A stretch of DNA of 64,000 nt from positions 310,001-374,000 of the forward strand of contig JAGNKX010000001.1 in the NCBI GenBank assembly GCA_017999915.1. The letters run 5' to 3'. The stretch's first letter is position 1. Each line of letters begins with the position of its first letter. Positions 1 through 64,000 of the stretch are shown in pieces. The notes under the pieces are model-generated. The model worked only from the letters and a program-made list of their open reading frames with translations, did no database searches and was not told the origin of the DNA. The stretch comes from Spirochaetota bacterium (GTDB lineage: Bacteria; Spirochaetota; UBA4802; UBA5550). The translations under genes were made by a program, and so were the position numbers.

Positions 1-303
1 CTTATGGCCGCAGCATTAATCGGATGCGGGAAAAAAGTTCCGCTCCCCGACGACCAGAAGGTTTTCGCCGGCAAATGGGTCGCCGATGACGGCACCTTCG
101 TCACCATCTACCTTGACGGCGGCGGCGACCTGAAATCATCGAACTCCAGCGTGACCGGCGGCAGAACCACCATAACCGGAGACTCCCTTACCATCGGGAT
201 GGGGCCGATTAAGAAAACCATGAAAATTACCGAAAAGCCCAAGGAAGTCCAGGGGAAAAAGATTCTTGTCCTTGACGGTATCAGCTATACCAGGCAGCAA
301 TAA
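1..303 (+). CDS. Small lipoprotein, 5' end outside window
   Basis: The reading frame is open from the first base. The first in-window ATG lies only eight residues before the lipobox Cys (ALIGC), too short for a signal peptide, so the true start is upstream of the window. The mature part is about 90 residues with a GKWVADDGTF segment and alternating hydrophobic strands, resembling small lipocalin-like or DUF4923-type sheets, but I do not recognise the family. The lipoprotein at 60950-61399 begins its mature part in a similar way (IGKWEGVDRTG). It sits 30 bases upstream of two permeases with the same orientation, so it may be the lead gene of that operon or a passenger substrate. Function unknown. 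Confidence 0.7.
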   Translation, partial: LMAAALIGCGKKVPLPDDQKVFAGKWVADDGTFVTIYLDGGGDLKSSNSSVTGGRTTITGDSLTIGMGPIKKTMKITEKPKEVQGKKILVLDGISYTRQQ

Positions 304-333
304 TATTCCGCCGAACGGCATGACGCACCCCTG

Positions 334-1578
334 ATGAAACCGATAGTCCCCCTCATCGAGATCACCCTCGGGTGGCGGAACCTGTGGAAGAACAGGCGGC
401 GCACCGTCCTCACCCTGCTGACCATCATGGTCGGGTGCGCCTCCATCATATTCATGAAGGCCGCCCAGAAGGGCGCCTTCAGCCACATGATCGAGAACGC
501 GGTCACCTCCAACAACGGCCACATCCAGATCCATGAAAAGGGGTTTTGGGAGAACATGAGCATCGACTATGCTCTCAAACCGGGCCCCATCGCCGAAAAA
601 CTCCACCGGATTCCCTCCATAGCGGCCTATAGCCACAGGGTGCACACCGGCGGCCTCGTGTCGAGCGGCAGCACCACGGAAGGCGCGGTGATCCAGGCGG
701 TCGATCCGGACAGGGAGCGCGCGGTGACCGACCTGCACGCCCGCATTCTTCCCGGGGGCCGGTATCTACGGAGCGACGACCGGACGAACATCGTCATGGG
801 CTCCGTGATGGCGGAAAACCTCGGCGTCAGGGTCGGCGATACGATCTCGATGATCTCGCAGGGATTCGACGGATCAGTGGCGGCGGCGAACCTGGTCATC
901 GTGGGGCTCTTCAAGACCGGAAATCCGGAATACGACAATTACCTGGTCATCATGCCCCTGGCCAGGGCGATGGAAACCTTCACCATGATGGACCACATCA
1001 ACGCCATCGTCATCCGCCTCAGGGACGGCATGACCATGGAGGCAACACGCGACGAGCTGCGGCGCGCCATCGGCGAGAAAGATATCGAGATCATGGGCTG
1101 GGACGATCTCATGCCGGACATGGTGCAGTTCATCGACATGAAGCACGCCGGGTCCTACATCTTCCAGTTCATACTCTTCACCATCGCGGCCTTCGGCGTG
1201 ATGAACACGATCCAGATGTCAGTGTACGAGCGGATACGGGAATTCGGCATCATGATGGCCATAGGCACCAGGCCCGGGCAGATCCGTCTCATGGTGCAGA
1301 TCGAGTCCTTCTTCATAGCCCTGCTGGGAGTATCCCTTGGATCCGCTCTGGGAAGCGCCCTGGCCTTCTATTTCACCGTCAATCCCTTTGACTATTCCAG
1401 CCTAGCCGGCCAGATGAGCGTATGGGGCATTTCAATGACCCGTTTCCCGGCACGGCTTGAGGCGACGAACGTTCTGTCGACATCGGCAATCATGCTGTTT
1501 ATAAGCGTGCTATTCACGATAGGCCCGGCACGGAGCGCCTCGCGCCTCAGGCCCGTTGAAGCGATTCGAAAATTGTAA
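334..1578 (+). CDS. FtsX-like ABC permease (LolC/E or MacB type), copy A1
   Basis: A 414-residue inner-membrane permease of the FtsX/MacB_PCD family. The N-terminus (WRNLWKNRRRTVLTLLTIMVG, residues about 12-33) is the typical first membrane helix, followed by a roughly 230-residue periplasmic domain and three C-terminal helices ending in the family signature R(A)ASRLRPVEAIRKL. Such permeases pair with a LolD/MacB ATPase to move lipoproteins or other envelope substrates. No ATPase is adjacent here. The protein is very similar along its whole length to the permease at 44629-45879 (shared GHIQIHEK, SQGFDGS.AAAN, ETFTMMD and EIMGWD). It is followed by a second permease after 18 bases, so a heterodimer is likely. 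Confidence 0.9.
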   Translation: MKPIVPLIEITLGWRNLWKNRRRTVLTLLTIMVGCASIIFMKAAQKGAFSHMIENAVTSNNGHIQIHEKGFWENMSIDYALKPGPIAEKLHRIPSIAAYSHRVHTGGLVSSGSTTEGAVIQAVDPDRERAVTDLHARILPGGRYLRSDDRTNIVMGSVMAENLGVRVGDTISMISQGFDGSVAAANLVIVGLFKTGNPEYDNYLVIMPLARAMETFTMMDHINAIVIRLRDGMTMEATRDELRRAIGEKDIEIMGWDDLMPDMVQFIDMKHAGSYIFQFILFTIAAFGVMNTIQMSVYERIREFGIMMAIGTRPGQIRLMVQIESFFIALLGVSLGSALGSALAFYFTVNPFDYSSLAGQMSVWGISMTRFPARLEATNVLSTSAIMLFISVLFTIGPARSASRLRPVEAIRKL

Positions 1579-1596
1579 GAAAGAGAGGAAGCGTCT

Positions 1597-2853
1597 ATGG
1601 TCCGTCCCTCACTCGTGCGCGGTCTGGCCCCGCTCTTCCTGATCGGGTGGCGCAACCTGTGGCGCCAGAAGCGCCGCTCCCTGGTGGTCATATCCTCCAT
1701 AGCGATCGGCATATCCTCCATGATACTGCTGACGGGCTTCATCAACGGCATGACCGCGCAGATGGTGGACAACACCATCAACACGGCCCTGGGCCACGTC
1801 ACCCTGCATCGTAAGGAGTTCCACAACAGCATCAAGCTGGAATATAGCTTCATCCCGGGACAGGAAATCTATAACTCACTGAAGGGCGTTCCATCGATTA
1901 CGGCCTATGCCCCCCGTGTTGTCATAAAGGGAATGATCAGGTCGAGCGAGGCGTCCCGGGGAGTCCTTATAAAGGGGATCGACCCGGCCCTGGAAATAAA
2001 GGTTTCAAAGCTGCATGATTACACCCTGAAGAAGGAAGGCCGGTTTCTTTCAGGTCCATCCTCGGACGAAATCCTGATCTCCCGGTCCCTGGCGGAAAAA
2101 CTCGATGTGTATCATGACGACCGTATCGTCCTGATGTTCCAGGACAGGAACAACGAAATAGTGGGAGCGGGCCTCAGGGTGGCCGGCCTATTCGAGACGC
2201 CCATGGGCGGTTTTGACAAGGGCGTGGTCTTCGTCGGCATAAAGAAGCTCCAGGAGCTCACCGGCCTGGGAAACGCCGTTTCGGAGATAACCATGATAAC
2301 TGCGGATCGAAAGGATGTTAATGGGGTCAAAGGGCGCCTGTCGAAAAAAATCAGGCCTCCCCTGGAGATCCTCACCTGGGAGGAAATGGCCCCGAACCTT
2401 GTAAGCGCGATCCAGCTCGAGGATATCGCGATGTTCATCATCACCCTGATCGTGTTCATCACGGTTGTCTTCTCCATAGCGAACACCCTGATCATGTCCA
2501 TCATCGAGCGATTCCACGAGCTTGGCGTGATGAAGAGCATCGGCACACGGCCGTCCCATATCTTTTTCATGGTGATGTTCGAGGCTGCCAACCTGGGGCT
2601 CCTGGGCCTCGCCGCCGGCATTGCGGTGAGCGTCCCGGTCGTCATCATCCTGGGACAGAGCGGCATCGACTTTTCCTTCGCCCTGACCTCCATGAGGAAA
2701 TGGGGCATCGGCAGCGTCATCTACCCGTTGATCCTGCCGAAGGACATCATTGCGGCGGCCGTGATCGTTTTCATAACCACCTTTGCGGCGGCCCTGTATC
2801 CCGCCTTCAAGGCAGCGAGGATCAAGCCCCTTGACGCGCTGAACTACACATGA
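1597..2853 (+). CDS. FtsX-like ABC permease (LolC/E type), copy A2
   Basis: A 418-residue partner of the preceding permease. ATG at 1597 is preceded by a purine-rich AGAGAGGAAG ribosome site. The first helix follows WRNLWRQKRRSLVV, a large extracytoplasmic domain follows, and the last three helices begin at about residue 280 and end with AALYPAFKAARIKPLDALNY, the FtsX-family C-terminal signature. It aligns with the permease at 45893-47161 (shared EASRGV, LGHV/I, LGVMKSIGTRPS.IFF). Known family role: one of two permease subunits of a lipoprotein-release or macrolide-type exporter. Inferred: forms a heterodimer with the product of 334-1578 and borrows an ATPase from elsewhere, for example the one at 47172. 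Confidence 0.9.
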   Translation: MVRPSLVRGLAPLFLIGWRNLWRQKRRSLVVISSIAIGISSMILLTGFINGMTAQMVDNTINTALGHVTLHRKEFHNSIKLEYSFIPGQEIYNSLKGVPSITAYAPRVVIKGMIRSSEASRGVLIKGIDPALEIKVSKLHDYTLKKEGRFLSGPSSDEILISRSLAEKLDVYHDDRIVLMFQDRNNEIVGAGLRVAGLFETPMGGFDKGVVFVGIKKLQELTGLGNAVSEITMITADRKDVNGVKGRLSKKIRPPLEILTWEEMAPNLVSAIQLEDIAMFIITLIVFITVVFSIANTLIMSIIERFHELGVMKSIGTRPSHIFFMVMFEAANLGLLGLAAGIAVSVPVVIILGQSGIDFSFALTSMRKWGIGSVIYPLILPKDIIAAAVIVFITTFAAALYPAFKAARIKPLDALNYT

Positions 2854-2940
2854 CGAAATCTTTCCGAATTTAAAATAGTTATTGCCATGAGTTGCTTGGT
2901 ATATATGGTTTCATGGTAAGGATAACAACCGAGGTCGACC

Positions 2941-3786
2941 ATGGATACAGGCAAGGGAAAGCTCTACATGAAGCTGGGCGGATTTAAAAAAATTTCCGGC
3001 CAGTCGCAGTCAAAGGCACGGACCATGAGCATCCTCTCGAAGATCGCCCTGCCGTTCATATCAGGAAGAGTGATCATTGCCTGCGTCCTGATACTGATCG
3101 CCGCCTTCTGGGCAAATGACAACATCCGGAAAAAGGGCGTCCCTCCGAAATGCTGGTTCAGCATGACCGGTGATACCGCCGTTACAAAAGGGGTCATAAC
3201 AAATATTGAATTTATCGCACTGGGGCCAAAGAATAACAACGACTATAAAATACTATACGCCTACTCCGCAGGGGGTAAAACGTACAAGGGCGAATCTTAC
3301 CAGACGGGACTGATCTATCGGAAAAACGAGGCCATAGACGTCACCTATTCGGTGAAGGATCCCTCCTGCTCCTGCGGCGTAGCCAAGTGCCCCATTGAAG
3401 ACGCCATGTTCACGGTCATTTTCGGGGGTCTCTTTGCGCTGATTGCCCTTCTTCTCTTCCAGAGCGGCATCAGGAGGATGTTCAAAGCGATATGGATCAT
3501 CGAGCACGGCTTGACCGCAACAGCCACAGTGAAACACGTTACCCGTTCCAGCAAGATAGTCTGGACCATGAAATACGCCCGGACCGTAACGAAGTGGATT
3601 GTCTCCTACGAGTTCAAGGACGCGTCGGGAAACAACGTCAAGGGCACGGTTATCGCCCCGACCGAGGATTGCGTGGGCAAAGGAGACAGCATCGCCGTGA
3701 TCTATGATCCCGCCATGGCGGAAAACGCCATTGCCATAGACGCCCTCCCCTTTTTCGTGAAGACCAACCCGCCATGGCGGCAGTAA
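2941..3786 (+). CDS. DUF3592-like membrane protein with conserved cysteines, copy A
   Basis: A 281-residue protein with a basic N-terminus, one membrane helix at about residues 40-57 and a second at about 158-176. Between them is an extracytoplasmic beta domain of the DUF3592 kind (KILYAYSAGGKTYKGE), and a similar beta segment follows the second helix (WIVSYEFKDASGN). Four cysteines stand out: PPKCWF near residue 72 and DPSCSCGVAKC near residues 140-148. All recur in the paralogue at 49639-50496, as does the ending YDPAM.ENAIAI.ALP.FVKT.PP. It follows the permease pair by 87 bases, and the paralogue lies next to the second permease operon, so a link to that exporter is inferred. Biochemical role unknown. 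Confidence 0.8.
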   Translation: MDTGKGKLYMKLGGFKKISGQSQSKARTMSILSKIALPFISGRVIIACVLILIAAFWANDNIRKKGVPPKCWFSMTGDTAVTKGVITNIEFIALGPKNNNDYKILYAYSAGGKTYKGESYQTGLIYRKNEAIDVTYSVKDPSCSCGVAKCPIEDAMFTVIFGGLFALIALLLFQSGIRRMFKAIWIIEHGLTATATVKHVTRSSKIVWTMKYARTVTKWIVSYEFKDASGNNVKGTVIAPTEDCVGKGDSIAVIYDPAMAENAIAIDALPFFVKTNPPWRQ

Positions 3787-3806
3787 AAACCAATCCTCAT
3801 GCGTCC

Positions 3807-3843
3807 ATGGGCCCTTCACACGCTCATATCCAAAGGGCCCCAT
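3807..3843 (+). terminator. Candidate hairpin downstream of the 2941-3786 gene
   Basis: GGGCCCTT at 3809-3816 pairs perfectly with AAGGGCCC at 3833-3840, closing a 16-base loop. It lies 20 bases after the stop of the preceding gene. There is no long T-tract, so termination efficiency is uncertain. The remaining bases to 4058 are AT-rich and show no gene. Confidence 0.4.
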
Positions 3844-4058
3844 ATTCATATTAATCCAATCGTGGTTCATCCGCCTCATCTGACATAATCAGTAATTCCC
3901 CCGGATTAATGAGTCCACATACAGCGGTAATGGGTCCAATCTTAGCGGATTGGTCGACCCGATGCGGTTTGTGAGATATATTTCTCCCAACACATAAGGG
4001 CATGATACCCATTATTGATCATGCATCCACTTTAAAAAATTTTAAGGGGAATCCAGGT

Positions 4059-5714
4059 ATGAAAAAACATTGTTTTCTTATAGTCGCATTAATTTTTTTA
4101 TCATTTGTACTATCCTGTAACGAAAAAAAATCGTCAAACAAAGACATGGCCCTGCTGGCCGCCCTGCTCGGTAGCTCAACTCCCTCAAGCACAACCGCCG
4201 AAGGAACGAGAACCGATACCTCCAATCCCGATGATGTGGTCAGTAATATCACCTTTGACTATAACATTACCATTGATCTTTCAGCAAAAACGGCGCAACT
4301 GGGATCTGACACGGCCCAGGACTTCACTTCCGTCGCAGTGACGCCCCTCACCGGTGTGACCATATCCACAGCAAGCGGCGTCACCATTACTTCCACCGTT
4401 ACTGAAAAAATAAAATATGTCCTGACCGGCACATTAAGCGGAACCCTTATTGTCAATAGCAGCAGCGCATACCAGCTATACCTTAACGGGGCATCAATAA
4501 CCGCCACCGCAGGCCCTGCTATTGACCTTGAATCGTCACAGAAAGTATACATCGTTACCGCATCAGGAACGTCGAACACACTGGCTGATACCAAGAGCCG
4601 CACCCTGACAATGAAAGGCGCTTTATTCGGAAACGGCCCCATGATCTTCAGTGGCGAGGGAACATTAAGCATTACCCATTATTACCGGCATGGTATACTA
4701 AGCAATGATTATATACGGCTGTGCAGCGGCACCATCAATGTTTCCACCGGTAATACCGATACAGCGCGGAACAGGATCCATACAGTTAACGCCTTCATCG
4801 CTGACGCCGGTTCACTGACCATTACCGCTAATGGTCAAAAAACAGACGACGAGAGCAAAGGCATCAAGGTCGAGGGCTCGGAAACCACCGGAACCGGTAA
4901 AGGTTACATCGTAATCAACGCCGGCACCATAACCATAACATCCTACGGCAAGGCAATCACTGCCGGCTGGGACATCGATGAAGACGCGACCACGACTGAC
5001 ACCTCCGACGATCCCAACCCCTATGTCGAAGTTAACGGGGGAACCATTACCCTCACCACAACGGGAGTGCCCTATGAGACATCGACCGCGAGCAACAGTC
5101 CCGAAGGGATCGAGGGAAAATCCAGCGTTACGATCAACGGCGGCACATTGACCATCAACACGACGGACGACTGCCTGAACGCCGGCGATTCCCTCGTCAT
5201 CAACGGCGGCTATATCTACGCCAGGGGCTCCAACAATGACTCGATCGACTGCAACGGCAACCTGACACTGGCCGGCGGCGTTCTCGTGGCCATCGGCTCG
5301 GCCGCGCCGGAGGGCTCCTTCGACTACGACGATGATGATCCCTCGACATCGTACACGTTCAGGATCAGCGGCGGCACCTTCGTCGGCATCGGTGGAAACA
5401 CCGCCCGGCCGAACTCCGTTTCACAGAACGTGGTGGTCCTCGGCAGCCTTACCAGCGGAACCACCATGGCGATCATGTCAGGCAGCACAACGGCTTTCGC
5501 ATACACGATTCCGCAGTCCTACGCAACTATGATTCTTTCATCTCCCAAGATCGTAACCGGAACCAGTTACACGATCTATACGGGCGGAACCGCTTCAGGT
5601 GACGATCAATTCAACGGACTCTATCTTGGCACGTTGGGTTACAGCGGAGGAACGGCCGGCAGCACCTTTACGGCAACGTCGGGAATCACAAAGCTCGGGG
5701 GCGTTTATTTTTAA
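4059..5714 (+). CDS. Cthe_2159-like beta-helix lipoprotein (DUF4353)
   Basis: A 551-residue exported lipoprotein. I place the start at ATG 4059 because it gives a clean signal peptide with lipobox VLSC (Cys about residue 20) and has AGGGGAATCC upstream; the longer frame from 4002 adds only 19 unlikely residues. The mature protein is built of short NGG-type beta turns (SVTINGGTLTINTTDD, SLVINGGYIYA) as in the Cthe_2159 family, a right-handed beta-helix that binds pectin-like acidic polysaccharide and is related in fold to polysaccharide lyases. The low-complexity linker after the lipid Cys is Ser/Lys/Thr-rich. Likely surface-exposed and involved in polysaccharide binding. No other carbohydrate genes are adjacent. 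Confidence 0.8.
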   Translation: MKKHCFLIVALIFLSFVLSCNEKKSSNKDMALLAALLGSSTPSSTTAEGTRTDTSNPDDVVSNITFDYNITIDLSAKTAQLGSDTAQDFTSVAVTPLTGVTISTASGVTITSTVTEKIKYVLTGTLSGTLIVNSSSAYQLYLNGASITATAGPAIDLESSQKVYIVTASGTSNTLADTKSRTLTMKGALFGNGPMIFSGEGTLSITHYYRHGILSNDYIRLCSGTINVSTGNTDTARNRIHTVNAFIADAGSLTITANGQKTDDESKGIKVEGSETTGTGKGYIVINAGTITITSYGKAITAGWDIDEDATTTDTSDDPNPYVEVNGGTITLTTTGVPYETSTASNSPEGIEGKSSVTINGGTLTINTTDDCLNAGDSLVINGGYIYARGSNNDSIDCNGNLTLAGGVLVAIGSAAPEGSFDYDDDDPSTSYTFRISGGTFVGIGGNTARPNSVSQNVVVLGSLTSGTTMAIMSGSTTAFAYTIPQSYATMILSSPKIVTGTSYTIYTGGTASGDDQFNGLYLGTLGYSGGTAGSTFTATSGITKLGGVYF

Positions 5715-5734
5715 CATACCAGGGATATGGTGAT

Positions 5735-5769
5735 TAAAAAACGGGGGCCCTCATCGGAGCGCCCCTGTT
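5735..5769 (-). terminator. Rho-independent terminator of the 5769-7211 gene
   Basis: AACGGGGGC (5740-5748) pairs with GCCCCTGTT (5761-5769) including one G-T pair. On the minus strand the stem is followed by a run of T (complement of the A-tract at 5735-5741). The descending arm touches the stop codon of the minus-strand gene. It may also stop transcripts arriving from 4059-5714, as the genes are convergent. Confidence 0.65.
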
Positions 5770-7211
5770 CATTTAACCGCCGACAGGAAAAAGCTGTTGT
5801 AGGACCGGCTCTTAAGCTCCGTTTTACCGAACATGACGGTATCTTCGAAATACCCTCCGGCGTAGACCGTGCCGTTGGGGCTCACCGCGACAGAGTTGAC
5901 ATGGTCCCATTTTTTACCGCCGCCGCCGAAGGCCCACAGGGGTTTGCCGTTTTTATCAAACTTCGCCACCAGGGCATCATTTTTTCCGGGACTCCACCCG
6001 GCAATGGACGTTTTCCCGATGGACATCCTGTCAGAAAAGAACCCGCCGATGATGATGCTATCATCCTTATCGATGGCCAGTGAGCGGGGCTCATCGCCGC
6101 CGATATCGCCGTACGACACCGCCCACAGGCAATTGCCCGATGGATCGAACTTAGCGATAAAGATATCTTTCGGTATCAGGCTGTCGTCCTTTCTCGCCAG
6201 GGTGAATCTCTTACCGCCGACATCGGCAAAGGTTTTCGGATAGTTGCTCGGCCCCGGATACCCTACGCCGTCGATATATCCGGCGATGACGATGTTTCCA
6301 GCCGAATCGAATTTCATGTCAATGGGCTCTCCCCCGCTTCCTATTTTTTTGTACCAGAGGGGCTTTCCCCCGGGAGAGTACTTGACGAGGAACATCTCCT
6401 CGTCATTGAAGTCAGGGCCGTCGTGATGCTTTGTCACGGTGGTTTTATGGGTGAGGCCCCCGAAATCAGCCTCTTCAATTATGGATCCCGTGAAGTAGAT
6501 CGCGCCCTCTTTGTTAACGGCTATGGCCCTCCCCTGGACTTTGGTGATAAACATGATGTCTCCGCCGTTGACGTGAATCACGTTCATGACCTCGCCGGCT
6601 CCGGTATATTTTACAATAAACCAGTTGAGGCCCTTCTTTTTCTTCAGGGAGACCGTCCCAAATTTTATGTATTCACCATCAAAGCCGCCCATCGCATACA
6701 GGTTACCTCCGGTATCGGCAATGAAGCCGTCCAGAGTGATATATCCGTCGTTTACCGTGGTTTTTATCCAGGTCCGTTCCCCCTCAAGAGAGTAGCGGGC
6801 GATGAACATGGAGCCTTTCCCCGCGCTGCTTACCGACCCGCCACCATCAAGCTCCATCGTTCCGGAAAATTGCCCTGCGACGAATACCGAATCCCCACCC
6901 TGTGCGACGTAACTGCCGCAGTCAGGCCCCTTTCCCCCTCCGGTTTTTATCCATTTGACCGACCTATCCGGGGCAAAGGCGAACAGGAAAAAGTCATGGT
7001 CGTTCATCCGGGTGCTTTTTGCCGTATAGGTGACATCGCCTACAGTCATGGTGCCGTTGAATCCGCCGGTTGCGTAAATTGTCCCGTCCGGACCGGCGGC
7101 TATCGACTGGATGGTGCCGCCCGATGAAGGAAAGTTGATTACCCATTTAAATGCGGGCAATACTGGTATGACACAAAGAAAACAGAGAAGCAGGACAATG
7201 TTCTTTTTCAT
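5769..7211 (-). CDS. Exported beta-propeller repeat protein (SBBP-like)
   Basis: A 480-residue protein with a Lys-Lys signal peptide (MKKNIVLLLCFLCVIPVLPA) and a start supported by GGGGAGTGAGCC. The mature region consists of about seven repeats of the form D..GNIYA.GGF.G...FG....S...D.F..K.DPSGK.LW, the pattern of SBBP/beta-propeller repeats (for example GTIYATGGFNG, GAIYFTGSI, GTVYAGGYFE). No catalytic residues are evident. Such proteins act as secreted or surface-anchored binding scaffolds. No lipobox is seen, so it is probably periplasmic or secreted. The divergence from neighbouring functions gives no pathway hint. Confidence 0.8.
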   Translation of the reverse strand: MKKNIVLLLCFLCVIPVLPAFKWVINFPSSGGTIQSIAAGPDGTIYATGGFNGTMTVGDVTYTAKSTRMNDHDFFLFAFAPDRSVKWIKTGGGKGPDCGSYVAQGGDSVFVAGQFSGTMELDGGGSVSSAGKGSMFIARYSLEGERTWIKTTVNDGYITLDGFIADTGGNLYAMGGFDGEYIKFGTVSLKKKKGLNWFIVKYTGAGEVMNVIHVNGGDIMFITKVQGRAIAVNKEGAIYFTGSIIEEADFGGLTHKTTVTKHHDGPDFNDEEMFLVKYSPGGKPLWYKKIGSGGEPIDMKFDSAGNIVIAGYIDGVGYPGPSNYPKTFADVGGKRFTLARKDDSLIPKDIFIAKFDPSGNCLWAVSYGDIGGDEPRSLAIDKDDSIIIGGFFSDRMSIGKTSIAGWSPGKNDALVAKFDKNGKPLWAFGGGGKKWDHVNSVAVSPNGTVYAGGYFEDTVMFGKTELKSRSYNSFFLSAVK

Positions 7212-7244
7212 GGCTCACTCCCCGGATAACAGGATAGGATTTGT

Positions 7245-8000
7245 TTATTTGATCTTAACAAACTCTCCGAACATCCATACTTCGCTGTTGAAGCCGACGC
7301 TGACAAGGTACCAGTAGTTGTTCCAGCTTTGCACTTTGTCCCTCTCCCTGGTACGGGCGATGACGACCACTTCGGTATTGGCCGGGACCGATTGAAACTC
7401 TCCTCCCGGTCCGTATATCTCTTTATAGTATTCAAGGGACTTTGCATTAACCGACGGCTTTTCCCGGATTTTGACGTTCGTCGTGGTCACCCCCTTGGCA
7501 AGCCCCATGGCCACCACCGGCACCCCCTTGTATACCTTGCTCGTCCCTGCCTTGACCTTTGATTGTTCCACGGGAAAGGGCATGGATGCATCGTTTGTCG
7601 TGACGGCGTTTTTGTTTTTTTTCGACGTGCAGGTGAAGTATTTATAGTAATACAGGTCATCGGGCATTGTCCTGATGGAACAGTACGCCTCGCCCATGGT
7701 TTCGCCGCAGTCGCCGGCGGTCCCTTCCTTGTGGGTAGAACAAAAATCAGGCTTTAATAGAACAGAGTCGCCCTTGATCGAATAGGTCCCCTTGTTATAC
7801 CAGCTTACGCCTTCCGACCCGTACTCGTAGGTATAGGTCCCGTCAGGCGAAAACTTCAATTCGCTGCTGGATATGAGAGTGCCATATTGAAAGGCTTTTT
7901 TCGTCAGGAAACCCTGATCGATAGTGTTATCTCCGGCCATGGCAACAATCACTCTTAAGAGCGCTGGAATACAGACCGTTATGATGATCATTTTTTTCAT
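7245..8000 (-). CDS. Exported protein with C-terminal SH3b-like domain
   Basis: A 251-residue secreted protein. ATG at 8000 is chosen because it is preceded by AGGCGG and begins a normal signal peptide (MKKMIIITVCIPALLRVIVAMA), while the longer frame adds 19 residues with no ribosome site. The N-terminal half carries a lipocalin/META-like strand pattern (GTYTYEYGSEGVSWYNKGTY followed by a SIKGDSVLL strand) with several cysteines. The C-terminal 75 residues resemble a bacterial SH3 domain (TNVKIREKPSVNAKS ... WYLVSVG). It lies 33 bases upstream of the beta-propeller gene on the same strand, so the two may be cotranscribed. A cell-wall or envelope binding role is inferred only. Confidence 0.7.
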   Translation of the reverse strand: MKKMIIITVCIPALLRVIVAMAGDNTIDQGFLTKKAFQYGTLISSSELKFSPDGTYTYEYGSEGVSWYNKGTYSIKGDSVLLKPDFCSTHKEGTAGDCGETMGEAYCSIRTMPDDLYYYKYFTCTSKKNKNAVTTNDASMPFPVEQSKVKAGTSKVYKGVPVVAMGLAKGVTTTNVKIREKPSVNAKSLEYYKEIYGPGGEFQSVPANTEVVVIARTRERDKVQSWNNYWYLVSVGFNSEVWMFGEFVKIK

Positions 8001-8179
8001 AGGTACCGCCTGATTAATGATATGGTTAAACCTACACATAACAACCGATGATTTCAATAGATTTTTAAACGACAGTTATAAATTTTACTTCAATTGCTGA
8101 TCGATTAGATAGAAAAATGTATTGATTTTACCCGGCCATTGGCGGAAATTTTTTTTATTTTAGTGCAAGGGGTGTACTC

Positions 8180-9016
8180 ATGGACATACAAGGAGCGGTG
8201 GTACTCATCACCGGTGCATCAAGCGGCATTGGTAAAACAGCGGCCCTGGCCTTTGACCGTGCGGGCGCGAAGGTGGCCATGGCGGCGCGCCGGAAGGAAA
8301 GCCTCGAGGCGAACGCGGCCCTGATGAAAAACGCCCTGGTGCTTCCCACTGACATGGCAGATGAACAGCAGGCAATAGCCATGGTGGAAAAGACCGTCAA
8401 ACACTTCGGCAGGATCGACGTCCTCATCAACAACGCCGCCGCCATCATCGTGTCCCGCGCCGACGAGGTGAAGTCCGATGACCTCCTCCGCTCCTTCAGG
8501 ACGAACGTGGTCGGCCCCATCGCAGCCACGAACCGCGCCGTGCAGTACATGAGGAAACAGGGCTATGGCCATATCATCAACGTGGGGTCCCCGGGCTTCA
8601 TGATAGGCGTTCCCCTGTACACGCCCTATGTCTGCTCCAAGGCTGCCCTGTGCGGGTGGACCCGCACCATACAGGCCGAGTGGGCCGGCACGGAAATCAG
8701 GGTCAGCGAATATTTCCCCGGCTATATCAAGACCAACTCGCCGGCTGAATCGGGCTACGGCCCCGTGGAGCAGGACACCATCATCGATCCGGACCAGAAC
8801 TTCATCACGAGGTTCTTCACCAGGCCGAAAACCCCCGACGACGTGGCACTTCAGCTCATCGGCCTGGTGCGGAAGCCTAAGACCCTGGTCTACTCCAGCG
8901 TCCTCACCAGCTTCGGCTCCTGGGTGGCCAACATCCCCGGTAAGCGCCTCTCCATCGCGCGTAACATGGCCCAGGCCGCGCGGAAGAGGCTCGGCCTGAG
9001 AACGTTCCGGGATTAG
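8180..9016 (+). CDS. Short-chain dehydrogenase/reductase
   Basis: A 278-residue classical SDR. The nucleotide-binding motif TGASSGIG is at about residues 12-19, the NNAA strand motif follows at about residue 90, and the catalytic triad is visible as Ser in NVGSPG and Tyr/Lys in YVCSK. The C-terminal extension (about 40 residues with GKRLSIARNMAQAARKRLG) is basic and may associate with membrane, as seen in SDRs that act on lipid or long-chain substrates. ATG 8180 is preceded by AAGGGG. The downstream gene is convergent. Substrate cannot be deduced. Confidence 0.9.
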   Translation: MDIQGAVVLITGASSGIGKTAALAFDRAGAKVAMAARRKESLEANAALMKNALVLPTDMADEQQAIAMVEKTVKHFGRIDVLINNAAAIIVSRADEVKSDDLLRSFRTNVVGPIAATNRAVQYMRKQGYGHIINVGSPGFMIGVPLYTPYVCSKAALCGWTRTIQAEWAGTEIRVSEYFPGYIKTNSPAESGYGPVEQDTIIDPDQNFITRFFTRPKTPDDVALQLIGLVRKPKTLVYSSVLTSFGSWVANIPGKRLSIARNMAQAARKRLGLRTFRD

Positions 9017-9022
9017 GCGCGG

Positions 9023-9391
9023 TCAGTAGGTGAGCACGTTGACGCTGGAGAGGACCTCCTCGGTCACGCGGGCGGCGCCGACCACAATGGCTCCTTCAAT
9101 AAAATCCTTCTCCGTGAGCTTTCTCTTTTCCACGCAGGGACTGCACAGAAGGATTTGATACCCGGCGCCAGTATAGTTCTCGATGAGCTGCTTCAGGGAT
9201 ACGCCCTCTTTAAAATGGACCTTTTCGGCGAAGCCCTTGACCGCCAGCATGACCGCATTGCTCTGCAGCACGATGACCGGCGTCACATCCATGGCCATGG
9301 CGCCGTTGGCGAGTATGAATGGTATCGTGGCCTTCTCCGGATTGTCCTCTCCATAGGTGACGATGTAGGTGATTTTCTTTTCTGCACTCAT
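9023..9391 (-). CDS. DsrE/DsrF-like family protein
   Basis: A 122-residue cytosolic protein with the alternating beta-alpha pattern of the DsrE fold: strand ITYIVTYGEDN, helix, strand TPVIVLQSNAVML, helix, then ILLCSPCVEKRKL. A CxxC-like pair (CSPC) lies near residue 83. DsrE-type proteins carry sulfane sulfur or act as small sulfur-relay modules, but many stand-alone members are uncharacterised. AAGGAATAATC precedes the ATG. The gene ends six bases from the convergent SDR stop. Upstream is the unusual run of stem-loops at 9467-9614. Confidence 0.75.
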   Translation of the reverse strand: MSAEKKITYIVTYGEDNPEKATIPFILANGAMAMDVTPVIVLQSNAVMLAVKGFAEKVHFKEGVSLKQLIENYTGAGYQILLCSPCVEKRKLTEKDFIEGAIVVGAARVTEEVLSSVNVLTY

Positions 9392-9466
9392 GATTATTCC
9401 TTGTATTATCGAATTTTAGTATTTAATTAAATAATACATAATAATCGTGAATTAGTCAATGAAAAA

Positions 9467-9614
9467 TTAGCAGTTTGCTAAAAAACAGCACACTGCTAAG
9501 CGATACAAGGGTGTATCGCCATTTTTCGAGGCTTTAGTCGAGAAAAATGTGAGGTTTTGAGAATTCACTTCTCAAAACCGACCCTGAAAAACTCCACGGA
9601 GGGAGTTTTTCAGG
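9467..9614. repeat. Run of consecutive stem-loops
   Basis: Between two minus-strand genes the DNA forms a chain of perfect or near-perfect inverted repeats: TTAGCAGT 9467-9474 with ACTGCTAA 9492-9499 (overlapping a smaller TTAGCA/TGCTAA hairpin); GCGATACA 9500-9507 with TGTATCGC 9512-9519; CATTTTTC 9520-9527 with GAAAAATG 9542-9549; GGTTTTGAGA 9553-9562 with TCTCAAAACC 9570-9579; CCTGAAAAACTCC 9583-9595 with GGAGTTTTTCAGG 9602-9614. The last, next to the stop of the 9621-11585 gene, could be a terminator. The others have no assigned role. The stems differ in sequence, so this is not a CRISPR array. Confidence 0.8.
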
Positions 9615-9620
9615 AAACTG

Positions 9621-11585
9621 TTAGATATTATCGAGGAGTGACGCTATTACCCCTTCAAGGCCGGTTATCTCATCCACCATGAGTATTCTATTCATGATAT
9701 TCCGAACCTTTTCTTCATCCATAGCGAGAATTGATGCTATCTCTTTGACATCTATCTCTGCAGGTTCACCTACAGCCTTCCGCTGCATTGATAAAGCTAG
9801 AACCAGCATACTGCATATCCTATAAAGCTTTTCCTCCTTTTTCTTCAAGTTCCCGTCGGCGTCCGCCATGCTTTTCAGCAGTGTCTGCTCCGACGCGTGG
9901 AGGCGGTTGGCGAAAATCTTTATAAGGCGCTGGGTAAAGGCCGGGTTGTTTTCGATCAGCACGTCCAGGTTGTCCGCCTCCGCCACGGCCAGGAGGCATT
10001 CCGTGCGGCATACGGCCGTGGCGAGGCGCGGCTGGTTCCCCACGATGGCCATTTCCCCGAAGATATCGCCCTCCGACAGCGTCACCATCCGCACCTTCTC
10101 CCCGGTTTCGAGGGTCTTGATAATGTCCACCTTACCTTTACGGATGAGGTAAAACACCTTACCTTCCTCGCCCTGCTCAAACAGCACGTGACCCTTGCTG
10201 AATCTCCACTCCTTCTGCATGACCGACACGGGCCTGACAAAGAGCTGGCGAATGCTTTTAAAGCCTGGGAGGCGCAGGATAAAAAAGATCCCCCTGGTGA
10301 CGCGGTAGAGATAGTATTGCACCAGGAAGAAGCGGTATCCCAGGGGCCGCGCGGTCAATCTTACCAGCGTTTCGGAAAGATGCTTCTCGTCGTCGCGGGT
10401 GTCCCAGATGGCGATTCCCTCCACCGGCGGTGAACTAAAGGATGAGCAGGTAAAGGTAAGGGTGCACCGCGTTCCCACGGCGAGGGGGTCGACGGTTTTG
10501 AGGAAACAGTTGCACCCGGTCACATGGTATGTTATGGTCTTGATGATCTCCTTTCCAACGGCCAGGTCGACGTCAATGATGATGGGTATCTTTATGAGGC
10601 TGTTCTGAAAATATTTCGGGTTGACCACGCCGACGGTGAGGAGGTTCAGGGAATACAGGGCCGGCAGCACCGTGAAGAGGGCGATGGTTTCCTCCGGCGC
10701 CAGCCGGTGTCGCAGCAGCTCCATCAGCGTGCGCCATTCAAGGAGGCAGACCGCGGCAGCGGCGGCCATGGCAATGATGACCACGCCGCGCAACTGTCCC
10801 AGGTTGAGCTGAAAGAAAGGAACATATTCGCGGTTCTTCGATCCCATGGAGCGGAGTATCCACCGTTCAAACCGCGGCTCCCGCTGCACCGTCTCCCATT
10901 CCTCGATGGATATCCGGTGCTTCCTCAACCCGTCCAGGAGGGGCAGGGTCTGCGATTTTGCCAGGATGTATTCAACTCCCATGATGAGCATGACCAGGAG
11001 AGGGGCTATCAGGTAAATGCCGGCACCGCCCTTCAAGAGCATGGCGTCGAACATCCCATGGAACAGGAACGGCACCATGAACGCACCGGCTGCGTGGCGG
11101 AGCCTGTTGCCCCATGAGCCGCTGAAGCGCATGAGGGCCAGACCGTATCCCATGATGCCGCAGGTGAGGACATGGAGAGGCACCGAGCTGAAGAGCCGCA
11201 CCACGACCACCGGCTCCCTGATGGCGAGGGCGTACACGATATTTTCCACCGTGGCGAAGCCGAGACCCAGGAGCATGGCTGAGATCACCATGTTCAGGAC
11301 CATAAGCATCGGCGGCGTCCGGTACGTAAGGACCAGTATGAAGACAAACGCCCCGGCCTTCTCCGCAAGGGCCGCGCTGAGAAAGCCGCTGGCAAGCTCA
11401 CTTTCGAAGGAGAGGTATTTTACTATATAGGGGCTCGCAAGCACCATGAGGAGTGCGAGGATGGCCCCGTACAGGAAATACTCCAGATGGAAAAGGACGC
11501 TGGGCTTGACCAGGAAATACCGGTAATAGAATACATAGATGACCGGGATGGGGAGGATGGCCAGGAGGAGAAGGATTATCGTCAT
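9621..11585 (-). CDS. PrsW-like membrane domain fused to a cyclic-nucleotide-binding domain
   Basis: A 654-residue protein. The first 210 residues are a multi-helix membrane domain like the PrsW/PF13367 metalloprotease family: GFATVENIVYA, HVLTCGIMGYGLA and FHGMFDA match family motifs 2-4. Motif 1 is degenerate, with AEKAG in place of EExxK, so protease activity is doubtful. After a further pair of membrane segments and a beta-rich stretch (possibly PilZ-like, uncertain), residues about 455-560 form a cNMP-binding domain (GHVLFEQGEEGKVFYLIRKG, GDIFGEMAIVGNQPR). A short helical tail follows. The first ATG (11585) is used; a GTG lies three codons earlier. Inferred role: membrane sensor reading cAMP or another nucleotide. 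Confidence 0.75.
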   Translation of the reverse strand: MTIILLLLAILPIPVIYVFYYRYFLVKPSVLFHLEYFLYGAILALLMVLASPYIVKYLSFESELASGFLSAALAEKAGAFVFILVLTYRTPPMLMVLNMVISAMLLGLGFATVENIVYALAIREPVVVVRLFSSVPLHVLTCGIMGYGLALMRFSGSWGNRLRHAAGAFMVPFLFHGMFDAMLLKGGAGIYLIAPLLVMLIMGVEYILAKSQTLPLLDGLRKHRISIEEWETVQREPRFERWILRSMGSKNREYVPFFQLNLGQLRGVVIIAMAAAAAVCLLEWRTLMELLRHRLAPEETIALFTVLPALYSLNLLTVGVVNPKYFQNSLIKIPIIIDVDLAVGKEIIKTITYHVTGCNCFLKTVDPLAVGTRCTLTFTCSSFSSPPVEGIAIWDTRDDEKHLSETLVRLTARPLGYRFFLVQYYLYRVTRGIFFILRLPGFKSIRQLFVRPVSVMQKEWRFSKGHVLFEQGEEGKVFYLIRKGKVDIIKTLETGEKVRMVTLSEGDIFGEMAIVGNQPRLATAVCRTECLLAVAEADNLDVLIENNPAFTQRLIKIFANRLHASEQTLLKSMADADGNLKKKEEKLYRICSMLVLALSMQRKAVGEPAEIDVKEIASILAMDEEKVRNIMNRILMVDEITGLEGVIASLLDNI

Positions 11586-11715
11586 GGATGACACGGCCGC
11601 ACCGTTAGTATCATAACATTCCTATACCGCCAATGATTCAACTTCACCAACATCATTTTATCAAGCATTTTTTATGAACTGATAGAAAGCAAAGAATGGC
11701 AGCGGTATGTTTTTA

Positions 11716-11934
11716 GGGGGGACATGGAGCCATCCTGGCAGTAAAAAACGACCAGGATATAGGATGATGTAGCCGATTCCACAGTGGATCGACAGGCCTG
11801 TAGTGAGCGGATTCGAAGTGCCCATCAACTTCTAACCTTAATGTGTCCATAACGCCTCGGTTGCCGAGCGGAGCGGTACAGTGAGCCTGTAGAACTGCCG
11901 AGGCATGAGGCGGACGAGCGGGATGGCCATGCCT
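11716..11934. repeat. Terminal-inverted-repeat element, copy A, in a 637-base gene-free stretch
   Basis: The stretch 11586-12222 has no gene I can support. It holds a long version of the element also found at 62652-62758. Left end GGGGGGACATGGAGCCATCC starts at 11716; the right end GAGCGGGATGGCCATGCC finishes at 11934. The ends are imperfect inverted repeats (GGACATGGAGCCATCC against GGCATGGCCATCCC). Right-end sequence GGCGGACGAGCGGGATGGCC is identical in both copies, and both are followed by a TACGACTGCT motif. The interior here is about twice as long as in copy B. The rest of the stretch to 12222 is AT-rich and shows nothing further. Confidence 0.7.
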
Positions 11935-12222
11935 TACAATATACGACTGCTACTGTAAGGAATGAAGGATACACATTGAAACCGCCCTCAACGTATCCTC
12001 TAACCGACGAAGGGCGTAGAGATTACCCATGGTTTGATCACAAATCAAATATTTGGCTGATCATCCAAAAATTAATTATTTCCGCATAATTAATTTCCTT
12101 TACAAATAACAACACGCTGAAAAAATCAGAATAGCCGTACCGGTGGGGCATGCGGGAAAAATGGGACACCCTCATACCCCACCGATAGGCTGTCAGAATA
12201 ATTATTTGTGGAGGACAGGTAC

Positions 12223-13512
12223 ATGAAAGAAGTAGTAATCGTCAGCGGGTCACGGACCGCCATCGCCAAATTCGGCGGGGCCTTGAAATCTATCCCCGTG
12301 GTGGATCTCGGTGCGCTGGTAATAAAAGAAGTTCTGAAAAAAGCGGGACTTCGTCCTGTTGTAAGCGATTTGATGAAGGAAGTTGCTCCGGACAAGCTCA
12401 AGGACCAGGGCGTGATCGACCTGGAGAAAAAAGCGGGCGCCTGGGACAGCTCCCTTGCGCCGATAGCGATCGATGAAGTCATCATGGGCAACGTGCTCCA
12501 GGCGGCCCAGGGACAGAACACCGGCCGTCAGGCCATGATACGGGCCGGCATACCAAAGGAGACGCCCGGCTTCACCATCAACAAGATCTGCGGATCCGGC
12601 CTCAAGGCGATCGCCGAAGGCGCCCAGGCCATCATGTCGGGTCAGGCGGACGTGATCATCGCCGGCGGCCAGGAGAACATGAGCCTCGCCCCCATGGCGC
12701 TGAAGGACGCGCGCTGGGGATACCGCATGGCTATATCCGGCGTCGGAGAAGTGCATGACCTGATGGTCTTCGACGGACTTTATGAAATCTTCTACGGTTA
12801 CCACATGGGTCTCACCGCTGAAAACATCGCCAAGCTCTACGGCATCAGCCGCAAGGAGCAGGACGAGCTGGGCGTCCTCTCCCATTCCCGGGCCCGCAAG
12901 GCCATGAAGGAAGGCCTTTTCAAGGATGAGATCGTCCCCGTCGTCATGAAAGGAAAAAAGGGCGACGAAATTTTCGCCGAAGACGAGCGTCCCATGGACA
13001 CCACCTATGAAAAGATGGCCGAGATGAAACCGGCCTTTGTCAAGGACGGCACCGTCACCGCGGGCAACGCCTCGGGCATCAACGACGCCGCGGCCGCGGT
13101 CCTCATGATGAGCGCTGACAAAGCGAAAGAATTGGGACTGAAGCCGATCGTCAGGATCAAGGGGTTCGCCGGCGGCGGCCTTGACCCGGCATACATGGGC
13201 CTTGGCCCAGTTCCGGCGGTCAGGAAGGTCCTGAAGCAGACCAAGATGACCATCAAGGACCTGGACATGATCGAGCTTAACGAGGCCTTCGCCTCCCAGG
13301 CCATCGGCTGCTTCCGTGAGCTCGGCCTTGATAGCGACAAGCCGAACCAGCTGGGAAGCGGCATATCCCTGGGCCACCCCATCGGATGCACCGGCGCCCG
13401 GATGATGGTGACGGCCATGCATCACATGAAGCGCAACAGCCTGGGCACCTGCCTCCTTACCATGTGTATCGGCGGTGGCATGGGATTCGCGATGATAGTT
13501 GAAAAAGTATAA
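12223..13512 (+). CDS. Thiolase, acetyl-CoA C-acetyltransferase type
   Basis: A 429-residue thiolase acting on acetoacetyl-CoA/acetyl-CoA or longer 3-ketoacyl-CoA. The nucleophilic Cys is residue 123 (NKICGSG), followed by NEAFASQ, GHPIGCTGAR and the C-terminal CIGGGMGFA with the second catalytic Cys and His. The family is usually about 392 residues with the Cys near residue 89. The extra ~33 residues are an insertion at about residues 40-75 (VSDLMKEVAPDKLKDQGVID...) just before IDEVIMGNVLQA. ATG 12223 has a good GTGGAGGACAGG site; a GTG five codons earlier is the alternative. Monocistronic, with its own terminator. Confidence 0.92.
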   Translation: MKEVVIVSGSRTAIAKFGGALKSIPVVDLGALVIKEVLKKAGLRPVVSDLMKEVAPDKLKDQGVIDLEKKAGAWDSSLAPIAIDEVIMGNVLQAAQGQNTGRQAMIRAGIPKETPGFTINKICGSGLKAIAEGAQAIMSGQADVIIAGGQENMSLAPMALKDARWGYRMAISGVGEVHDLMVFDGLYEIFYGYHMGLTAENIAKLYGISRKEQDELGVLSHSRARKAMKEGLFKDEIVPVVMKGKKGDEIFAEDERPMDTTYEKMAEMKPAFVKDGTVTAGNASGINDAAAAVLMMSADKAKELGLKPIVRIKGFAGGGLDPAYMGLGPVPAVRKVLKQTKMTIKDLDMIELNEAFASQAIGCFRELGLDSDKPNQLGSGISLGHPIGCTGARMMVTAMHHMKRNSLGTCLLTMCIGGGMGFAMIVEKV

Positions 13513-13534
13513 CATCATCATTCATAATAGATGC

Positions 13535-13564
13535 AAAAGGGCCATCCTGTTGGATGGTCCTTTT
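13535..13564 (+). terminator. Rho-independent terminator after thiolase
   Basis: AAAAGGGCCATCC (13535-13547) pairs with GGATGGTCCTTTT (13552-13564), including one G-T pair, with loop TGTT and a T-tract continuing to 13566. It starts 22 bases after the thiolase stop. Confidence 0.9.
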
Positions 13565-13628
13565 TTATTTGTTGACAAAATATATTTTTTATTGCAAAGT
13601 GAGCCATCACTCATTCCAGGAGAATCAT

Positions 13629-14057
13629 ATGAAAAAAATGATGTTTGCTCTTATCATGGTTGCATGCTGCTTCATGCTTACAGTAGCGCTTCTGGCCGCT
13701 TATACTGCCGATTCATCCCTCGGCACATGGCTGGTGCCGAAAGGCGACGCCAAGGTGACCATTTACAAGTGCGGCGATAAATTCTGCGGCAAGGTAAGCT
13801 GGCTCAAAACGCCTGAGGATCTCGATGTCAAGAATCCCGACCCGGCCAAGCGGAAAAACAAGATCCTCGGCATGAACATGCTATGGGGATTCACTTTCAA
13901 GGACAACGAATGGGTCGGGGGCCAGATCTACGATCCCGATTCAGGCGACACCTACAAATGCAAGATGTGGCTTAAGAGCGACGACAAGCTCAATGTCAGG
14001 GGCTATGTGGGCATTCCCGCCTTCGGCCGATCAGAAGTTTGGACAAAAGTCAAATAG
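13629..14057 (+). CDS. DUF2147 exported protein, first of a tandem pair
   Basis: A 142-residue secreted protein. ATG 13629 follows AGGAGA and starts a signal peptide (MKKMMFALIMVACCFMLTVALLAA). The mature part has the DUF2147 pattern: SLGTWLVPKGDAKVTIYKC, CGKVSWLK, ILGMNMLWGF, WVGGQIYDPDSGDTYKCKMWL and NVRGYVG. DUF2147 proteins are periplasmic or outer-membrane-associated and of unknown biochemical function. Cysteines flank the first core (KCGDKFCGK). A second DUF2147 gene follows after 67 bases, sharing the downstream terminator at 14616, so the pair is probably one transcript. Confidence 0.85.
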   Translation: MKKMMFALIMVACCFMLTVALLAAYTADSSLGTWLVPKGDAKVTIYKCGDKFCGKVSWLKTPEDLDVKNPDPAKRKNKILGMNMLWGFTFKDNEWVGGQIYDPDSGDTYKCKMWLKSDDKLNVRGYVGIPAFGRSEVWTKVK

Positions 14058-14124
14058 AGTTGACATCCTGTCAGTTTTTTCTGATCATACCTCAACGACT
14101 ACTAATCAAACTGGAGGAATATCT

Positions 14125-14589
14125 ATGAAGAAAGTCTTAGCAGGTCTTATGGCAGTATTGTGCGCCGTAGTGTTTATCGCCGCCCAGGCGAAGGCAGAAG
14201 AAAAATTGGACGGTACATGGAAAACCGTCGCCGATGAGGGCCCCGATAAAGGTAAGGCCAAATCGCATCTACAAATATATGATAAGAACGGCGTTTATTT
14301 CGCTAAGGTCATCAAGCTCCTCCTCAATAAATCCCAGGACACGCTCTGCGACAAATGCAAAGGCGACCTGTTCAACAAGCCGGTGGTGGGCATGAATATT
14401 TTTTCCAACATGAAAAAAACCGGTAAAGTCGACAAGGATTTCGGCGATGAATACGCCGGCGGACAGATCATGGACCCCGACAACGGAAAATTCTACACCT
14501 GCAAAATCTGGATCAAGGGCGACACCCTTGTTGTGCGCGGATACCTGGGCCCCTTCTATAGAACGCAGAGATGGTACAGGGTCAAGTAA
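14125..14589 (+). CDS. DUF2147 exported protein, second of a tandem pair
   Basis: A 154-residue paralogue of the preceding gene. ATG 14125 has a strong CTGGAGGA site, and the signal peptide ends at about AQAKA. The core shows LDGTWKT, HLQIYDKNGVYFAKVIKL, VVGMNIFSNM, YAGGQIMDPDNGKFYTCKIWI and LVVRGYLG, all DUF2147 hallmarks. A cysteine pair (CDKCKG) sits in the same place as in the first copy. Tandem duplication with divergence is likely. Function unknown; the family is seen in the envelopes of many Gram-negative bacteria. Confidence 0.85.
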   Translation: MKKVLAGLMAVLCAVVFIAAQAKAEEKLDGTWKTVADEGPDKGKAKSHLQIYDKNGVYFAKVIKLLLNKSQDTLCDKCKGDLFNKPVVGMNIFSNMKKTGKVDKDFGDEYAGGQIMDPDNGKFYTCKIWIKGDTLVVRGYLGPFYRTQRWYRVK

Positions 14590-14615
14590 CGAAACGGATC
14601 GGGCATATCGTAATC

Positions 14616-14645
14616 AAAAAGAGCATCCTTTCGGATGCTCTTTTT
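14616..14645 (+). terminator. Rho-independent terminator after the DUF2147 pair
   Basis: AAAAAGAGCATCC (14616-14628) pairs perfectly with GGATGCTCTTTTT (14633-14645), loop TTTC, followed by an AT-rich tail. The A-tract on the ascending side also lets it serve the convergent gene at 14677-15468. Confidence 0.92.
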
Positions 14646-14676
14646 ATTTGGATGACACCAACCCGTTCAAAGGCTG

Positions 14677-15468
14677 TTAAAATTTCATTCCTACGCCGAT
14701 GCCGCCGGGAACAATGGTTAGAAAAACCTCGTTCTCATAGGGATTATAGGCGCCCCCTTTAGCCCTTCCCTTATACTTCTCTTCATAATTTCTAAGGTTC
14801 CGGACATTCTTCCTGGGCTGGGAGAAGATATTGACCAGGGATACGGCCTCGCTTTCCGCAAAGACAATCAGTCCATCGATCCAGGGGCGTTTGAACGCAA
14901 GCACCGTTGTCAGGCCGGCGCCCATGTTGACCACCAGGTTCAGGACATGGGGCATCCATCCCCACCCATCCGCCTCCACTTCCGCGCACTGCCGCAGAAT
15001 ATCCTCGGCCTGCAGGAGCTTCGCCTGGCGCTCCGCCGGCGTGTTTGCCGACATATGCCGCAGCCTGTCCGGCAAATAGGCCGATTTGAACGGCGTGATC
15101 AGAAGACCGCCCACGCCAAGGGCCGTGGTGCAGCCGCCGATCAGCATGTCTTCCGCGAAAGCGCGGTTCCTGATCTTCCTCGGGTAGGCCCTGTAATCAT
15201 GCTTCCAGTCGTTCCAGTGGTGGCCCGCCAAGGTCCCCTGGACAATGGTGGCCGAGCCATAGATCGCCATCCAGCTGTACCACCAGCCCTGTGCGTGGGG
15301 CTGGGCCGTATACAGCGCATTTTCGATATACGAAAGCCGCTCCGTAACCTGGGCGTCATTGAGCTTCTCCGGCACCGGCTGCTCCTTCTTCTGGGCATAC
15401 AGGGAACCCGCCGAAGTAAAGAGAACGATCAACAGCACGGCAGAGCCTAGAAAACAATTATTCTTCAT
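14677..15468 (-). CDS. Exported protein of unknown function
   Basis: A 263-residue protein with a cleavable signal peptide (MKNNCFLGSAVLLIVLFTSAGSLYAQ) and a strong GGAGGAACT site. The mature part is mostly helical, with a conserved-looking aromatic segment (QGWWYSWMAIYGSATIVQGT), a charged amphipathic helix rich in Leu/Gln (residues about 140-165) and two hydrophobic stretches that could be membrane segments (GGCTTALGVGGLLITPF and VLNLVVNMGAGLTTVLAF). I do not recognise the family. It is followed upstream on the same strand by a TetR gene 23 bases away, so it may be part of that regulator's transcript. Confidence 0.7.
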   Translation of the reverse strand: MKNNCFLGSAVLLIVLFTSAGSLYAQKKEQPVPEKLNDAQVTERLSYIENALYTAQPHAQGWWYSWMAIYGSATIVQGTLAGHHWNDWKHDYRAYPRKIRNRAFAEDMLIGGCTTALGVGGLLITPFKSAYLPDRLRHMSANTPAERQAKLLQAEDILRQCAEVEADGWGWMPHVLNLVVNMGAGLTTVLAFKRPWIDGLIVFAESEAVSLVNIFSQPRKNVRNLRNYEEKYKGRAKGGAYNPYENEVFLTIVPGGIGVGMKF

Positions 15469-15491
15469 AGTTCCTCCATGTAGATTAGTAG

Positions 15492-16145
15492 TTACTGCAA
15501 TGGCGACAGGGCGCCCCGAATGAACCTCATGACTCCCTTCACGACCCTCTCATCGTTGTCAAGGGCGTCATTGCCCGCGAATATTTTCATCCGCTCCATG
15601 AAGTATTTCGACGTATATGAATACTGGAGCACCAGGAGCAGATTGTCCAGGCAGAAAGCCGCCATCCATTCGTTGACGTCGTCTCCCACGATCCCTTCCT
15701 TTTTCCCGTCAGCTATGATGTGGCGGTAATACCGGGCCGTGATCTCTTCCATTTTTTTTGACAGCCGCGCCGACATATGGGAAAGGCTCTGGGAGGTGAG
15801 ATCGTGGTAGATCTGTGTGAGCTCCGGGTATTTCCGCGAATACTCCTGGGTGGCCCTCACGAGCTTTTCAATCTTTTCAAAAAGGGTTCCCGTGGAGAGG
15901 TCGATGGATGATATCAGTTTCTCGAGAATAGTGAGCCCTTCATCCGCGATGGCCATATACAGATCGTCTTTTGACGCAAAATAATTATACAGGGACCCTA
16001 TGCTGATCCCGGCTTTTTTGGCTATGTCATTGATGTTGGCGGCCACCAGGCCTTTACCGGCGAACTCGCTTATGGCGACAGAGATGATTCTCTGTCGCTT
16101 TTCCTCGGAAATTTTTTCAAAGGTTTCCTTATAGAATTTAGTCAT
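15492..16145 (-). CDS. TetR/AcrR family transcriptional regulator
   Basis: A 217-residue regulator. The helix-turn-helix is in the first 55 residues (ISVAISEFAGKGLVAANINDIAKKAGISIGSLYNYFASKDDLY), a textbook TetR N-terminus; the remainder is an all-helical ligand-binding domain. The downstream exported-protein gene (14677-15468) begins 23 bases after its stop and is a likely cotranscribed target. A 16-base imperfect dyad at 16182-16199, 40 bases upstream, is a candidate operator for self-control. Ligand unknown. Confidence 0.9.
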   Translation of the reverse strand: MTKFYKETFEKISEEKRQRIISVAISEFAGKGLVAANINDIAKKAGISIGSLYNYFASKDDLYMAIADEGLTILEKLISSIDLSTGTLFEKIEKLVRATQEYSRKYPELTQIYHDLTSQSLSHMSARLSKKMEEITARYYRHIIADGKKEGIVGDDVNEWMAAFCLDNLLLVLQYSYTSKYFMERMKIFAGNDALDNDERVVKGVMRFIRGALSPLQ

Positions 16146-16181
16146 AATAGTAAAATGTATTATTTTTACTGGTTGATTAAA

Positions 16182-16199
16182 ATGAGTGAATATTCAGTC
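16182..16199. promoter_or_regulatory. Candidate TetR operator
   Basis: GAGTGAAT next to ATTCAGTC forms an imperfect 16-base palindrome with a perfect TGAATATTCA core (16187-16196), about 40 bases upstream of the TetR start. TetR-family regulators usually bind such dyads in their own promoter. No footprint evidence exists; this is inference from position and symmetry. Confidence 0.4.
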
Positions 16200-16308
16200 A
16201 GTTAAAAAGTCAATCATTTATTAGAATTGATCCAATATTATAATGCTCTGTATTGAACGATGCTTCAATAACAAATGTCATCAAAAATTTCAATTAATTA
16301 CTCACTCT

Positions 16309-16436
16309 GTCATCGCGAGCAAAGCGAAGCGATCTTGTGTATGATTGATTTTAGGATATTCATGAAAACGTTTTTTTATGAAATCATTCTATATCAAATT
16401 CAAGATTGCTTCGTCGCGTCGATCCTCGCAATGACA
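16309..16436. repeat. Palindromic GCGA-rich intergenic repeat
   Basis: TGTCATCGCGAGCAAAGCGA begins the left arm (16309-16338), which continues AGCGATCTTG. The right arm CAAGATTGCTTCGTCGCGTC (from 16401) runs on through GATCCTCGCAATGACA to about 16436. The arms are imperfect inverted repeats separated by about 60 bases of AT-rich sequence. This TCATTGCGAGGA...CGAAGCAATCT palindrome is a widespread REP-like repeat type. It lies in the 379-base gap 16146-16524, which otherwise holds only the TetR operator candidate. Confidence 0.75.
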
Positions 16437-16524
16437 AATTGGATCATTATTCACATTTTTGAGATATCTTCGTAACCAATCATCATACCGGAACGTCACT
16501 ACAATAAAGGCCATCGAGGTGCAG

Positions 16525-16827
16525 ATGAAAACAGGGAAACAGATTATTACGCTCTTGATTATCATTGGAGGAATAATGGCCACGGCGCCGGCCTGCGGCG
16601 AAACCTTTACCGGGAAGGTAGCTGTCAAGGGCAATGAACCCTTCACGTACCTGGCTCTCGTGACAGGCGGAGGGGACTTTAAGATCACCGGCCCTTTGCA
16701 GAAGAAAATCCGTGACGGCTTTCAGGGAAGAGTGATCACGGTCAAAGGGACCATTACAGGCAAGAGGAAGGGCTTTATGGCCCTGCCGGAGCTGAACGTG
16801 TCCGAAATCGTGAACATTGAAAAATGA
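16525..16827 (+). CDS. Small exported protein, OB-fold-like
   Basis: A 100-residue protein. ATG 16525 follows GAGGTG and starts a signal peptide (MKTGKQIITLLIIIGGIMATAPACG); the Cys near the cleavage site (APACGE) is not a good lipobox. The mature 75 residues are beta-rich (FTGKVAVKGNEPFTYLAL, GRVITVKGTITGKRKGFMALPELNVSEI) with a layout like small periplasmic OB-fold proteins (NlpE/YgiW-like), but family membership cannot be proven. It is a single gene convergent with coaX. Function unknown. Confidence 0.65.
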   Translation: MKTGKQIITLLIIIGGIMATAPACGETFTGKVAVKGNEPFTYLALVTGGGDFKITGPLQKKIRDGFQGRVITVKGTITGKRKGFMALPELNVSEIVNIEK

Positions 16828-16842
16828 TCGCGGATCGCCCCA

Positions 16843-17619
16843 TCACCTGTTCAGATCGTGGACGATCTTGATGCCCTTCATGAGGAGAAGGGAATCCACG
16901 GTGTTTTCGTGGGCCAGATGTTCCGCCACGGTTGCCGCAAACCCACCGGTCAGAATAACCTTGAAGGCGCGGTTGTAATCCTTTTCTATCCGGGCGATGA
17001 TCCCTTCGGCGAGAGAGAGCCATCCGTAAAAGAAGCCTGATTTCAGGGCGTTGACCGTATCCCGCGCCGCCACGCGGTTCGGCTTCTCAAAGGGCACCTC
17101 CGGGAGCTGCGAGGCCCTCAGGGAAAGGGACTTGATGGCGGTATCGATGCCGGGCGCTATAATCCCTCCGTCGAAGATATTCCCCTCAAGGAGAACGCAG
17201 AACGTCACGGCGGTTCCGATATCAACGACGATGGCGCCGCCGCCGTATTCGCTGAACACGGCGGCTGCATTGACGATACGGTCCACGCCGAGCTGCCGCG
17301 GGTCATCGTAGCGGATCGTAAAATTCAGTTTGCTCTCGCAGGTGATCTCATGGGCCGGGAGGCGCAGGCCGGTCTTCGCCATGTCATGGTATGCTCTATT
17401 AATTTCCGGCACCACGCTGGAAAAGGCGCACCCCTCGATCATGTATGTCTCAATTCCCGCGCCCAGGCGCCTGAGTCCGTCCCGGACCTGGTCGAACAAT
17501 TCCGAAGAGCCGGTGTTCTTGACAGTCGGAAAACGGAAGGTATAATCAGGGATTACCGAGTCTTCCCGGTAGAGTGCGGCCGTGGTGCTGGTATTGCCTA
17601 TGTCAAACCCTATTATCAT
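16843..17619 (-). CDS. coaX: Type III pantothenate kinase
   Basis: A 258-residue CoaX, catalysing ATP-dependent phosphorylation of pantothenate, the first step of CoA synthesis. It shows the ASKHA phosphate-1 motif IGFDIGNTSTT at the start, GVDRIVNAAAV at about residue 110, the phosphate-2 motif VVDIGTAVTF and GGIIAPGID. The length is normal for the family. ATG 17619 is chosen because the ASKHA motif begins two residues later; a longer frame adds 42 non-homologous residues that overlap the upstream gene. It lies 14 bases after the barrel-TPR gene and is presumably cotranscribed with it. Confidence 0.93.
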   Translation of the reverse strand: MIIGFDIGNTSTTAALYREDSVIPDYTFRFPTVKNTGSSELFDQVRDGLRRLGAGIETYMIEGCAFSSVVPEINRAYHDMAKTGLRLPAHEITCESKLNFTIRYDDPRQLGVDRIVNAAAVFSEYGGGAIVVDIGTAVTFCVLLEGNIFDGGIIAPGIDTAIKSLSLRASQLPEVPFEKPNRVAARDTVNALKSGFFYGWLSLAEGIIARIEKDYNRAFKVILTGGFAATVAEHLAHENTVDSLLLMKGIKIVHDLNR

Positions 17620-17633
17620 GCAAGAGATCCACG

Positions 17634-18764
17634 CTACCGAAGCCGCTCGAGGGCGCCCTGGCGCTTTACGGCCCGGGGCAGATAAATCAGCCCCACCCTG
17701 TTCTTCGGGTCTATGAGGAGGAGGCGATTCATCACGTTGATGCATCCCCGGTAATCGCCCTTTTCGTACAGCTCGATGCCCTGTTTTTCAAGAACGGCCG
17801 CATCGTTGGACAGGTATTTTCGTATTTTTTCCTGCTCCTTCTGCGCCTCGGGAAGATATTTTCCCGCGCCGTCCAGGAGCGGCAGGGCGTCGTAGAAGCG
17901 CTTTTCGTTGACCTTCTTCATGGCGCCTTCATAATCGACTTCAGCCTTGTTTATCCCCGCCAGCTGTTCCCGGGCCTCGTTGTTCGTCCGGTCAAGCTTG
18001 AGGACGGTGGCGTAGTTCTTCTTTGCTTCCTTGATATCGCCTTTCCGCAACGCATTGCCGGCCAGGGTCAGGTACCAGTCTATCCTGACGGCGGGATCGC
18101 CGGCGGGCACCCCGGTAACGGCCTCTTCTTCGGTATTGAAGTTGTAGGATATTCCCCCGGCGAAATTCAAGCCGTGGAGGGGTTTCCCGGAAAGATACTG
18201 CAGGGTGTACTCCGCTCCGGCGCGGAGCCTGAAGCCCTGCCTTATCGGAAAGAAGAATCCCGCTTTGGCCAGCAGTCCCGGCTTCAGGGACTTAACATTC
18301 TGGTTGGACCTGCTCGCGTAGAGATGCACGTAGGACCCCATGGCCGAGGCCCCTATATAGACCTGGAAGTGCGGGACGATGGGGTAATAGAAGAGCAGTC
18401 CCGCTGCCGCCGAGGCCGTTTCCAGATATGAAGGCTTGTTTCCCCTGCCGAGCTGTGTCGATATCAATGCCGCATAGGTGTACCTGTTCGTTTTCATGGG
18501 ATAGCGGGAATAGAAGGCGTCTATCTCCCCCATCAGGTATTTGACCTGGGCCTGGTTCCCGAAGGACAGGGTCCCCCCGACAGAATAGGATCCCCTGAAC
18601 CGGCCACGGTACGGTCCCTCGATCATCGAGTATCCGGCCTTGGCCCCGATGATGATATCACCGGCGGCCCTCTTGTTAGTCTCAGCGGAAACGGCCGCGC
18701 CCAGGGCGGCGATACAGAACAGCGCCATTATTCCACTCAGAACGATGATCCGGTTTGTTACCAT
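17634..18764 (-). CDS. Outer-membrane beta-barrel protein with C-terminal TPR repeats
   Basis: A 376-residue exported protein. A signal peptide (ending about AAVSAE) is followed by a roughly 180-residue domain of alternating amphipathic strands (GDIIIGAKAGYSMIEG, SYSVGGTLSFGNQAQV, HFQVYIGASAMGSYVHLY, LNFAGGISYNFN), typical of a small OmpA/OmpW-like barrel. From about residue 215 the chain turns helical with TPR-like units (ALRKGDIKEAKKNYATVLKL, EKGDYRGCINVMNRLLLIDP). Possible role: periplasm-facing scaffold anchored in the outer membrane. Between the VKOR-DsbA gene upstream and coaX downstream on the same strand. Confidence 0.7.
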   Translation of the reverse strand: MVTNRIIVLSGIMALFCIAALGAAVSAETNKRAAGDIIIGAKAGYSMIEGPYRGRFRGSYSVGGTLSFGNQAQVKYLMGEIDAFYSRYPMKTNRYTYAALISTQLGRGNKPSYLETASAAAGLLFYYPIVPHFQVYIGASAMGSYVHLYASRSNQNVKSLKPGLLAKAGFFFPIRQGFRLRAGAEYTLQYLSGKPLHGLNFAGGISYNFNTEEEAVTGVPAGDPAVRIDWYLTLAGNALRKGDIKEAKKNYATVLKLDRTNNEAREQLAGINKAEVDYEGAMKKVNEKRFYDALPLLDGAGKYLPEAQKEQEKIRKYLSNDAAVLEKQGIELYEKGDYRGCINVMNRLLLIDPKNRVGLIYLPRAVKRQGALERLR

Positions 18765-18788
18765 CTCAGCTTATCCGGTCTTTGTTGA

Positions 18789-20021
18789 TCACTTCTCATT
18801 GAGCTCACGGGACAGCACGTATTCAAGGAGTTTTTCATCAGGCACGCCCTCCAGCCGCCTGCCGTTGATAAAAAGGGTGGGCACGGCCCGCACATTCAGC
18901 CTGGCTCCCAGCTCCATATCATCGCGAATTGATAGCCGCGCCTTTTCCGCCAGGGCCTCCTGTAAAAAACTGTTATACTCTTCAACTGACCTGTTCTTGA
19001 GAAAATAATCCTTGAATCCGACCATGACGTCGCCGGATCGTAGTTTCGGCAGGTTTTCCCTGTAATGGGAGTAATGATGCTCAAGGCAATCCCTGAACAG
19101 CCCCCGCTGCGCGGCCAGGCTGAACGCCTGGGCGGCTATGCAGGAATTGGCATAGGTCGTTTTGGGTATATGGTCGTTACAGACCCTGTCAAGGGGAAAG
19201 CTGTAGTAGTCAACGCGGATCTGTCCCTTGAAGCGCGACAGGAGGAGGCCCTCGACTTCATGGAACTTCATGCAGGCCCCGCAGAGAAAATCGGTGAACA
19301 GAACGACCCTGATCCGTGCGGAGGGATTTCCCACCGACATGGCGCTGTCGGGAAGGGAGAGCTCTTCCTGCGCGGTGGAAAAGTAGCGCTCTTCAAACAG
19401 TTTCATTTCAACAGCCGACGGCTCCGACGCCCCCCCCTTTATTTCAAAATACGCCGACAGCGAAAAAACGAAGAGGACCATGAAGAGGGTAATGAAGAAG
19501 ATGCCCAGTGCCGCGGGGCGGTTTCGATGGCCCCGGGCCAGGGAAAGGAGCCCCCGGTATATGGACCGCAGGCCTGCCCCCCGGTCCCTGATCGCCAGAT
19601 ACCAGATGAAAAGAGATATGCATATCAGAATGTTGACTATATAGGTGACTATGCAGAGGGTGCACGATATTTTCAGGTACACCAGAATGGAGCCGAGGAT
19701 GATATCAACAATGACCGACGCCCCTCCCACCGGAACCTGCAGACCGAAACAGGGACTATACCATGAATCGCCGGCCGCCAGGGCCAGTGACCCGGTAATA
19801 ATGAAAATGCAATATCCGATTAAAGCGTATCCCGCCAGGGGAAGGCCGAAGAGAACGCCATGGCCGGACCTGGCGAGGATTGCGCAGGGATTATCCAGCC
19901 CGCTCCCGCACACCGCAGCGGAAAAATCCGAGTGCGGAAAATAGTGCTGATACATCAGCATGATGGAAACGGCGGCCCCGATGGCCGACAGGCACAGTAT
20001 GGAGAGGATATATTTCTTCAT
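18789..20021 (-). CDS. VKOR-DsbA fusion, disulfide-bond forming enzyme
   Basis: A 410-residue inner-membrane protein. Residues 1-150 form a vitamin K epoxide reductase domain with about five helices; loop cysteines C38 and C46 (VCGSGLDNPC) and the active CxxC C120/C123 (SCTLC) are present. A further helix (about 170-190) leads to a periplasmic DsbA-like thioredoxin domain with active site C247-C250 (FLCGAC) and the cis-Pro segment NVRAVPTLFING. Known role: VKOR passes electrons from DsbA to quinone, replacing DsbB. The fusion places oxidant and its recycler in one chain, which fits the many cysteine-bearing exported proteins in this window. Confidence 0.92.
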   Translation of the reverse strand: MKKYILSILCLSAIGAAVSIMLMYQHYFPHSDFSAAVCGSGLDNPCAILARSGHGVLFGLPLAGYALIGYCIFIITGSLALAAGDSWYSPCFGLQVPVGGASVIVDIILGSILVYLKISCTLCIVTYIVNILICISLFIWYLAIRDRGAGLRSIYRGLLSLARGHRNRPAALGIFFITLFMVLFVFSLSAYFEIKGGASEPSAVEMKLFEERYFSTAQEELSLPDSAMSVGNPSARIRVVLFTDFLCGACMKFHEVEGLLLSRFKGQIRVDYYSFPLDRVCNDHIPKTTYANSCIAAQAFSLAAQRGLFRDCLEHHYSHYRENLPKLRSGDVMVGFKDYFLKNRSVEEYNSFLQEALAEKARLSIRDDMELGARLNVRAVPTLFINGRRLEGVPDEKLLEYVLSRELNEK

Positions 20022-20218
20022 CAGATTATTATCTTACTACGGTCAATCACGGAGTCAATAAGATTTTTTGACATAGAACAAAGGTGATAGTGCCGATCTG
20101 AACTATTGGACCAACGTTCACAACAAAACACCACTGCCATTAGCAAGATCATAAAGAAAACAAAACTATAAATTTTTAAGGCAGGTTTGTCAGAAACTAA
20201 AAACGCAAGATTGTTATT

Positions 20219-21229
20219 CTACCAGCACACACACAGGACATGACGGGATACATTGCAATTCTCGCTTTTATCGTCTATCCATGTGCCGTCTGTTTTATTG
20301 GTCGTGCCTGATTCTCCGTCAGACCCATTGGTCCCATCAGTCCATGATGAACAGGTATTGCAGGCGGTGCAGGCATCATTTTTAAGATAATTCCCATTTT
20401 CATCAGAACCGGACCACCATTTATTACTAGCCACTGACGCACTTTCAAGATCAACCAGAATCGAGCCGTCCAGCAGATCATACCAATCGCTTGCAACCGT
20501 TATACCAGTCGGCCCTACGATTTTTCTATTGGTAGGAACACTATACTGACCCGGCATTATCGCAATATAGTCCGTTGTCGATATGCTGATAAAGGCCCGC
20601 ACGTTCAGGCAGGGAAGTGTCGGATAGGACGTCTGCTTTGTATCGATACAATAACTGTCAATATCCGCCCGCGCTGAAGCCGTGGTCGGAGTTGTAAGAT
20701 TTCCGGTATGAGTATCGGTGGCGAACATGTATATGGCATCGGTCACTGTAGTGACCGAAACGGTCATGTACGCCGCGGTATTGCCGTCGCCGTCGCGCAC
20801 CACCGCGTTGAAATAATAGGTGGTTCCCGCGGTCAGCCCGCTCGCGACAGCGGTTACGATGTCCTGGGTCCAACCGGTCACCACCATGCCATTGGCTTCC
20901 GCAAGGGCCGGCGTGGAGATGTTATTGCTGGAAGAGCGATAGAGGCGGTACCATAGCTCGCCCTGGGGAGTCTCCGTGTCTTCTGCGCGGGTCCAGTTGA
21001 GCTGTACGGATGTGGTTGATACTACTCCATTGGTCATGATGCCGCCGTTTCCCGGGATAGGACGTCCATCCGCCTGGATAACCGGAATGACCGGCAGCGT
21101 TTCAAACTTCATTACGTTATCGAAATTATCGCTGAAACAGGATTGCAGCATAATCGCCAGAAGGATAAAGGCACAAGCCAGCGGAGCTGATCTCAATGAT
21201 GGTGTAATTCGAAATTTTCTCATCAACAT
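20219..21229 (-). CDS. FN3-like plus DUF1554 lipoprotein
   Basis: A 336-residue lipoprotein. ATG 21229 (or 21223) is favoured because it gives a signal peptide ending in lipobox LQSC. Residues about 65-165 resemble a fibronectin type III domain (VQLNWTRAEDTETPQGELWYR ... AGTTYYFNAVVRDGDGN). The C-terminal ~170 residues match the DUF1554 pattern (MFATDTHTGNL, ADIDSYC, ALISISTTDYI-like strand, KWWSGSDENG, CTACNTCSSW, HVLCVCW), with about ten cysteines. I know DUF1554 chiefly from Leptospira surface proteins. A surface location is likely; no enzymatic residues are recognised. Confidence 0.75.
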   Translation of the reverse strand: MLMRKFRITPSLRSAPLACAFILLAIMLQSCFSDNFDNVMKFETLPVIPVIQADGRPIPGNGGIMTNGVVSTTSVQLNWTRAEDTETPQGELWYRLYRSSSNNISTPALAEANGMVVTGWTQDIVTAVASGLTAGTTYYFNAVVRDGDGNTAAYMTVSVTTVTDAIYMFATDTHTGNLTTPTTASARADIDSYCIDTKQTSYPTLPCLNVRAFISISTTDYIAIMPGQYSVPTNRKIVGPTGITVASDWYDLLDGSILVDLESASVASNKWWSGSDENGNYLKNDACTACNTCSSWTDGTNGSDGESGTTNKTDGTWIDDKSENCNVSRHVLCVCW

Positions 21230-21297
21230 ATACCCACAATGATACAAAAAACAGTCGGTGGATATCGATGGGCTTAAAAGCAGGATACTTGAATGCG

Positions 21298-21323
21298 CAT
21301 AAGCTTGTTTAAGCAAGCTTATG
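21298..21323. repeat. Perfect hairpin upstream of the DUF1554 gene
   Basis: CATAAGCTTG (21298-21307) and CAAGCTTATG (21314-21323) form a perfect 10-base stem with loop TTTAAG, about 70 bases upstream of the lipoprotein start. It could be an operator or a leader hairpin. The gap 21230-21620 otherwise holds no gene. Confidence 0.6.
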
Positions 21324-21620
21324 TAAACCAGAGGATATCCATATGAAAATATAAAATTATTGGGCACAGTTCAAATTAATTGCATAATTTCTAAAAAAAA
21401 ATTAAAATTATACCTTTTTTGTAAGGGAATACTCTTAAGTGACTGTAGGAAAATTACTTTTTCATGAAATGTTTCGTTGCTGGATGGGATCTCACAGGGT
21501 GAACATATGTTTATTTTAAAAAAATCGAACGCGCCCGAAGGGACGTGGTGACCCAACGCCGCAACCGACAGGAAAATCATAATTTCGATCAGGGGAACAT
21601 CAAATTTTTTTGATATTCCC

Positions 21621-23435
21621 TCACGATTTTATGCGAAAATCACCCAGCCGTTTTATGAGGCCATCCCTTTCAATCCTGTTCAGAAGGGGAAGTATGTATT
21701 TGCGCGAAAGGCCCACTACGTCCTTGGCTTCAGGAACGGTGATCTTGTCCTTTGTTTTAAAAAGCGACATGATCGCGTTTTTCATTTTTTCATACACATC
21801 CTTGTGATACAGGATATTCCCGTCGAGGCTTACCAGGGAACCGAGCTTGATGAGCTCCCGCGCGTCCCTTTTCATCGATTCATCTTTTAACCGGTCAAGC
21901 TCCATGCCCTCGCCGCCGCTTGCAAGCACCGATTCAAGCAGCTTCATCTTGGCCTTCGACAGGATAACGCCGGTGCCGGGGAAAAAGCGTCCCTCTTTCT
22001 CCGCAACCTGTCCCCTGGAAACAAGTCCGGCTATGATCAGCCTGCAGATATCCGGATCGGTATCGGACGTGTCCGACAGCTCTTTCTGGTTAAGGCCCAC
22101 ATGGCTTTTCACCGCTTCGCTGACGCGCTTCAGCGCGTCGTCATGGGCCCCGGCTGTCAGGAGGTACGGGCCAAGCTTTTTCAAAACGCCCCGCTCCAGC
22201 AGGGAGGAGCAGGCCCTGTCTATTTCCTTCTTATTTTGGGACAAGGTTCCATCCAGGTCTTCCTGCGTTGCATGGCCGCGGACGGCGACAAAGAAGGAGA
22301 TATATTCCTCCAGGGTATGGGACGCGATGAGGCCCAGGTTTTCCTGAACCCGGTCCCGGTGCCGGCGCGGTTCATACCCGGGAAAGAGGACCCTGCCGCC
22401 CCCGATGATCCGGAATCCTCCAGGGCTGGTGAGAATCAACGGCTGGCCCGGGTAAGCGTACCATGGCTCGTCGAACTTGATGCGGCCGGGAAAGTCCAGC
22501 GCCGTTGTGGTGTCGCCGGAGAACAGGATGATCTTTGCCCTGACCGCCGCCGTGCCTATGAGCACCTCGATGCCGGTGTTGTTTTTTAGGACCTTCTTGC
22601 TACTCAGAAGCCGTATCTGCGCAACGATCTCGCCGGACTCCGTGAAGAATCCCGCGCGGTAGAGTATCTGCCCCCTTTTCAGGGAATCGGCGGGAATCCC
22701 CGAAAGGTTCAGCGCCGTCCGCTGCGAGGGGCTTCCCTCTGCGATTGTACTGTGATGACTTTCGATCCTCTTAATGCGCGCTTCCATGGCGCCGGGCTGG
22801 ATATGGACCAGGTCGTCGCTGTGAAGCATGCCGTTTCTCAGGGTCCCGGTCACGACGGTGCCGTAGCCCTTTGACGCGAATACCCGGTCTATGTACATGA
22901 AGGGCTTGTCGGCGTTGCGGGCCCGCGAAAGTTTCTTCAGATTGTCCGTGATGGCTTTCTTAAGCGTATTGATTCCCGCGCCGGTCTTCGAGGACACCCT
23001 GGCGATGTCAGCGTCCCGGTAGGGCGTGCCGTCAATCTTCCCCCGCACCTCCTCCTCGACCAGGTCTATCATCCCCTCTTCGACGCAGTCGATCTTGTTC
23101 AGCACTACGATGATCCGCTCGATGCCGAGGAGCTGGAGAACGCGGAAATGGTCTTCGGTCTGGGGCATCCATCCGTCATCCACGGCCACGACGAGAAGGC
23201 CCAGGTCGATGCCCCAGGCGCCGGCCACCATGTTCCGGATGAACCGCTCATGGCCGGGCACGTCGATGAAGCTCACGGCGCCGTAGCCGGGCAGGTCCGT
23301 GGATGCGAAGCCGATATCGATGGTCATCTCCCGGGCCTTTTCCTCGGGGAGGCGGTCGCAGTCTTCGCCGGTCAGGGCCAGGATAAGAGAGGTCTTCCCA
23401 TGGTCGATATGGCCGGAGGTGCCCACGACGAACAT
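21621..23435 (-). CDS. selB: Selenocysteine-specific elongation factor SelB
   Basis: A 604-residue SelB. The G domain has [14 protein letters not shown] (P-loop) at about residues 5-18, the switch-I region [18 protein letters not shown] and NKID, followed by the two EF-Tu-like beta domains and a C-terminal array of winged helices (residues about 380-604) that bind the SECIS mRNA hairpin. It delivers Sec-tRNA to UGA codons in a GTP-dependent way. The start overlaps the selA stop by one base (TAATG), so the pair is translationally coupled. tRNA-Sec is 65 bases upstream of selA. Confidence 0.95.
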
Positions 23436-24835
23436 TATTGCTTTCCTTTGTTGAGGGCTAAAAGTCTTCCCACCGCTGCGGCCGCGGCAGGGACATCATC
23501 GTCAAGGATTGTCATGAAATCCAGGGTAAAGCGGCCGTCTATGATGACACCGATGAGAGGGACTTCGGAATCGGCAAGGAAGGCGTAGATCTCATCAGCG
23601 CCGAGGCCGGGGATGTCCACCTGTATCCCCATGCTGTCCCTCTGGAAGCTGGGCATGGCTCCGCCTCCGATGGTGCTCTTCGTTCCGATACGTTTCAGGA
23701 ACTCCTTTTTTTCCGGACCGGCAATGAGCCTGAGGAAACGGCTGATGCGCCCGCCGATCGACGCGCTGTCCTGGACCATGATACGCCAGAGAGACAGAGT
23801 ATCGTGCTCTCCGTTGACATGCCTGATGAGGGTCTCCTGGAGGATATAATAGGTGATCTTGTCAACGCGGAGCATGCGCATGAGGGGGTTCCTGCGCAGG
23901 CGCCCCACCAGGTCCTTCCTTCCCACGATAATACCCGCCTGGCACCCGCCCAGGAGCTTGTCGCCGCTGAAGCAGACCAGGTCGGGGCCCTGGTCGATCT
24001 CCGACCGCACCGTCGCCTCGAAGGGCCGGGGAAGCCGTTGGTCCGTGGTAATGTTTCCGCTCCCCAGGTCGCGCACGAAGATGATTCCTTCTTTCTTGAG
24101 CTCACCCATGTCCCTGAGAGAGGGGCTTTCCGTGAAGCCCTGGATCGTGAAATTGGACCGGTGGCACGAGAAGATCATGGCCGTGTTTTCGGTAATGGCC
24201 CCGCGGTAATCTTCAACCGTGGTGATGTTCGTGGTCCCGGTCTCGACAAGGAGGGCGCCGCTCTGCTTCATGATGTCGGGCAAGCGGAAGCCCCCGCCGA
24301 TCTGCACGAGCTCGCCCCGGGAGACCACGACCTCCCTTCCGCGGGCGAATTCGCTCAGTATGAGAAACACGCTGGAGGCGTTGTTGTTGACGATGAGGGC
24401 GTCCTCGGCGCCGGCCAGCCCGGCGATCAGCTCCTCGGCAAAGCCGCCACGCTTTCCCCGCCGCCGCTCCGCCAGGTCATATTCCAGGTTGCAGTAGCCG
24501 GAACAATCCGCCGCGATCTTCTGCAGTATGTCGGCGCCAATGGGAGATCGGCCCAGGTTTGTATGGATAATCACGCCGGTGCCGTTGATGACGCGCTGAA
24601 GCTTACGCCTTTTTTTTGACTGGCACCGCGACACCACGGCCGGGACTATGGATTCCAGCGAAACCGCACCTCCCCTTCCAGCCTCTTTTCTGATGTCGGA
24701 AATGACCTCGCGGACCGCCTCGATCACCGCTGACCGGCCTATCTCGGAGAAAAATCGGCTCAATTCCTCAGCCTGGAGGATTTTCTCCACCTGGGGGATA
24801 TTCCTGAATATCTGGTTTATATCTTCCCTATCCAT
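23435..24835 (-). CDS. selA: L-seryl-tRNA(Sec) selenium transferase SelA
   Basis: A 466-residue PLP enzyme converting Ser-tRNA(Sec) to Sec-tRNA(Sec) with selenophosphate. An N-terminal helical tRNA-binding part ([19 protein letters not shown]) is followed by the fold-type-I domain: [15 protein letters not shown] with the PLP Lys, then GGCQAG where most SelA have GGPQAG. The ending [15 protein letters not shown] is typical. Length is normal. Together with selB and the tRNA this completes decoding; selD (selenophosphate synthetase) is not in the window. Confidence 0.95.
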
Positions 24836-24899
24836 AGTTATTCGCTGTCATTCGACCAGCCTGATCGTCACATCCGGTTAAGCCGCTGTTTAAAAAATG

Positions 24900-24989
24900 C
24901 GGAAGGGGCAGGAATCGAACCTGCCGCCGTGATAAATCACAGCCTACGGTTTTGAAGACCGCGGGGACCACCGGATCCCATCCTCTTCC
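24900..24989 (-). tRNA. selC: tRNA-Sec (UCA anticodon)
   Basis: A 90-base tRNA. Read on the minus strand it starts GGAAGAGG at 24989, has anticodon TCA (complement at 24953-24955) in loop CTTCAAA between GCGGT and ACCGT, a long variable arm (CTGTGAT...ATCACGG), T-arm GCAGG-TTCGATT-CCTGC, and a 3' acceptor strand CCCTTCC with discriminator G (24900). Long variable arm, UCA and G73 identify tRNA-Sec. The acceptor arm has one unpaired A, and the 3' end is followed by CA, not a full CCA, so CCA must be added. It is 64 bases upstream of selA. Confidence 0.95.
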
Positions 24990-25015
24990 ATAGTGGTGCC
25001 GATGGGGCTGTCTCA

Positions 25016-25125
25016 GAAGACCCCCCTAACCCCCCAGAGAGGGGGTTATTGACCTGGTTATGATCATGTAAGTCCCCCTCCGGGCGCCGCACTGAGCCTG
25101 TCGAAGTGGGATTCAGGGGGCTTCT
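25016..25125. repeat. GC-rich palindromic repeat
   Basis: AGAAGACCCCCCTAACCCCC (25016-25035) faces GGGATTCAGGGGGCTTCT (25108-25125) as an imperfect inverted repeat. Inside are the perfect hairpin TAACCCCC/GGGGGTTA (25027-25048) and the motif CACTGAGCCTGTCGAAGTG (25090-25108), a short sequence I have seen as a REP-like palindrome in many genomes. It lies between tRNA-Sec and the structured leader at 25191. Part of the 298-base gap 24990-25287. Confidence 0.7.
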
Positions 25126-25190
25126 AATTCAACCTCACCATTTATTGATTACATTTCACAGAATATCCATGTCAATAAATTAATTTGAAA

Positions 25191-25279
25191 GGCATATTTT
25201 TGCAACCGTAAAGACAGCTGGCCTGTCTTTACTTTTCGAATAGACGCAAAAAATGCCCTATGAAGATATAACGTCAGGG
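25191..25279 (+). promoter_or_regulatory. Structured mRNA leader, unclassified
   Basis: GGCATATTTTTGC (25191-25203) can pair with GCAAAAAATGCC (25246-25257) with one bulge, enclosing the perfect hairpin GTAAAGACAG/CTGTCTTTAC (25208-25232, loop CTGGC). A second, weaker pairing CCCT (25256-25259) with AGGG (25276-25279) would cover the ribosome site of the micro-ORF at 25288, and its left half overlaps the outer stem, so the two are partly exclusive. This is the layout of a translation switch or of a type I toxin leader. The local strings GCAACC and GACGCAAA recall c-di-GMP-I riboswitch cores, but the rest does not fit; class not assigned. Confidence 0.45.
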
Positions 25280-25287
25280 AGATTAAT

Positions 25288-25362
25288 ATGCTGGAATCAT
25301 TACTGGGGATACTTGTTGTATTGAGTGCACTGTACGGCATAAAAATACTCAAATCGCTCTAA
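25288..25362 (+). CDS. 24-residue hydrophobic peptide
   Basis: ATG 25288 follows AGGGAGATTAAT and encodes MLESLLGILVVLSALYGIKI plus LKSL before TAA. The peptide is a single membrane-spanning helix ending in Lys residues that would lie on one side of the membrane, similar in size to KdpF/CydX-type subunits or to small type I toxins. The preceding leader (25191-25279) can fold over its ribosome site. The next gene is a radical SAM protein 79 bases on. Expression is not proven; the good ribosome site and amino-acid composition argue for a real gene. Confidence 0.5.
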   Translation: MLESLLGILVVLSALYGIKILKSL

Positions 25363-25441
25363 ACCCCGTCAATACGCAGTACCGCGTGTTTATCACGCAA
25401 CAAACACACACATAATATCACCCTTATTATGGGAGAAGGAT

Positions 25442-27208
25442 ATGGAAAGGAAGATACTATTGGTCTACCCGGAGATACCTGCGACTTACTGGAGTTTTAA
25501 GTACGCGTTGCCCTTCATACGATACAAAACCCTCATGCCACCCCTGGGGCTCATAACCATTGCGGCGCTCCTGCCCGAAGACTATACGGTGCGTCTCATT
25601 GACATGAACTTCCAGAAGCTCACCGCCGGGGATATAGCCTCTGCAGACATGGTCTTTGTCTCCGCCATGATCGTCCAGAAGGAATCCTTTCACAGGGTGG
25701 TAGCCCTGTGCAATGAATACGGTACGCCCGTTGTGGCCGGGGGCCCCTATCCGACATCGAGCTACCGGCATATCAAGGGAGTGAGCCATTTTGTCCTGAA
25801 TGAAGGAGAAATAACGCTGCCCCGTTTTATCGACGACCTGGAGCGCGGACAGGCGCGGCATATCTACCAGGACGACGCCAAGCCGGATATAACCACGACG
25901 CCGCCTCCCCGCTTTGACCTGCTGGACATAGGCGCCTATGAATCAATGGCTCTCCAGTCCTCGCGGGGATGCCCCTTCAACTGCGAATTCTGCGATATCA
26001 TAGAGATGTTCGGCCGGGTCCCGCGGTACAAGACGCCGGATCAGTTCATCAATGAAATGAATGTCCTGTATAAAACAGGCTACCGCGGGTCCCTCTTCAT
26101 CGTCGATGACAATTTTATCGGTAATAAAAAGAAGGCCCGTGAACTGCTGGAGCATATTGCAGCCTGGCAGAAAGAGCGTAACTACCCGTACAGCCTCTTC
26201 ACGGAGGCGAGCATAAACCTTGCCCAGGATGACGGTCTCATCGACCTGATGGTCGACGCGGGACTCGACACGGTATTCATCGGCATTGAGACGCCCATTG
26301 CCGAAACCCTGTCCCTCACGCAGAAGCAGCAGAACACCAGGGCCGACATACTGGAAAGCGTCAGGACGATCCAGGCCAAGGGTATAGAAGTAATGGGAGG
26401 GTTCATCGTCGGCTTTGACAGCGACCCGGAGAATATCTTTGATCTCCAGATCGAATTCATCCAGAAGGCCGCCATACCCCTGGCGATGATCGGGACCATG
26501 GTCGCTCTTCCCAACACGCAGCTCTACCGCCGCCTCGAGCGGGAGGGCCGCATCGTCGGAGAGACCGACGGCAACAATACCCATTCCATGGAAATAAATT
26601 TTATTCCCCGGATGCCCCGCGAGACCCTTATAGAAGGATACAAGCGGGTCATCGCCGCAATCTACGAGCCGCGTAATTACTTCGAACGATGCAAGTCCCT
26701 TATTAAAAGATTACCCTCCCATGCCAACACCCATGGAGTCATAAGCAAAAAACATATCAAAGCCCTTTTCATGTCGCTATGGCGTCAGACCTTTTCCCGC
26801 TATGGCCGCGCCTACCTGGGACTGCTGGCGTCAGCCGTCATACACAATCCCCGGCAATTCCCGATGGCGGTCAGTCTTGCCGTGAAGGGATACCATTTTT
26901 TCAAGATGACCGACGACATCATGAAAGCCGAACAGATTGCCGCATACATGAAAACGTCCCTTGAACGCCTTGAAGAGGAATTTGAACTGAAATACAATGA
27001 TCCTGAGCGGACCCGTCCGGTAGCGGCCGGGCATATCACACGGCGTGCCATCAGGCAGATGCGTCGGATATACCGCGCATTGAACCCGGAGCTCAAGGTA
27101 TACCTGAAAGACACCTATCATGAATTCAAGATGAAATGCGAAACCACAGCCTATTACTGGTCACAGAAAGCCATGATGGATGATGAATCGTTGATGCATA
27201 CGAACTGA
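25442..27208 (+). CDS. B12-binding radical SAM protein (DUF4070 type)
   Basis: A 588-residue protein. Residues about 1-150 resemble a cobalamin-binding Rossmann domain (LLVYPEIPATYW at the start, then VAGGPYPTSSYRH) but without a clear DxHxxG. The radical SAM core begins at SRGCPFNCEFCD with Cys177, Cys181 and Cys184 holding the 4Fe-4S cluster; GFIVGFDSDP follows. The C-terminal 200 residues fit the DUF4070 extension found in HpnP/HpnR-like lipid-modifying enzymes. Such enzymes usually methylate or rearrange unactivated carbon. Good site GGAGAAGGAT precedes ATG. Substrate unknown; no hopanoid synthesis genes are adjacent. Confidence 0.88.
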   Translation: MERKILLVYPEIPATYWSFKYALPFIRYKTLMPPLGLITIAALLPEDYTVRLIDMNFQKLTAGDIASADMVFVSAMIVQKESFHRVVALCNEYGTPVVAGGPYPTSSYRHIKGVSHFVLNEGEITLPRFIDDLERGQARHIYQDDAKPDITTTPPPRFDLLDIGAYESMALQSSRGCPFNCEFCDIIEMFGRVPRYKTPDQFINEMNVLYKTGYRGSLFIVDDNFIGNKKKARELLEHIAAWQKERNYPYSLFTEASINLAQDDGLIDLMVDAGLDTVFIGIETPIAETLSLTQKQQNTRADILESVRTIQAKGIEVMGGFIVGFDSDPENIFDLQIEFIQKAAIPLAMIGTMVALPNTQLYRRLEREGRIVGETDGNNTHSMEINFIPRMPRETLIEGYKRVIAAIYEPRNYFERCKSLIKRLPSHANTHGVISKKHIKALFMSLWRQTFSRYGRAYLGLLASAVIHNPRQFPMAVSLAVKGYHFFKMTDDIMKAEQIAAYMKTSLERLEEEFELKYNDPERTRPVAAGHITRRAIRQMRRIYRALNPELKVYLKDTYHEFKMKCETTAYYWSQKAMMDDESLMHTN

Positions 27209-27314
27209 TACAGCATTGCAACTGGCAGGATACCACGGGGTTTGCAAAAAATGATTTACAATTTCGTAATAATAGGAAGATAACTGCCAATAACAGAACA
27301 ATAAGGAGTATTCT

Positions 27315-27659
27315 ATGCCATCAGCCGCAGCGCAAATATTAGTGACCATTATTCCCATGGTTGGTATTGTCATGGGGGCGGCGGTCCTTTTCTTTTTTCT
27401 GTTATGGCAGCACAAGCAGAAAGTGTTATTGATAGAGAAAGGGCTCTATAAAAAAATCGAATTTGACCTGACCACATTCAGCCTCTTTTCCGGGCTGGTG
27501 TTGACGAGCATAGGCGCAAGCCTTGTGATCTTTTTCGTTATACTGGAAGGTTTCACATACCCGGTCCTGGGCGGATTGATCCCGCTCTCACTCGGTGTAA
27601 GCCTCCTCGTATTTTTCACGGTACGTGTAACTACCGGCAAGGACAAAAATGGACAATGA
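27315..27659 (+). CDS. Small membrane protein, DUF6249-like
   Basis: A 114-residue protein with three hydrophobic helices (about 13-31, 56-76, 80-99) and a charged loop QHKQKVLLIEKGLYKK after the first. The loop pattern (an E-K-G-L motif after the first helix) is that of DUF6249 proteins, which are commonly encoded next to ECF sigma factors. It begins after ACAATAAGGAG and its stop overlaps the sigma-factor start by 11 bases, so the three genes 27315, 27649 and 28199 form one operon. Role unknown, possibly a sensing partner of the sigma/anti-sigma pair. Confidence 0.7.
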   Translation: MPSAAAQILVTIIPMVGIVMGAAVLFFFLLWQHKQKVLLIEKGLYKKIEFDLTTFSLFSGLVLTSIGASLVIFFVILEGFTYPVLGGLIPLSLGVSLLVFFTVRVTTGKDKNGQ

Positions 27660-28209
27660 GCACAAGACCGATGAGCAGATCGTCAGACAGGTACTACTCG
27701 GCGGCATTGAAAACTTCAAGACGATCGTCGAGCGGTACCAGAAAAAGGTCTTTGGCATCGGGATGCGATTCTTTAAAAACAGGGACGACTCGTATGATTT
27801 CACCCAGGAGGTCTTCATCAGGGCCTACGAGAGCCTGAAGACCTTTGCCGGCAGGGCGCCCTTTCCGTTCTGGCTGACGAAGATAGCCTACAATCACGGC
27901 ATCAACCGCGTCAGCTCGAAGAAAATGGAACCGGAGGTGCCCGTTGAAATTCCGGCGTCGGACACGACCCCCGAAACGGGACAGATGCGGAAAGAAATCC
28001 GCGATCTCCTCCTGAAGGCCGTGAACGAACTCCCGGAGCGGTATCGCATATGCGTCGATCTGTATTTTTTCATGGGACTCACCTACGGTGAAATCAGCGA
28101 GCTCACCGGGTTTCCCGTGAACACTATAAAATCAAACGTTCTTCGCGCAAAGAACATGCTGCGCGACGAGCTAAAAGGCACCATTGCGGAGGACTACCAT
28201 GAATTGTGA
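27649..28209 (+). CDS. ECF sigma factor (sigma-70 family)
   Basis: A 186-residue ECF sigma factor. Region 2 is at about residues 20-85 (YQKKVFGIGMRFFKNRDDSYDFTQEVFIRAYE), where the DFTQEVF segment is typical; region 4 is at about 120-175 (LPERYRICVDLYFFMGLTYGEISELTGFPVNTIKSNVLRAKNML) with the helix-turn-helix. It steers RNA polymerase to stress or envelope genes. It overlaps the upstream membrane-protein stop by 11 bases and the downstream anti-sigma start by 11 bases. Confidence 0.93.
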   Translation: MDNEHKTDEQIVRQVLLGGIENFKTIVERYQKKVFGIGMRFFKNRDDSYDFTQEVFIRAYESLKTFAGRAPFPFWLTKIAYNHGINRVSSKKMEPEVPVEIPASDTTPETGQMRKEIRDLLLKAVNELPERYRICVDLYFFMGLTYGEISELTGFPVNTIKSNVLRAKNMLRDELKGTIAEDYHEL

Positions 28210-28660
28210 AACCATCCAACAAAGATTTATCGAAATGGACAATCGTTCCCGGATCCCTCTTTCCGTCCAGATTCACATGCTCCACTGCCATCGGTGCCGT
28301 CATGACATTGCCATGCTCACAGAGCGGTTTGAGGCCCTCCGTGAAGAAGCCCCATTTATGATAGATCGCGACCTGTGCGAGCAGATCATGCGTGAGGTTT
28401 TCAGGTCCAAAGAACAGTATGAGCACCACGTTTCCGGCCTGCAATGGTGGATCGTCGGCTCAATACTCTTCATCAGCCTTTTCGCCATACCCTTCAGCAA
28501 TTCCTTCGGCTGGCTCAGGAACTATTTCGGGGCCGGCCTCGAAGTGCCGTTGAGTATAGTCCTGGGGTTGGGGCTCTCGATTTATGCGCTGGTGGGTATT
28601 TTTTCAAACATGGAGAATTTGAAAAAATTTGTCGATAATCTGCCGAAAAGGATGCATTGA
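28199..28660 (+). CDS. Membrane anti-sigma factor with ZAS motif
   Basis: A 153-residue protein starting inside the sigma-factor stop (11-base overlap). Near residue 25 it has HMLHCHRC, the Hx3Cx2C zinc-binding signature of ZAS-type anti-sigma domains. A cytoplasmic helical part is followed by two membrane helices (about 78-95 and 108-130) and a short tail with KFVDNLPKR. It likely holds the sigma factor inactive at the membrane and releases it on redox or envelope stress. ATG 28199 is chosen for the overlap and family start; a codon five residues upstream is possible. Confidence 0.85.
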   Translation: MNCETIQQRFIEMDNRSRIPLSVQIHMLHCHRCRHDIAMLTERFEALREEAPFMIDRDLCEQIMREVFRSKEQYEHHVSGLQWWIVGSILFISLFAIPFSNSFGWLRNYFGAGLEVPLSIVLGLGLSIYALVGIFSNMENLKKFVDNLPKRMH

Positions 28661-28670
28661 GAATATATTA

Positions 28671-29624
28671 AGGTGTCAGAGCAAAATAAAAGCGCATATT
28701 TTAACTTCAGGGTCAGAGTAATTTTTTTCAATGAAAACCATTCAAAATTTGACAGAATCTGAAAATGATTCAATAAATTTTTTAGATTTTAAATACACAA
28801 AACTAGAAAGATGGTATTCATCACAGAAAAGATAAGATCGAGACTGGTAATTGCGTGGAACAATTTAAAATAATACTATAAATCCTTCCGAAATAAATCA
28901 TTTTTCAAATATCTCTCTGGGAAATATTCTTTTCCGATACATATCCTCATATTCAAGAAGCTTTTTCAACCGATCCTCATAGTTGTTTCCGAGATCCTGA
29001 AAATACCGGGAAAACGTTATCGCCACCGGTGGTATATACTCCCTGTCAACATAGGCCCTGAATCCTCCATAGGCGTACTTCCGGGGATCACTGACATACT
29101 TGCTCCGCACCGGATTATACGCCGTGTAAAGAAATACATTCCAGAAATAGTGGACAGGATTGGCGGTGCGCTCGATGATCATATTGACAAACCGTTCATT
29201 CCAGAAGGGCCCTATTCTATCCATCATCTTGTTGTAGCGCCGGGCGAACTGGGACTTGATAAATTGCATGATACGGGAGATGGTTTCCCCACCTATCAGC
29301 GTTTTTATGTTAAAATGGAAATGATTATCCATTATTGAATAAGAAACCAGTTCGAAATGATATTTCTCCAGGGCCTCGTTAAGGACATCATGCATCAGAT
29401 CTTTCATACTGGATCGTCTCATGAGGGGTTTTCTCTCAATACACCGCGATATTGCATGGTTATGCGTATCGGGCAGGCATTCTCTGGTTTTTCTGGCCAT
29501 ATCCATCCTCTCGTTTCCTGGGCTGTTATCTGGTTAACGAACGGGAGGGGATATTTTTTAAAAAAATTTAGGTGTCAGAGCAAAAAATTTCAAGCGGCCA
29601 AAATTGTGGTGTCAGAGTAAAATT
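28671..29624 (-). mobile_element. Single-gene HUH (RAYT-like) transposable element with paired flanking motifs
   Basis: A 954-base unit. On each side of the transposase (28898-29500) lie two motifs: left AGGTGTCAGAGCAAAA (28671) and GGGTCAGAGTAATTTTT (28710); right AGGTGTCAGAGCAAAA (29570) and GGTGTCAGAGTAAAATT (29608). All four point the same way on the plus strand, so the two ends are direct, not inverted, copies. This is expected for single-strand HUH transposases, which need hairpins rather than inverted ends. The right motif is followed by AGAGT/ACTCT (29614-29630), able to form a small hairpin. No target duplication was identified. Confidence 0.7.
28898..29500 (-). CDS. REP-associated tyrosine transposase (RAYT), Y1 HUH
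   Basis: A 200-residue transposase of the IS200/IS605-related Y1 family. The HUH motif is H60-F-H62 (MDNHFHF), and the candidate nucleophile Tyr is Y89 in ARRYNKMM; the following GPFWNERFV and AYNPVRSKYV match the family ending (GPLWQGRF, YIxLNPVRAG). It nicks and joins single-stranded DNA via a 5'-phosphotyrosine. ATG 29500 is favoured by GAGAGG six bases ahead. RAYT proteins are usually domesticated and tied to REP palindromes; here they sit with the paired GTGTCAGAG motifs. Probably active, as all key residues are present. Confidence 0.85.
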   Translation of the reverse strand: MARKTRECLPDTHNHAISRCIERKPLMRRSSMKDLMHDVLNEALEKYHFELVSYSIMDNHFHFNIKTLIGGETISRIMQFIKSQFARRYNKMMDRIGPFWNERFVNMIIERTANPVHYFWNVFLYTAYNPVRSKYVSDPRKYAYGGFRAYVDREYIPPVAITFSRYFQDLGNNYEDRLKKLLEYEDMYRKRIFPREIFEK

Positions 29625-29657
29625 AACTCTCAGAGCATTCCCCCGGCCGGGCGAACT

Positions 29658-29694
29658 TTAAAGAAACACCCGCCATAAGCGGGTGTTTCTTTAA
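29658..29694 (-). terminator. Bidirectional rho-independent terminator
   Basis: A perfect 16-base stem TTAAAGAAACACCCGC (29658-29673) and its complement (29679-29694) with loop CATAA. It lies just downstream of the giant lipoprotein stop and upstream of the transposase element, and blocks read-through both ways. Confidence 0.9.
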
Positions 29695-29716
29695 CAGATC
29701 AGAATATATTCAGCTT

Positions 29717-32700
29717 TTAATTACTCTGGAACCCGAGATTCTTAATGATCACATTGATATCAATCCTCGGATCATTCATGTCCGCCATTGCGTCAAGCAT
29801 AAGGACCAGGTCGTCCCAGAGCGGAGAATTGGGGTCAGAGACAATGCTCCACGAAAGGAACCGGTCTAAATCCTCTACAACGGCCTGCGCAGAGTACGGC
29901 GTGGTCATACCCTCGATAATGGCATGGAGGATGCTGTTGTCATTCTTGAGCAGGTAATCAACGTTTTTCAGCATCCGGTCATATTTGACACCGGAACCGT
30001 CGCTGGTCTTCATGGTTTCATGCACTTGAGGCAAATACGTGAGAACATCAACCAGCTGGTCGTAGGAATCGGTCTTGCCGGGCCCATGATCGTAACCATG
30101 GTATTGCCACGCGCCGCCCGGATATACCTGGTTGTACCTGGCGAAAAGCTTCCCAGCCGTGTATAAAAGGCCATGGACCTGGTCTTCCGTAAGCTGCTGC
30201 GCCAATACGGCGTTAGTTACGTTGACCAGATTCTGGGTGATATTCCTGGAGCCTCCCACAAAGCTCTTCAGCATATCCACGGTATCCTCGAAGCTTGACC
30301 AGTCGGCGCCGCTCGCGCGATACTCGCCCTCGTATCCAAGGAAATCCTCCAGGTCAAGGTCCTCATTTCTCTTACTGAACATCCATTCATATCTCGAGAA
30401 ATCCAGTGTAGTAAAGTAACCGTTCGTAATGGCCTCGCTCTTGTTGAACTTGGCCGCAGTCATGACCTGTTCCAGACCGAGGGCGATGTTTGCCCGGGGT
30501 TCCGCATAGGTATCGCTACCAAGGAGCTGCAGCAGGCCCAGGAGCCTTGTGACCATGCCACCGCCGTCGGCCATCATGGGGAGTACGCCGTCATAGCCGC
30601 TTGCGCTGTTGCCGGTAAGAACACTTATAGGAGTACGCAAAATGTCGCGTGGTAGATAATTATTGATGCTACTAGAATAAGGATTTACATCACCATTAGT
30701 ATCTACAGCAACATTAGGATTAAAATATTGATAATCGTCACCGGTTTCATCCTTAACCCGTTGCACCCAACGATTTGATGGGGAATCGAATCGACGGAAC
30801 ATCGGTTTACCGAGCGGCATGAGAACACCTTCAAGCAAATCCGCCATCGGATACTTGTGAGGAGATGCTGGTGAATAATTGTAGTTATACCCTGATGCTG
30901 ACTTATTATACAAAGTTCCATCATGAAGAACTCCGGTAAGTGCTGCCAGAACAGGAGCCAGTTTATTTCTATTTGCCCAGGCTGTAGTCCATGTTGAGGT
31001 ACGATTATCAGAAAGGATATCAACTGCATTTTCTGTCAAAAAAGCCATGCGGGCGACCGGCTCGATATTTCTCCCAACTGCGTCAGGAAGTACATAACCG
31101 CCACCCAAAACTTTATTGAACAAGAATTCCGGATTGATCTTTATCTCTAGAGAACCTATATCCAATAAAACAATTTCACGGCAAAACACAGTAATTCGTC
31201 CATCACCGGGTCTATCGGAATCACCATAATCAGGTGAATTTTTATAATTTGAATTATATGCAGTAGCCGGAATACCTTCACTTCCGAGTTTGACCCAGCG
31301 TCCATTTGCTGTCCCTTTTTTAGCATTGGCAAGGCCTACAGCACCATTGGCTTCAATCAAGATAAATGCTCCGGCAGATTGTGTTCCCAAAACATCAATA
31401 TACATGGGGATAATAAACACCATTTTTTTCTCATAAAGAAACCACTGTATGTTTCTATAAATGGCTTCTTCTTGAGTGGCACATTCTCTTGTAGAAATGC
31501 CAGAACCTGCGGATGTTTCCTGTTTGTGTGATATTCTTTCATATAATTTAAACTGTTTAGCTTCAACTGTTATTTCAGAGGATTTTAAAGATTTTAATTT
31601 ATATTTTGCTGCATCGGTTGTCCCTTCAACATAATCAGATCCTGCTTCATTCATTGGAGGCATATTATATCGAGCATATGCTATACCCCATATTAATTCA
31701 TACATATCAATTAAATAGTAATCAGATTTCACTATATCCTGATAGCGGTTCGCCCTCTGGGCATTGGCATCATCAGGGTCGGCAATGTCGTCACCGATCC
31801 CTGTTTGGTTAGAATTCGGATAAAAATATTCCCATGTAGTCGGGCTTGATGAAGGTTTATACACATAGGCATAGACCTCGCCATTTGGCTTATAGTATAT
31901 ATTCACTGTCTTTCTGCCGTTGACAGGCATGGTATAGCTTGTTGTTGCAGGATGGGTTGAATCATTGGTATAGGTCGTTGAGTAGTATGGCCCCTGTCCG
32001 TCCCAGGCGACCCGGGCTACCCAGCCCATGAGGAATTGTGACGTGTTAAGCACTCCCTTACCATCAGCCACCTTGGGCCAGTAAGTGCGGTAGTCATTTT
32101 TATAATTAGTAGAAGCAAGAGTCGCAGCATTTGTTTCAGTTTCAGAATCGTCAACTTCTACGGCAGTTTCCCCTCCATTGGGAATCCCCGCATCGCCGGC
32201 ACAGTTGGAAGGCAACAGCAGCATGGTGGGATAATCATATCCCAGATAAAATTTATGGGAATCTCGCTGAGTATAGCTAAAAGGCAAATAACTGCGGGAA
32301 ATATGGTTGCCCTGGGTATTACGTTTTGCAAGGGCAAGGGCATATGAATCCATTAAACCACAACCGGGTATAACACTACCTGAAAGTGCTGACAAAGAAT
32401 CCTTGGATGTTAATGAAAACATACTATCATTAATGGTTATTATTCCTTTCGTAGCGATTCCATGACCATAGTTAAAATTAGTATAATTACCTTCTTCAGA
32501 GGCTGATCCAACTCGGGCAAGGAACCCAAAATTATAAGCCGCACCGACCGTGTATACCAGGTGGTCCAAATACGACATCTGCGACCAGGATGAATCGGAA
32601 CTCCTGCTCTTCATCCTCCCATTGTACTGCATCGTTCTCTTAAGGGTAGGCTCCAGCGCATTGGCGCTGTTGGAATAATCGATTCCAGCGGCTTTTAATT

Positions 32701-34066
32701 TTCCCAGACCCACCATTAACGATTCAATGGGCGACTGTTTGTCTGCATTGATTATCGAATAATCAGCGCCTCCGGTGCCGTCATTGCGGATAAATAGCTT
32801 CACCAGGGTGGGTAGCATGTCGCGAAGGGTTTCCTTAAATGACGCGTTCACATATCCGGTGGCAACACTAGAATTATGATAATCCGTGCTGCTTTCATAG
32901 GTGCTTGTGCCGATCTCATCCGCGGCAAAATAATTAGACATGTTCACGATGGCGTTCTCGATTTTCGTGGTCGCATTGGCGTCCGCATTCAGCAGGGCCG
33001 GCAGGTCTTCAAGGATCATGGCATCTATGGTGGCCCTCACCGTCTCATCGCTGGCCGCTATGGTATTGAGTCCGTATAGAAGCTTGATGACCCCCTTGAC
33101 CGCGTTGCCCAGGTCGGTGTTGACCGTATAGGGGGCGCTGTTCGCTGCGTCGCGATTGGTCGCAAGCGCATTGGCGCCGTTCACCCACATCGGATAGTCG
33201 CAGCTCATGGTCACCTTGCCGGCCAGTTTGGCCAGCTTGGTGATATCATACTCGATTTTGACCGACCGGGTCCGGTTGTTCCAGTTGGTGCCATTGTCGG
33301 TGAGGCACCGATCGCTCGAGGTCAGCTCCAGGGAATTGCCTGACTGATTGTCCGCGTCATAGAGGGTGACTTTGATGCCAATGGGCACCGAAATTGACGA
33401 TATAGCCCCGGCATGGGCGCCGAGGGCCGATGTGGAATAAGACCCCGCTGGAAGATCGATGTAAAGAGACGAGCTTGTTTCGTCATACATGTTGTTATCA
33501 TAGAACCGCACCTTCATCATGTTCCCCATGTCGGATTCTATTTCCTGTGGGGTCTTTTCAGTGACGAGATAATCCACCACCTGTTCAGCTATGTCAAGAA
33601 CGTCACCGCCCAGGTTGGTGTTGGTCACTACCATGTCAAGGGCCGCGTAAAACTGGGCGAGCCGGTCGATGGAGCCGTTGGTTGTGTCATAATACCCGCC
33701 GTCACTGGTGGAGGGATCGTCGTAATGATAAACATTGGCCGTGTCCATCATTATCTTCAGCACACCGTGGAGCTCTTTGATCATGGGAACCAGGAACGGT
33801 GCCTCCACAAGGCCCACCGCGTCCCTGAGAAAAAGCGGCGTATTATAGCCGTTGATCATCATGTCTCCGAGGCCGTCGTTCAGCTTCTGGGAATCAAGGC
33901 TTTCAACGAGGCTGTTCAGGGCGGGAAAACCCTCAAAGAGCCTGAGGAGGCTGTATTCAGGTTCCTGATCATTTCCCTGGAATCCAGCCATCTGGCCTTT
34001 GGAACAGCCGGTATATATCGACATGGTAAAAAGCGCGCTAATTAAAACAAAAAGAATTTTTTTCAT
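29717..34066 (-). CDS. Giant surface lipoprotein (1449 residues)
   Basis: Starts at ATG 34066 after GGGAGGATCTGG (a seven-residue longer frame is less likely). The signal peptide ends in lipobox IYTGC. The long mature part is rich in Asn, Asp, Ser, Thr and Tyr, with predicted helical stretches near both ends and many beta/loop segments in the middle; cysteines are few. No repeat unit or known domain was recognised; many similar large lipoproteins are seen in spirochaetes. The coding sequence for about residues 512-1142 (30640-32530) is clearly more AT-rich than both flanks. No enzyme motif. Likely surface-exposed; function unknown. Confidence 0.75.
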   Translation of the reverse strand: MKKILFVLISALFTMSIYTGCSKGQMAGFQGNDQEPEYSLLRLFEGFPALNSLVESLDSQKLNDGLGDMMINGYNTPLFLRDAVGLVEAPFLVPMIKELHGVLKIMMDTANVYHYDDPSTSDGGYYDTTNGSIDRLAQFYAALDMVVTNTNLGGDVLDIAEQVVDYLVTEKTPQEIESDMGNMMKVRFYDNNMYDETSSSLYIDLPAGSYSTSALGAHAGAISSISVPIGIKVTLYDADNQSGNSLELTSSDRCLTDNGTNWNNRTRSVKIEYDITKLAKLAGKVTMSCDYPMWVNGANALATNRDAANSAPYTVNTDLGNAVKGVIKLLYGLNTIAASDETVRATIDAMILEDLPALLNADANATTKIENAIVNMSNYFAADEIGTSTYESSTDYHNSSVATGYVNASFKETLRDMLPTLVKLFIRNDGTGGADYSIINADKQSPIESLMVGLGKLKAAGIDYSNSANALEPTLKRTMQYNGRMKSRSSDSSWSQMSYLDHLVYTVGAAYNFGFLARVGSASEEGNYTNFNYGHGIATKGIITINDSMFSLTSKDSLSALSGSVIPGCGLMDSYALALAKRNTQGNHISRSYLPFSYTQRDSHKFYLGYDYPTMLLLPSNCAGDAGIPNGGETAVEVDDSETETNAATLASTNYKNDYRTYWPKVADGKGVLNTSQFLMGWVARVAWDGQGPYYSTTYTNDSTHPATTSYTMPVNGRKTVNIYYKPNGEVYAYVYKPSSSPTTWEYFYPNSNQTGIGDDIADPDDANAQRANRYQDIVKSDYYLIDMYELIWGIAYARYNMPPMNEAGSDYVEGTTDAAKYKLKSLKSSEITVEAKQFKLYERISHKQETSAGSGISTRECATQEEAIYRNIQWFLYEKKMVFIIPMYIDVLGTQSAGAFILIEANGAVGLANAKKGTANGRWVKLGSEGIPATAYNSNYKNSPDYGDSDRPGDGRITVFCREIVLLDIGSLEIKINPEFLFNKVLGGGYVLPDAVGRNIEPVARMAFLTENAVDILSDNRTSTWTTAWANRNKLAPVLAALTGVLHDGTLYNKSASGYNYNYSPASPHKYPMADLLEGVLMPLGKPMFRRFDSPSNRWVQRVKDETGDDYQYFNPNVAVDTNGDVNPYSSSINNYLPRDILRTPISVLTGNSASGYDGVLPMMADGGGMVTRLLGLLQLLGSDTYAEPRANIALGLEQVMTAAKFNKSEAITNGYFTTLDFSRYEWMFSKRNEDLDLEDFLGYEGEYRASGADWSSFEDTVDMLKSFVGGSRNITQNLVNVTNAVLAQQLTEDQVHGLLYTAGKLFARYNQVYPGGAWQYHGYDHGPGKTDSYDQLVDVLTYLPQVHETMKTSDGSGVKYDRMLKNVDYLLKNDNSILHAIIEGMTTPYSAQAVVEDLDRFLSWSIVSDPNSPLWDDLVLMLDAMADMNDPRIDINVIIKNLGFQSN

Positions 34067-34782
34067 ATCCAGATCCTCCCAACTCAATCATTCAAGCATC
34101 TATTTCTGTATAAAATAAAAACCGTCCGGCCGGTATTTATATATTGATTTGTGAACAAATACATTCTTTAAAATTCTAGACTAATTTTTGGTAATTTTCA
34201 TGAATTATGGCTTTTTAGAAATGCACCCAACAAGTTTTTTCACTTAATATATTTATACTTTACCGCAATTGTAATAGTGAAAGATTAATTTTTTCCTCTC
34301 ACCATAAAGCGCGAAAAATACATGCATGTGTTTTGAAAATAAGGTAATGGTTCATTTCTGTCAACTGAAAAAACTGAAGATTCAGTTTTTAGAATGTATT
34401 AAGGAATAAAAATACAATGCTATTTTGTAATGTATACTGTATTTTAAAAATATCTGAACCTATATTACCGCCATTGGCAACCAATCTAATATTGACTATT
34501 TTTTATTTATTGTCCAATCAATAATTTGGTTGCAAATCAACGGCAAAATGGCTTATTAAAAAAAATTTTATGCGTCAGTATATGCAGAATTACGATCCGA
34601 AGATTTCCTTTCTATAGGAATCATCGGTATTGCCATATCATCTATTTGAAAAAAACGTAATCATGCTTTCATTGTAACTATTGTTACTAATTGAACGGTA
34701 TTAATACTTGACGCGAATGCTGTTTGTCAATTATCAACCCATTGTCATTTTCCCTGATCCGAACCGCTGTTAACCAGGGACA
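34067..34782. other. 716-base AT-rich gene-free stretch
   Basis: No reading frame of more than about 60 residues fits here. It contains the perfect hairpin AAAAACTGAA-GA-TTCAGTTTTT (34369-34390) and the long-distance inverted repeat GCAACCAA (34477-34484) with TTGGTTGC (34526-34533). Low GC and these palindromes suggest a promoter/regulatory zone or an old insertion; nothing further is supported. Confidence 0.6.
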
Positions 34783-35568
34783 ATGGATCAGATCAAATCG
34801 AAAGAATCGGATCTGTTGCGGGATATCATGAAAAAATCACTATTATTTTTCCTTTTTAGCCTGCGCTCCCTGACCGTTGCGATCCTGGCGACGTTCATCT
34901 TCGGCATCCCGGCACTGATCGTCGCATTACTGGACAGGACAGGGAGGGCGCCCTACCGCATCGGCCAGGTATGGGCCAGGATGATACTCCGCCTGAACGG
35001 GGTGCGCATCCGTGCGGTGGGCCTGGAAAACATCGACCGCAACAGGTCCTATGTATTCTTCTCCAATCACCAGAGCAATCTCGACGGTCTTGCCATAGGA
35101 ACGACCCTTCCCTCTCCGCTCCGCTTTGTCATCAAGAAGTCTCTTTTGAGGATACCGATAATGGGACAGGCCTTCAAGCTGGGGAGGATGATTCCCATAG
35201 ACCGCAGGGACGGCCGGAGCGCCGTCGATACCATCAATCGCTACGGCAGGGAACTCCGTAACGGCATCAGCGTTCTCTTCTTCGGCGAGGGGAGGAGGAG
35301 CAGGGACGGCAGGCTGCAGCCTTTCAAAAAAGGAGGGTTCATCTTTTCCATAACGTCGAAACTTCCCCTGGTGCCGATCACCGTGGCCAACAGCTTCAAC
35401 CTGATGCCGTCAGGGGTCGTGGGCATAAAAAAGGGGACCATCACGATCATCATAGGCAAGGCGATTCCCACCATCGATTGCGGTATCGACCATGTTGAAA
35501 GCCTCATGAACAGGGTGCATTCGGTTATTTCCGAGAACCTGGAGAACCATTCTACCTGCAAGGTCTGA
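34783..35568 (+). CDS. 1-acyl-glycerol-3-phosphate acyltransferase (PlsC-like)
   Basis: A 261-residue membrane enzyme adding the second acyl chain to lysophosphatidate. After a hydrophobic N-terminus (residues about 25-50) it has NHQSNLD, the H(x)4D catalytic motif; the second motif reads FFGEGRRSRDG, equivalent to FPEGTRS; and PLVPITV follows. Length is normal. ATG 34783 follows AACCAGGGAC; an internal ATG 15 codons later is possible. It opens a plus-strand gene set, but the gap to the hydrolase is about 110 bases, so cotranscription is not certain. Confidence 0.9.
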   Translation: MDQIKSKESDLLRDIMKKSLLFFLFSLRSLTVAILATFIFGIPALIVALLDRTGRAPYRIGQVWARMILRLNGVRIRAVGLENIDRNRSYVFFSNHQSNLDGLAIGTTLPSPLRFVIKKSLLRIPIMGQAFKLGRMIPIDRRDGRSAVDTINRYGRELRNGISVLFFGEGRRSRDGRLQPFKKGGFIFSITSKLPLVPITVANSFNLMPSGVVGIKKGTITIIIGKAIPTIDCGIDHVESLMNRVHSVISENLENHSTCKV

Positions 35569-35677
35569 TGCCACCGCATGGAAAAACCTTGACAATGCCG
35601 GAATTGCATCAATAATTCATTACCATGTGTCATACCACCATGGAATAATACCTGTTTTTTATCAGAGGTTAATGTAC

Positions 35678-36742
35678 ATGAAACTGAAAAAATTATTTAC
35701 CGTTACAGCCGCTATAATACTTTCCATTGTCTTGCTTATCGCTATCGCCGGAGGCGCCGCCTACTTCGTCCTCATGCAGAAGCCGAGCGTGAAATTCCTC
35801 CTTACCAACTCCGGCTTCAGAAACCCGGCCCATTATTCCAATAAGGAAGAGTCCATTGACGTCAAAGGCGAGAAGGTGCCGGTGATCCTGTACCGCCATG
35901 ATTCGGCAAAATCGAAAAAGTATTTCATGCTCCAGCACGGCCTCACGCCCCAGGGACACAAGCATCCCAAGATCGACCGCTTCGCCGCGAGCCTCTGCGA
36001 AGCCACGGGAATGAACGTGGCGATACCCTATGTAAAGGGAAGTATTGAGGGAGGGTCACTTGCCAATACATACGAGGCCATGGCCGATATTTACAGGGCC
36101 CTGGTAAAAACATATCCGGGAAGCTACCGCGCTTTCGGCGCCTGCATCGGCGCGAACATTCTCCTGGTTGCCCTGAACCGCGTGCCTGACGAAATATATC
36201 CGGAAAAAATATTCATGCTCGGCCCCTTCTTTGACGGCAGGACACTCTTTGATTTTTACAACAAGATATCGAAGCCAGAAGATATAGATATCATGGTCAA
36301 GATGGCCATCACCCTGAACATGGACGTTTTCTCCGAAAACGAAAAGGACCTCATCCGCAAGGCCATTGCCGCGTCCAAGCCCGGCACCACGGACCGGAGC
36401 GAAATGAAAAAGATCCTCGGCACAAAACTCTTCAGCGACATCGCCGTGGTGAAGCTCCATCATAAGGATTTCGAGAATATTAACCCGAAGACCATGTTCG
36501 GGAAAAATAAGGGTCGATGCAAATACTTCATCCTCCACTCCAAGACGGACAACATCATTCCTTATTTCGAAGGTAAAAACCTGGCGGACTTCATGAAAAA
36601 GAGCGGTATCAGCACCAAATTCCTCGGCACGGAGTACGTGGAGCACGCCCAGAACCAGGCTTCCGTGACCGGCTTCCTCAAGGAAATGAAATACCTGATC
36701 CGGTTCTTCGACGAGCTCTTTGAAGGGGACGTGGAGTTTTAA
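35678..36742 (+). CDS. Alpha/beta hydrolase with cysteine nucleophile, membrane-anchored
   Basis: A 354-residue protein. The N-terminus (AAIILSIVLLIAIAGGAAYF) is an uncleaved anchor or signal. The nucleophile elbow is GACIG with Cys156, in place of the usual GxSxG Ser, as in dienelactone hydrolases; the oxyanion stretch LQHGLTPQG, an Asp in KTDNIIPYFEG and His in VEHAQNQ complete a Cys-Asp-His triad. Substrate unknown; a Cys nucleophile suggests thioester or lactone cleavage. ATG 35678 has AGAGG nine bases ahead (35672 is a second choice). It is 48 bases upstream of larE. Confidence 0.8.
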   Translation: MKLKKLFTVTAAIILSIVLLIAIAGGAAYFVLMQKPSVKFLLTNSGFRNPAHYSNKEESIDVKGEKVPVILYRHDSAKSKKYFMLQHGLTPQGHKHPKIDRFAASLCEATGMNVAIPYVKGSIEGGSLANTYEAMADIYRALVKTYPGSYRAFGACIGANILLVALNRVPDEIYPEKIFMLGPFFDGRTLFDFYNKISKPEDIDIMVKMAITLNMDVFSENEKDLIRKAIAASKPGTTDRSEMKKILGTKLFSDIAVVKLHHKDFENINPKTMFGKNKGRCKYFILHSKTDNIIPYFEGKNLADFMKKSGISTKFLGTEYVEHAQNQASVTGFLKEMKYLIRFFDELFEGDVEF

Positions 36743-36789
36743 ACAAAGGCGGGGATGCGCATCCTCGACTTAGTCATGGCATTACTACA

Positions 36790-37620
36790 ATGGATACCAT
36801 ACTCGACGAAAAAACAACCTTTCTCCACCGCATCATCGATTCCTACGGTTCCCTTGCCGTGGCCTTTTCCGGCGGCGTGGACAGCACCTTCCTCCTGAAG
36901 GTGGCCAAGGAACGCTTGGGAAATCGCGTCATTGCCGTCACCGTGCGGTCGCCCCTGACCCCGCCCGAGGAGATCGATGAGACGCGGAATTTTACCGCCC
37001 TTGAAAAAATCAGCCACGAGATAGTCGCTGTGGACATTTTCAAAAACGACAGGGTCATCGCCAATCCCCTGGACCGCTGCTACCATTGCAAGCTCGATAT
37101 TTTCCGCGCCATAATCGCCTGCGCCTCGTCGCGGGGAATCAGCCATGTGGCGGAAGGGTCCAACCTGGACGACCGGGACGATTACCGGCCCGGTGCCAGG
37201 GCCATCGCAGAGCTTTCGGTCCTGACCCCCCTCATGGAAGCGGGCTTCACCAAGAATGACATCAGGGAGGCCTCCCGGGCCATGGGCCTTGGGGCATGGG
37301 ACAAGCCGGCCGCTCCCTGCCTGGCCACGCGGATCCCCTGCGGCACTGCCATCACAGAGGAAAGGCTCGATGCCGTGTACCGGGCCGAGTTGTTTCTTCA
37401 CGGCATCGGCCTCCGGGACGTGCGGGTCCGCCACCACGGAACCATCGCCCGGATCGAGGTCCCTCCTGAAGACCGGGAGATAATACTCACCAACGCGACG
37501 GCCGTCGCGGAGGCCCTTAAAAGGCTCGGCTTTGCCCATATAGCGCTTGACATCGAGGGGTATCGCAGGGGCAGCATGAATGAATCGACTGAGAAGGGGA
37601 GGTCCAATGGACAGGGATAA
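36790..37620 (+). CDS. larE: LarE, sulfur-transfer enzyme for nickel-pincer nucleotide
   Basis: A 276-residue LarE. The PP-loop SGGVDS is at residues 27-32, RCYHCK at Cys97/Cys100, and PAAPCLATRIPC gives Cys177/Cys184; Cys177 is in the position of the sacrificial Cys176 of Lactiplantibacillus LarE, and the additional cysteines fit the 4Fe-4S LarE class. It adenylates and thiolates the P2CMN intermediate made by LarB. It overlaps larB by 14 bases. No ribosome site is obvious before ATG 36790. The last ~15 residues (MNESTEKGRSNGQG) are disordered. Confidence 0.93.
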   Translation: MDTILDEKTTFLHRIIDSYGSLAVAFSGGVDSTFLLKVAKERLGNRVIAVTVRSPLTPPEEIDETRNFTALEKISHEIVAVDIFKNDRVIANPLDRCYHCKLDIFRAIIACASSRGISHVAEGSNLDDRDDYRPGARAIAELSVLTPLMEAGFTKNDIREASRAMGLGAWDKPAAPCLATRIPCGTAITEERLDAVYRAELFLHGIGLRDVRVRHHGTIARIEVPPEDREIILTNATAVAEALKRLGFAHIALDIEGYRRGSMNESTEKGRSNGQG

Positions 37621-38359
37621 AATCCGCGAGCTTCTGGAAAGGGTCAGGAGCGGCGAGACCGCCGTGCAGGAGGCGATGGACGCCCTCAGGATGCTCCCCT
37701 TCGAGGACCTCGGCTTCGCCAGGACCGACAATCACCGGGCCCTCCGCACCGGATACCCGGAAGTGATATACTGCGCGGGCAAAACCATCGCCCAGATTTG
37801 CGCCATCGTCGAGCGCCTGTCGGCGGCCCACCGGACCATCATCGCCAGCCGCGCCACCGACGAGGTATACGAGGCAGTGAAAAAGGCGAGCCCCGGGGCC
37901 GTGTTTAAAAAGGACGCCCGCCTCATCATCATCGGCGAGCCGGTGAAGCCAAAGACCGAAAAGAAGATATTGGTCATCACCGCAGGCACCTCCGACATCC
38001 CCGTGGCCGAGGAGGCCGCTGTCACGGCCGAGGCCATGGCTAATCCGGTGGAGCGCCTCTTCGACGTGGGCGTAGCCGGCATTCACCGCCTCTTTGAAAA
38101 CGCGTCGAGCCTCTTCAGCGCCAATGTCCTCGTGGCCGTGGCCGGGATGGACGGCGCCCTTCCCAGCGTCATCGGCGGACTCGTCGACAGGCCGGTCATT
38201 GCCGTGCCCACCAGCGTTGGCTACGGCGCGAGCTTCGGCGGCATCGGCGCCCTCCTCACCATGCTGAATTCCTGCGCCCCCGGCGTGGCCGTGGTGAACA
38301 TCGACAACGGCTTCGGTGCCGGATACCTCGCCGGCATGATCAACCGGATAGGGGAGTGA
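37607..38359 (+). CDS. larB: LarB, NaAD carboxylase/hydrolase for nickel-pincer nucleotide
   Basis: A 250-residue LarB. ATG 37607 has AAGGGGAGG seven bases ahead and lies within the larE end. The body has the PurE-like features SRATDE, the second half ITAGTSDIPVAEEA, and VPTSVGYGASFGG, matching the family. LarB carboxylates the nicotinic ring of NaAD and hydrolyses the phosphoanhydride. It is followed by larC with one base between. Confidence 0.95.
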   Translation: MDRDKIRELLERVRSGETAVQEAMDALRMLPFEDLGFARTDNHRALRTGYPEVIYCAGKTIAQICAIVERLSAAHRTIIASRATDEVYEAVKKASPGAVFKKDARLIIIGEPVKPKTEKKILVITAGTSDIPVAEEAAVTAEAMANPVERLFDVGVAGIHRLFENASSLFSANVLVAVAGMDGALPSVIGGLVDRPVIAVPTSVGYGASFGGIGALLTMLNSCAPGVAVVNIDNGFGAGYLAGMINRIGE

Positions 38360-38360
38360 C

Positions 38361-39533
38361 ATGAAGATCGCCTATTTCGACTGCTTTTCCGGCGTGAGTG
38401 GCGACATGGTCCTGGGAGCCCTCATCGACGCCGGACTTGACCTGGACAGGTTAAAAAAAATCCTCTCCACCATTCCTCTTTCAGGATACGAGATCACGGC
38501 CGAGAAGGTCATGAAAAACGGCATCGCCGGCACCAGCTTCAGGGTCATCGCGGAGAAAACGGACCAGGCGCGCCACCTCGATGATATACTTCAGCTCATA
38601 AACAAGAGCTCCCTTTCAGAAAAGGCAAAGGAATCCGCCGGCGCCATCTTCCGCGCAATAGCAACGGTGGAGGCCAATATTCACGGCACCACCATAGACA
38701 AAATACATTTCCACGAGATCGGCGCAGTCGATTCCATCATTGACATCGCCGGGGCCTGCGCCGCCCTTGACATGATGGGGATCGGCGCGGTATTCTGCTC
38801 CCGCGTGAACGTGGGGAGCGGATTTATCAAAACAGACCACGGCATGCTCCCGGTGCCTGCCCCCGCCACGGCAAAGCTCCTGGCAGGCGCCCCTGTCTAT
38901 TCAAGCGGCATCGAGGCTGAGCTCGCCACACCCACCGGCGCGGCCATCATGAAGCATTTCGCCGGGCGCTTCGGTCCACTGCCGGACATGACGGTCCGTA
39001 CCATAGGCCATGGCGCCGGCATGAAGGACCTCCCGGCGCCGAACATACTCCGCGTCTACATCGGCGAGGACGACGCCCGGGAAGGCTATGACAGGGTCCT
39101 CTCCCTTGAAACGAACATCGACGACATGAACCCGGAATTCTATCAGCACGCCTGCGAGCGGCTCCTCGAGGCCGGGGCCCTGGACGTGTACACCACGCCG
39201 ATCATCATGAAGAAGGGCCGCCCCGGGGCGCTCCTCACGGTGCTGGCCCGGGAGGAGCTGCGCGAAACCCTTACGGAGATACTCTTCGCCGAGACCACCA
39301 CCGCCGGCGTGCGCGTCTCCAGGCTCGAGCGCACGGTCCTCGATCGGGAGATGCGGCGCCTGCAAACGCGCTTCGGCGAGATATCGGTAAAGATACTCTC
39401 CCGGGGCGGGCGGGTCCTCACCGTGTCCCCCGAATACGAAGAGTGCCGGGCCATAGCGAAGGAGCGGAAGGTTCCCCTCAAAGAGGTATATGACGAAGCG
39501 AAAAAAATCGCGGCCGCCCTCGTACCGGAGTGA
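38361..39533 (+). CDS. larC: LarC, nickel insertion cyclometallase
   Basis: A 390-residue LarC in one continuous frame; in Lactiplantibacillus the gene needs a programmed frameshift (larC1/larC2), so here no frameshift is required. Starts with YFDCFSGVSGDM, a family mark, and holds FHEIGAVDSIIDI, ATPTGAAIM, TNIDDMNPEFY and TTAGVR. It inserts Ni into the pincer nucleotide using CTP. The start is one base after larB; the stop overlaps the btuR GTG by one base. Confidence 0.95.
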   Translation: MKIAYFDCFSGVSGDMVLGALIDAGLDLDRLKKILSTIPLSGYEITAEKVMKNGIAGTSFRVIAEKTDQARHLDDILQLINKSSLSEKAKESAGAIFRAIATVEANIHGTTIDKIHFHEIGAVDSIIDIAGACAALDMMGIGAVFCSRVNVGSGFIKTDHGMLPVPAPATAKLLAGAPVYSSGIEAELATPTGAAIMKHFAGRFGPLPDMTVRTIGHGAGMKDLPAPNILRVYIGEDDAREGYDRVLSLETNIDDMNPEFYQHACERLLEAGALDVYTTPIIMKKGRPGALLTVLAREELRETLTEILFAETTTAGVRVSRLERTVLDREMRRLQTRFGEISVKILSRGGRVLTVSPEYEECRAIAKERKVPLKEVYDEAKKIAAALVPE

Positions 39534-39538
39534 AACAA

Positions 39539-40066
39539 ATGCTTCCCAGGGGCTACATACATATTTATACCGGCAACGGCAAGGGAAAGACCAGCGCGGC
39601 CCTGGGCCTCGCCTTCCGCGCCTCCGGCTCGGGACTCCGGACCATCGTCATCCAGTTCATGAAGGGGCTTCCCACGGGGGAGCTTGAAGCTGCCTCGAAG
39701 ACCGGCGGTCTCGTCACCATCGAGCGGTACGGAAGCAGGCGTTTCTGCAGGCCCGACGACGATTCCTTCGAGGAGCACAGGAAATACACGATAGAAGGAT
39801 ATGAACGGGCACGGCAGATCATAGCGGACGCCCTTTATGATATTGTCATTCTTGATGAAATCATCACCGCTGCAACATTCAAACTCCTGACCGACAGCGA
39901 CATACTGGCCCTCTGCGACTCCCTGCATGAAAACACGGAGCTGGTTATGACCGGGAGGGGCGCCTCCGACGCGCTCATAGGCCGCGCGGACCTCGTCACG
40001 GAGATGAGGGAGATCAAACACTACTACCGGGCCGGCGTGGCGCCGCGCAGGGGGATTGAGGATTGA
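39539..40066 (+). CDS. btuR: Cob(I)alamin adenosyltransferase, CobA/BtuR type
   Basis: A 175-residue CobA-type enzyme making adenosylcobalamin from ATP and cob(I)alamin. Walker A is GNGKGKTS at the N-terminus, with DIVILDEI and RG.AP.. at the end (GVAPRRGIED). ATG 39539 has CGGAG eight bases ahead; a GTG three codons earlier overlaps the larC stop. Its place between lar genes and envelope genes is unusual; the radical SAM/B12-binding protein at 25442 is one user of its product in this window. Confidence 0.9.
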   Translation: MLPRGYIHIYTGNGKGKTSAALGLAFRASGSGLRTIVIQFMKGLPTGELEAASKTGGLVTIERYGSRRFCRPDDDSFEEHRKYTIEGYERARQIIADALYDIVILDEIITAATFKLLTDSDILALCDSLHENTELVMTGRGASDALIGRADLVTEMREIKHYYRAGVAPRRGIED

Positions 40067-41574
40067 CTTCATTTTTACGATACGCCATATCGGCCCTGTC
40101 TCTGACACTGTGTCTCGTCGTTCTCCGCAGTCCGGTTCTCGGCGCGGAGAAACCTCTCATCGGCATTGCGGCAACCCGCGGCAACAGCCCCCGGGCCATG
40201 GCCCTCACGGCGCTCCTTGAGGAAAACCTCTTGCGCGTCGTTGAAAAAAGCGGTGTCTTCCAGGCGGTGAACCCCGGCCTCTTCCGCGAAGAGATCAAAA
40301 AATTCGGCTGCACCGACGAGCAGTGCTTCCTCGGCTTTGCCAGGGACGCGGGCCTCTCCCTCGTCATACGGGGCGACCTGGACGACACTAACGATTTCAT
40401 CGATCTTACACTCAAGGCCTTTGGCATCGATCTTCCGTACCAGCGCCAGGTCGTATATCAGTACAGGGTGCGAATACCCATGACCGGGCAATTCGGGCAG
40501 GTGGAATACAACAACATCACGGCGGAGCACACGGGCATATTCTTCTCCCGGCTCCTGTCGCGGTACCGGACCGCCCTTCCGGTCGCTGACGGCGACGATA
40601 ATGTTATGGTTGTAAACCAGACCATAAGCGGGTCCTACGCCCTCTATCGACCCGAAGCTGCGCGGGACAAGGATTCCCTCCGCGCGTTCCGGCCCATCGG
40701 GAAAGCCCGCCTTTCTGCGGGAAGGATCGTCCAGTCCGACACACCGGCCCGGCCGGGGGACTTCATTTTGATCGGCTACAACGAAACCGCACAGTTTTTG
40801 GATAAGCTCACCTACGGCGGAAAGAAAGAAATCGTATTCCGGAAACCGGCAGCCCTGAATACACTCTACGCGCTCCTCCTCACCGGGCCCGCCAGCGCGG
40901 TCATGCCCCTCCTGGCGCCGACCCTGGGATACTACTCGTCCCGTGACTGGACCGGCCTGGCCCTCTGGACTTTCAGCGCCACGCCCTATCTCTACCTGGA
41001 GCTCAACGGCATAACCAACTACTACGTTAATTACTACAAGAAGGATAAGACCGTTCCCCGGGACGTCCAGGCCCAGCTCTATTTCGGCTGGTACATGCTC
41101 TGCGCCGGGGGCTCTTCCCTCCTCGTGGATTCCCTGGCTCACTCCATGCTCCTCAAAGCGGCCAATTTTCAGGGAATACAGCCCTACCTGGGAAGCGCCC
41201 TTACCGCGGGCTACCTGTCCCTGATAGCCGGCGGTGGAGGGCTTTTTTACCGGGGCCACCGTCTCTGGGGTTATCTCTATTTTCACGCGGACAACCTACT
41301 CCTGTATTTTACCCTGAGGGAGTTCTTCCCGGATAAAAAATACAATTCCCTGACGCGTACCTTTTCCACCGGGAAGATAAACAGGACCAGGGCCTACTCC
41401 CTGCTTTCGGCTGCCTGCGCGGTGAAGATAGCGGAGGTGATCCACGCGGTCCTGGTGCGGGACAACATCCGGAACGGCACTGAAATCGAAGAAGGATATT
41501 CCATAGAGCCGGTCATATACGCTGACGAAAAGAACGATATGGGTATGGGACTCCAGTATTCGTACAGATGGTGA
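40063..41574 (+). CDS. Envelope protein with CsgG/TolB-like N-terminus and membrane C-terminus, paralogue 1
   Basis: A 503-residue protein starting with TTG 40063 (GAGG just ahead); the next ATG would destroy the signal peptide (MTSFLRYAISALSLTLCLVV...LGA). Residues about 30-200 resemble the CsgG/FlgO-type periplasmic fold (ALLEENLLRVVEK, the GCTDEQC motif). The C-terminal ~230 residues have several hydrophobic segments and the motif GGGLFYRGHRL, similar to TM2/DUF5683 sequences (G.G.FY.G). The next gene has the same layout with GGGMFYKGYRL. They appear to be old tandem duplicates. Function unknown; likely in the inner membrane with a periplasmic domain. Overlaps the btuR stop. Confidence 0.65.
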   Translation: MTSFLRYAISALSLTLCLVVLRSPVLGAEKPLIGIAATRGNSPRAMALTALLEENLLRVVEKSGVFQAVNPGLFREEIKKFGCTDEQCFLGFARDAGLSLVIRGDLDDTNDFIDLTLKAFGIDLPYQRQVVYQYRVRIPMTGQFGQVEYNNITAEHTGIFFSRLLSRYRTALPVADGDDNVMVVNQTISGSYALYRPEAARDKDSLRAFRPIGKARLSAGRIVQSDTPARPGDFILIGYNETAQFLDKLTYGGKKEIVFRKPAALNTLYALLLTGPASAVMPLLAPTLGYYSSRDWTGLALWTFSATPYLYLELNGITNYYVNYYKKDKTVPRDVQAQLYFGWYMLCAGGSSLLVDSLAHSMLLKAANFQGIQPYLGSALTAGYLSLIAGGGGLFYRGHRLWGYLYFHADNLLLYFTLREFFPDKKYNSLTRTFSTGKINRTRAYSLLSAACAVKIAEVIHAVLVRDNIRNGTEIEEGYSIEPVIYADEKNDMGMGLQYSYRW

Positions 41575-41581
41575 TACGACA

Positions 41582-41603
41582 CCCCTCCCATCAAGGGAGG
41601 GGG
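41582..41603. repeat. Hairpin between the tandem paralogues
   Basis: CCCCTCCC (41582-41589) and GGGAGGGG (41595-41602) form a perfect 8-base stem with loop ATCAA. It is followed by GGATTATACTT, not a T-tract, so attenuation is uncertain. Confidence 0.6.
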
Positions 41604-41633
41604 ATTATACTTGAAGGTATCAGTAAATAAAAA

Positions 41634-43115
41634 ATGTTTCATAAATCAAACATTACGCTCCTTCTACTCACAACCCTCCTTCTTCTTACCCCGGGCAGCT
41701 CGCTTTTCGCCGAGCGGATCGCCGTGCCCGGCACCATCGCAGTTTTTCCGGTCCAGGACTCCGGCCTCCAGCTAAACGCCCTGTCCCGGAAGTCCGCCGA
41801 TTCCGTCGCGGACGTATTCGACCGCCTGGGACGGTTCCTGCCGGTCGATGGCGACAGGGTCCAGAGGGCCATGGACGCCATGCAGAAGGGGGCCGGCGAC
41901 GAGGCCCTTCTCAAGGCGGCCCGGGAGCTGGGCGCTGACCTGTACGCCGTGGTGTCCGTGTCCCTGGAAAGCGGCACTGTTTTCGGCACCATCGCCATCC
42001 GTCCTGTTTCGCCCCGCTACGGCCGGCTGCAGCAGGACATCACCGTCAGGAGCAAGGTCCTGATGAATATCCCCCTGAAGCTCTCCCGCGAGATAGCCCT
42101 GCTCCACAGGGACATGGCCATCGAGGCGCGCGTCGTGGAAACGCGGGAGGGCCTGAGCCTCCTCGACGCGGGACAGTGGCACGGCCTCGCGCCGGGGCGA
42201 TACCGCATCGGTTCCGGAGCGTTCATTACCATACAAAACACCGGCAGGTACCGGTCCCTGGCCGCACTCCCGGAAGGACTGCCTCCATCGTCCCCGATAA
42301 CAATAAAGGTCTACCCGCCGTACCGGGCCATAGTGCGGGAGCTCACAAAGCAGATCGATCACAACACCAACGGCAAGTACAGCCTGGCGGCCACCGGTGT
42401 CCAGGGCCAGGACCCGGAAAAAAAATTCACCCTGGGAATGTGCCTCGTTAATCCCGGCGCCAATGCCTGCCTTCCCGGCTACGGATCGTACCTGTCCACA
42501 TCCTACCTGGGATTCAAGAACACGAGCCCCAGCATCGGGGGGATCGTGTTTTCATCACTTCTTATCGTCACGCACTTCATCCTCCCCGAAGCCATGACGA
42601 AATTCAAAATCAATTTCGTGCCCGGTATCATGGACAGCGACAAGACCGAGGCCATGAACAACCTCCAAATATTCTGCTGGGCCACGGTGCCCCTGACCGT
42701 ATCCGTGGCCTACCTGGACCAGCTGGCATACCAGTTCAAGGTGAACAGCGCCCTGCCCCCCTTTTTCATGAACCGGAACGAGACCGCCCTGGCTCTATCA
42801 CTTTTCATTCCCGGCGGGGGCATGTTCTACAAGGGCTACCGCCTTCCCGGCTGGGGTTTCTATCTCTCGGAGATGTTCCTTGCCGGATTCTGCGTGAACA
42901 CCAAGAACGACAAAAAAAAGGTCCTCTACGGCGGCATTGCCCTGGGAGGGTTGAAGCTCGTCGAGCTCATCACCGCCTATTTCAGCCCACCGGCCTTCAG
43001 CTTTTTTAAATTCGAGCAGGAAGGAAGGATCAATCCCGCGTCCCTGTCAATGAGAATCGACCCTTCTGAAACAGGCGATCTGGTCTATAAACTGGGTATT
43101 TCCTGCATTTTTTAA
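41634..43115 (+). CDS. Envelope protein with CsgG/TolB-like N-terminus and membrane C-terminus, paralogue 2
   Basis: A 493-residue protein. A signal peptide (MFHKSNITLLLLTTLLLLTPGSSLFA) is followed by a CsgG-like region (GTIAVFPVQDSG at the start, GDEALLKAARELGADLYAVV), a beta-rich middle, then hydrophobic helices and the motif PGGGMFYKGYRLPGWG. It matches the 40063 gene in order of domains and in the FY(K/R)G motif, but sequence similarity elsewhere is low. One hydrophobic segment follows VVSSL. No close ribosome site is seen. Role unknown; it could be a transport or anchoring complex with its paralogue. Confidence 0.65.
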   Translation: MFHKSNITLLLLTTLLLLTPGSSLFAERIAVPGTIAVFPVQDSGLQLNALSRKSADSVADVFDRLGRFLPVDGDRVQRAMDAMQKGAGDEALLKAARELGADLYAVVSVSLESGTVFGTIAIRPVSPRYGRLQQDITVRSKVLMNIPLKLSREIALLHRDMAIEARVVETREGLSLLDAGQWHGLAPGRYRIGSGAFITIQNTGRYRSLAALPEGLPPSSPITIKVYPPYRAIVRELTKQIDHNTNGKYSLAATGVQGQDPEKKFTLGMCLVNPGANACLPGYGSYLSTSYLGFKNTSPSIGGIVFSSLLIVTHFILPEAMTKFKINFVPGIMDSDKTEAMNNLQIFCWATVPLTVSVAYLDQLAYQFKVNSALPPFFMNRNETALALSLFIPGGGMFYKGYRLPGWGFYLSEMFLAGFCVNTKNDKKKVLYGGIALGGLKLVELITAYFSPPAFSFFKFEQEGRINPASLSMRIDPSETGDLVYKLGISCIF

Positions 43116-43132
43116 AAAAAATTATCCAATAC

Positions 43133-43187
43133 TTGACAAAGTATACGATTATCGTTATATTATACTTAAATCGTAAACATTGACGAT
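43133..43187 (+). promoter_or_regulatory. Sigma-70 promoter with overlapping operator sites
   Basis: TTGACA (43133-43138), a 17-base spacer and TATATT (43156-43161) form a near-consensus promoter. In the spacer lies the perfect palindrome ACGATTATCGT (43145-43155). ATCGT (43170-43174) and ACGAT (43183-43187) form a second inverted repeat in the transcribed leader. These ATCGT sites are likely binding sites of the TetR regulator that starts at 43219, giving autoregulation and control of the operon to 49424. Confidence 0.7.
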
Positions 43188-43218
43188 ATTGGTATAAATA
43201 ACATTAATAAGTAATAAT

Positions 43219-43827
43219 ATGGATGAACCGCATCTAGATAATAAGAAATATCAGGATCTGATAATCACGGCCCGGGAACTTTTCTTCAAGCATGGAACCA
43301 AAAGGGTCACCATCGAGGAGATCTGCGAAAAAGCCGGCGTTAGCAAGATGACCTTTTACAAGTTCTTTCGTAATAAGAGCGAACTTGCCACCAGGGTGCT
43401 TTCCGAGCTGAACGACAGGATTTTACAGGAGCAGGACGGGATCATGAACAGCACGATCCCCTTTATCGACAAGATAAAAGGGATCGTCAACCATCTCATA
43501 AAAACGAGCGAGGAGCTCGAGGACATATTCCTTGACGAGATGTGGGGAACCAATGAAGACTTCATGCTCTTTTTCAACGCCCTGAAGATGGGATCGTACC
43601 AGCTTATCAGCGATTTTATCAGGCAGGGCCAGGAGGAAGGGGTCATCCGCAAAACGCTGAAACCGGAGGTGATCCTGTATCTCATTGAGAAATTCCAGGA
43701 GATGCTCAACAATGATCGCATAAAAGGCATGGCGCCGGACCCCCATGAGCGTCTTGATATGATGTTGAATCTTATGTTCTATGGAATAATCGATACCCAC
43801 ACGCAGGAAGGCGTATCAACGAAATAA
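43219..43827 (+). CDS. TetR/AcrR family transcriptional regulator
   Basis: A 202-residue regulator. The N-terminal HTH is at residues 15-50 (ARELFFKHGTKRVTIEEICEKAGVSKMTFYKFFRNKSELA), followed by a helical ligand-binding domain. It begins the operon of LolA-like protein, two permeases, ATPase and outer-membrane protein, and its promoter holds ACGATTATCGT-type palindromes. This fits local control of an envelope transport system by an unknown ligand. The stop is ten bases before the next gene. Confidence 0.92.
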   Translation: MDEPHLDNKKYQDLIITARELFFKHGTKRVTIEEICEKAGVSKMTFYKFFRNKSELATRVLSELNDRILQEQDGIMNSTIPFIDKIKGIVNHLIKTSEELEDIFLDEMWGTNEDFMLFFNALKMGSYQLISDFIRQGQEEGVIRKTLKPEVILYLIEKFQEMLNNDRIKGMAPDPHERLDMMLNLMFYGIIDTHTQEGVSTK

Positions 43828-43837
43828 GAAGCAGGAC

Positions 43838-44623
43838 ATGAAAAAACTGGTTACAATTATCATTGCCATGGCCGCGGCTATGCCGTTCATGCACGGCACG
43901 TCATACGCGCTGACGGCAGCGGAAATCATCGACCGCGCCGAGAAGTCCGTCCGCGGCGACACCCTGATATCCATGATGGAGATCACCATCAAGAACCGCC
44001 GCTGGACCCGCACCATGAAGATGAAGAGCTGGGACAACCGGGTAGCGAAAAAATCCTTCGCCGAGATCCTGGCCCCCAAGAAGGACGCCGGTAACCGGTT
44101 CCTCATGATCACCGCGGAAAAGCTCATGTGGCACTACAATCCCGACATAGGCAAGGAGATGAAGATACACCCCTCCATGATGCTCCAGTCCTGGATGGGA
44201 TCGGATTTCACCAACGACGACATTGTCAAGGAATCGAGCATCCTTGACGATTATACCCACACGCTGAGCGGAAAAAAGCAGGTGGAGGGCCATGAATGCT
44301 ATGTCATTACCATGATCCCGAAGCCCAACGCGGCCGTGGTCTGGGGCAAGCTCATCTATTACGCCCGGGTGAGCGACTGCCTGCCGGTGAAGCAGGAATT
44401 CTACGATCAGCATGGCAAGCTCAAGAAGGTCATGACCTGCAGCAATTTCAGGGAGATGGGCGGCCGGGTCATTCCGGCAACCATGAGAATGAAAACGCTG
44501 AAGAAAAAGCGCCAGGAGGGGGAAACCGGCGAGGAATACACACAAATGGACCTGAAGGACGTCAAGTTCAATGTTAAGATCCCCGGCAACGTGTTTTCCC
44601 TCCAAAATCTGAAGAGGAGATAG
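43838..44623 (+). CDS. LolA-like outer-membrane lipoprotein-sorting protein
   Basis: A 261-residue periplasmic protein with a signal peptide (ending about SYALTA). The mature body follows the PF17131/LolA-like unclosed barrel: EIIDRAEKSVRGDTLISMMEIT, KSFAEILAPKKDAGNRFL, LMWHYNPDIGKEMKIHPSMM, WMGSDFTNDD, and PVKQEFYDQHGKLKKV. Family members carry lipoproteins or lipids between membranes and are commonly next to FtsX-like permeases. It is the first structural gene of the operon and is four bases from the first permease. Confidence 0.85.
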   Translation: MKKLVTIIIAMAAAMPFMHGTSYALTAAEIIDRAEKSVRGDTLISMMEITIKNRRWTRTMKMKSWDNRVAKKSFAEILAPKKDAGNRFLMITAEKLMWHYNPDIGKEMKIHPSMMLQSWMGSDFTNDDIVKESSILDDYTHTLSGKKQVEGHECYVITMIPKPNAAVVWGKLIYYARVSDCLPVKQEFYDQHGKLKKVMTCSNFREMGGRVIPATMRMKTLKKKRQEGETGEEYTQMDLKDVKFNVKIPGNVFSLQNLKRR

Positions 44624-44628
44624 CAGTC

Positions 44629-45879
44629 ATGAAACTGCGGAAGGAAGGCTCGATCGAGGTCATGCTGGCATGGCGCAACGTATGGAAGAACAAGCGCCGC
44701 ACTATCCTTACGCTCCTCACCATCATGGTGGGGTGCGCCATGATCATCTTTTCACGTTCCTTTCAGGATGGAACCTACGGGCAGATGATCGAGGACTCCG
44801 TGGCTGCCAATACCGGCCATATCCAGATTCATGAAAAAGATTTCTGGGAAAACCAGAGCATTGATTACGCCTTTAAGCCGGGCGACAGACTCATGAAGTA
44901 CCTCAATACAAATCCGGCCGTGTCCGCCTATACCCGGCGCATCCACGCGGCCGGCCTGATATCCTACGGAAAAAACACGTATGTAACGCTTATCCAGGCG
45001 GTGGAACCTGAAACCGAGAAAAAGGTAAGCAACCTCCATGGAACCATACTGAAAGGAGGAAGATACCTCGTCCCGGGTGACGGGAAGAACATCATCATGG
45101 GGGCTACGCTGGCGAATAACCTCAAGGTGAAGGTTGGCGATACCGTTTCCATCATCTCCCAAGGATTCGATGGCTCCATTGCCGCCGCCAACGTCTCCAT
45201 AGTCGGAATATTCAAGTCCAGAAACCCGCGGTATGACCAATCAACCATCATGATGTCCTTCAACCAGGCCGTAGAAACCTTCACCATGATGGACTACATC
45301 TCGTCAATCGCCATCAGGCTGAAGCAGACCGAGGACATGGAAACAATCCGTGATGAGCTCCGCGACCTTCCCGGGTCGAAGGCCCTTGAGATCATGGGAT
45401 GGGACGAGCTCCTGCCTGAGCTGATACAGCATATCGTCATGGACAGGCTCTTTGCCAATATTTTCTATATCGTGCTGCTCCTCATCATAGCTTTCGGCGT
45501 GCTCAATACCATCCAGATGTCAATTTTCGAACGACGGCGCGAGCTCGGAATTATGATGGCCATCGGCACTAAACCGTCCCAAATCGTCACCATGGTGCTT
45601 TTTGAATCGACATGCATATCCTTCATTGGCTCGATCCTCGGGATAATAGTGGGTGCTGTTATCAGCTACTATTTCACCATTTTCCCGCTTGATCTCTCCG
45701 AGTACCAAAAAGAGATGGAGGCTTTCAACCAGGTCACCATGATTTTGCCGACGAAATTGACCATTAAGAATCTTATTTCTACGGCCTTTTTCACGTTTTG
45801 TATCGGCGTGCTGTTTTCCATCGCTCCCGCCCGACGCGCCTCTCGTCTGCGGCCTCTCGATGCGATTCGGCAGCTGTGA
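44629..45879 (+). CDS. FtsX-like ABC permease, copy B1
   Basis: A 416-residue permease, paralogue of 334-1578. WRNVWKNKRRTILTLLTIMVG opens the protein and ARRASRLRPLDAIRQL closes it. The periplasmic domain shares GHIQIHEK, SQGFDGSIAAAN and ETFTMMDYIS. It heterodimerises, by inference, with the 45893-47161 product and uses the ATPase at 47172. It starts five bases after the LolA-like gene. Confidence 0.92.
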   Translation: MKLRKEGSIEVMLAWRNVWKNKRRTILTLLTIMVGCAMIIFSRSFQDGTYGQMIEDSVAANTGHIQIHEKDFWENQSIDYAFKPGDRLMKYLNTNPAVSAYTRRIHAAGLISYGKNTYVTLIQAVEPETEKKVSNLHGTILKGGRYLVPGDGKNIIMGATLANNLKVKVGDTVSIISQGFDGSIAAANVSIVGIFKSRNPRYDQSTIMMSFNQAVETFTMMDYISSIAIRLKQTEDMETIRDELRDLPGSKALEIMGWDELLPELIQHIVMDRLFANIFYIVLLLIIAFGVLNTIQMSIFERRRELGIMMAIGTKPSQIVTMVLFESTCISFIGSILGIIVGAVISYYFTIFPLDLSEYQKEMEAFNQVTMILPTKLTIKNLISTAFFTFCIGVLFSIAPARRASRLRPLDAIRQL

Positions 45880-45892
45880 GCAGGAGGATATG

Positions 45893-47161
45893 ATGAAAAA
45901 TAACGTGTTTGATTTCACGATTAAGATAAAAACATTCATAATGCTGGGATGGAGGAACCTGTGGCGGCAGAAGCGGCGTTCCCTGGTCGTCATGCTTTCG
46001 ATCACCATCGGGGTTATCCTGATGCTTCTCCAGATCGCCCTCATGAACGGTATGATGTCCCAGATGCTCGACAACAACATCAGCACCAAGCTTGGCCATA
46101 TTGCGGTCAGCAAGAAGGGGTTTTTTAACGACATGAAGCTTGAGTCCAACTTCTATCCAGATCCCCGGATCCTGGATTCGATCAGGAAGGAAAAGGATGT
46201 TGTTGCCGTGTCGCCGCGCATCAAGGCCTTTGCCATGATCCGCACCAGCGAAGCGTCCCGGGGCGTCATCGTCATGGGGATCTATCCCGACAGGGAAAAA
46301 AAGATATCCAAGATAAACGAGTACACCATCAAGAAAGAAGGGAGCAGCTACCTTGACGATCCGGCCGCGAGTGAAATCCTCGTTTCCAAATCCCTCGCCG
46401 AAAAGCTTGACGTGTCAGTGGGGGACAAGATCGTCCTCCTCGTGCAGGATGAGGAGAATGAAATGAGCGGTGTCGGCCTGACGGTCAAAGGACTTTTCCA
46501 GACCCCGGTAAAGGATTATGACAACGGCGTGGTCTACATGGGGATCAAGCGGCTCCAGGAGATCACCGGTCTGAAGAACAACGTGTCAGAAGTGATGGTA
46601 ATAACGACCAACAAGGATAATGTTGACTCGGTTAAGCCGGGCCTCATCGGTCTTATAGACAATAAAGACCTGGAGGTTCTCACCTGGAAGGAGATGGCGC
46701 CGTTTCTTCTGAGCGCCATCGCCATGATCGACAAGCAGATGATCATCTTTTACTTTATAGTGTTCATAACCATTATTTTTTCGATAGCCAACACCCTGGT
46801 CATGTCCATCATGGAGCGCTTTCACGAGCTCGGAGTCATGAAATCGATCGGCACGCGACCCTCGCAGATCTTTTTCATCATCATGTTCGAGGCCATGAAC
46901 CTCGGCGCCGTGGGCCTTGCCGCGGGTGTGGTGATCAGCATTATCGCGGTCAATATTCTCGCCTTGACGGGTATCGACTTTTCACTTTTCAACGAAGCGA
47001 TGCGCCAGTGGGGAGCCGGCAGCATTGTCTTCCCTCTCATATACGCCAAGGATATTGTCATATCAGTTGTGGTCGTCGAGTTTACCACGATGCTTGCGGC
47101 AATTTACCCTGCAGTGAAGGCTGCGCGCATAAAACCGCTCGAAGCGCTTCATTACATTTAA
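45893..47161 (+). CDS. FtsX-like ABC permease, copy B2
   Basis: A 422-residue permease, paralogue of 1597-2853. ATG 45893 is chosen for its five-base spacing from CAGGAGG; an ATG one codon earlier is also possible. The first helix follows WRNLWRQKRRSLVV; the C-terminal signature is YPAVKAARIKPLEALHY. Shared with its paralogue: EASRGV, LGHIAV, IGTRPSQIFF. Second permease of the exporter complex. Confidence 0.92.
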   Translation: MKNNVFDFTIKIKTFIMLGWRNLWRQKRRSLVVMLSITIGVILMLLQIALMNGMMSQMLDNNISTKLGHIAVSKKGFFNDMKLESNFYPDPRILDSIRKEKDVVAVSPRIKAFAMIRTSEASRGVIVMGIYPDREKKISKINEYTIKKEGSSYLDDPAASEILVSKSLAEKLDVSVGDKIVLLVQDEENEMSGVGLTVKGLFQTPVKDYDNGVVYMGIKRLQEITGLKNNVSEVMVITTNKDNVDSVKPGLIGLIDNKDLEVLTWKEMAPFLLSAIAMIDKQMIIFYFIVFITIIFSIANTLVMSIMERFHELGVMKSIGTRPSQIFFIIMFEAMNLGAVGLAAGVVISIIAVNILALTGIDFSLFNEAMRQWGAGSIVFPLIYAKDIVISVVVVEFTTMLAAIYPAVKAARIKPLEALHYI

Positions 47162-47171
47162 GGAGGTCACC

Positions 47172-47906
47172 ATGTCCATCATAACCATAAGCGGTCTGAC
47201 AAAAGTATACGACGGCAACACCATAGAGGTCAAGGCGCTCTGCGGCATCGATCTCGCCATCGGCCGTGGCGAGTTTACCGCCATAGCCGGCCCCTCGGGA
47301 TCGGGAAAGACGACCCTCCTGAACCTCATCGGCGGCCTCGACCATCCGACCGGCGGTGTCCTCACCGTGGCGGGGAGCGACCTGAACCGGATGACTCCCA
47401 GGGAGCTTTCGGACATCCGCCTGAACAAGATAGGATTCATATTCCAGGCCTATAACCTTATCCCGGTCCTCTCCGCGGTGGAGAACGTGGAATACATACT
47501 TCTTCTCCAGGGCGTTTCCAGGGAGGAGCGCCGGGACCGGTCGCGGCGCATACTGGAAGAGGTGGGCCTCGGCAAGGAGATCAACCGTCTTCCCAAGGAG
47601 ATGTCCGGGGGCCAGCAGCAGCGCGTGGCCGTGGCCCGCGCCATCGTGTCGGAGCCGGAGCTGGTGCTTGCCGACGAGCCCACGGCCAACCTTGACCAGA
47701 AGACCGGCTCAAGCCTCCTTGACCTGATGCACGACCTGAATCATCAGAAAAACATCACCTTCCTCTTTTCGACCCACGACCAGATGGTCATGGACTACGC
47801 GGAGCGCCTCATCAGGCTCTCCGACGGCATGATAATCTCCGATGAGAAAAAAAAGAGCGCCCGGGAAAGCTCGGTGAAAAAAGCAAAAGCAAAAAAGAAA
47901 AAATGA
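47172..47906 (+). CDS. ABC transporter ATPase, LolD/MacB type
   Basis: A 244-residue ATPase. Walker A GPSGSGKTT (about residue 38), Q-loop FIFQAYNLIPVLSA, signature MSGGQQQRVAVARA, Walker B LVLADEPTANLD and H-loop STHDQ are all intact. The last ~20 residues are a basic Lys/Ala tail (KKAKAKKKK). It follows the two permeases by ten bases and presumably powers them; it may also serve the copy-A pair at 334-2853, which has no ATPase in the window. GGAGG precedes the ATG. Confidence 0.95.
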   Translation: MSIITISGLTKVYDGNTIEVKALCGIDLAIGRGEFTAIAGPSGSGKTTLLNLIGGLDHPTGGVLTVAGSDLNRMTPRELSDIRLNKIGFIFQAYNLIPVLSAVENVEYILLLQGVSREERRDRSRRILEEVGLGKEINRLPKEMSGGQQQRVAVARAIVSEPELVLADEPTANLDQKTGSSLLDLMHDLNHQKNITFLFSTHDQMVMDYAERLIRLSDGMIISDEKKKSARESSVKKAKAKKKK

Positions 47907-47918
47907 AGGTGCTTCGCC

Positions 47919-49424
47919 ATGGCCGTTCATATTCCTATCCGCCTAATTATGCCATTGCTCCTGCTGATGCTCGCAGGAACGATTTCGGCAACACAGGGCC
48001 AGAAAAAAAACGCGCCCCCGAAGCCGGACGATCCGGCACGCGTTGAGCAGAAGAATGACAACGCCGAAGAAGCCGGCGCGGGGGAAAGGGGCAAAAAAAA
48101 CGCCGGAAAGGACAAGGCCCTTATAAACGAGCCGCCATCAGCGGATGATAGTGATGAATCACTGGACGAACAAAAAGATGCCCGGTTCAAATTCAAGGGG
48201 CAGGTGAAAAATCTCTTCACCTTCCATGAGACCGACAACTTTATCGAGGACAATCCCCTGTCAACGGTCCACAAGGACCTGATTGCCGATCTCACCCGGA
48301 TCAGGCTCTCGCCGGAATTCCTGTACAAGGATATTTTAAGCATCAGGGTAGATTACGATAACGAGCTGATTGCGAGCAATTACGGCAACAGCCTCTATTT
48401 CAAGAGCTACTGGCGGACGTCGCAGTACAACGATTTCCTGCACCTGTCCTGGGAGCCGTACCGGGGCGATGAGGTCTACTACCGCACCAAGATACACCGG
48501 GCCTACATCAAGGTGAATGTCGATCATTTCACCGCCACCGTGGGGAGGCAGCAGATACGGTTCGGCAGTGGCAAGCTCTGGAATCCCCTGGATATTCTGA
48601 ATCCCATATCGCCCACCTTTGTGGAAGGTGGCGACGACCAGAAGGGAACCGATGCCGTGAAGCTCGATTTCTTCCCGGACGACAAAACGGAGATATCTTT
48701 TGTCTATGACCTGAAGAAAAGCGACAACAAGATAGATAAATTCAACATGGGGGATTGCAACTATATTATAAGGGCGAAAACCTCCATCAAGGACACGGAC
48801 CTCGCCCTGCTGGGGGGCTATGTAACCCGCCGCTGGACCGGGGGTTTCGACTTCGCAGCCATTCTCTTTGACGGAATGCTCCGAGGGAGCATGATCGTCA
48901 CACAGGCGCCGTCACCCTATTTCAAGCCTGAGGATAGCCGATACTACTGGAAATATCTCCTCACCACGAAGAACGAGTGCTTCCCGGTCTATTTCCAGGC
49001 CAACGTCGGGTACGAGTACACCTTCAAGGCGGGAGTGTATTTCCTGGCGGAATATTTCTACAACCAGCGGGCCCTGAACTACAACAAGGACCTGAAACTG
49101 GCCGGCCTATCCTCCCAGCTGAACGCCATGGACCAGGGGACCTACCTCCAGATCGCCAACCAGTTCCTCACGACGAACCAGCACTACGTGGCCGTGGCCC
49201 TGGGCTACGACTTCCACCCCCTGGTGCGCGGAGAGCTCTTCGCCATCGGCGATATCCAGGGACAGGGAATCTTCTGGTCCCCGGCCCTGAAGATCAACGC
49301 CTATGAGAACCTGGATTTCACCGTCGGGGCCATGGGCGCCTTTGTCATCGGCAACAAGGCATCCGATTTTTCAGAATTCAGGAAGAACTATCTCTTCTAC
49401 GCGTCGGGGAGCTACGTGTTTTAA
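47919..49424 (+). CDS. Outer-membrane beta-barrel protein (alginate-export/DUF1302-like)
   Basis: A 501-residue protein. A signal peptide is followed by a long charged, disordered linker (residues about 28-85, KPDDPARVEQ etc.) and then a barrel of about 18 strands. TVGRQQIRFGSGKLWNPLDI is a typical motif of DUF1302 and alginate-export-type porins; the chain ends in SGSYVF, with the C-terminal Phe of outer-membrane proteins. Last gene of the TetR-controlled operon; it may be the outer-membrane exit or the final acceptor of the exported substrate. Confidence 0.85.
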   Translation: MAVHIPIRLIMPLLLLMLAGTISATQGQKKNAPPKPDDPARVEQKNDNAEEAGAGERGKKNAGKDKALINEPPSADDSDESLDEQKDARFKFKGQVKNLFTFHETDNFIEDNPLSTVHKDLIADLTRIRLSPEFLYKDILSIRVDYDNELIASNYGNSLYFKSYWRTSQYNDFLHLSWEPYRGDEVYYRTKIHRAYIKVNVDHFTATVGRQQIRFGSGKLWNPLDILNPISPTFVEGGDDQKGTDAVKLDFFPDDKTEISFVYDLKKSDNKIDKFNMGDCNYIIRAKTSIKDTDLALLGGYVTRRWTGGFDFAAILFDGMLRGSMIVTQAPSPYFKPEDSRYYWKYLLTTKNECFPVYFQANVGYEYTFKAGVYFLAEYFYNQRALNYNKDLKLAGLSSQLNAMDQGTYLQIANQFLTTNQHYVAVALGYDFHPLVRGELFAIGDIQGQGIFWSPALKINAYENLDFTVGAMGAFVIGNKASDFSEFRKNYLFYASGSYVF

Positions 49425-49638
49425 ATAAGCAGACTTGTAGCGTATCCCGTTGTCATCAAACCTCCACCACATGGGAAAAAGGTCCGTGTATTACCAGGGA
49501 GAATGTGACACAACAGGCCTTATTTGAAATGATCATGGCGCTACTGAGGCCCCGTGACAATCAAAAAGTTCTGTACTGGGGCCTTGCAAATTTGATCTAG
49601 GGCACGCCATGCCCCGACATGCATGACGCCCCCTCCCT

Positions 49639-50496
49639 TTATTTTGCCAGCGGCGGATCGGTTTTTACGAACCACGGCAGGGCGCCGATGGCGATAGCAT
49701 TCTCCGGCATGGCCGGATCGTACACAATCCCGACCTCGTCCCCCTTTTTCAGCAGGCCCTCGGGCATGCCTACCTTGACGTTACAATTCTTCCCGGAAGC
49801 GTCCGTAAAGCTGCAGGTGGCGGTCCAACTGATGGTGGTGCGCCACACCCCAACACGCCCCGTCATATGCGTTTCAGTTTTGCGGGTGATGGTGCCGACC
49901 GTGGCCGTTGCGGCTGTCCCGTGTTCGATGACCCATATGGCGCGCATGATCCTTGGTGCGCCGCTCACGATAAGCAGGATGGCAAGAATGACGAGGGGGA
50001 CGCCGAACAGGACCGTAAACATCGCGTTGTCCGCGGCGCACTTGATGTCACGTATGCAGGAGCAGGACGGGTCCTTCACCGAATAGTCGACGGTGACCGG
50101 GCTCTTTTCCATGACTATGTACCCCGTCTGGTACCCGACGCCGGCATAGGTCTTTCCGTTCACCGTGTATGAGTATTCCACCCGGTATTCGTTGTTGCGG
50201 GCCTTCGTGCTGTAGGAGATGCATTCGGTCTTCGTCACCACGCCACGGATCTCCGCCTGCTCGCCGGCTGAGCAGAACCAGCACTTCGGCTCCACGTTGC
50301 GGGCTGCGAGGTGGTTGTTCGCGAACCAGGCAACAACGCAGAGGAGGATGACGCCGAAGACGAGCCTCCGCGACCTGTACGCGAGGGCGACCTTCTGGTG
50401 CATCCCCAGGCTCCTGGCTTTTTTCGCGGCCCCGCCGGATACCTTCTTCATCCGGTCCAGCCTCATGTAAACGTGCCCTTTTCCGCTTTTTTTCAT
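49639..50496 (-). CDS. DUF3592-like membrane protein with conserved cysteines, copy B
   Basis: A 285-residue paralogue of 2941-3786 with the same two membrane helices and the same cysteines: PKCWFC, YSVKDPSCSCIRDIKC. The ending YDPAMPENAIAIGALPWFVKT is nearly identical. ATG 50496 gives a nine-base spacing from GGGGAG (50502 is two codons longer). It is in the opposite strand to the nearby operon (copy A points the same way as its permeases). Function unknown. Confidence 0.8.
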   Translation of the reverse strand: MKKSGKGHVYMRLDRMKKVSGGAAKKARSLGMHQKVALAYRSRRLVFGVILLCVVAWFANNHLAARNVEPKCWFCSAGEQAEIRGVVTKTECISYSTKARNNEYRVEYSYTVNGKTYAGVGYQTGYIVMEKSPVTVDYSVKDPSCSCIRDIKCAADNAMFTVLFGVPLVILAILLIVSGAPRIMRAIWVIEHGTAATATVGTITRKTETHMTGRVGVWRTTISWTATCSFTDASGKNCNVKVGMPEGLLKKGDEVGIVYDPAMPENAIAIGALPWFVKTDPPLAK

Positions 50497-50542
50497 ATTC
50501 ATTCACTCCCCTGATATTTTCCGGCTCGTATTAAATACCGCG

Positions 50543-50564
50543 CAGTCCCGATGTATCGGGACTG
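50543..50564. repeat. Perfect 10-base hairpin
   Basis: CAGTCCCGAT and ATCGGGACTG around GT (50543-50564), in the intergenic region between the amidohydrolase end and the copy-B start. Reading it as a terminator is not supported by a T-tract; a similar GTCCCGAT palindrome is known as a common intergenic repeat. Confidence 0.6.
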
Positions 50565-50697
50565 ATTATTTTCTCGCATAACGAAAAAAAATAGCGGCCG
50601 GAGTGTAACGATGACCCGACCGATGAATAGTAAACCAATGGTCAGAAATAATAGCAAGAAAAAACTGGATTTTTTAAAAAAATGACAGTCGCAGCTT

Positions 50698-51759
50698 TTA
50701 CCGGTTTAAAAACCTCCCTGGATTTATTTCGGATATTTTCTTCCGCTCCTCATCGGTCAACTCGACAAAGATGGTGTTGATGGATGAATAGAAGTGACCC
50801 TCCATTTCCACCATGTAGTAATCCGACCCGAAGAGCATTTTGTCGCCCACGGGACCGGCTATCATTTTTTTCATTGTTGGATAAAAATCCCGGTAGCTGA
50901 ACGTATAGGAAATATCGGTATACACATTCTCATACCGCATGGTCAGGTTGATGATCTTGTCGACCCAGGTGCCTTTTCTGCCGGACAGGTACAAACGCCA
51001 TTCATCCTCGCCGCCGAAGTGGGCCAGGTTCAGGCGCAGTTTCTTATACTTTTCCAGGACAGGTACCCAGTTGCGCGGATCGTTGAAATAGCGTTTCCAT
51101 TTCGACCGGACAAGGAACCGCTCGTTCCTATCGATATATTCATACTCGTCCCCGTTGAACATGGTACCCTTTACCCGAATGGAATGGAAATCGGTATTGA
51201 TCCCTCCTCTGGAGCAATGGGTCGTGACAGGGATGCCCTTCTCCTCGCAATGGCCGAATATCTCCATGAGGACCGGATCGCTGGGGAGATATCCGAGGGC
51301 GGGATAGATCTTGACGCCGTAAAAATCCTTTTGGTCGCCCACCGACTGTTTCACCAGGTCGAAGATCCCTTTCCTTCTCGGATCCACTGCCAGGAATGGA
51401 AAAAGAATGTCCCTGTTATCTTTTTTAAGCTCGATCATCTCCCTCATCTGGGAAAGGAACGTATCATCCTGGTCGCTGTTGCCTTTAAATCCGAACTGGA
51501 AATCCATCATGAGGGGAGTGAAGATTGTTCCCGGTGGGTAGTAGCGGACCATGGTATCGAAGATGACCTTCATGGAGCGCCTGTTTCCCGTTTTAAGGAA
51601 ATAGGCGTAACTGCTCAGCCTGTCCCGGTCGGTCCAGGGCAATAGATTATGAAGAAATATGGCCACCTGGCCCACGTCGTTGCGCCTGACCCAGAACTTC
51701 TGGAAATAGGCGTCCGGCACATACTTGAAATTAAAGATATGGCCATGCACATCTATCAT
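50698..51759 (-). CDS. Amidohydrolase-family TIM-barrel protein
   Basis: A 353-residue protein. ATG 51759 has GGAGGGAGCATCGCC before it; a longer frame has 15 additional residues. The start IDVHGHIF gives the HxH metal motif, with later CHEEKGIPVTTHC-like His, NLAHFGG (His) and FGSDYYMVEMEG (Asp), the ligands of amidohydrolase_2 enzymes, which cleave or decarboxylate small molecules. Likely a cytosolic metal-dependent hydrolase or decarboxylase. Near the two unknown genes 51870 and 52260 in a possible operon. Confidence 0.85.
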   Translation of the reverse strand: MIDVHGHIFNFKYVPDAYFQKFWVRRNDVGQVAIFLHNLLPWTDRDRLSSYAYFLKTGNRRSMKVIFDTMVRYYPPGTIFTPLMMDFQFGFKGNSDQDDTFLSQMREMIELKKDNRDILFPFLAVDPRRKGIFDLVKQSVGDQKDFYGVKIYPALGYLPSDPVLMEIFGHCEEKGIPVTTHCSRGGINTDFHSIRVKGTMFNGDEYEYIDRNERFLVRSKWKRYFNDPRNWVPVLEKYKKLRLNLAHFGGEDEWRLYLSGRKGTWVDKIINLTMRYENVYTDISYTFSYRDFYPTMKKMIAGPVGDKMLFGSDYYMVEMEGHFYSSINTIFVELTDEERKKISEINPGRFLNR

Positions 51760-51869
51760 GGCGATGCTCCCTCCGGTAGCCCCAGATTTCAGTATGGTCA
51801 ACATACTTATGGGTATGCCCCTGCCAGGGGGGCTGTTCTTTTATATCTTATTACGGATGATTGGCTGAA

Positions 51870-52247
51870 CTACTGCATCTGGTTCTTGAAATCGTCGAGA
51901 TTCACGCCCTCCAGGTGCTGCTGTATCAGCTGCTCCAGGTCATCGGCCGTGGCAAGCATCTCCTCCACCGTGGGATGGTGATCGAAAATGAACACGATAT
52001 AGGAAAGGAAGCTCTTGGTGATCTTGATGCCGAATTCAGCAAAATAGACATCGACGCCGTCCTGGAGGCATTTTCCCACGGCGATGGAATCCTCCGCTTC
52101 ATTGAAGTAATCGGCACGCTCTTTGAAGAGTCGCGGCACTGCTTCATCGTCAAAAATCAGGTGGGTGACCCCGGCCTCTTCCAGGAGCTTTTTAAAGGGT
52201 TTCACCCCGATGAATTTATACAGTGTATAGGGTTTCTCAGATGCCAT
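51870..52247 (-). CDS. Small protein of unknown function
   Basis: A 125-residue, mostly helical cytosolic protein. GGTGAGGAC precedes ATG 52247. Contains a FIFDHHPTVEEML segment and acidic helices at the C-terminus. No domain recognised. It lies 12 bases downstream of the 52260 gene on the same strand, and is likely cotranscribed with it. Confidence 0.65.
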   Translation of the reverse strand: MASEKPYTLYKFIGVKPFKKLLEEAGVTHLIFDDEAVPRLFKERADYFNEAEDSIAVGKCLQDGVDVYFAEFGIKITKSFLSYIVFIFDHHPTVEEMLATADDLEQLIQQHLEGVNLDDFKNQMQ

Positions 52248-52259
52248 ACATGAATGTCC

Positions 52260-52931
52260 TCACCTGTTCTTGGTGGCCTCCCATGGCTTTCGTTCCCTGT
52301 TGACGAGATAAAACCCGCGGATGAGGTTCCCGCTGCGGAGATACTCGCCGCTGTACTGCTGGGTGAAATAGGCGTTCGCTCCCAGCCTCCGGAGCTCCTG
52401 CTGCGTCGTTACGGAGCGCGTGAAGTATAGCCTGCCGTTGGCAATACCCACGTTTTTCAGATATTCCGTGGCGCCCCGTCCCCAGTTGGGAAAACGGATC
52501 GTGCCGTAGATATACCCTCCGCTGGCGCGGAGCGACAGGTACCCATGGTTGCCGGCAGCGTTGACCGTGTAGTCGCCTACGTAATCCTTCTGGGCAGGCT
52601 GCCACGCCCCCAGGTCCTCTCCCGGCTCCTCCTTCGTGCCGAAGAATTCGATATACTCGATCCCCTTCATCGAGCGCAGAGAAAGGCTCCTGCCCGTCTC
52701 CTTTGCCTGAAGGGCTTCCCGCTTTGTGGGATATGCCGATGTATCGCGGGAGCTTATGAACACGTTTCCCGCGATGAAAAGCGCCCGGGCCCGGTAAAAG
52801 CTTCCGGAGGTTTCCTTCACAAGGGCATCGTAGCGCGCAAACACCGCCAAGAGGAAGACCAGTGTTACGGAAATTAATATTCCCGCGGCCGGGGGGACCG
52901 CGATGGCAATAATCCTTTTTTTATCTGGCAT
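52260..52931 (-). CDS. Membrane-anchored protein of unknown function
   Basis: A 223-residue protein with one N-terminal helix (IIAIAVPPAAGILISVTLVF) and a periplasmic remainder. It has the pattern YVGDYTVNAAGNHGYLSLRA and GTIRFPNWGRGA, a lipocalin/calycin-like strand series, then helical tail. GGTGGCACC precedes ATG 52931. It precedes the 51870 gene by 12 bases. Function unknown. Confidence 0.65.
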   Translation of the reverse strand: MPDKKRIIAIAVPPAAGILISVTLVFLLAVFARYDALVKETSGSFYRARALFIAGNVFISSRDTSAYPTKREALQAKETGRSLSLRSMKGIEYIEFFGTKEEPGEDLGAWQPAQKDYVGDYTVNAAGNHGYLSLRASGGYIYGTIRFPNWGRGATEYLKNVGIANGRLYFTRSVTTQQELRRLGANAYFTQQYSGEYLRSGNLIRGFYLVNRERKPWEATKNR

Positions 52932-53199
52932 GGTGCCACCATCCCTTTTTTTCTCATGATAGGCAGTTTTATATGCATAAATACCGACGAATGTGATATC
53001 TCATTTTTTCGATGTGATATACGAGATAGTGCATGGATTTGCTCTTAAACAAGCAAAACATGGATGTTTTGCGTAAAGCGAGGATGGTCCAGGATGGACC
53101 TTCCGCTGCAAAACAACCGACTATCAATAGCTGACAAATGAAACGAGTAAAAAATGAGATGTCACACTCGCTACTATCATTCAATAGTTAAATGTTTGC

Positions 53200-55680
53200 C
53201 TATTGCACCACAATATTGACGAGCTTCCCCGGAACCACGATGACCTTTTTCACGGTCTTTCCGGCGATGAAATCCTTTATCTTCTCGTGCTCCCGGGCCA
53301 TCTTCTCCATTTCCTCTTTGGTGATGGCGGCGCTGACCTGCTCCTTGCCGCGGATTTTGCCGTTCACCTGGAAGACGATCTCGACCTCGTCGCGCCTGGC
53401 CAGGGACTCGCTGTAATCCGGCCAGGGCACCTCGTGAAGATGGGTTTTGTTCCCCAGCATCTCCCACAGCTCCGCGGCCACGTGGGGAATGAAGGGCGAG
53501 AGCATGGCCAGGAGCTTGCCGAAGACCTCGGAGATAAAGAGCTTCCCTTCGGGCGTGGCGAGCTCCTTCTCGTCTACGAGGTAGAGGGCGTTAACCAGCT
53601 CCATCATCCGGGCGATGGCGGTGTTGTACTGCATCCGCTCGCGGAGGTCGTAGGTGACTGACTTCACGGTGAGGTGCAGCTCCCGCCGGGCCTTTTCCAG
53701 CCCCTCGCTCAGTGCGGCGCCTTCAAGTTTTGCCCCGGCCTGGTAGAGATCGCTGAAGCGGTTCACGAAGCGCCAGATGCGACCGATGAAGCGGAAGCAC
53801 CCCTCGACGCCCTTGTCGGACCACTCCAGCTGCTTGTGGGGCGGGGCGGTGAAGAGCATGAAGAGGCGCACCGTGTCTGCCCCGTACTTCTCGATGATGG
53901 CGTCCGGGTCGACGACGTTGCCCTTGGACTTGCTCATCTTTGCGCCGTCCTTTATCACCATCCCCTGGGTGAGGAGATGGGTGAAGGGCTCCCGCGACTT
54001 GAGGAGTCCCATGTCGTTCATTACCATGGAGAAAAACCGCGCGTACAGGAGATGAAGCACCGCGTGCTCGATCCCGCCTATGTACTGGTCCACCGGCATC
54101 CAGTACTCCACCTCGCCGCGGTCGAAGATCTCCTTCGAGTCGGGCGACGTGAACTTGGCGTAATACCAGGAGGAGTCCACGAAGGTATCCATGGTGTCGG
54201 TCTCGCGCCGGGCTTTACCCCCGCACTTCGGGCAGGGGACATTCTTGAATTCGTCCATGTGGATGAGGGGGGACTGGGAATCCCCCTTGAAATCGACTTC
54301 GGTCGGGAGCGCCACGGGGAGGTCCTTTTCCGGGACCGGGACCATGCCGCATTTTTCGCAGTAGATCATGGGGATCGGGCACCCCCAATAGCGCTGGCGG
54401 GACACCAGCCAGTCGCGGATGCGGAAGTTCACCTCCCGCCTGGCGAAGCCCTTGGATTCGGCGTAGTCCGATATCTTCTCGATCGCGTCCATGTTGGGGA
54501 CGCCGTTGAACTGGCCTGAATTGACGCAGACCCCCTCGTCCACGTAGGCGTCGGTCATGGCATTGACATCGATGGGCGCCTTCGGATTGTCGATGACGAG
54601 CTTCACCGGGATGCCGTACTTCTTGGCAAAGGCGAAGTCGCGGGTGTCATGGGCCGGGACCGCCATGATGGCCCCCGTTCCGTATTCCATGAGGACGAAG
54701 TTCCCCACGAAGAGGGGAACAATATCGCCGGTGAAGGGATTCACGATCTTAAGGCCCGTGTCGATGCCCTCCTTCTCCTTGTCGTCGGAAATGCGGTCGA
54801 ACATCGACTGGTTCCTGATCCGGGCGATGAACTCCCGTATTTTTTTATCCTGGACCCGGTCGAGGAGCGGGTGCTCCGGGGCGATGACCATGAAGGTGAC
54901 GCCGTACACCGTATCGGGCCTGGTGGTGTAAATGGGAAAATCCTCGCCGCTGTCCAGCTTGAAGTTGATGCGGAGGCCCGTGGAGCGGCCGATCCAGTTC
55001 CGCTGCATCGTGAGGACCTGCTCCGGCCAGGCGCCGTCCGGGGCGAGTTCCTCGTGCCCCTTCAGGAGATCATCGGCGTAATCGGTTATCTTGAAGAACC
55101 ACTGCTCGAGCTCCTTCTGGGTTACCTCGCTCTCGCAGCGCCAGCAGATGCCCCCCTCGGCCTGCTCGTTGGCCAGCACGGTGCCGCACTTCTCGCACCA
55201 GTTGACCGCGGCCTTCTTCTTGTATGCCAGGCCCTTCTCGTACATCTTCAGGAACATCCACTGGTTCCACCTGTAATATTCGGGCTTGTAGGTCGCCACT
55301 TCCCTGGTCCAGTCGTAGGAGAAGCCCATGCGCTTGAGCTGGCTCTTCATGTAGCTTATGTTTTCCGACGTCCACTTGAAGGGCGGGATGTTGTTCTTGA
55401 TGGCGGCGTTCTCCGCCGGGAGCCCGAAGGAGTCCCAGCCCATGGGATGGAACACGTTGTATCCGCTCATTTTCTGGAAGCGCGACACCAGGTCGCCGAT
55501 GGTGTAGTTCCGGACATGGCCCATGTGGAGCCTCCCCGACGGGTAGGGGAACATCTCCAGCACGTAATATTTTTTCTTCGCAGGGTCCTTCCTGGAAATG
55601 AACGCCTTTGATTCCTCCCAGCGCTTCTGCCATTTCAGCTCGATCTCGGTAAAGTTGTAATCCCTTTCTTTATCTGCCAT
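53200..55680 (-). CDS. leuS: Leucyl-tRNA synthetase
   Basis: An 826-residue LeuRS. HIGH motif reads HMGH in GRLHMGHVRNYTIGD (about residue 52-56); the KMSKS motif is intact in KMSKSKGNVVDP; the editing domain (about residues 225-410) has TTRPDTVYG and the GTGAIMAVPAHD.RD motif. A zinc-type four-Cys knuckle is visible (CEKCG, CWRCE and CEKCG, CPKCGG). The C-terminal domain ends VPGKLVNIVVQ. ATG 55680 is preceded by GAGG; an upstream 25-residue extension is unlikely. Confidence 0.97.
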   Translation of the reverse strand: MADKERDYNFTEIELKWQKRWEESKAFISRKDPAKKKYYVLEMFPYPSGRLHMGHVRNYTIGDLVSRFQKMSGYNVFHPMGWDSFGLPAENAAIKNNIPPFKWTSENISYMKSQLKRMGFSYDWTREVATYKPEYYRWNQWMFLKMYEKGLAYKKKAAVNWCEKCGTVLANEQAEGGICWRCESEVTQKELEQWFFKITDYADDLLKGHEELAPDGAWPEQVLTMQRNWIGRSTGLRINFKLDSGEDFPIYTTRPDTVYGVTFMVIAPEHPLLDRVQDKKIREFIARIRNQSMFDRISDDKEKEGIDTGLKIVNPFTGDIVPLFVGNFVLMEYGTGAIMAVPAHDTRDFAFAKKYGIPVKLVIDNPKAPIDVNAMTDAYVDEGVCVNSGQFNGVPNMDAIEKISDYAESKGFARREVNFRIRDWLVSRQRYWGCPIPMIYCEKCGMVPVPEKDLPVALPTEVDFKGDSQSPLIHMDEFKNVPCPKCGGKARRETDTMDTFVDSSWYYAKFTSPDSKEIFDRGEVEYWMPVDQYIGGIEHAVLHLLYARFFSMVMNDMGLLKSREPFTHLLTQGMVIKDGAKMSKSKGNVVDPDAIIEKYGADTVRLFMLFTAPPHKQLEWSDKGVEGCFRFIGRIWRFVNRFSDLYQAGAKLEGAALSEGLEKARRELHLTVKSVTYDLRERMQYNTAIARMMELVNALYLVDEKELATPEGKLFISEVFGKLLAMLSPFIPHVAAELWEMLGNKTHLHEVPWPDYSESLARRDEVEIVFQVNGKIRGKEQVSAAITKEEMEKMAREHEKIKDFIAGKTVKKVIVVPGKLVNIVVQ

Positions 55681-55847
55681 CACAAACCTCGGTGCGGAAT
55701 AATTCGGTAGTCCAAGCACATACGGGTGAACCGCGTCATCCATATCAGGGGACATGAAACAACCTATTTACAATTGACGGGCATATCTTTTGTCAAGAGT
55801 ATTTTAAGGGCTTAACACAGCACCCGCGCTTTGTTTCCTGTCTATGC

Positions 55848-55985
55848 CCTCACCCCCCGTCCCCCTCTCCCATGGAAAAATTGGAAAAAGGAGAGGGGGT
55901 TGTCTATAGAATTACTTATTACGGAAACCCTCTCCTTTTTGCCATTCTTAATGGGAGAGGGTGCCCCGGAGGGGCGGGTGAGGGG
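55848..55985. repeat. Nested inverted repeat (CCCTCTCC type)
   Basis: Outer arms CCCTCACCCCCCGTCCCCCT... (from 55848) and ...GGGGCGGGTGAGGGG (to 55985); inner perfect 13-base arms AAAAAGGAGAGGG (55885-55897) and CCCTCTCCTTTTT (55928-55940). It occupies much of the 385-base gap between leuS and the ptsN-like gene. The TCACCCC...CCCTCTCCC arrangement is a common type of genomic palindrome. Confidence 0.75.
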
Positions 55986-56065
55986 TCGCAATTTGGGAAA
56001 TGTTACTCCATGTGCATACACTTTCAGACGGTGCGCCGTGCCGGTCGAAGCGGGAACAGTAGAGT

Positions 56066-56518
56066 CTAGTTGTACGACCTCAGTATGTTCAGCACCTCTT
56101 CGCTGGAGGAGGAATTGATGATGCTGTCCTTCACGGTATCCTTCTTGATGATGGACATGATGTTCGAAAGGAGGCGCAGGTATTCCTTGTGCTGCTTTTC
56201 CCCCGCCGCGACCAGGATGACCAGGTGGACCGGCTCCCCGTCCATGGAATCGAAATCGATGCCTTCTTTCGAGATCCCTATGGCAAAGGCCATTTCCTGT
56301 ATGGTCCCGATCTTGGCATGGGGGATGGCGATGCCGAAGCCGATGCCGGTGCTCATGATCTCCTCGCGCTCTTTCAGCGCCTTGATGAGGGTATCGATGT
56401 CCCCGCACACGTCGCAGCCCTTGAACACAAGGGCCAGCTCCTCGATGGCCTTGAACTTGTTGGTCGACTGGAGGACCTTGATGTAATTGCTCTTCGTGTA
56501 TTCGGTTACTGACGCCAT
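56066..56518 (-). CDS. PTS EIIA(Ntr)-like protein
   Basis: A 150-residue EIIA-like protein. ATG 56518 has GAGGTG before it. Active His is in GIAIPHAK. The GIGFGIAIPHAK...DG.PVHLVILVAA pattern is typical of PtsN; it is phosphorylated by a PTS cascade and acts on regulation. No ptsP/HPr gene is in the window. It is followed by a CoA-transferase gene divergent in function. Confidence 0.88.
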   Translation of the reverse strand: MASVTEYTKSNYIKVLQSTNKFKAIEELALVFKGCDVCGDIDTLIKALKEREEIMSTGIGFGIAIPHAKIGTIQEMAFAIGISKEGIDFDSMDGEPVHLVILVAAGEKQHKEYLRLLSNIMSIIKKDTVKDSIINSSSSEEVLNILRSYN

Positions 56519-56622
56519 GAATGCACCTCGCCTGGTAGATGGCAACATCATAGCTACCCAGCGCCGGCATCTGTCAATGATTAATTCCGGTTGTCCGACA
56601 CGGCGGGGAATCGTCCGGTCTG

Positions 56623-58221
56623 TCAGTTCACCCCGGCCGCCACGCTTCCTTCGACGAAACCGAGAAGCTCCCGCTCCTCCTTCGTGGAGTACTTATCAAG
56701 GTCAAATCCGAGACCCAGGGGGTAGGGATGGGCCCGGGTGACATCGCCGAACCGCTCCTGCACCGAACCGTAGGTGTTGTTCCGGAATTCCCCGGGTATG
56801 GCGTAGCCGCTCCGGATGAGCCCCATCTCCCGCGCCGCGTGGAGGAGCTCGTCCTGGAAGGTGGAATCGGCCAGCTCAATCATCGCCTGGGCCCGCTCCT
56901 CGATGGAGGCGAACCGGAGCTGCCGCCATCCGTACTCGGTAACCACGCAGTCCATCTTGTTGCGGGTGACTCCCACGACGTTCCGCAGCACCGGCACGAT
57001 GTTGCTCGCCATCGCCTCCACCGCGTCGTTTCTATAAGAGCTCCGCAGGCAGAGGATCGATTTCCCCCCCTCGCTCTTCATGCCCGACTCCTGGAACTCG
57101 AACTGGCCCCCCATGCCGGTATACTGCACGAAGCGGTCGCCGAGGAAAAAGCCCTCGGACGAGGCCTGGCTGAAAAGGTCCATCTGGAGGGTACTGTTGA
57201 TGCCGTGAAATTTCGGGAGCTTGACGATGAAATCCTTGTTATTGGTCTCGTGCACCTCGGTCATCCAGACATCGGGATTGTCGTCTATAAACCGGTACAG
57301 GTCCTCCCCCCCGACCACGAAGGCGCCGGTAAGCAGGACCCCCCTCCGGTCCCGGCGGGTGAGAACACCGTTCCGGATCAGGTGAAGGAAGGCCGGGGAT
57401 AGGAGCTCCGAATAGCCGTTGATGTCCCTCCGTCCCTTCTTCACCAGCCAGTAGGCTATGGAATCGGCCATCTGCCCGATCCCTATCTGGAGGGTCGCGC
57501 CGTCGGGGACCAGCTCAGAGACATAGCTCCCTATGGCGTGCTCCAGCACGGTCAGCGCCTGGTGGGGCATGATGAACAGGGGCTCATTCTGCTTCACCAC
57601 GAAATCGATGCAGTCATCGGGGATGTCGGCGTTGCCGTGGCAGTAAGGCATGTTGTCATTTTCCAGGAGCATGACCGCGCCGTTGTTCTTTTTCACGTCG
57701 CGGATGGCCTGCAGCATGAGATCCACATTGGTGCCGCAGTTGTACCTGCCATGCTTCCGGGAGGCCTTCATCACCACCATGTTCAGCCCCCGCGACCGCG
57801 CCGCTTCGCTGGTGTCCCTGAAATTGACCGCCAGGTAGTCTGACTGTATGCCGGGAATCTTCCTTCCCAGGCCGGGTGAATAGTAGTAGCTGTGATAGGT
57901 CAGGTAGCGCGGCGGCTCTTCGCCTCTCGCGGCTGCGGCCGCGCAATCGTCAAAATATTGGAATGGCGTATAATCTTTGAAAATCCGTTCGTACACGGAG
58001 GCGAGGACCTCGGCCCTGGGGCTGCCGGAGGGACGGGGCTTTTCCAGGGTCAGTGCGGCGGTCACGGAGAAATCGATCTCGCCTTTTTTGGCGTATTCGC
58101 CCAGGGCGTTCAGGAAGGCGTTGCCGGAACCGATCCCGATGGGGGTCATGGCAAAGATCCTTCTGCCGAGCTTTCTGATGGCGAGGGCGGCCGCTTCATT
58201 TGCGTTTGCGCACAGTATCAT
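56623..58221 (-). CDS. Acetyl-CoA hydrolase/CoA transferase family protein
   Basis: A 532-residue enzyme. The start is set at ATG 58221, with AGGAGG six bases ahead. N-terminal TPIGIGSGNAFLNAL, then DGATLQIGIGQMADSI, GYSELLS (active-site Glu, inferred), VHETN and the C-terminal VTEYGWRQLR all match the AcCoA hydrolase/4-hydroxybutyrate CoA-transferase family. It exchanges CoA between acyl groups. Length is above the usual ~430 residues, with an extra central insertion. Substrate unknown. Confidence 0.85.
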   Translation of the reverse strand: MILCANANEAAALAIRKLGRRIFAMTPIGIGSGNAFLNALGEYAKKGEIDFSVTAALTLEKPRPSGSPRAEVLASVYERIFKDYTPFQYFDDCAAAAARGEEPPRYLTYHSYYYSPGLGRKIPGIQSDYLAVNFRDTSEAARSRGLNMVVMKASRKHGRYNCGTNVDLMLQAIRDVKKNNGAVMLLENDNMPYCHGNADIPDDCIDFVVKQNEPLFIMPHQALTVLEHAIGSYVSELVPDGATLQIGIGQMADSIAYWLVKKGRRDINGYSELLSPAFLHLIRNGVLTRRDRRGVLLTGAFVVGGEDLYRFIDDNPDVWMTEVHETNNKDFIVKLPKFHGINSTLQMDLFSQASSEGFFLGDRFVQYTGMGGQFEFQESGMKSEGGKSILCLRSSYRNDAVEAMASNIVPVLRNVVGVTRNKMDCVVTEYGWRQLRFASIEERAQAMIELADSTFQDELLHAAREMGLIRSGYAIPGEFRNNTYGSVQERFGDVTRAHPYPLGLGFDLDKYSTKEERELLGFVEGSVAAGVN

Positions 58222-58318
58222 CTCAATCCTCCTGAGAGAGATACGGACGCCCCAATCCATTACAATCTAACGCATTTTTTGAGTCAAGTCAAAGATTTGG
58301 ACGATGATCCAGATTTTT

Positions 58319-59047
58319 TTACTTATTATATCTCACTGCCGCATAGATTATGGCAGCGGGCCAAAAAAAGAGGAGAAGCAGGATGAATACCGGGAGGGAA
58401 AACGTTTTTCTGGCAGGAGCGGAAACCGCCTGCATCGGCGCGATGTTCCCAGTCTGGTTGGACGGTGCATCCTGTTTTCGAATATCCTCAAGGGCCCTGT
58501 TCCGCATGTCGTTCCACCGATCAATTCCCACCGGCGTCCCGCAATAGGGACAGAGGGGGAGGGCGGCCTGCGACGCGGGAAAGCTTTGTGATATGGCGCT
58601 CCCGCAGCTGTCGCAGCGGTCCACCAGTACCATGGTGCGATGAAGGCGGCCGTCAATGATCTTTTCCGGTTCTCCTTCGAGGATGTAATAGCCGAGGCCC
58701 CGCCGATTGATGAGCAGAAGAGCCTGTTCGACGGCGCGGCGGCTGATTCCGGAGCTCTTCATCAGATCGGCCACCGGCGCTTCAGGTGTTATTTTCATCT
58801 TATGCATGATCGCGGACGCGACCTGTTCCTTTCTGCGGAAACTGTAGCCTATTAGAAGAAATACCATTGCCGGAAGAAAGAGCATCAACGCCGCCGTGTA
58901 GAGCTTTTCGGACTGGTCGGGAGAAGCCCCCTTTACCATATTGGATACCGCTGTCCCGCCGGTAAGGATAAAAAGCGCCAGAAAGACGTAACCCGCCTTT
59001 ATGAGAATATCATCGATGCCGTATATATTGTATCTATCTTCATTCAT
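58319..59047 (-). CDS. Membrane protein with zinc-ribbon
   Basis: A 242-residue protein. Two membrane helices (about 20-37 and 53-70), then a small winged-helix-like region (APVADLMKSSGISRRAVEQALLLINRRGLGYYIL), a zinc ribbon CDSCG...CPYCG, and a last C-terminal helix (FILLLLFFWPAAIIYAAV). The start ATG 59047 is used; an upstream GTG overlaps the hisF stop. Family not recognised; the combination suggests a membrane-linked regulator. Confidence 0.6.
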   Translation of the reverse strand: MNEDRYNIYGIDDILIKAGYVFLALFILTGGTAVSNMVKGASPDQSEKLYTAALMLFLPAMVFLLIGYSFRRKEQVASAIMHKMKITPEAPVADLMKSSGISRRAVEQALLLINRRGLGYYILEGEPEKIIDGRLHRTMVLVDRCDSCGSAISQSFPASQAALPLCPYCGTPVGIDRWNDMRNRALEDIRKQDAPSNQTGNIAPMQAVSAPARKTFSLPVFILLLLFFWPAAIIYAAVRYNK

Positions 59048-59055
59048 TGCCGGCA

Positions 59056-59820
59056 CTAGAGGATCACGTCCAGGCCTCTTTCTTTCAGATACTCCTTGAC
59101 CTGCCTGATGCTGAAAGTGCGGAAATGAAATACAGAAGCAGCCAGAAGTACCTGCGCGCCGCCCTTGACCACACCGTCGTAGAAATGCTCCAGGGTGCCG
59201 GCCCCGCCCGAGGCAATGACCGGCACGGACACCGCGTCAGCGACCGCCCTGGTGAATTCCAGGTCGTATCCCGCCAGGGTGCCGTCGCCGTCCATGCTTG
59301 TGGGGAGCACGCAGTCGACGCCGGCTTCGTCGCAGGCGCCGGCCCACTGGATGGCGTCTTTCCCGACCGGCGTGGTCCCCCCGGAGACGACGAGCTCAAA
59401 ACCTGACGGCATCGACTTGTTTCTCCGCGCGTCGATGGCTATCACGATCCTGCCGGGGCCGAACTCCTTCACCGCCCGTTTCATCAGGTCGGGATTTTTC
59501 ACCGCGGCGCTGTTCATGGACACCTTGGTGGCCCCGGCCTCGAGGACCAGTTCTATATCCTCAAGGCTATTAATGCCGCCGCCCATGGTAAGGGGGATGG
59601 TAATGGCCGATGAAACCTGCTTGACCCACTCGAGCCTGGTTTTCCTGTTCTCCAGGGTCGCGGCGATATCGAGCATGGCCAGCTCATCCGCCCCTTCGGA
59701 CTGATAAAAGCCGGCGTTCTGGACCGGGTCGCCGGCGTCGCGCAGATTTACGAAATTGATTCCCTTGACCACCCGTCCTTCCTTCATGTCAAGGCACGGC
59801 ATTATTTTTATCTTCCCCAT
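59056..59820 (-). CDS. hisF: Imidazole glycerol phosphate synthase subunit HisF
   Basis: A 254-residue TIM barrel. Catalytic Asp11 (MPCLDMKEGRVVKG) and the second catalytic Asp in AIDARR are present, with FVNLRDAGDPV, PLTMGGGI and VIASGGAGTLEHFYD. GAGAGGGAAAAAC precedes ATG 59820; upstream 48 codons in frame have no support. It makes IGP and AICAR using ammonia from HisH. HisH and other his genes are not in the window, so the gene is separate from the usual his cluster. The stop is near the membrane-protein gene. Confidence 0.93.
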   Translation of the reverse strand: MGKIKIMPCLDMKEGRVVKGINFVNLRDAGDPVQNAGFYQSEGADELAMLDIAATLENRKTRLEWVKQVSSAITIPLTMGGGINSLEDIELVLEAGATKVSMNSAAVKNPDLMKRAVKEFGPGRIVIAIDARRNKSMPSGFELVVSGGTTPVGKDAIQWAGACDEAGVDCVLPTSMDGDGTLAGYDLEFTRAVADAVSVPVIASGGAGTLEHFYDGVVKGGAQVLLAASVFHFRTFSIRQVKEYLKERGLDVIL

Positions 59821-60066
59821 GTTTTTCCCTCTCTGGTTCATTACATGACAAGACTCAATCCTAAACCACCATTGCCGAAAGTCAAGAGAAGAATCCGTTC
59901 CCGGCGGGGCATGATGTCCTTTTTTTAAATCTTGACAGAAAATTAATTCTCCCGGGATATACACCGGGTATTACCTGATACATTCTGTTAAAGAAGAAGG
60001 ACAGGGACCCAGCCCGATCATCAGGGGCTGTTAATTTATTACATTCACCATCACAAGGAGTATCCC

Positions 60067-60795
60067 ATGGATCTGCATAAAATCATATATCTTCTGTGGC
60101 CCATCAAGGGACAGGGCAAGGCCAAGACCCGCGAAATCCTGCTGCGCGAGATGGCGAGCCGCCTCATCGGCTCCGGGGCGGAGCGCCTCACCATGGACAT
60201 AGCCGACCCTGACGCGGAGATGCGCTCCCCCGCGCCTAAGCTCTACAGCGGAGAGCCGATTTGTGCCCTGGTCAACGTCTGGGTCGAGGATATGGGCAAA
60301 CGAAAAAACATCGAGGACACGCTCCGCTATGCCGGTTTCAGGTTAGCCGGATACCTGGTGGAGGAGTCGATTTACACCGATTACGGCGGGAACCGCCATT
60401 CAAAGCCCCGGGACTGGGATGACGGCAAGCGCTCCCCGGGCATAACCATGGTCACCCTCATGGAGCGGCCCAGGCGCCTCTCCCGCGAGGAATGGATCAA
60501 GCGGTGGCACGGCACCATGTCGCCGGTCTCCGAAGAGATACAGCCGCGCACCCGCTACGTCCGCAACGTGGTGATCGAGGCCATAACGCCCGACGCCCTT
60601 CCCTTCGAGGGGATCGTCGAGGAGGCGTGGCCCTCGAAAAAGCACGTTTCCAGCCCCTTTCTTTTCTACGGCGCGGCCAATATCCTGCAGCTCGCGAAAA
60701 ACATGGTCACGATCCTGAAGGCGGTCAAATCCTTCCTGGACCTCCGCCACATTCGCACCACCGTCATGAGCGAGTACCTTATTAAAACGAAGTAG
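60067..60795 (+). CDS. EthD-like domain protein
   Basis: A 242-residue protein. The central region SREEWIKRWHGTMSPVSEEI...RYVRNVVIEAI is the EthD/dimeric alpha-beta barrel pattern. N-terminal part (LLWPIKGQGKAKTREILL) may be a second, degenerate barrel. A GGAG precedes ATG 60067 (CAAGGAGTATCCC). EthD proteins are linked to degradation of ethers and polycyclic substrates or to monooxygenase-type reactions. Function unknown. Confidence 0.75.
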   Translation: MDLHKIIYLLWPIKGQGKAKTREILLREMASRLIGSGAERLTMDIADPDAEMRSPAPKLYSGEPICALVNVWVEDMGKRKNIEDTLRYAGFRLAGYLVEESIYTDYGGNRHSKPRDWDDGKRSPGITMVTLMERPRRLSREEWIKRWHGTMSPVSEEIQPRTRYVRNVVIEAITPDALPFEGIVEEAWPSKKHVSSPFLFYGAANILQLAKNMVTILKAVKSFLDLRHIRTTVMSEYLIKTK

Positions 60796-60805
60796 CCGGT
60801 TTATC

Positions 60806-60842
60806 CCCATGGATATACCGGCCAGTGCGGCATATCCATGGG
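60806..60842 (+). terminator. Hairpin after the EthD-like gene
   Basis: CCCATGGATAT (60806-60816) pairs perfectly with ATATCCATGGG (60832-60842), 15-base loop. It lies 10 bases after the stop; no T-tract, so termination is possible but unproven. Confidence 0.5.
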
Positions 60843-60949
60843 ATCCTTGCCCTGATAATTAATATTTGACATTCTCGAGATTTACCGCTACAAGAGACAT
60901 GCCGTCACAATCATCATTGTAGTCCGGATTACAACGCAGGGAGGCCTCT

Positions 60950-61399
60950 ATGGGTCACGTACGATATGTTCCGCTTGTCTTGTCATTTTTCATGGCCGGC
61001 CTCATGGCATGCTCATCGACAACGCCAAAAGCTGTGACCAAATCCGCCACCCTTATCGGAAAATGGGAGGGTGTGGATCGGACCGGGAAGCCCGGGGCAT
61101 TCCACTTCTTTGAGGACGGCTCCATCATCCTCGTCATCGACGGCAAAAGCCTGGGCGGCGCCGATTCAAACAGCATGGGCCGGATGAAGTTTACCGTTGA
61201 CTACACCAGGGACCCCATTGAGCTCGACATTATCGGCATCGATCCTACCGGGATAGAGCGGGGCAAAATTCTTATGATAGTGAAATTCATTTCAAAAGAT
61301 AAAATCAAGATCAGGTCATATTTTAATGACGAGCGGCCCCAGGGCTTCGGCGAGGAAACCATCGACGACACCATCATCCTGGACCGGAAGATTGAATGA
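60950..61399 (+). CDS. Small lipoprotein
   Basis: A 149-residue lipoprotein with lipobox LMACSS at about residue 21. The mature part (IGKWEGVDRTGKPGAFHFFEDGSIILVIDG) is like a lipocalin/META-like sheet; its start resembles the window-edge lipoprotein at 1-303. GGGAGGCCTCT precedes ATG. Function unknown. Confidence 0.75.
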   Translation: MGHVRYVPLVLSFFMAGLMACSSTTPKAVTKSATLIGKWEGVDRTGKPGAFHFFEDGSIILVIDGKSLGGADSNSMGRMKFTVDYTRDPIELDIIGIDPTGIERGKILMIVKFISKDKIKIRSYFNDERPQGFGEETIDDTIILDRKIE

Positions 61400-61405
61400 A
61401 GGCGA

Positions 61406-62527
61406 TCAGCTGAAAAGCCGGTCGATGATCCACCGGGAAAATTTCGTTGTGCTGGCCTTCATCATCAATGTGAAAGCCGGGCTGTCAATCAGGGCCTTGA
61501 ACAGCGATGCCCTCCTGAGGCGGAAATTAAAGGCCCTTCTGCACATCTTTTCATACTGCGCCAGCGACCTCTCGTCAGGCATGCCTGCTCCCCGTTCATA
61601 GGCCCGCAGGACCGCGTCCGCGGCGAGGACGCCGCTTTCCATGGCATAGGATATTCCCTCGGCAGTGGCGGGGTTGCAGAGTCTTCCCGCCTCGCCGGCG
61701 TAGAGCATTCCCCTGGCGTATACGGCCTTCACCGATCCCGAGGTATTAATGACAAAGGACCGGCTCTTGCCCATCTGCGACGCCCCGGAGAGCCTCTTTG
61801 CGTAATGCTTTTCCAGGAATTCCTCAAAGACATCGGCCACGTTCCTTCCCCTGAGCCGTTCCTGTCGGAGGCACACGCCGATGTTCACGATGCCGTCCCC
61901 CTCGGGGAAGACCCACCCGTAATGGGGGAGCAGGTCGCCGTCAAAGACCATCTCCATGGTGCCTTCTTCCATATCGAAATCCTTCCACCATCCGATCCGG
62001 GAATAGACGGGATAAAGGGGCCTGGTATCGGCGAAATATTTTTCCCTGAATTCCCTGTTGCGTCCCCCGTTGGCCAGTATCGTCACCTCCGCTTCGATGA
62101 CACGGTCGCCGTCCCGGGCGCCGACGATCCTGCCATGGCCGTCGAGAAGGAGGTCCCGGAGAGTAAACCCGGGAACGAACCTGGCCCCGTGGGTCCTGGC
62201 CCTGTCGAGCAGGGCAGCGTCGAATATTCTCCTGTTGATGGTCATGGCCTTCAGATTGGTGGACATGATGATGTCCTGGCCCCCAGGCCCCACGAACCGC
62301 ACCCGTTTCATGGCCGCGCTGGGACTGAGGCCGGTGAGAATATGATCCAGATTCATCTTTTTTAGGAAGCGGTGCGATGACGGCGATATGCCCCCGGCGC
62401 AGGGCTTCCCGCGGGGGAAGTCGGAACGGTCGACGAGGATAAAATCGAGGAAGCCTGAACTGGCCAGGCGGTATGCCGCCATGGTCCCCGCCGGACCGGC
62501 CCCGATGATCAACACCTTTGTCTTCAT
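61406..62527 (-). CDS. Geranylgeranyl reductase-family FAD-dependent oxidoreductase
   Basis: A 373-residue flavoprotein. The start KVLIIGAGPAGTMAAYRLA gives GxGxxG FAD binding; a later GRIVGARDGDRVIEAE and the YAGEAGRLCNPATAEGI motif are the second FAD-binding stretch (GD-motif variant with GE). Similar enzymes reduce isoprenoid chains or polyunsaturated lipids. ATG 62527 is chosen as it starts just before the FAD motif; no strong ribosome site. Substrate unknown; it may act on quinone or lipid tails. Confidence 0.85.
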   Translation of the reverse strand: MKTKVLIIGAGPAGTMAAYRLASSGFLDFILVDRSDFPRGKPCAGGISPSSHRFLKKMNLDHILTGLSPSAAMKRVRFVGPGGQDIIMSTNLKAMTINRRIFDAALLDRARTHGARFVPGFTLRDLLLDGHGRIVGARDGDRVIEAEVTILANGGRNREFREKYFADTRPLYPVYSRIGWWKDFDMEEGTMEMVFDGDLLPHYGWVFPEGDGIVNIGVCLRQERLRGRNVADVFEEFLEKHYAKRLSGASQMGKSRSFVINTSGSVKAVYARGMLYAGEAGRLCNPATAEGISYAMESGVLAADAVLRAYERGAGMPDERSLAQYEKMCRRAFNFRLRRASLFKALIDSPAFTLMMKASTTKFSRWIIDRLFS

Positions 62528-62651
62528 ACCCCTGTTCCACCCACAGCTGATTTTTTTATAGAAAGAAATAATGTAGCATTGTTTCATTGCCATTTTATGT
62601 CAAGAATTAGTAAGACTACAGGTTATTATATTGGATAGCAGCATATTTTTA

Positions 62652-62758
62652 GGGGGCATGGAGCCATCCCGGCGAGAAGGCGACATGGATGTCGCCGATT
62701 CCGCCGAGTCAACATGGACGTTATACGAGGCGGACGAGCGGGATGGCCCATACCCCCC
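62652..62758. repeat. Terminal-inverted-repeat element, copy B
   Basis: A 107-base element. Left GGGGGCATGGAGCCATCCCG (62652-62671) and right CGGGATGGCCCATACCCCCC (62739-62758) are inverted repeats with one mismatch and one bulge. The interior holds a perfect GGCGACAT/ATGTCGCC hairpin (62679-62696). The right part GGCGGACGAGCGGGATGGCC is identical to copy A at 11716-11934. It occupies the 381-base gap 62528-62908, which has no other feature. Confidence 0.8.
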
Positions 62759-62908
62759 AATTTACGACTGCTGTCATTATATGGTGTACTGGGATACGTT
62801 TTCGCTAACAGGGGACAGTAATCAGCCAACATTAAAAAATCATTGACGTAATTCATTGTCTCACCCTAGCATAGGTACATCAATCAGCACGACACTCAGG
62901 GGTGAGCT

Positions 62909-63481
62909 ATGAAGGTTATCCATGTAATAAAAAGGATCGAAGAAATCGACAACGATGTGAGGGAGCTTAAAAAACTCGAGAAATCGGTGAAACGGAACAA
63001 GTCCTTCACCACTCCCATCTTCATGTCCATAGAGAAGCAGATCAACATCCTGCTGGGCGAACGGATCAAAATGCTGGACCTGAAGATCGAGAACCCTCCT
63101 GAATCGATGCGGAAAGAGATCGAGGGCGACGAGACAATAGAGAAGCCGGCGCCCCTGGCCAAGGCCACGCCGGAGCCGGAAAAAAAGAAAAAAGAGCCGA
63201 AGCCGAAAAAAGTTGAGCCCATCGAAACCATTGACGATGATGACGACATCCCGATGCTGACCCAGGACCAGATCGACGCGAAGATCAGCACCCTGGAGTC
63301 CGACAAGGACAAACCGAAGGCCTCCTCAAAAAAGGAAGCGGAGCGAAAGGTCGTCGACGACAGCAGCGTTAAAATTCTGGATATCGCCCTCGAAAAGGGG
63401 ACTCTCGGAAGCGATCTTGACGATAAAAAGGAAAAGGAAAAAAAGGTGAAATTCTTCCGCGACAATTTCCCGGTGGAATAG
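62909..63481 (+). CDS. Charged, coiled-coil protein of unknown function
   Basis: A 190-residue protein. The N-terminal 60 residues predict a coiled coil (VIKRIEEIDNDVRELKKLEKS), the middle is Lys/Pro/Glu-rich disordered sequence (KATPEPEKKKKEPKPKK), and the C-terminal 40 residues are again helical (SSVKILDIALEKGTLGSDLD). CAGGGGTGAGCT precedes ATG 62909. No family recognised. It may be a structural or scaffolding protein. Confidence 0.65.
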   Translation: MKVIHVIKRIEEIDNDVRELKKLEKSVKRNKSFTTPIFMSIEKQINILLGERIKMLDLKIENPPESMRKEIEGDETIEKPAPLAKATPEPEKKKKEPKPKKVEPIETIDDDDDIPMLTQDQIDAKISTLESDKDKPKASSKKEAERKVVDDSSVKILDIALEKGTLGSDLDDKKEKEKKVKFFRDNFPVE

Positions 63482-63482
63482 C

Positions 63483-64000
63483 CTACTTCACCGCCTTACC
63501 GATCATCAATTCAATCTTATATTTTTCCATTAAATACGGCGTCGAGCCGAGGGACAGTTCTTTTTCCTGCATATCCGCGAACACCATGTCGTGCACCGCG
63601 GCGATGCAGGAAGGGTGCGTCCTCATGATCCGCTCCACCAGGCCGGGGAGCTGGTTCAGCGGGACCAGGGCCTCGCTTGCCTCTCCCTGGGCCGCTACGG
63701 CATAGCGGGCTTCGCCGGAGCCGCTCCTGGCCACCCGCACCGCCAGGGGCTTCCGTGTCTTGAACTTGACCAGGAAGAGCTCCTGGATCCAGCGGTTCTT
63801 GTTTTCAAAGGTGAGCTTGCCGGAACGGTCTATGGCGATCTGGTGGAGCTGTATTCCCTGGTTGACCAGGGGAAGGCCCTCGTGGCCGCTGATCCTGCCC
63901 AGGATATTCTGGCAGAAATCGTAGAGATAGATGATCATTTCATCCCTGGTCCGCTTGGGCCTGATGAAGGTGAAGAGATTGTCCCGCTCGTTTATGACAT
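63483..64000 (-). CDS. Protein of unknown function, 5' end outside window
   Basis: The frame remains open to the window edge: upstream of the ATG at 63938 the codons read NERDNLFTFIRPKRTRDE in frame, which continue the chain. So the real start is beyond 64000. The visible ~172 residues are mixed helix/sheet: ENKNRWIQELFLVKFKTRKPLAV and a C-terminal segment PYLMEKYKIELMIGKAVK. No domain recognised. Convergent with the 62909 gene. Confidence 0.7.
   Translation of the reverse strand, partial: VINERDNLFTFIRPKRTRDEMIIYLYDFCQNILGRISGHEGLPLVNQGIQLHQIAIDRSGKLTFENKNRWIQELFLVKFKTRKPLAVRVARSGSGEARYAVAAQGEASEALVPLNQLPGLVERIMRTHPSCIAAVHDMVFADMQEKELSLGSTPYLMEKYKIELMIGKAVK

Follow-up and report, generated by a model that had tools for sequence, protein, structure and literature searches.

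A probable ECF-sigma-type promoter and an unannotated 24-residue membrane peptide at the head of a sigma/anti-sigma operon in Spirochaetota

Positions 25196-25231 of the 64,000-nucleotide stretch of Spirochaetota DNA analysed here (the window) are, on the evidence of sequence comparison, a promoter of the ECF sigma type with -35 and -10 boxes at fixed spacing. We consider it very probable that an ECF sigma operon is autoregulated from this promoter, and that the mRNA made from it is led by a cistron for a 24-residue peptide. To the right of the leader the plus strand carries, in order, the peptide, a B12-binding/radical-SAM protein, a DUF6249 membrane protein, the ECF sigma factor and its anti-sigma factor (Table 1). 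The system is an ECF operon of a known kind carrying a new small-protein member. Judging by the open-licence papers searched, no description seems to exist of the peptide, of the precise promoter or of this operon composition; searches for DUF6249 and for the exact -35 sequence gave nothing relevant. The related loci used for comparison come from MAGs of uncultured Spirochaetota.

Table 1. Features of the locus, in window positions.
Feature	Position	Strand	Basis or remark
selB-like gene	21621-23435	minus	name from sequence
selA-like gene	23435-24835	minus	name from sequence
tRNA-Sec	24901-24989	minus	left of leader
Outer-stem 5' strand GGCATATTTTTGC	25191-25203	+	in window sequence
-35 region, TTTTTTGCAACC-type (window ATTTTTGCAACC)	25196..25207	+	conserved before orthologous operons order-wide
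Inner perfect hairpin GTAAAGACAG-CTGGC-CTGTCTTTAC	25208-25232	+	in window sequence
Promoter spacer, 14 nt	25208..25221	+	sequence differs in every relative, length fixed
-10 element CCTGTCTTTA	25222..25231	+	conserved among relatives
Predicted transcription start	25237..25238	+	inferred from ECF promoter geometry
Outer-stem 3' strand GCAAAAAATGCC	25246-25257	+	in window sequence
CCCT	25256-25259	+	in window sequence
Shine-Dalgarno AGGGAG of peptide	25276..25281	+	SD-like purine run before ATG in all five orthologues
24-aa single-transmembrane peptide MLESLLGILVVLSALYGIKILKSL	25288..25362	+	collinear ORF, synonymous-biased substitutions
B12-binding/radical-SAM/DUF4070 protein, 588 aa	25442..27208	+	Pfam; orthologues
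DUF6249 small membrane protein, 114 aa	27315..27659	+	Pfam PF19762, E 2.8e-8
ECF sigma factor, 186 aa	27649..28209	+	Pfam sigma-70 r2/r4; RpoE, SigW structure matches
Membrane anti-sigma, Hx3Cx2C zinc motif and two TM helices	28199..28660	+	motif, profile, model

The selA- and selB-like genes and tRNA-Sec (21621-24989) are divergent from the ECF operon and adjoin it. A tRNA-Sec-like sequence also lies upstream of the operon in G002 (L167), G007 (L027) and G008 (L032), which makes the neighbourhood partly syntenic. Between tRNA-Sec and the leader, positions 25005-25130 hold a sequence of G/C runs with inverted segments (ccccctaaccccccagagaggggg..., gcactgagcctgtcgaagtg) that resembles an intergenic repeat element. 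Beyond the operon, a 1456-aa ORF on the minus strand (29717-34087) has a lipoprotein-like start (...YTGCSKGQ...).

We looked for the leader in 98 relatives and gathered the regions upstream of radical-SAM orthologues. Across many genera these regions share the arrangement TTTTTTGCAACC-N14-CCTGTCTTTA, rarely with N13, and the TTTTTTGCAACC-N14(13)-CCTGTC portion sits about 60-300 nt before the start codon. Alignment of the five peptide-bearing genomes of the genus leaves the blocks TTTTTGCAACC and CCTGTC invariant, and the spacer between them varies freely. In a weight-matrix scan, 34 of the 48 operon sets scored above the 99% control for the motif (G043 being doubtful among these), and a separate site search added G041 and G042. 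The motif precedes the radical-SAM gene where this gene leads the operon, and the DUF6249-ECF genes where it does not (G012, G016, G036, G038, G039 and G006); a linked radical-SAM gene was not found in genomes such as G012, G016, G036, G038 and G039. The persistence of the promoter in front of DUF6249, sigma and anti-sigma when the radical-SAM gene is unlinked points to autoregulation. Of the 45 genomes of the order, 42 carry one or more sites with no more than three mismatches. All 11 exact sites lie before radical-SAM-type genes, the DUF4070 one in ten cases. Roughly one in four operons of the order has only a degenerate motif, or none, within 350 nt.

The hallmarks of ECF systems are AAC at -35, CGT at -10, a co-transcribed anti-sigma factor and positive autoregulation (PMC8103513). 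The -35 region here shares the AAC core of ECF promoters (PMC8103513), whereas the -10 element reads CTGTC in place of the canonical CGT. Boxes with AAC and GTC at fixed spacing before an operon encoding an ECF factor and its anti-sigma factor form the hallmark pattern of autoregulated ECF promoters (PMC8103513), and the conserved promoter of this locus does stand before the sigma factor's own operon. The sigma protein comprises sigma-70 regions 2 and 4 only (PF04542, PF08281), matches the structures of RpoE and SigW, and found a counterpart in each of the 45 genomes searched. The adjacent anti-sigma carries, within its N-terminal helical domain, the Hx3Cx2C motif by which class I anti-sigma factors that bind zinc are generally recognised (PMC7406223). 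The motif is conserved in nearly all orthologues, and its residues (H26-x3-C30-x2-C33) are invariant in the 18 that were aligned. Two membrane helices are predicted, and the structural model likewise places two long helices after the N-terminal helical domain. The anti-sigma gave no above-cutoff hit against Pfam and NCBIfam alone; profile comparison related it to RsiW at E 3e-4 and gave a weak match to ChrR. The DUF6249 gene is single-copy across the order's genomes. Selenocysteine in the DUF6249 proteins of G025 and G041, where a TGA had been flagged, was rejected, the TGA being an ordinary stop.

Conservation of the promoter, its spacing and its linkage to the sigma gene are direct results of the comparison; recognition of this promoter by this sigma factor, the start site and the co-transcription of the operon are what we infer from them. 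Several further ECF factors are encoded in these genomes, and one of them could use the motif as well. In the mechanism we propose, a cell-envelope signal would release the sigma factor from the membrane-bound zinc-motif anti-sigma, and the holoenzyme would recognise TTTTTGCAACC-N14-CCTGTCTTTA and initiate near 25237, a position obtained by setting the C of GTC (25227) as -10 and counting about 10 nt further. The first cistron of the resulting mRNA would supply the single-helix membrane protein, and the later cistrons the B12/radical-SAM enzyme, the DUF6249 membrane protein and then the sigma and anti-sigma factors themselves.

The sequence-only reading of the leader had pointed to a 24-residue single-helix peptide of a size that normally escapes annotation, and this part is borne out: the peptide is encoded, and it recurs at the same place in related genomes. 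A collinear 24-aa ORF is present in five of the six genomes of the genus (G000, G001, G003, G004 and G005), always 50-55 nt past the 40-nt promoter block. It is missing from G002 of the same genus and from most other genera, which makes it an accessory first cistron. The ORF is short, has one hydrophobic segment and is under amino-acid selection. Across the species of the genus, 17 of the 24 positions are invariant, and the 31 variable nucleotide columns fall 22, 8 and 1 at codon positions 3, 1 and 2. Pairs of orthologues differ by 2-4 amino acids, against 8-13 under random placement of the mutations (P <=5e-5 per pair). Comparison thus establishes the coding nature of the peptide, an unannotated, predicted membrane protein.

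Among 46 genomes of the order, the peptide HMM hits solely this locus in the five genus members (E ~1e-14). In 296 genomes from across the phylum, the profile is convincing only in this genus and in G016, the latter by construction of the profile; none was found in plasmids. G016 and G012, which belong to other genera of the same family, encode Shine-Dalgarno-led single-helix peptides of 27-28 aa as their first cistrons (MTFIIIALVLLISGIFGFQLMEALQNY and MIIAAIILASYLICCFTAFRIIKGLRQP, respectively), positional analogues of the genus peptide. The likeness lies mainly in position and pattern, and the sequences are too short for a firm claim of homology. No peptide of the genus, G016 or G012 has a match at a meaningful E-value in Pfam, NCBIfam or PHROG. 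Of 34 leaders, 7 contain a small single-TM ORF led by a Shine-Dalgarno sequence, and these 7 come from three genera; among shuffled leaders the count is 13 of 6800. A Ser-x3-Gly spacing, which would be compatible with helix packing, is kept in the genus peptides and in G016. The peptide may act as a membrane-stress effector or as a helix-packing partner of another membrane protein of the operon. A wider proposal, which we put forward tentatively and hold to be rather unlikely, is that the 24-28 aa peptides form a new class of small membrane proteins of ECF operons that act on the pathway itself. With the SxxxG face packed against the anti-sigma or DUF6249, for example, they might adjust or end the same envelope response by which they are induced.

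The leader had also been read as a riboswitch-like cis-regulatory RNA whose outer stem masks the Shine-Dalgarno sequence of the peptide. The nested stems, the complementarity of CCCT to AGGG and the 24-codon ORF are all present in the sequence at their places in Table 1, and fold prediction allows CCCT to pair with AGGG. The 106-nt leader of the window, taken alone, folds better than its shuffles (z -2.70, 2/200), although leader and ORF together reach a z of only -1.49. Shuffles of the window contain 0-1 perfect hairpins of at least 10 bp per 64 kb and the window itself has them at about eight distinct places, so chance does not trivially account for the inverted repeat in this one genome. 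The others lie at 9553, 9585, 12069, 14617, 16075, 21298 and 29663, and some of them are probably terminators. Relatives, however, do not keep the structure. Homologous leader-peptide pairs were found, in five members of the genus, but their stems do not covary: counted over the five leaders of the genus, the 22 proposed pairs are formed in 57.5% of cells, where shuffles give 54.6% and 84 of 500 shuffles score as high. No measure of stem conservation or covariation rose above its shuffles, which indicates that the stems are not maintained. The CCCT/AGGG pairing is absent in the window's relatives in the genus leader alignment, and the masking proposed for it goes with it. The conserved bases are those of the promoter, with fixed spacing around a freely varying spacer. 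The -35 region overlaps the 5' strand of the outer stem, the spacer coincides with the 5' arm and loop of the inner hairpin, and the -10 element coincides with its 3' arm. With a start near 25237, transcripts from this promoter would lack the outer-stem 5' strand and all of the inner hairpin, which both lie upstream, and with them most of the proposed structure. The RNA from 25238 onward shows no unusual fold (z 0.16). Rfam scans of the leader at gathering and permissive thresholds returned no leader family; the hits to RF_site6, Plastid-psbl-rps4 and Diantho were rejected as far below cutoff. No copy of the leader was found in its own genome beyond this locus. We regard the regulatory RNA as largely refuted and very unlikely. 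The inverted repeat over the -10 region, specific to the window, could be due to chance or could be a species-specific operator. More generally, what looks like a striking RNA leader can turn out to be promoter DNA, and fixed spacing with a free spacer tells the two apart.

Two further explanations concern the peptide. As a short hydrophobic single helix with a good Shine-Dalgarno sequence, it would suit the toxin of a type I toxin-antitoxin pair with an antisense RNA, as had also been suggested from the sequence. Against this stand its single copy per genome and operonic position, the absence of repeats, and the 17 of 24 invariant positions with a synonymous bias that marks the frame as under purifying selection. 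Wherever the peptide is carried it follows the ECF promoter, and a search of both strands of 24800-25600 for sigma-70-like promoters and for terminators turned up no candidate of either kind. We judge a type I toxin extremely improbable. A leader peptide, whose translation rather than product would control the radical-SAM gene by attenuation or coupling, draws on the first-cistron position and on the distance of 79-97 nt to the next start codon. This, too, is improbable, since amino-acid conservation and a transmembrane pattern extend over the whole length with no regulatory codon run, no terminator hairpin lies between the peptide and the radical-SAM gene, the analogues in G016 and G012 precede DUF6249 instead, and most radical-SAM operons lack the peptide. 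The autoregulated ECF promoter with a membrane peptide as its first cistron is the reading we carry forward.

This promoter may serve further genes. The window's own genome has only one other site (two mismatches), which lies before an acyltransferase gene (PF01553) with a membrane protein gene behind it (G000 contig C9, L129, minus strand). The same acyltransferase arrangement is found in G003 (C94, L139), with a spacer near-identical to that of L129, and the acyltransferase locus of the two species is likely a second member of the ECF regulon. Sites with 1-3 mismatches also lie before acyltransferases, HlyIII-like proteins and further B12/radical-SAM proteins. Such targets suggest an envelope or lipid regulon; each is backed by a single site and serves as a lead only. 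A second conserved radical-SAM-like family (start ...LLLTAVFGPYGVKNKYAE...) was observed behind the same motif at L123, L124, L126, L127 and L133, in several genera. Comparison alone yields the promoter and a candidate regulon (radical-SAM/B12 proteins, acyltransferases, HlyIII-like proteins) of an order-wide spirochaete ECF system, and adds a verifiable 24-aa membrane protein overlooked by annotation-scale gene finding.

A resemblance of the leader to the cyclic-di-GMP-I riboswitch (GEMM-I) had been noticed, and it is confined to the short strings GCAACC/GACGCAAA; these are the promoter -35 and unconserved UTR, and the leader has no Rfam or covariance-model match. Small membrane proteins such as KdpF, CydX, MgtS and AcrZ have about 24-50 aa and one hydrophobic helix, and the gene for the partner protein usually lies close by or belongs to the same regulon. 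The peptide is of this type in size and in its single helix, and differs in having no family match in Pfam, NCBIfam or PHROG. The closest known systems are operons of ECF sigma and class I anti-sigma factors, such as SigW-RsiW of Bacillus subtilis and RpoE-ChrR of Rhodobacter. In comparison with these, the -35 region here is TTTTTTGCAACC and the -10 element CCTGTCTTTA, and the operon also includes a B12/radical-SAM enzyme and a DUF6249 protein, joined in some genera by a membrane peptide of 24-28 aa as the first cistron.
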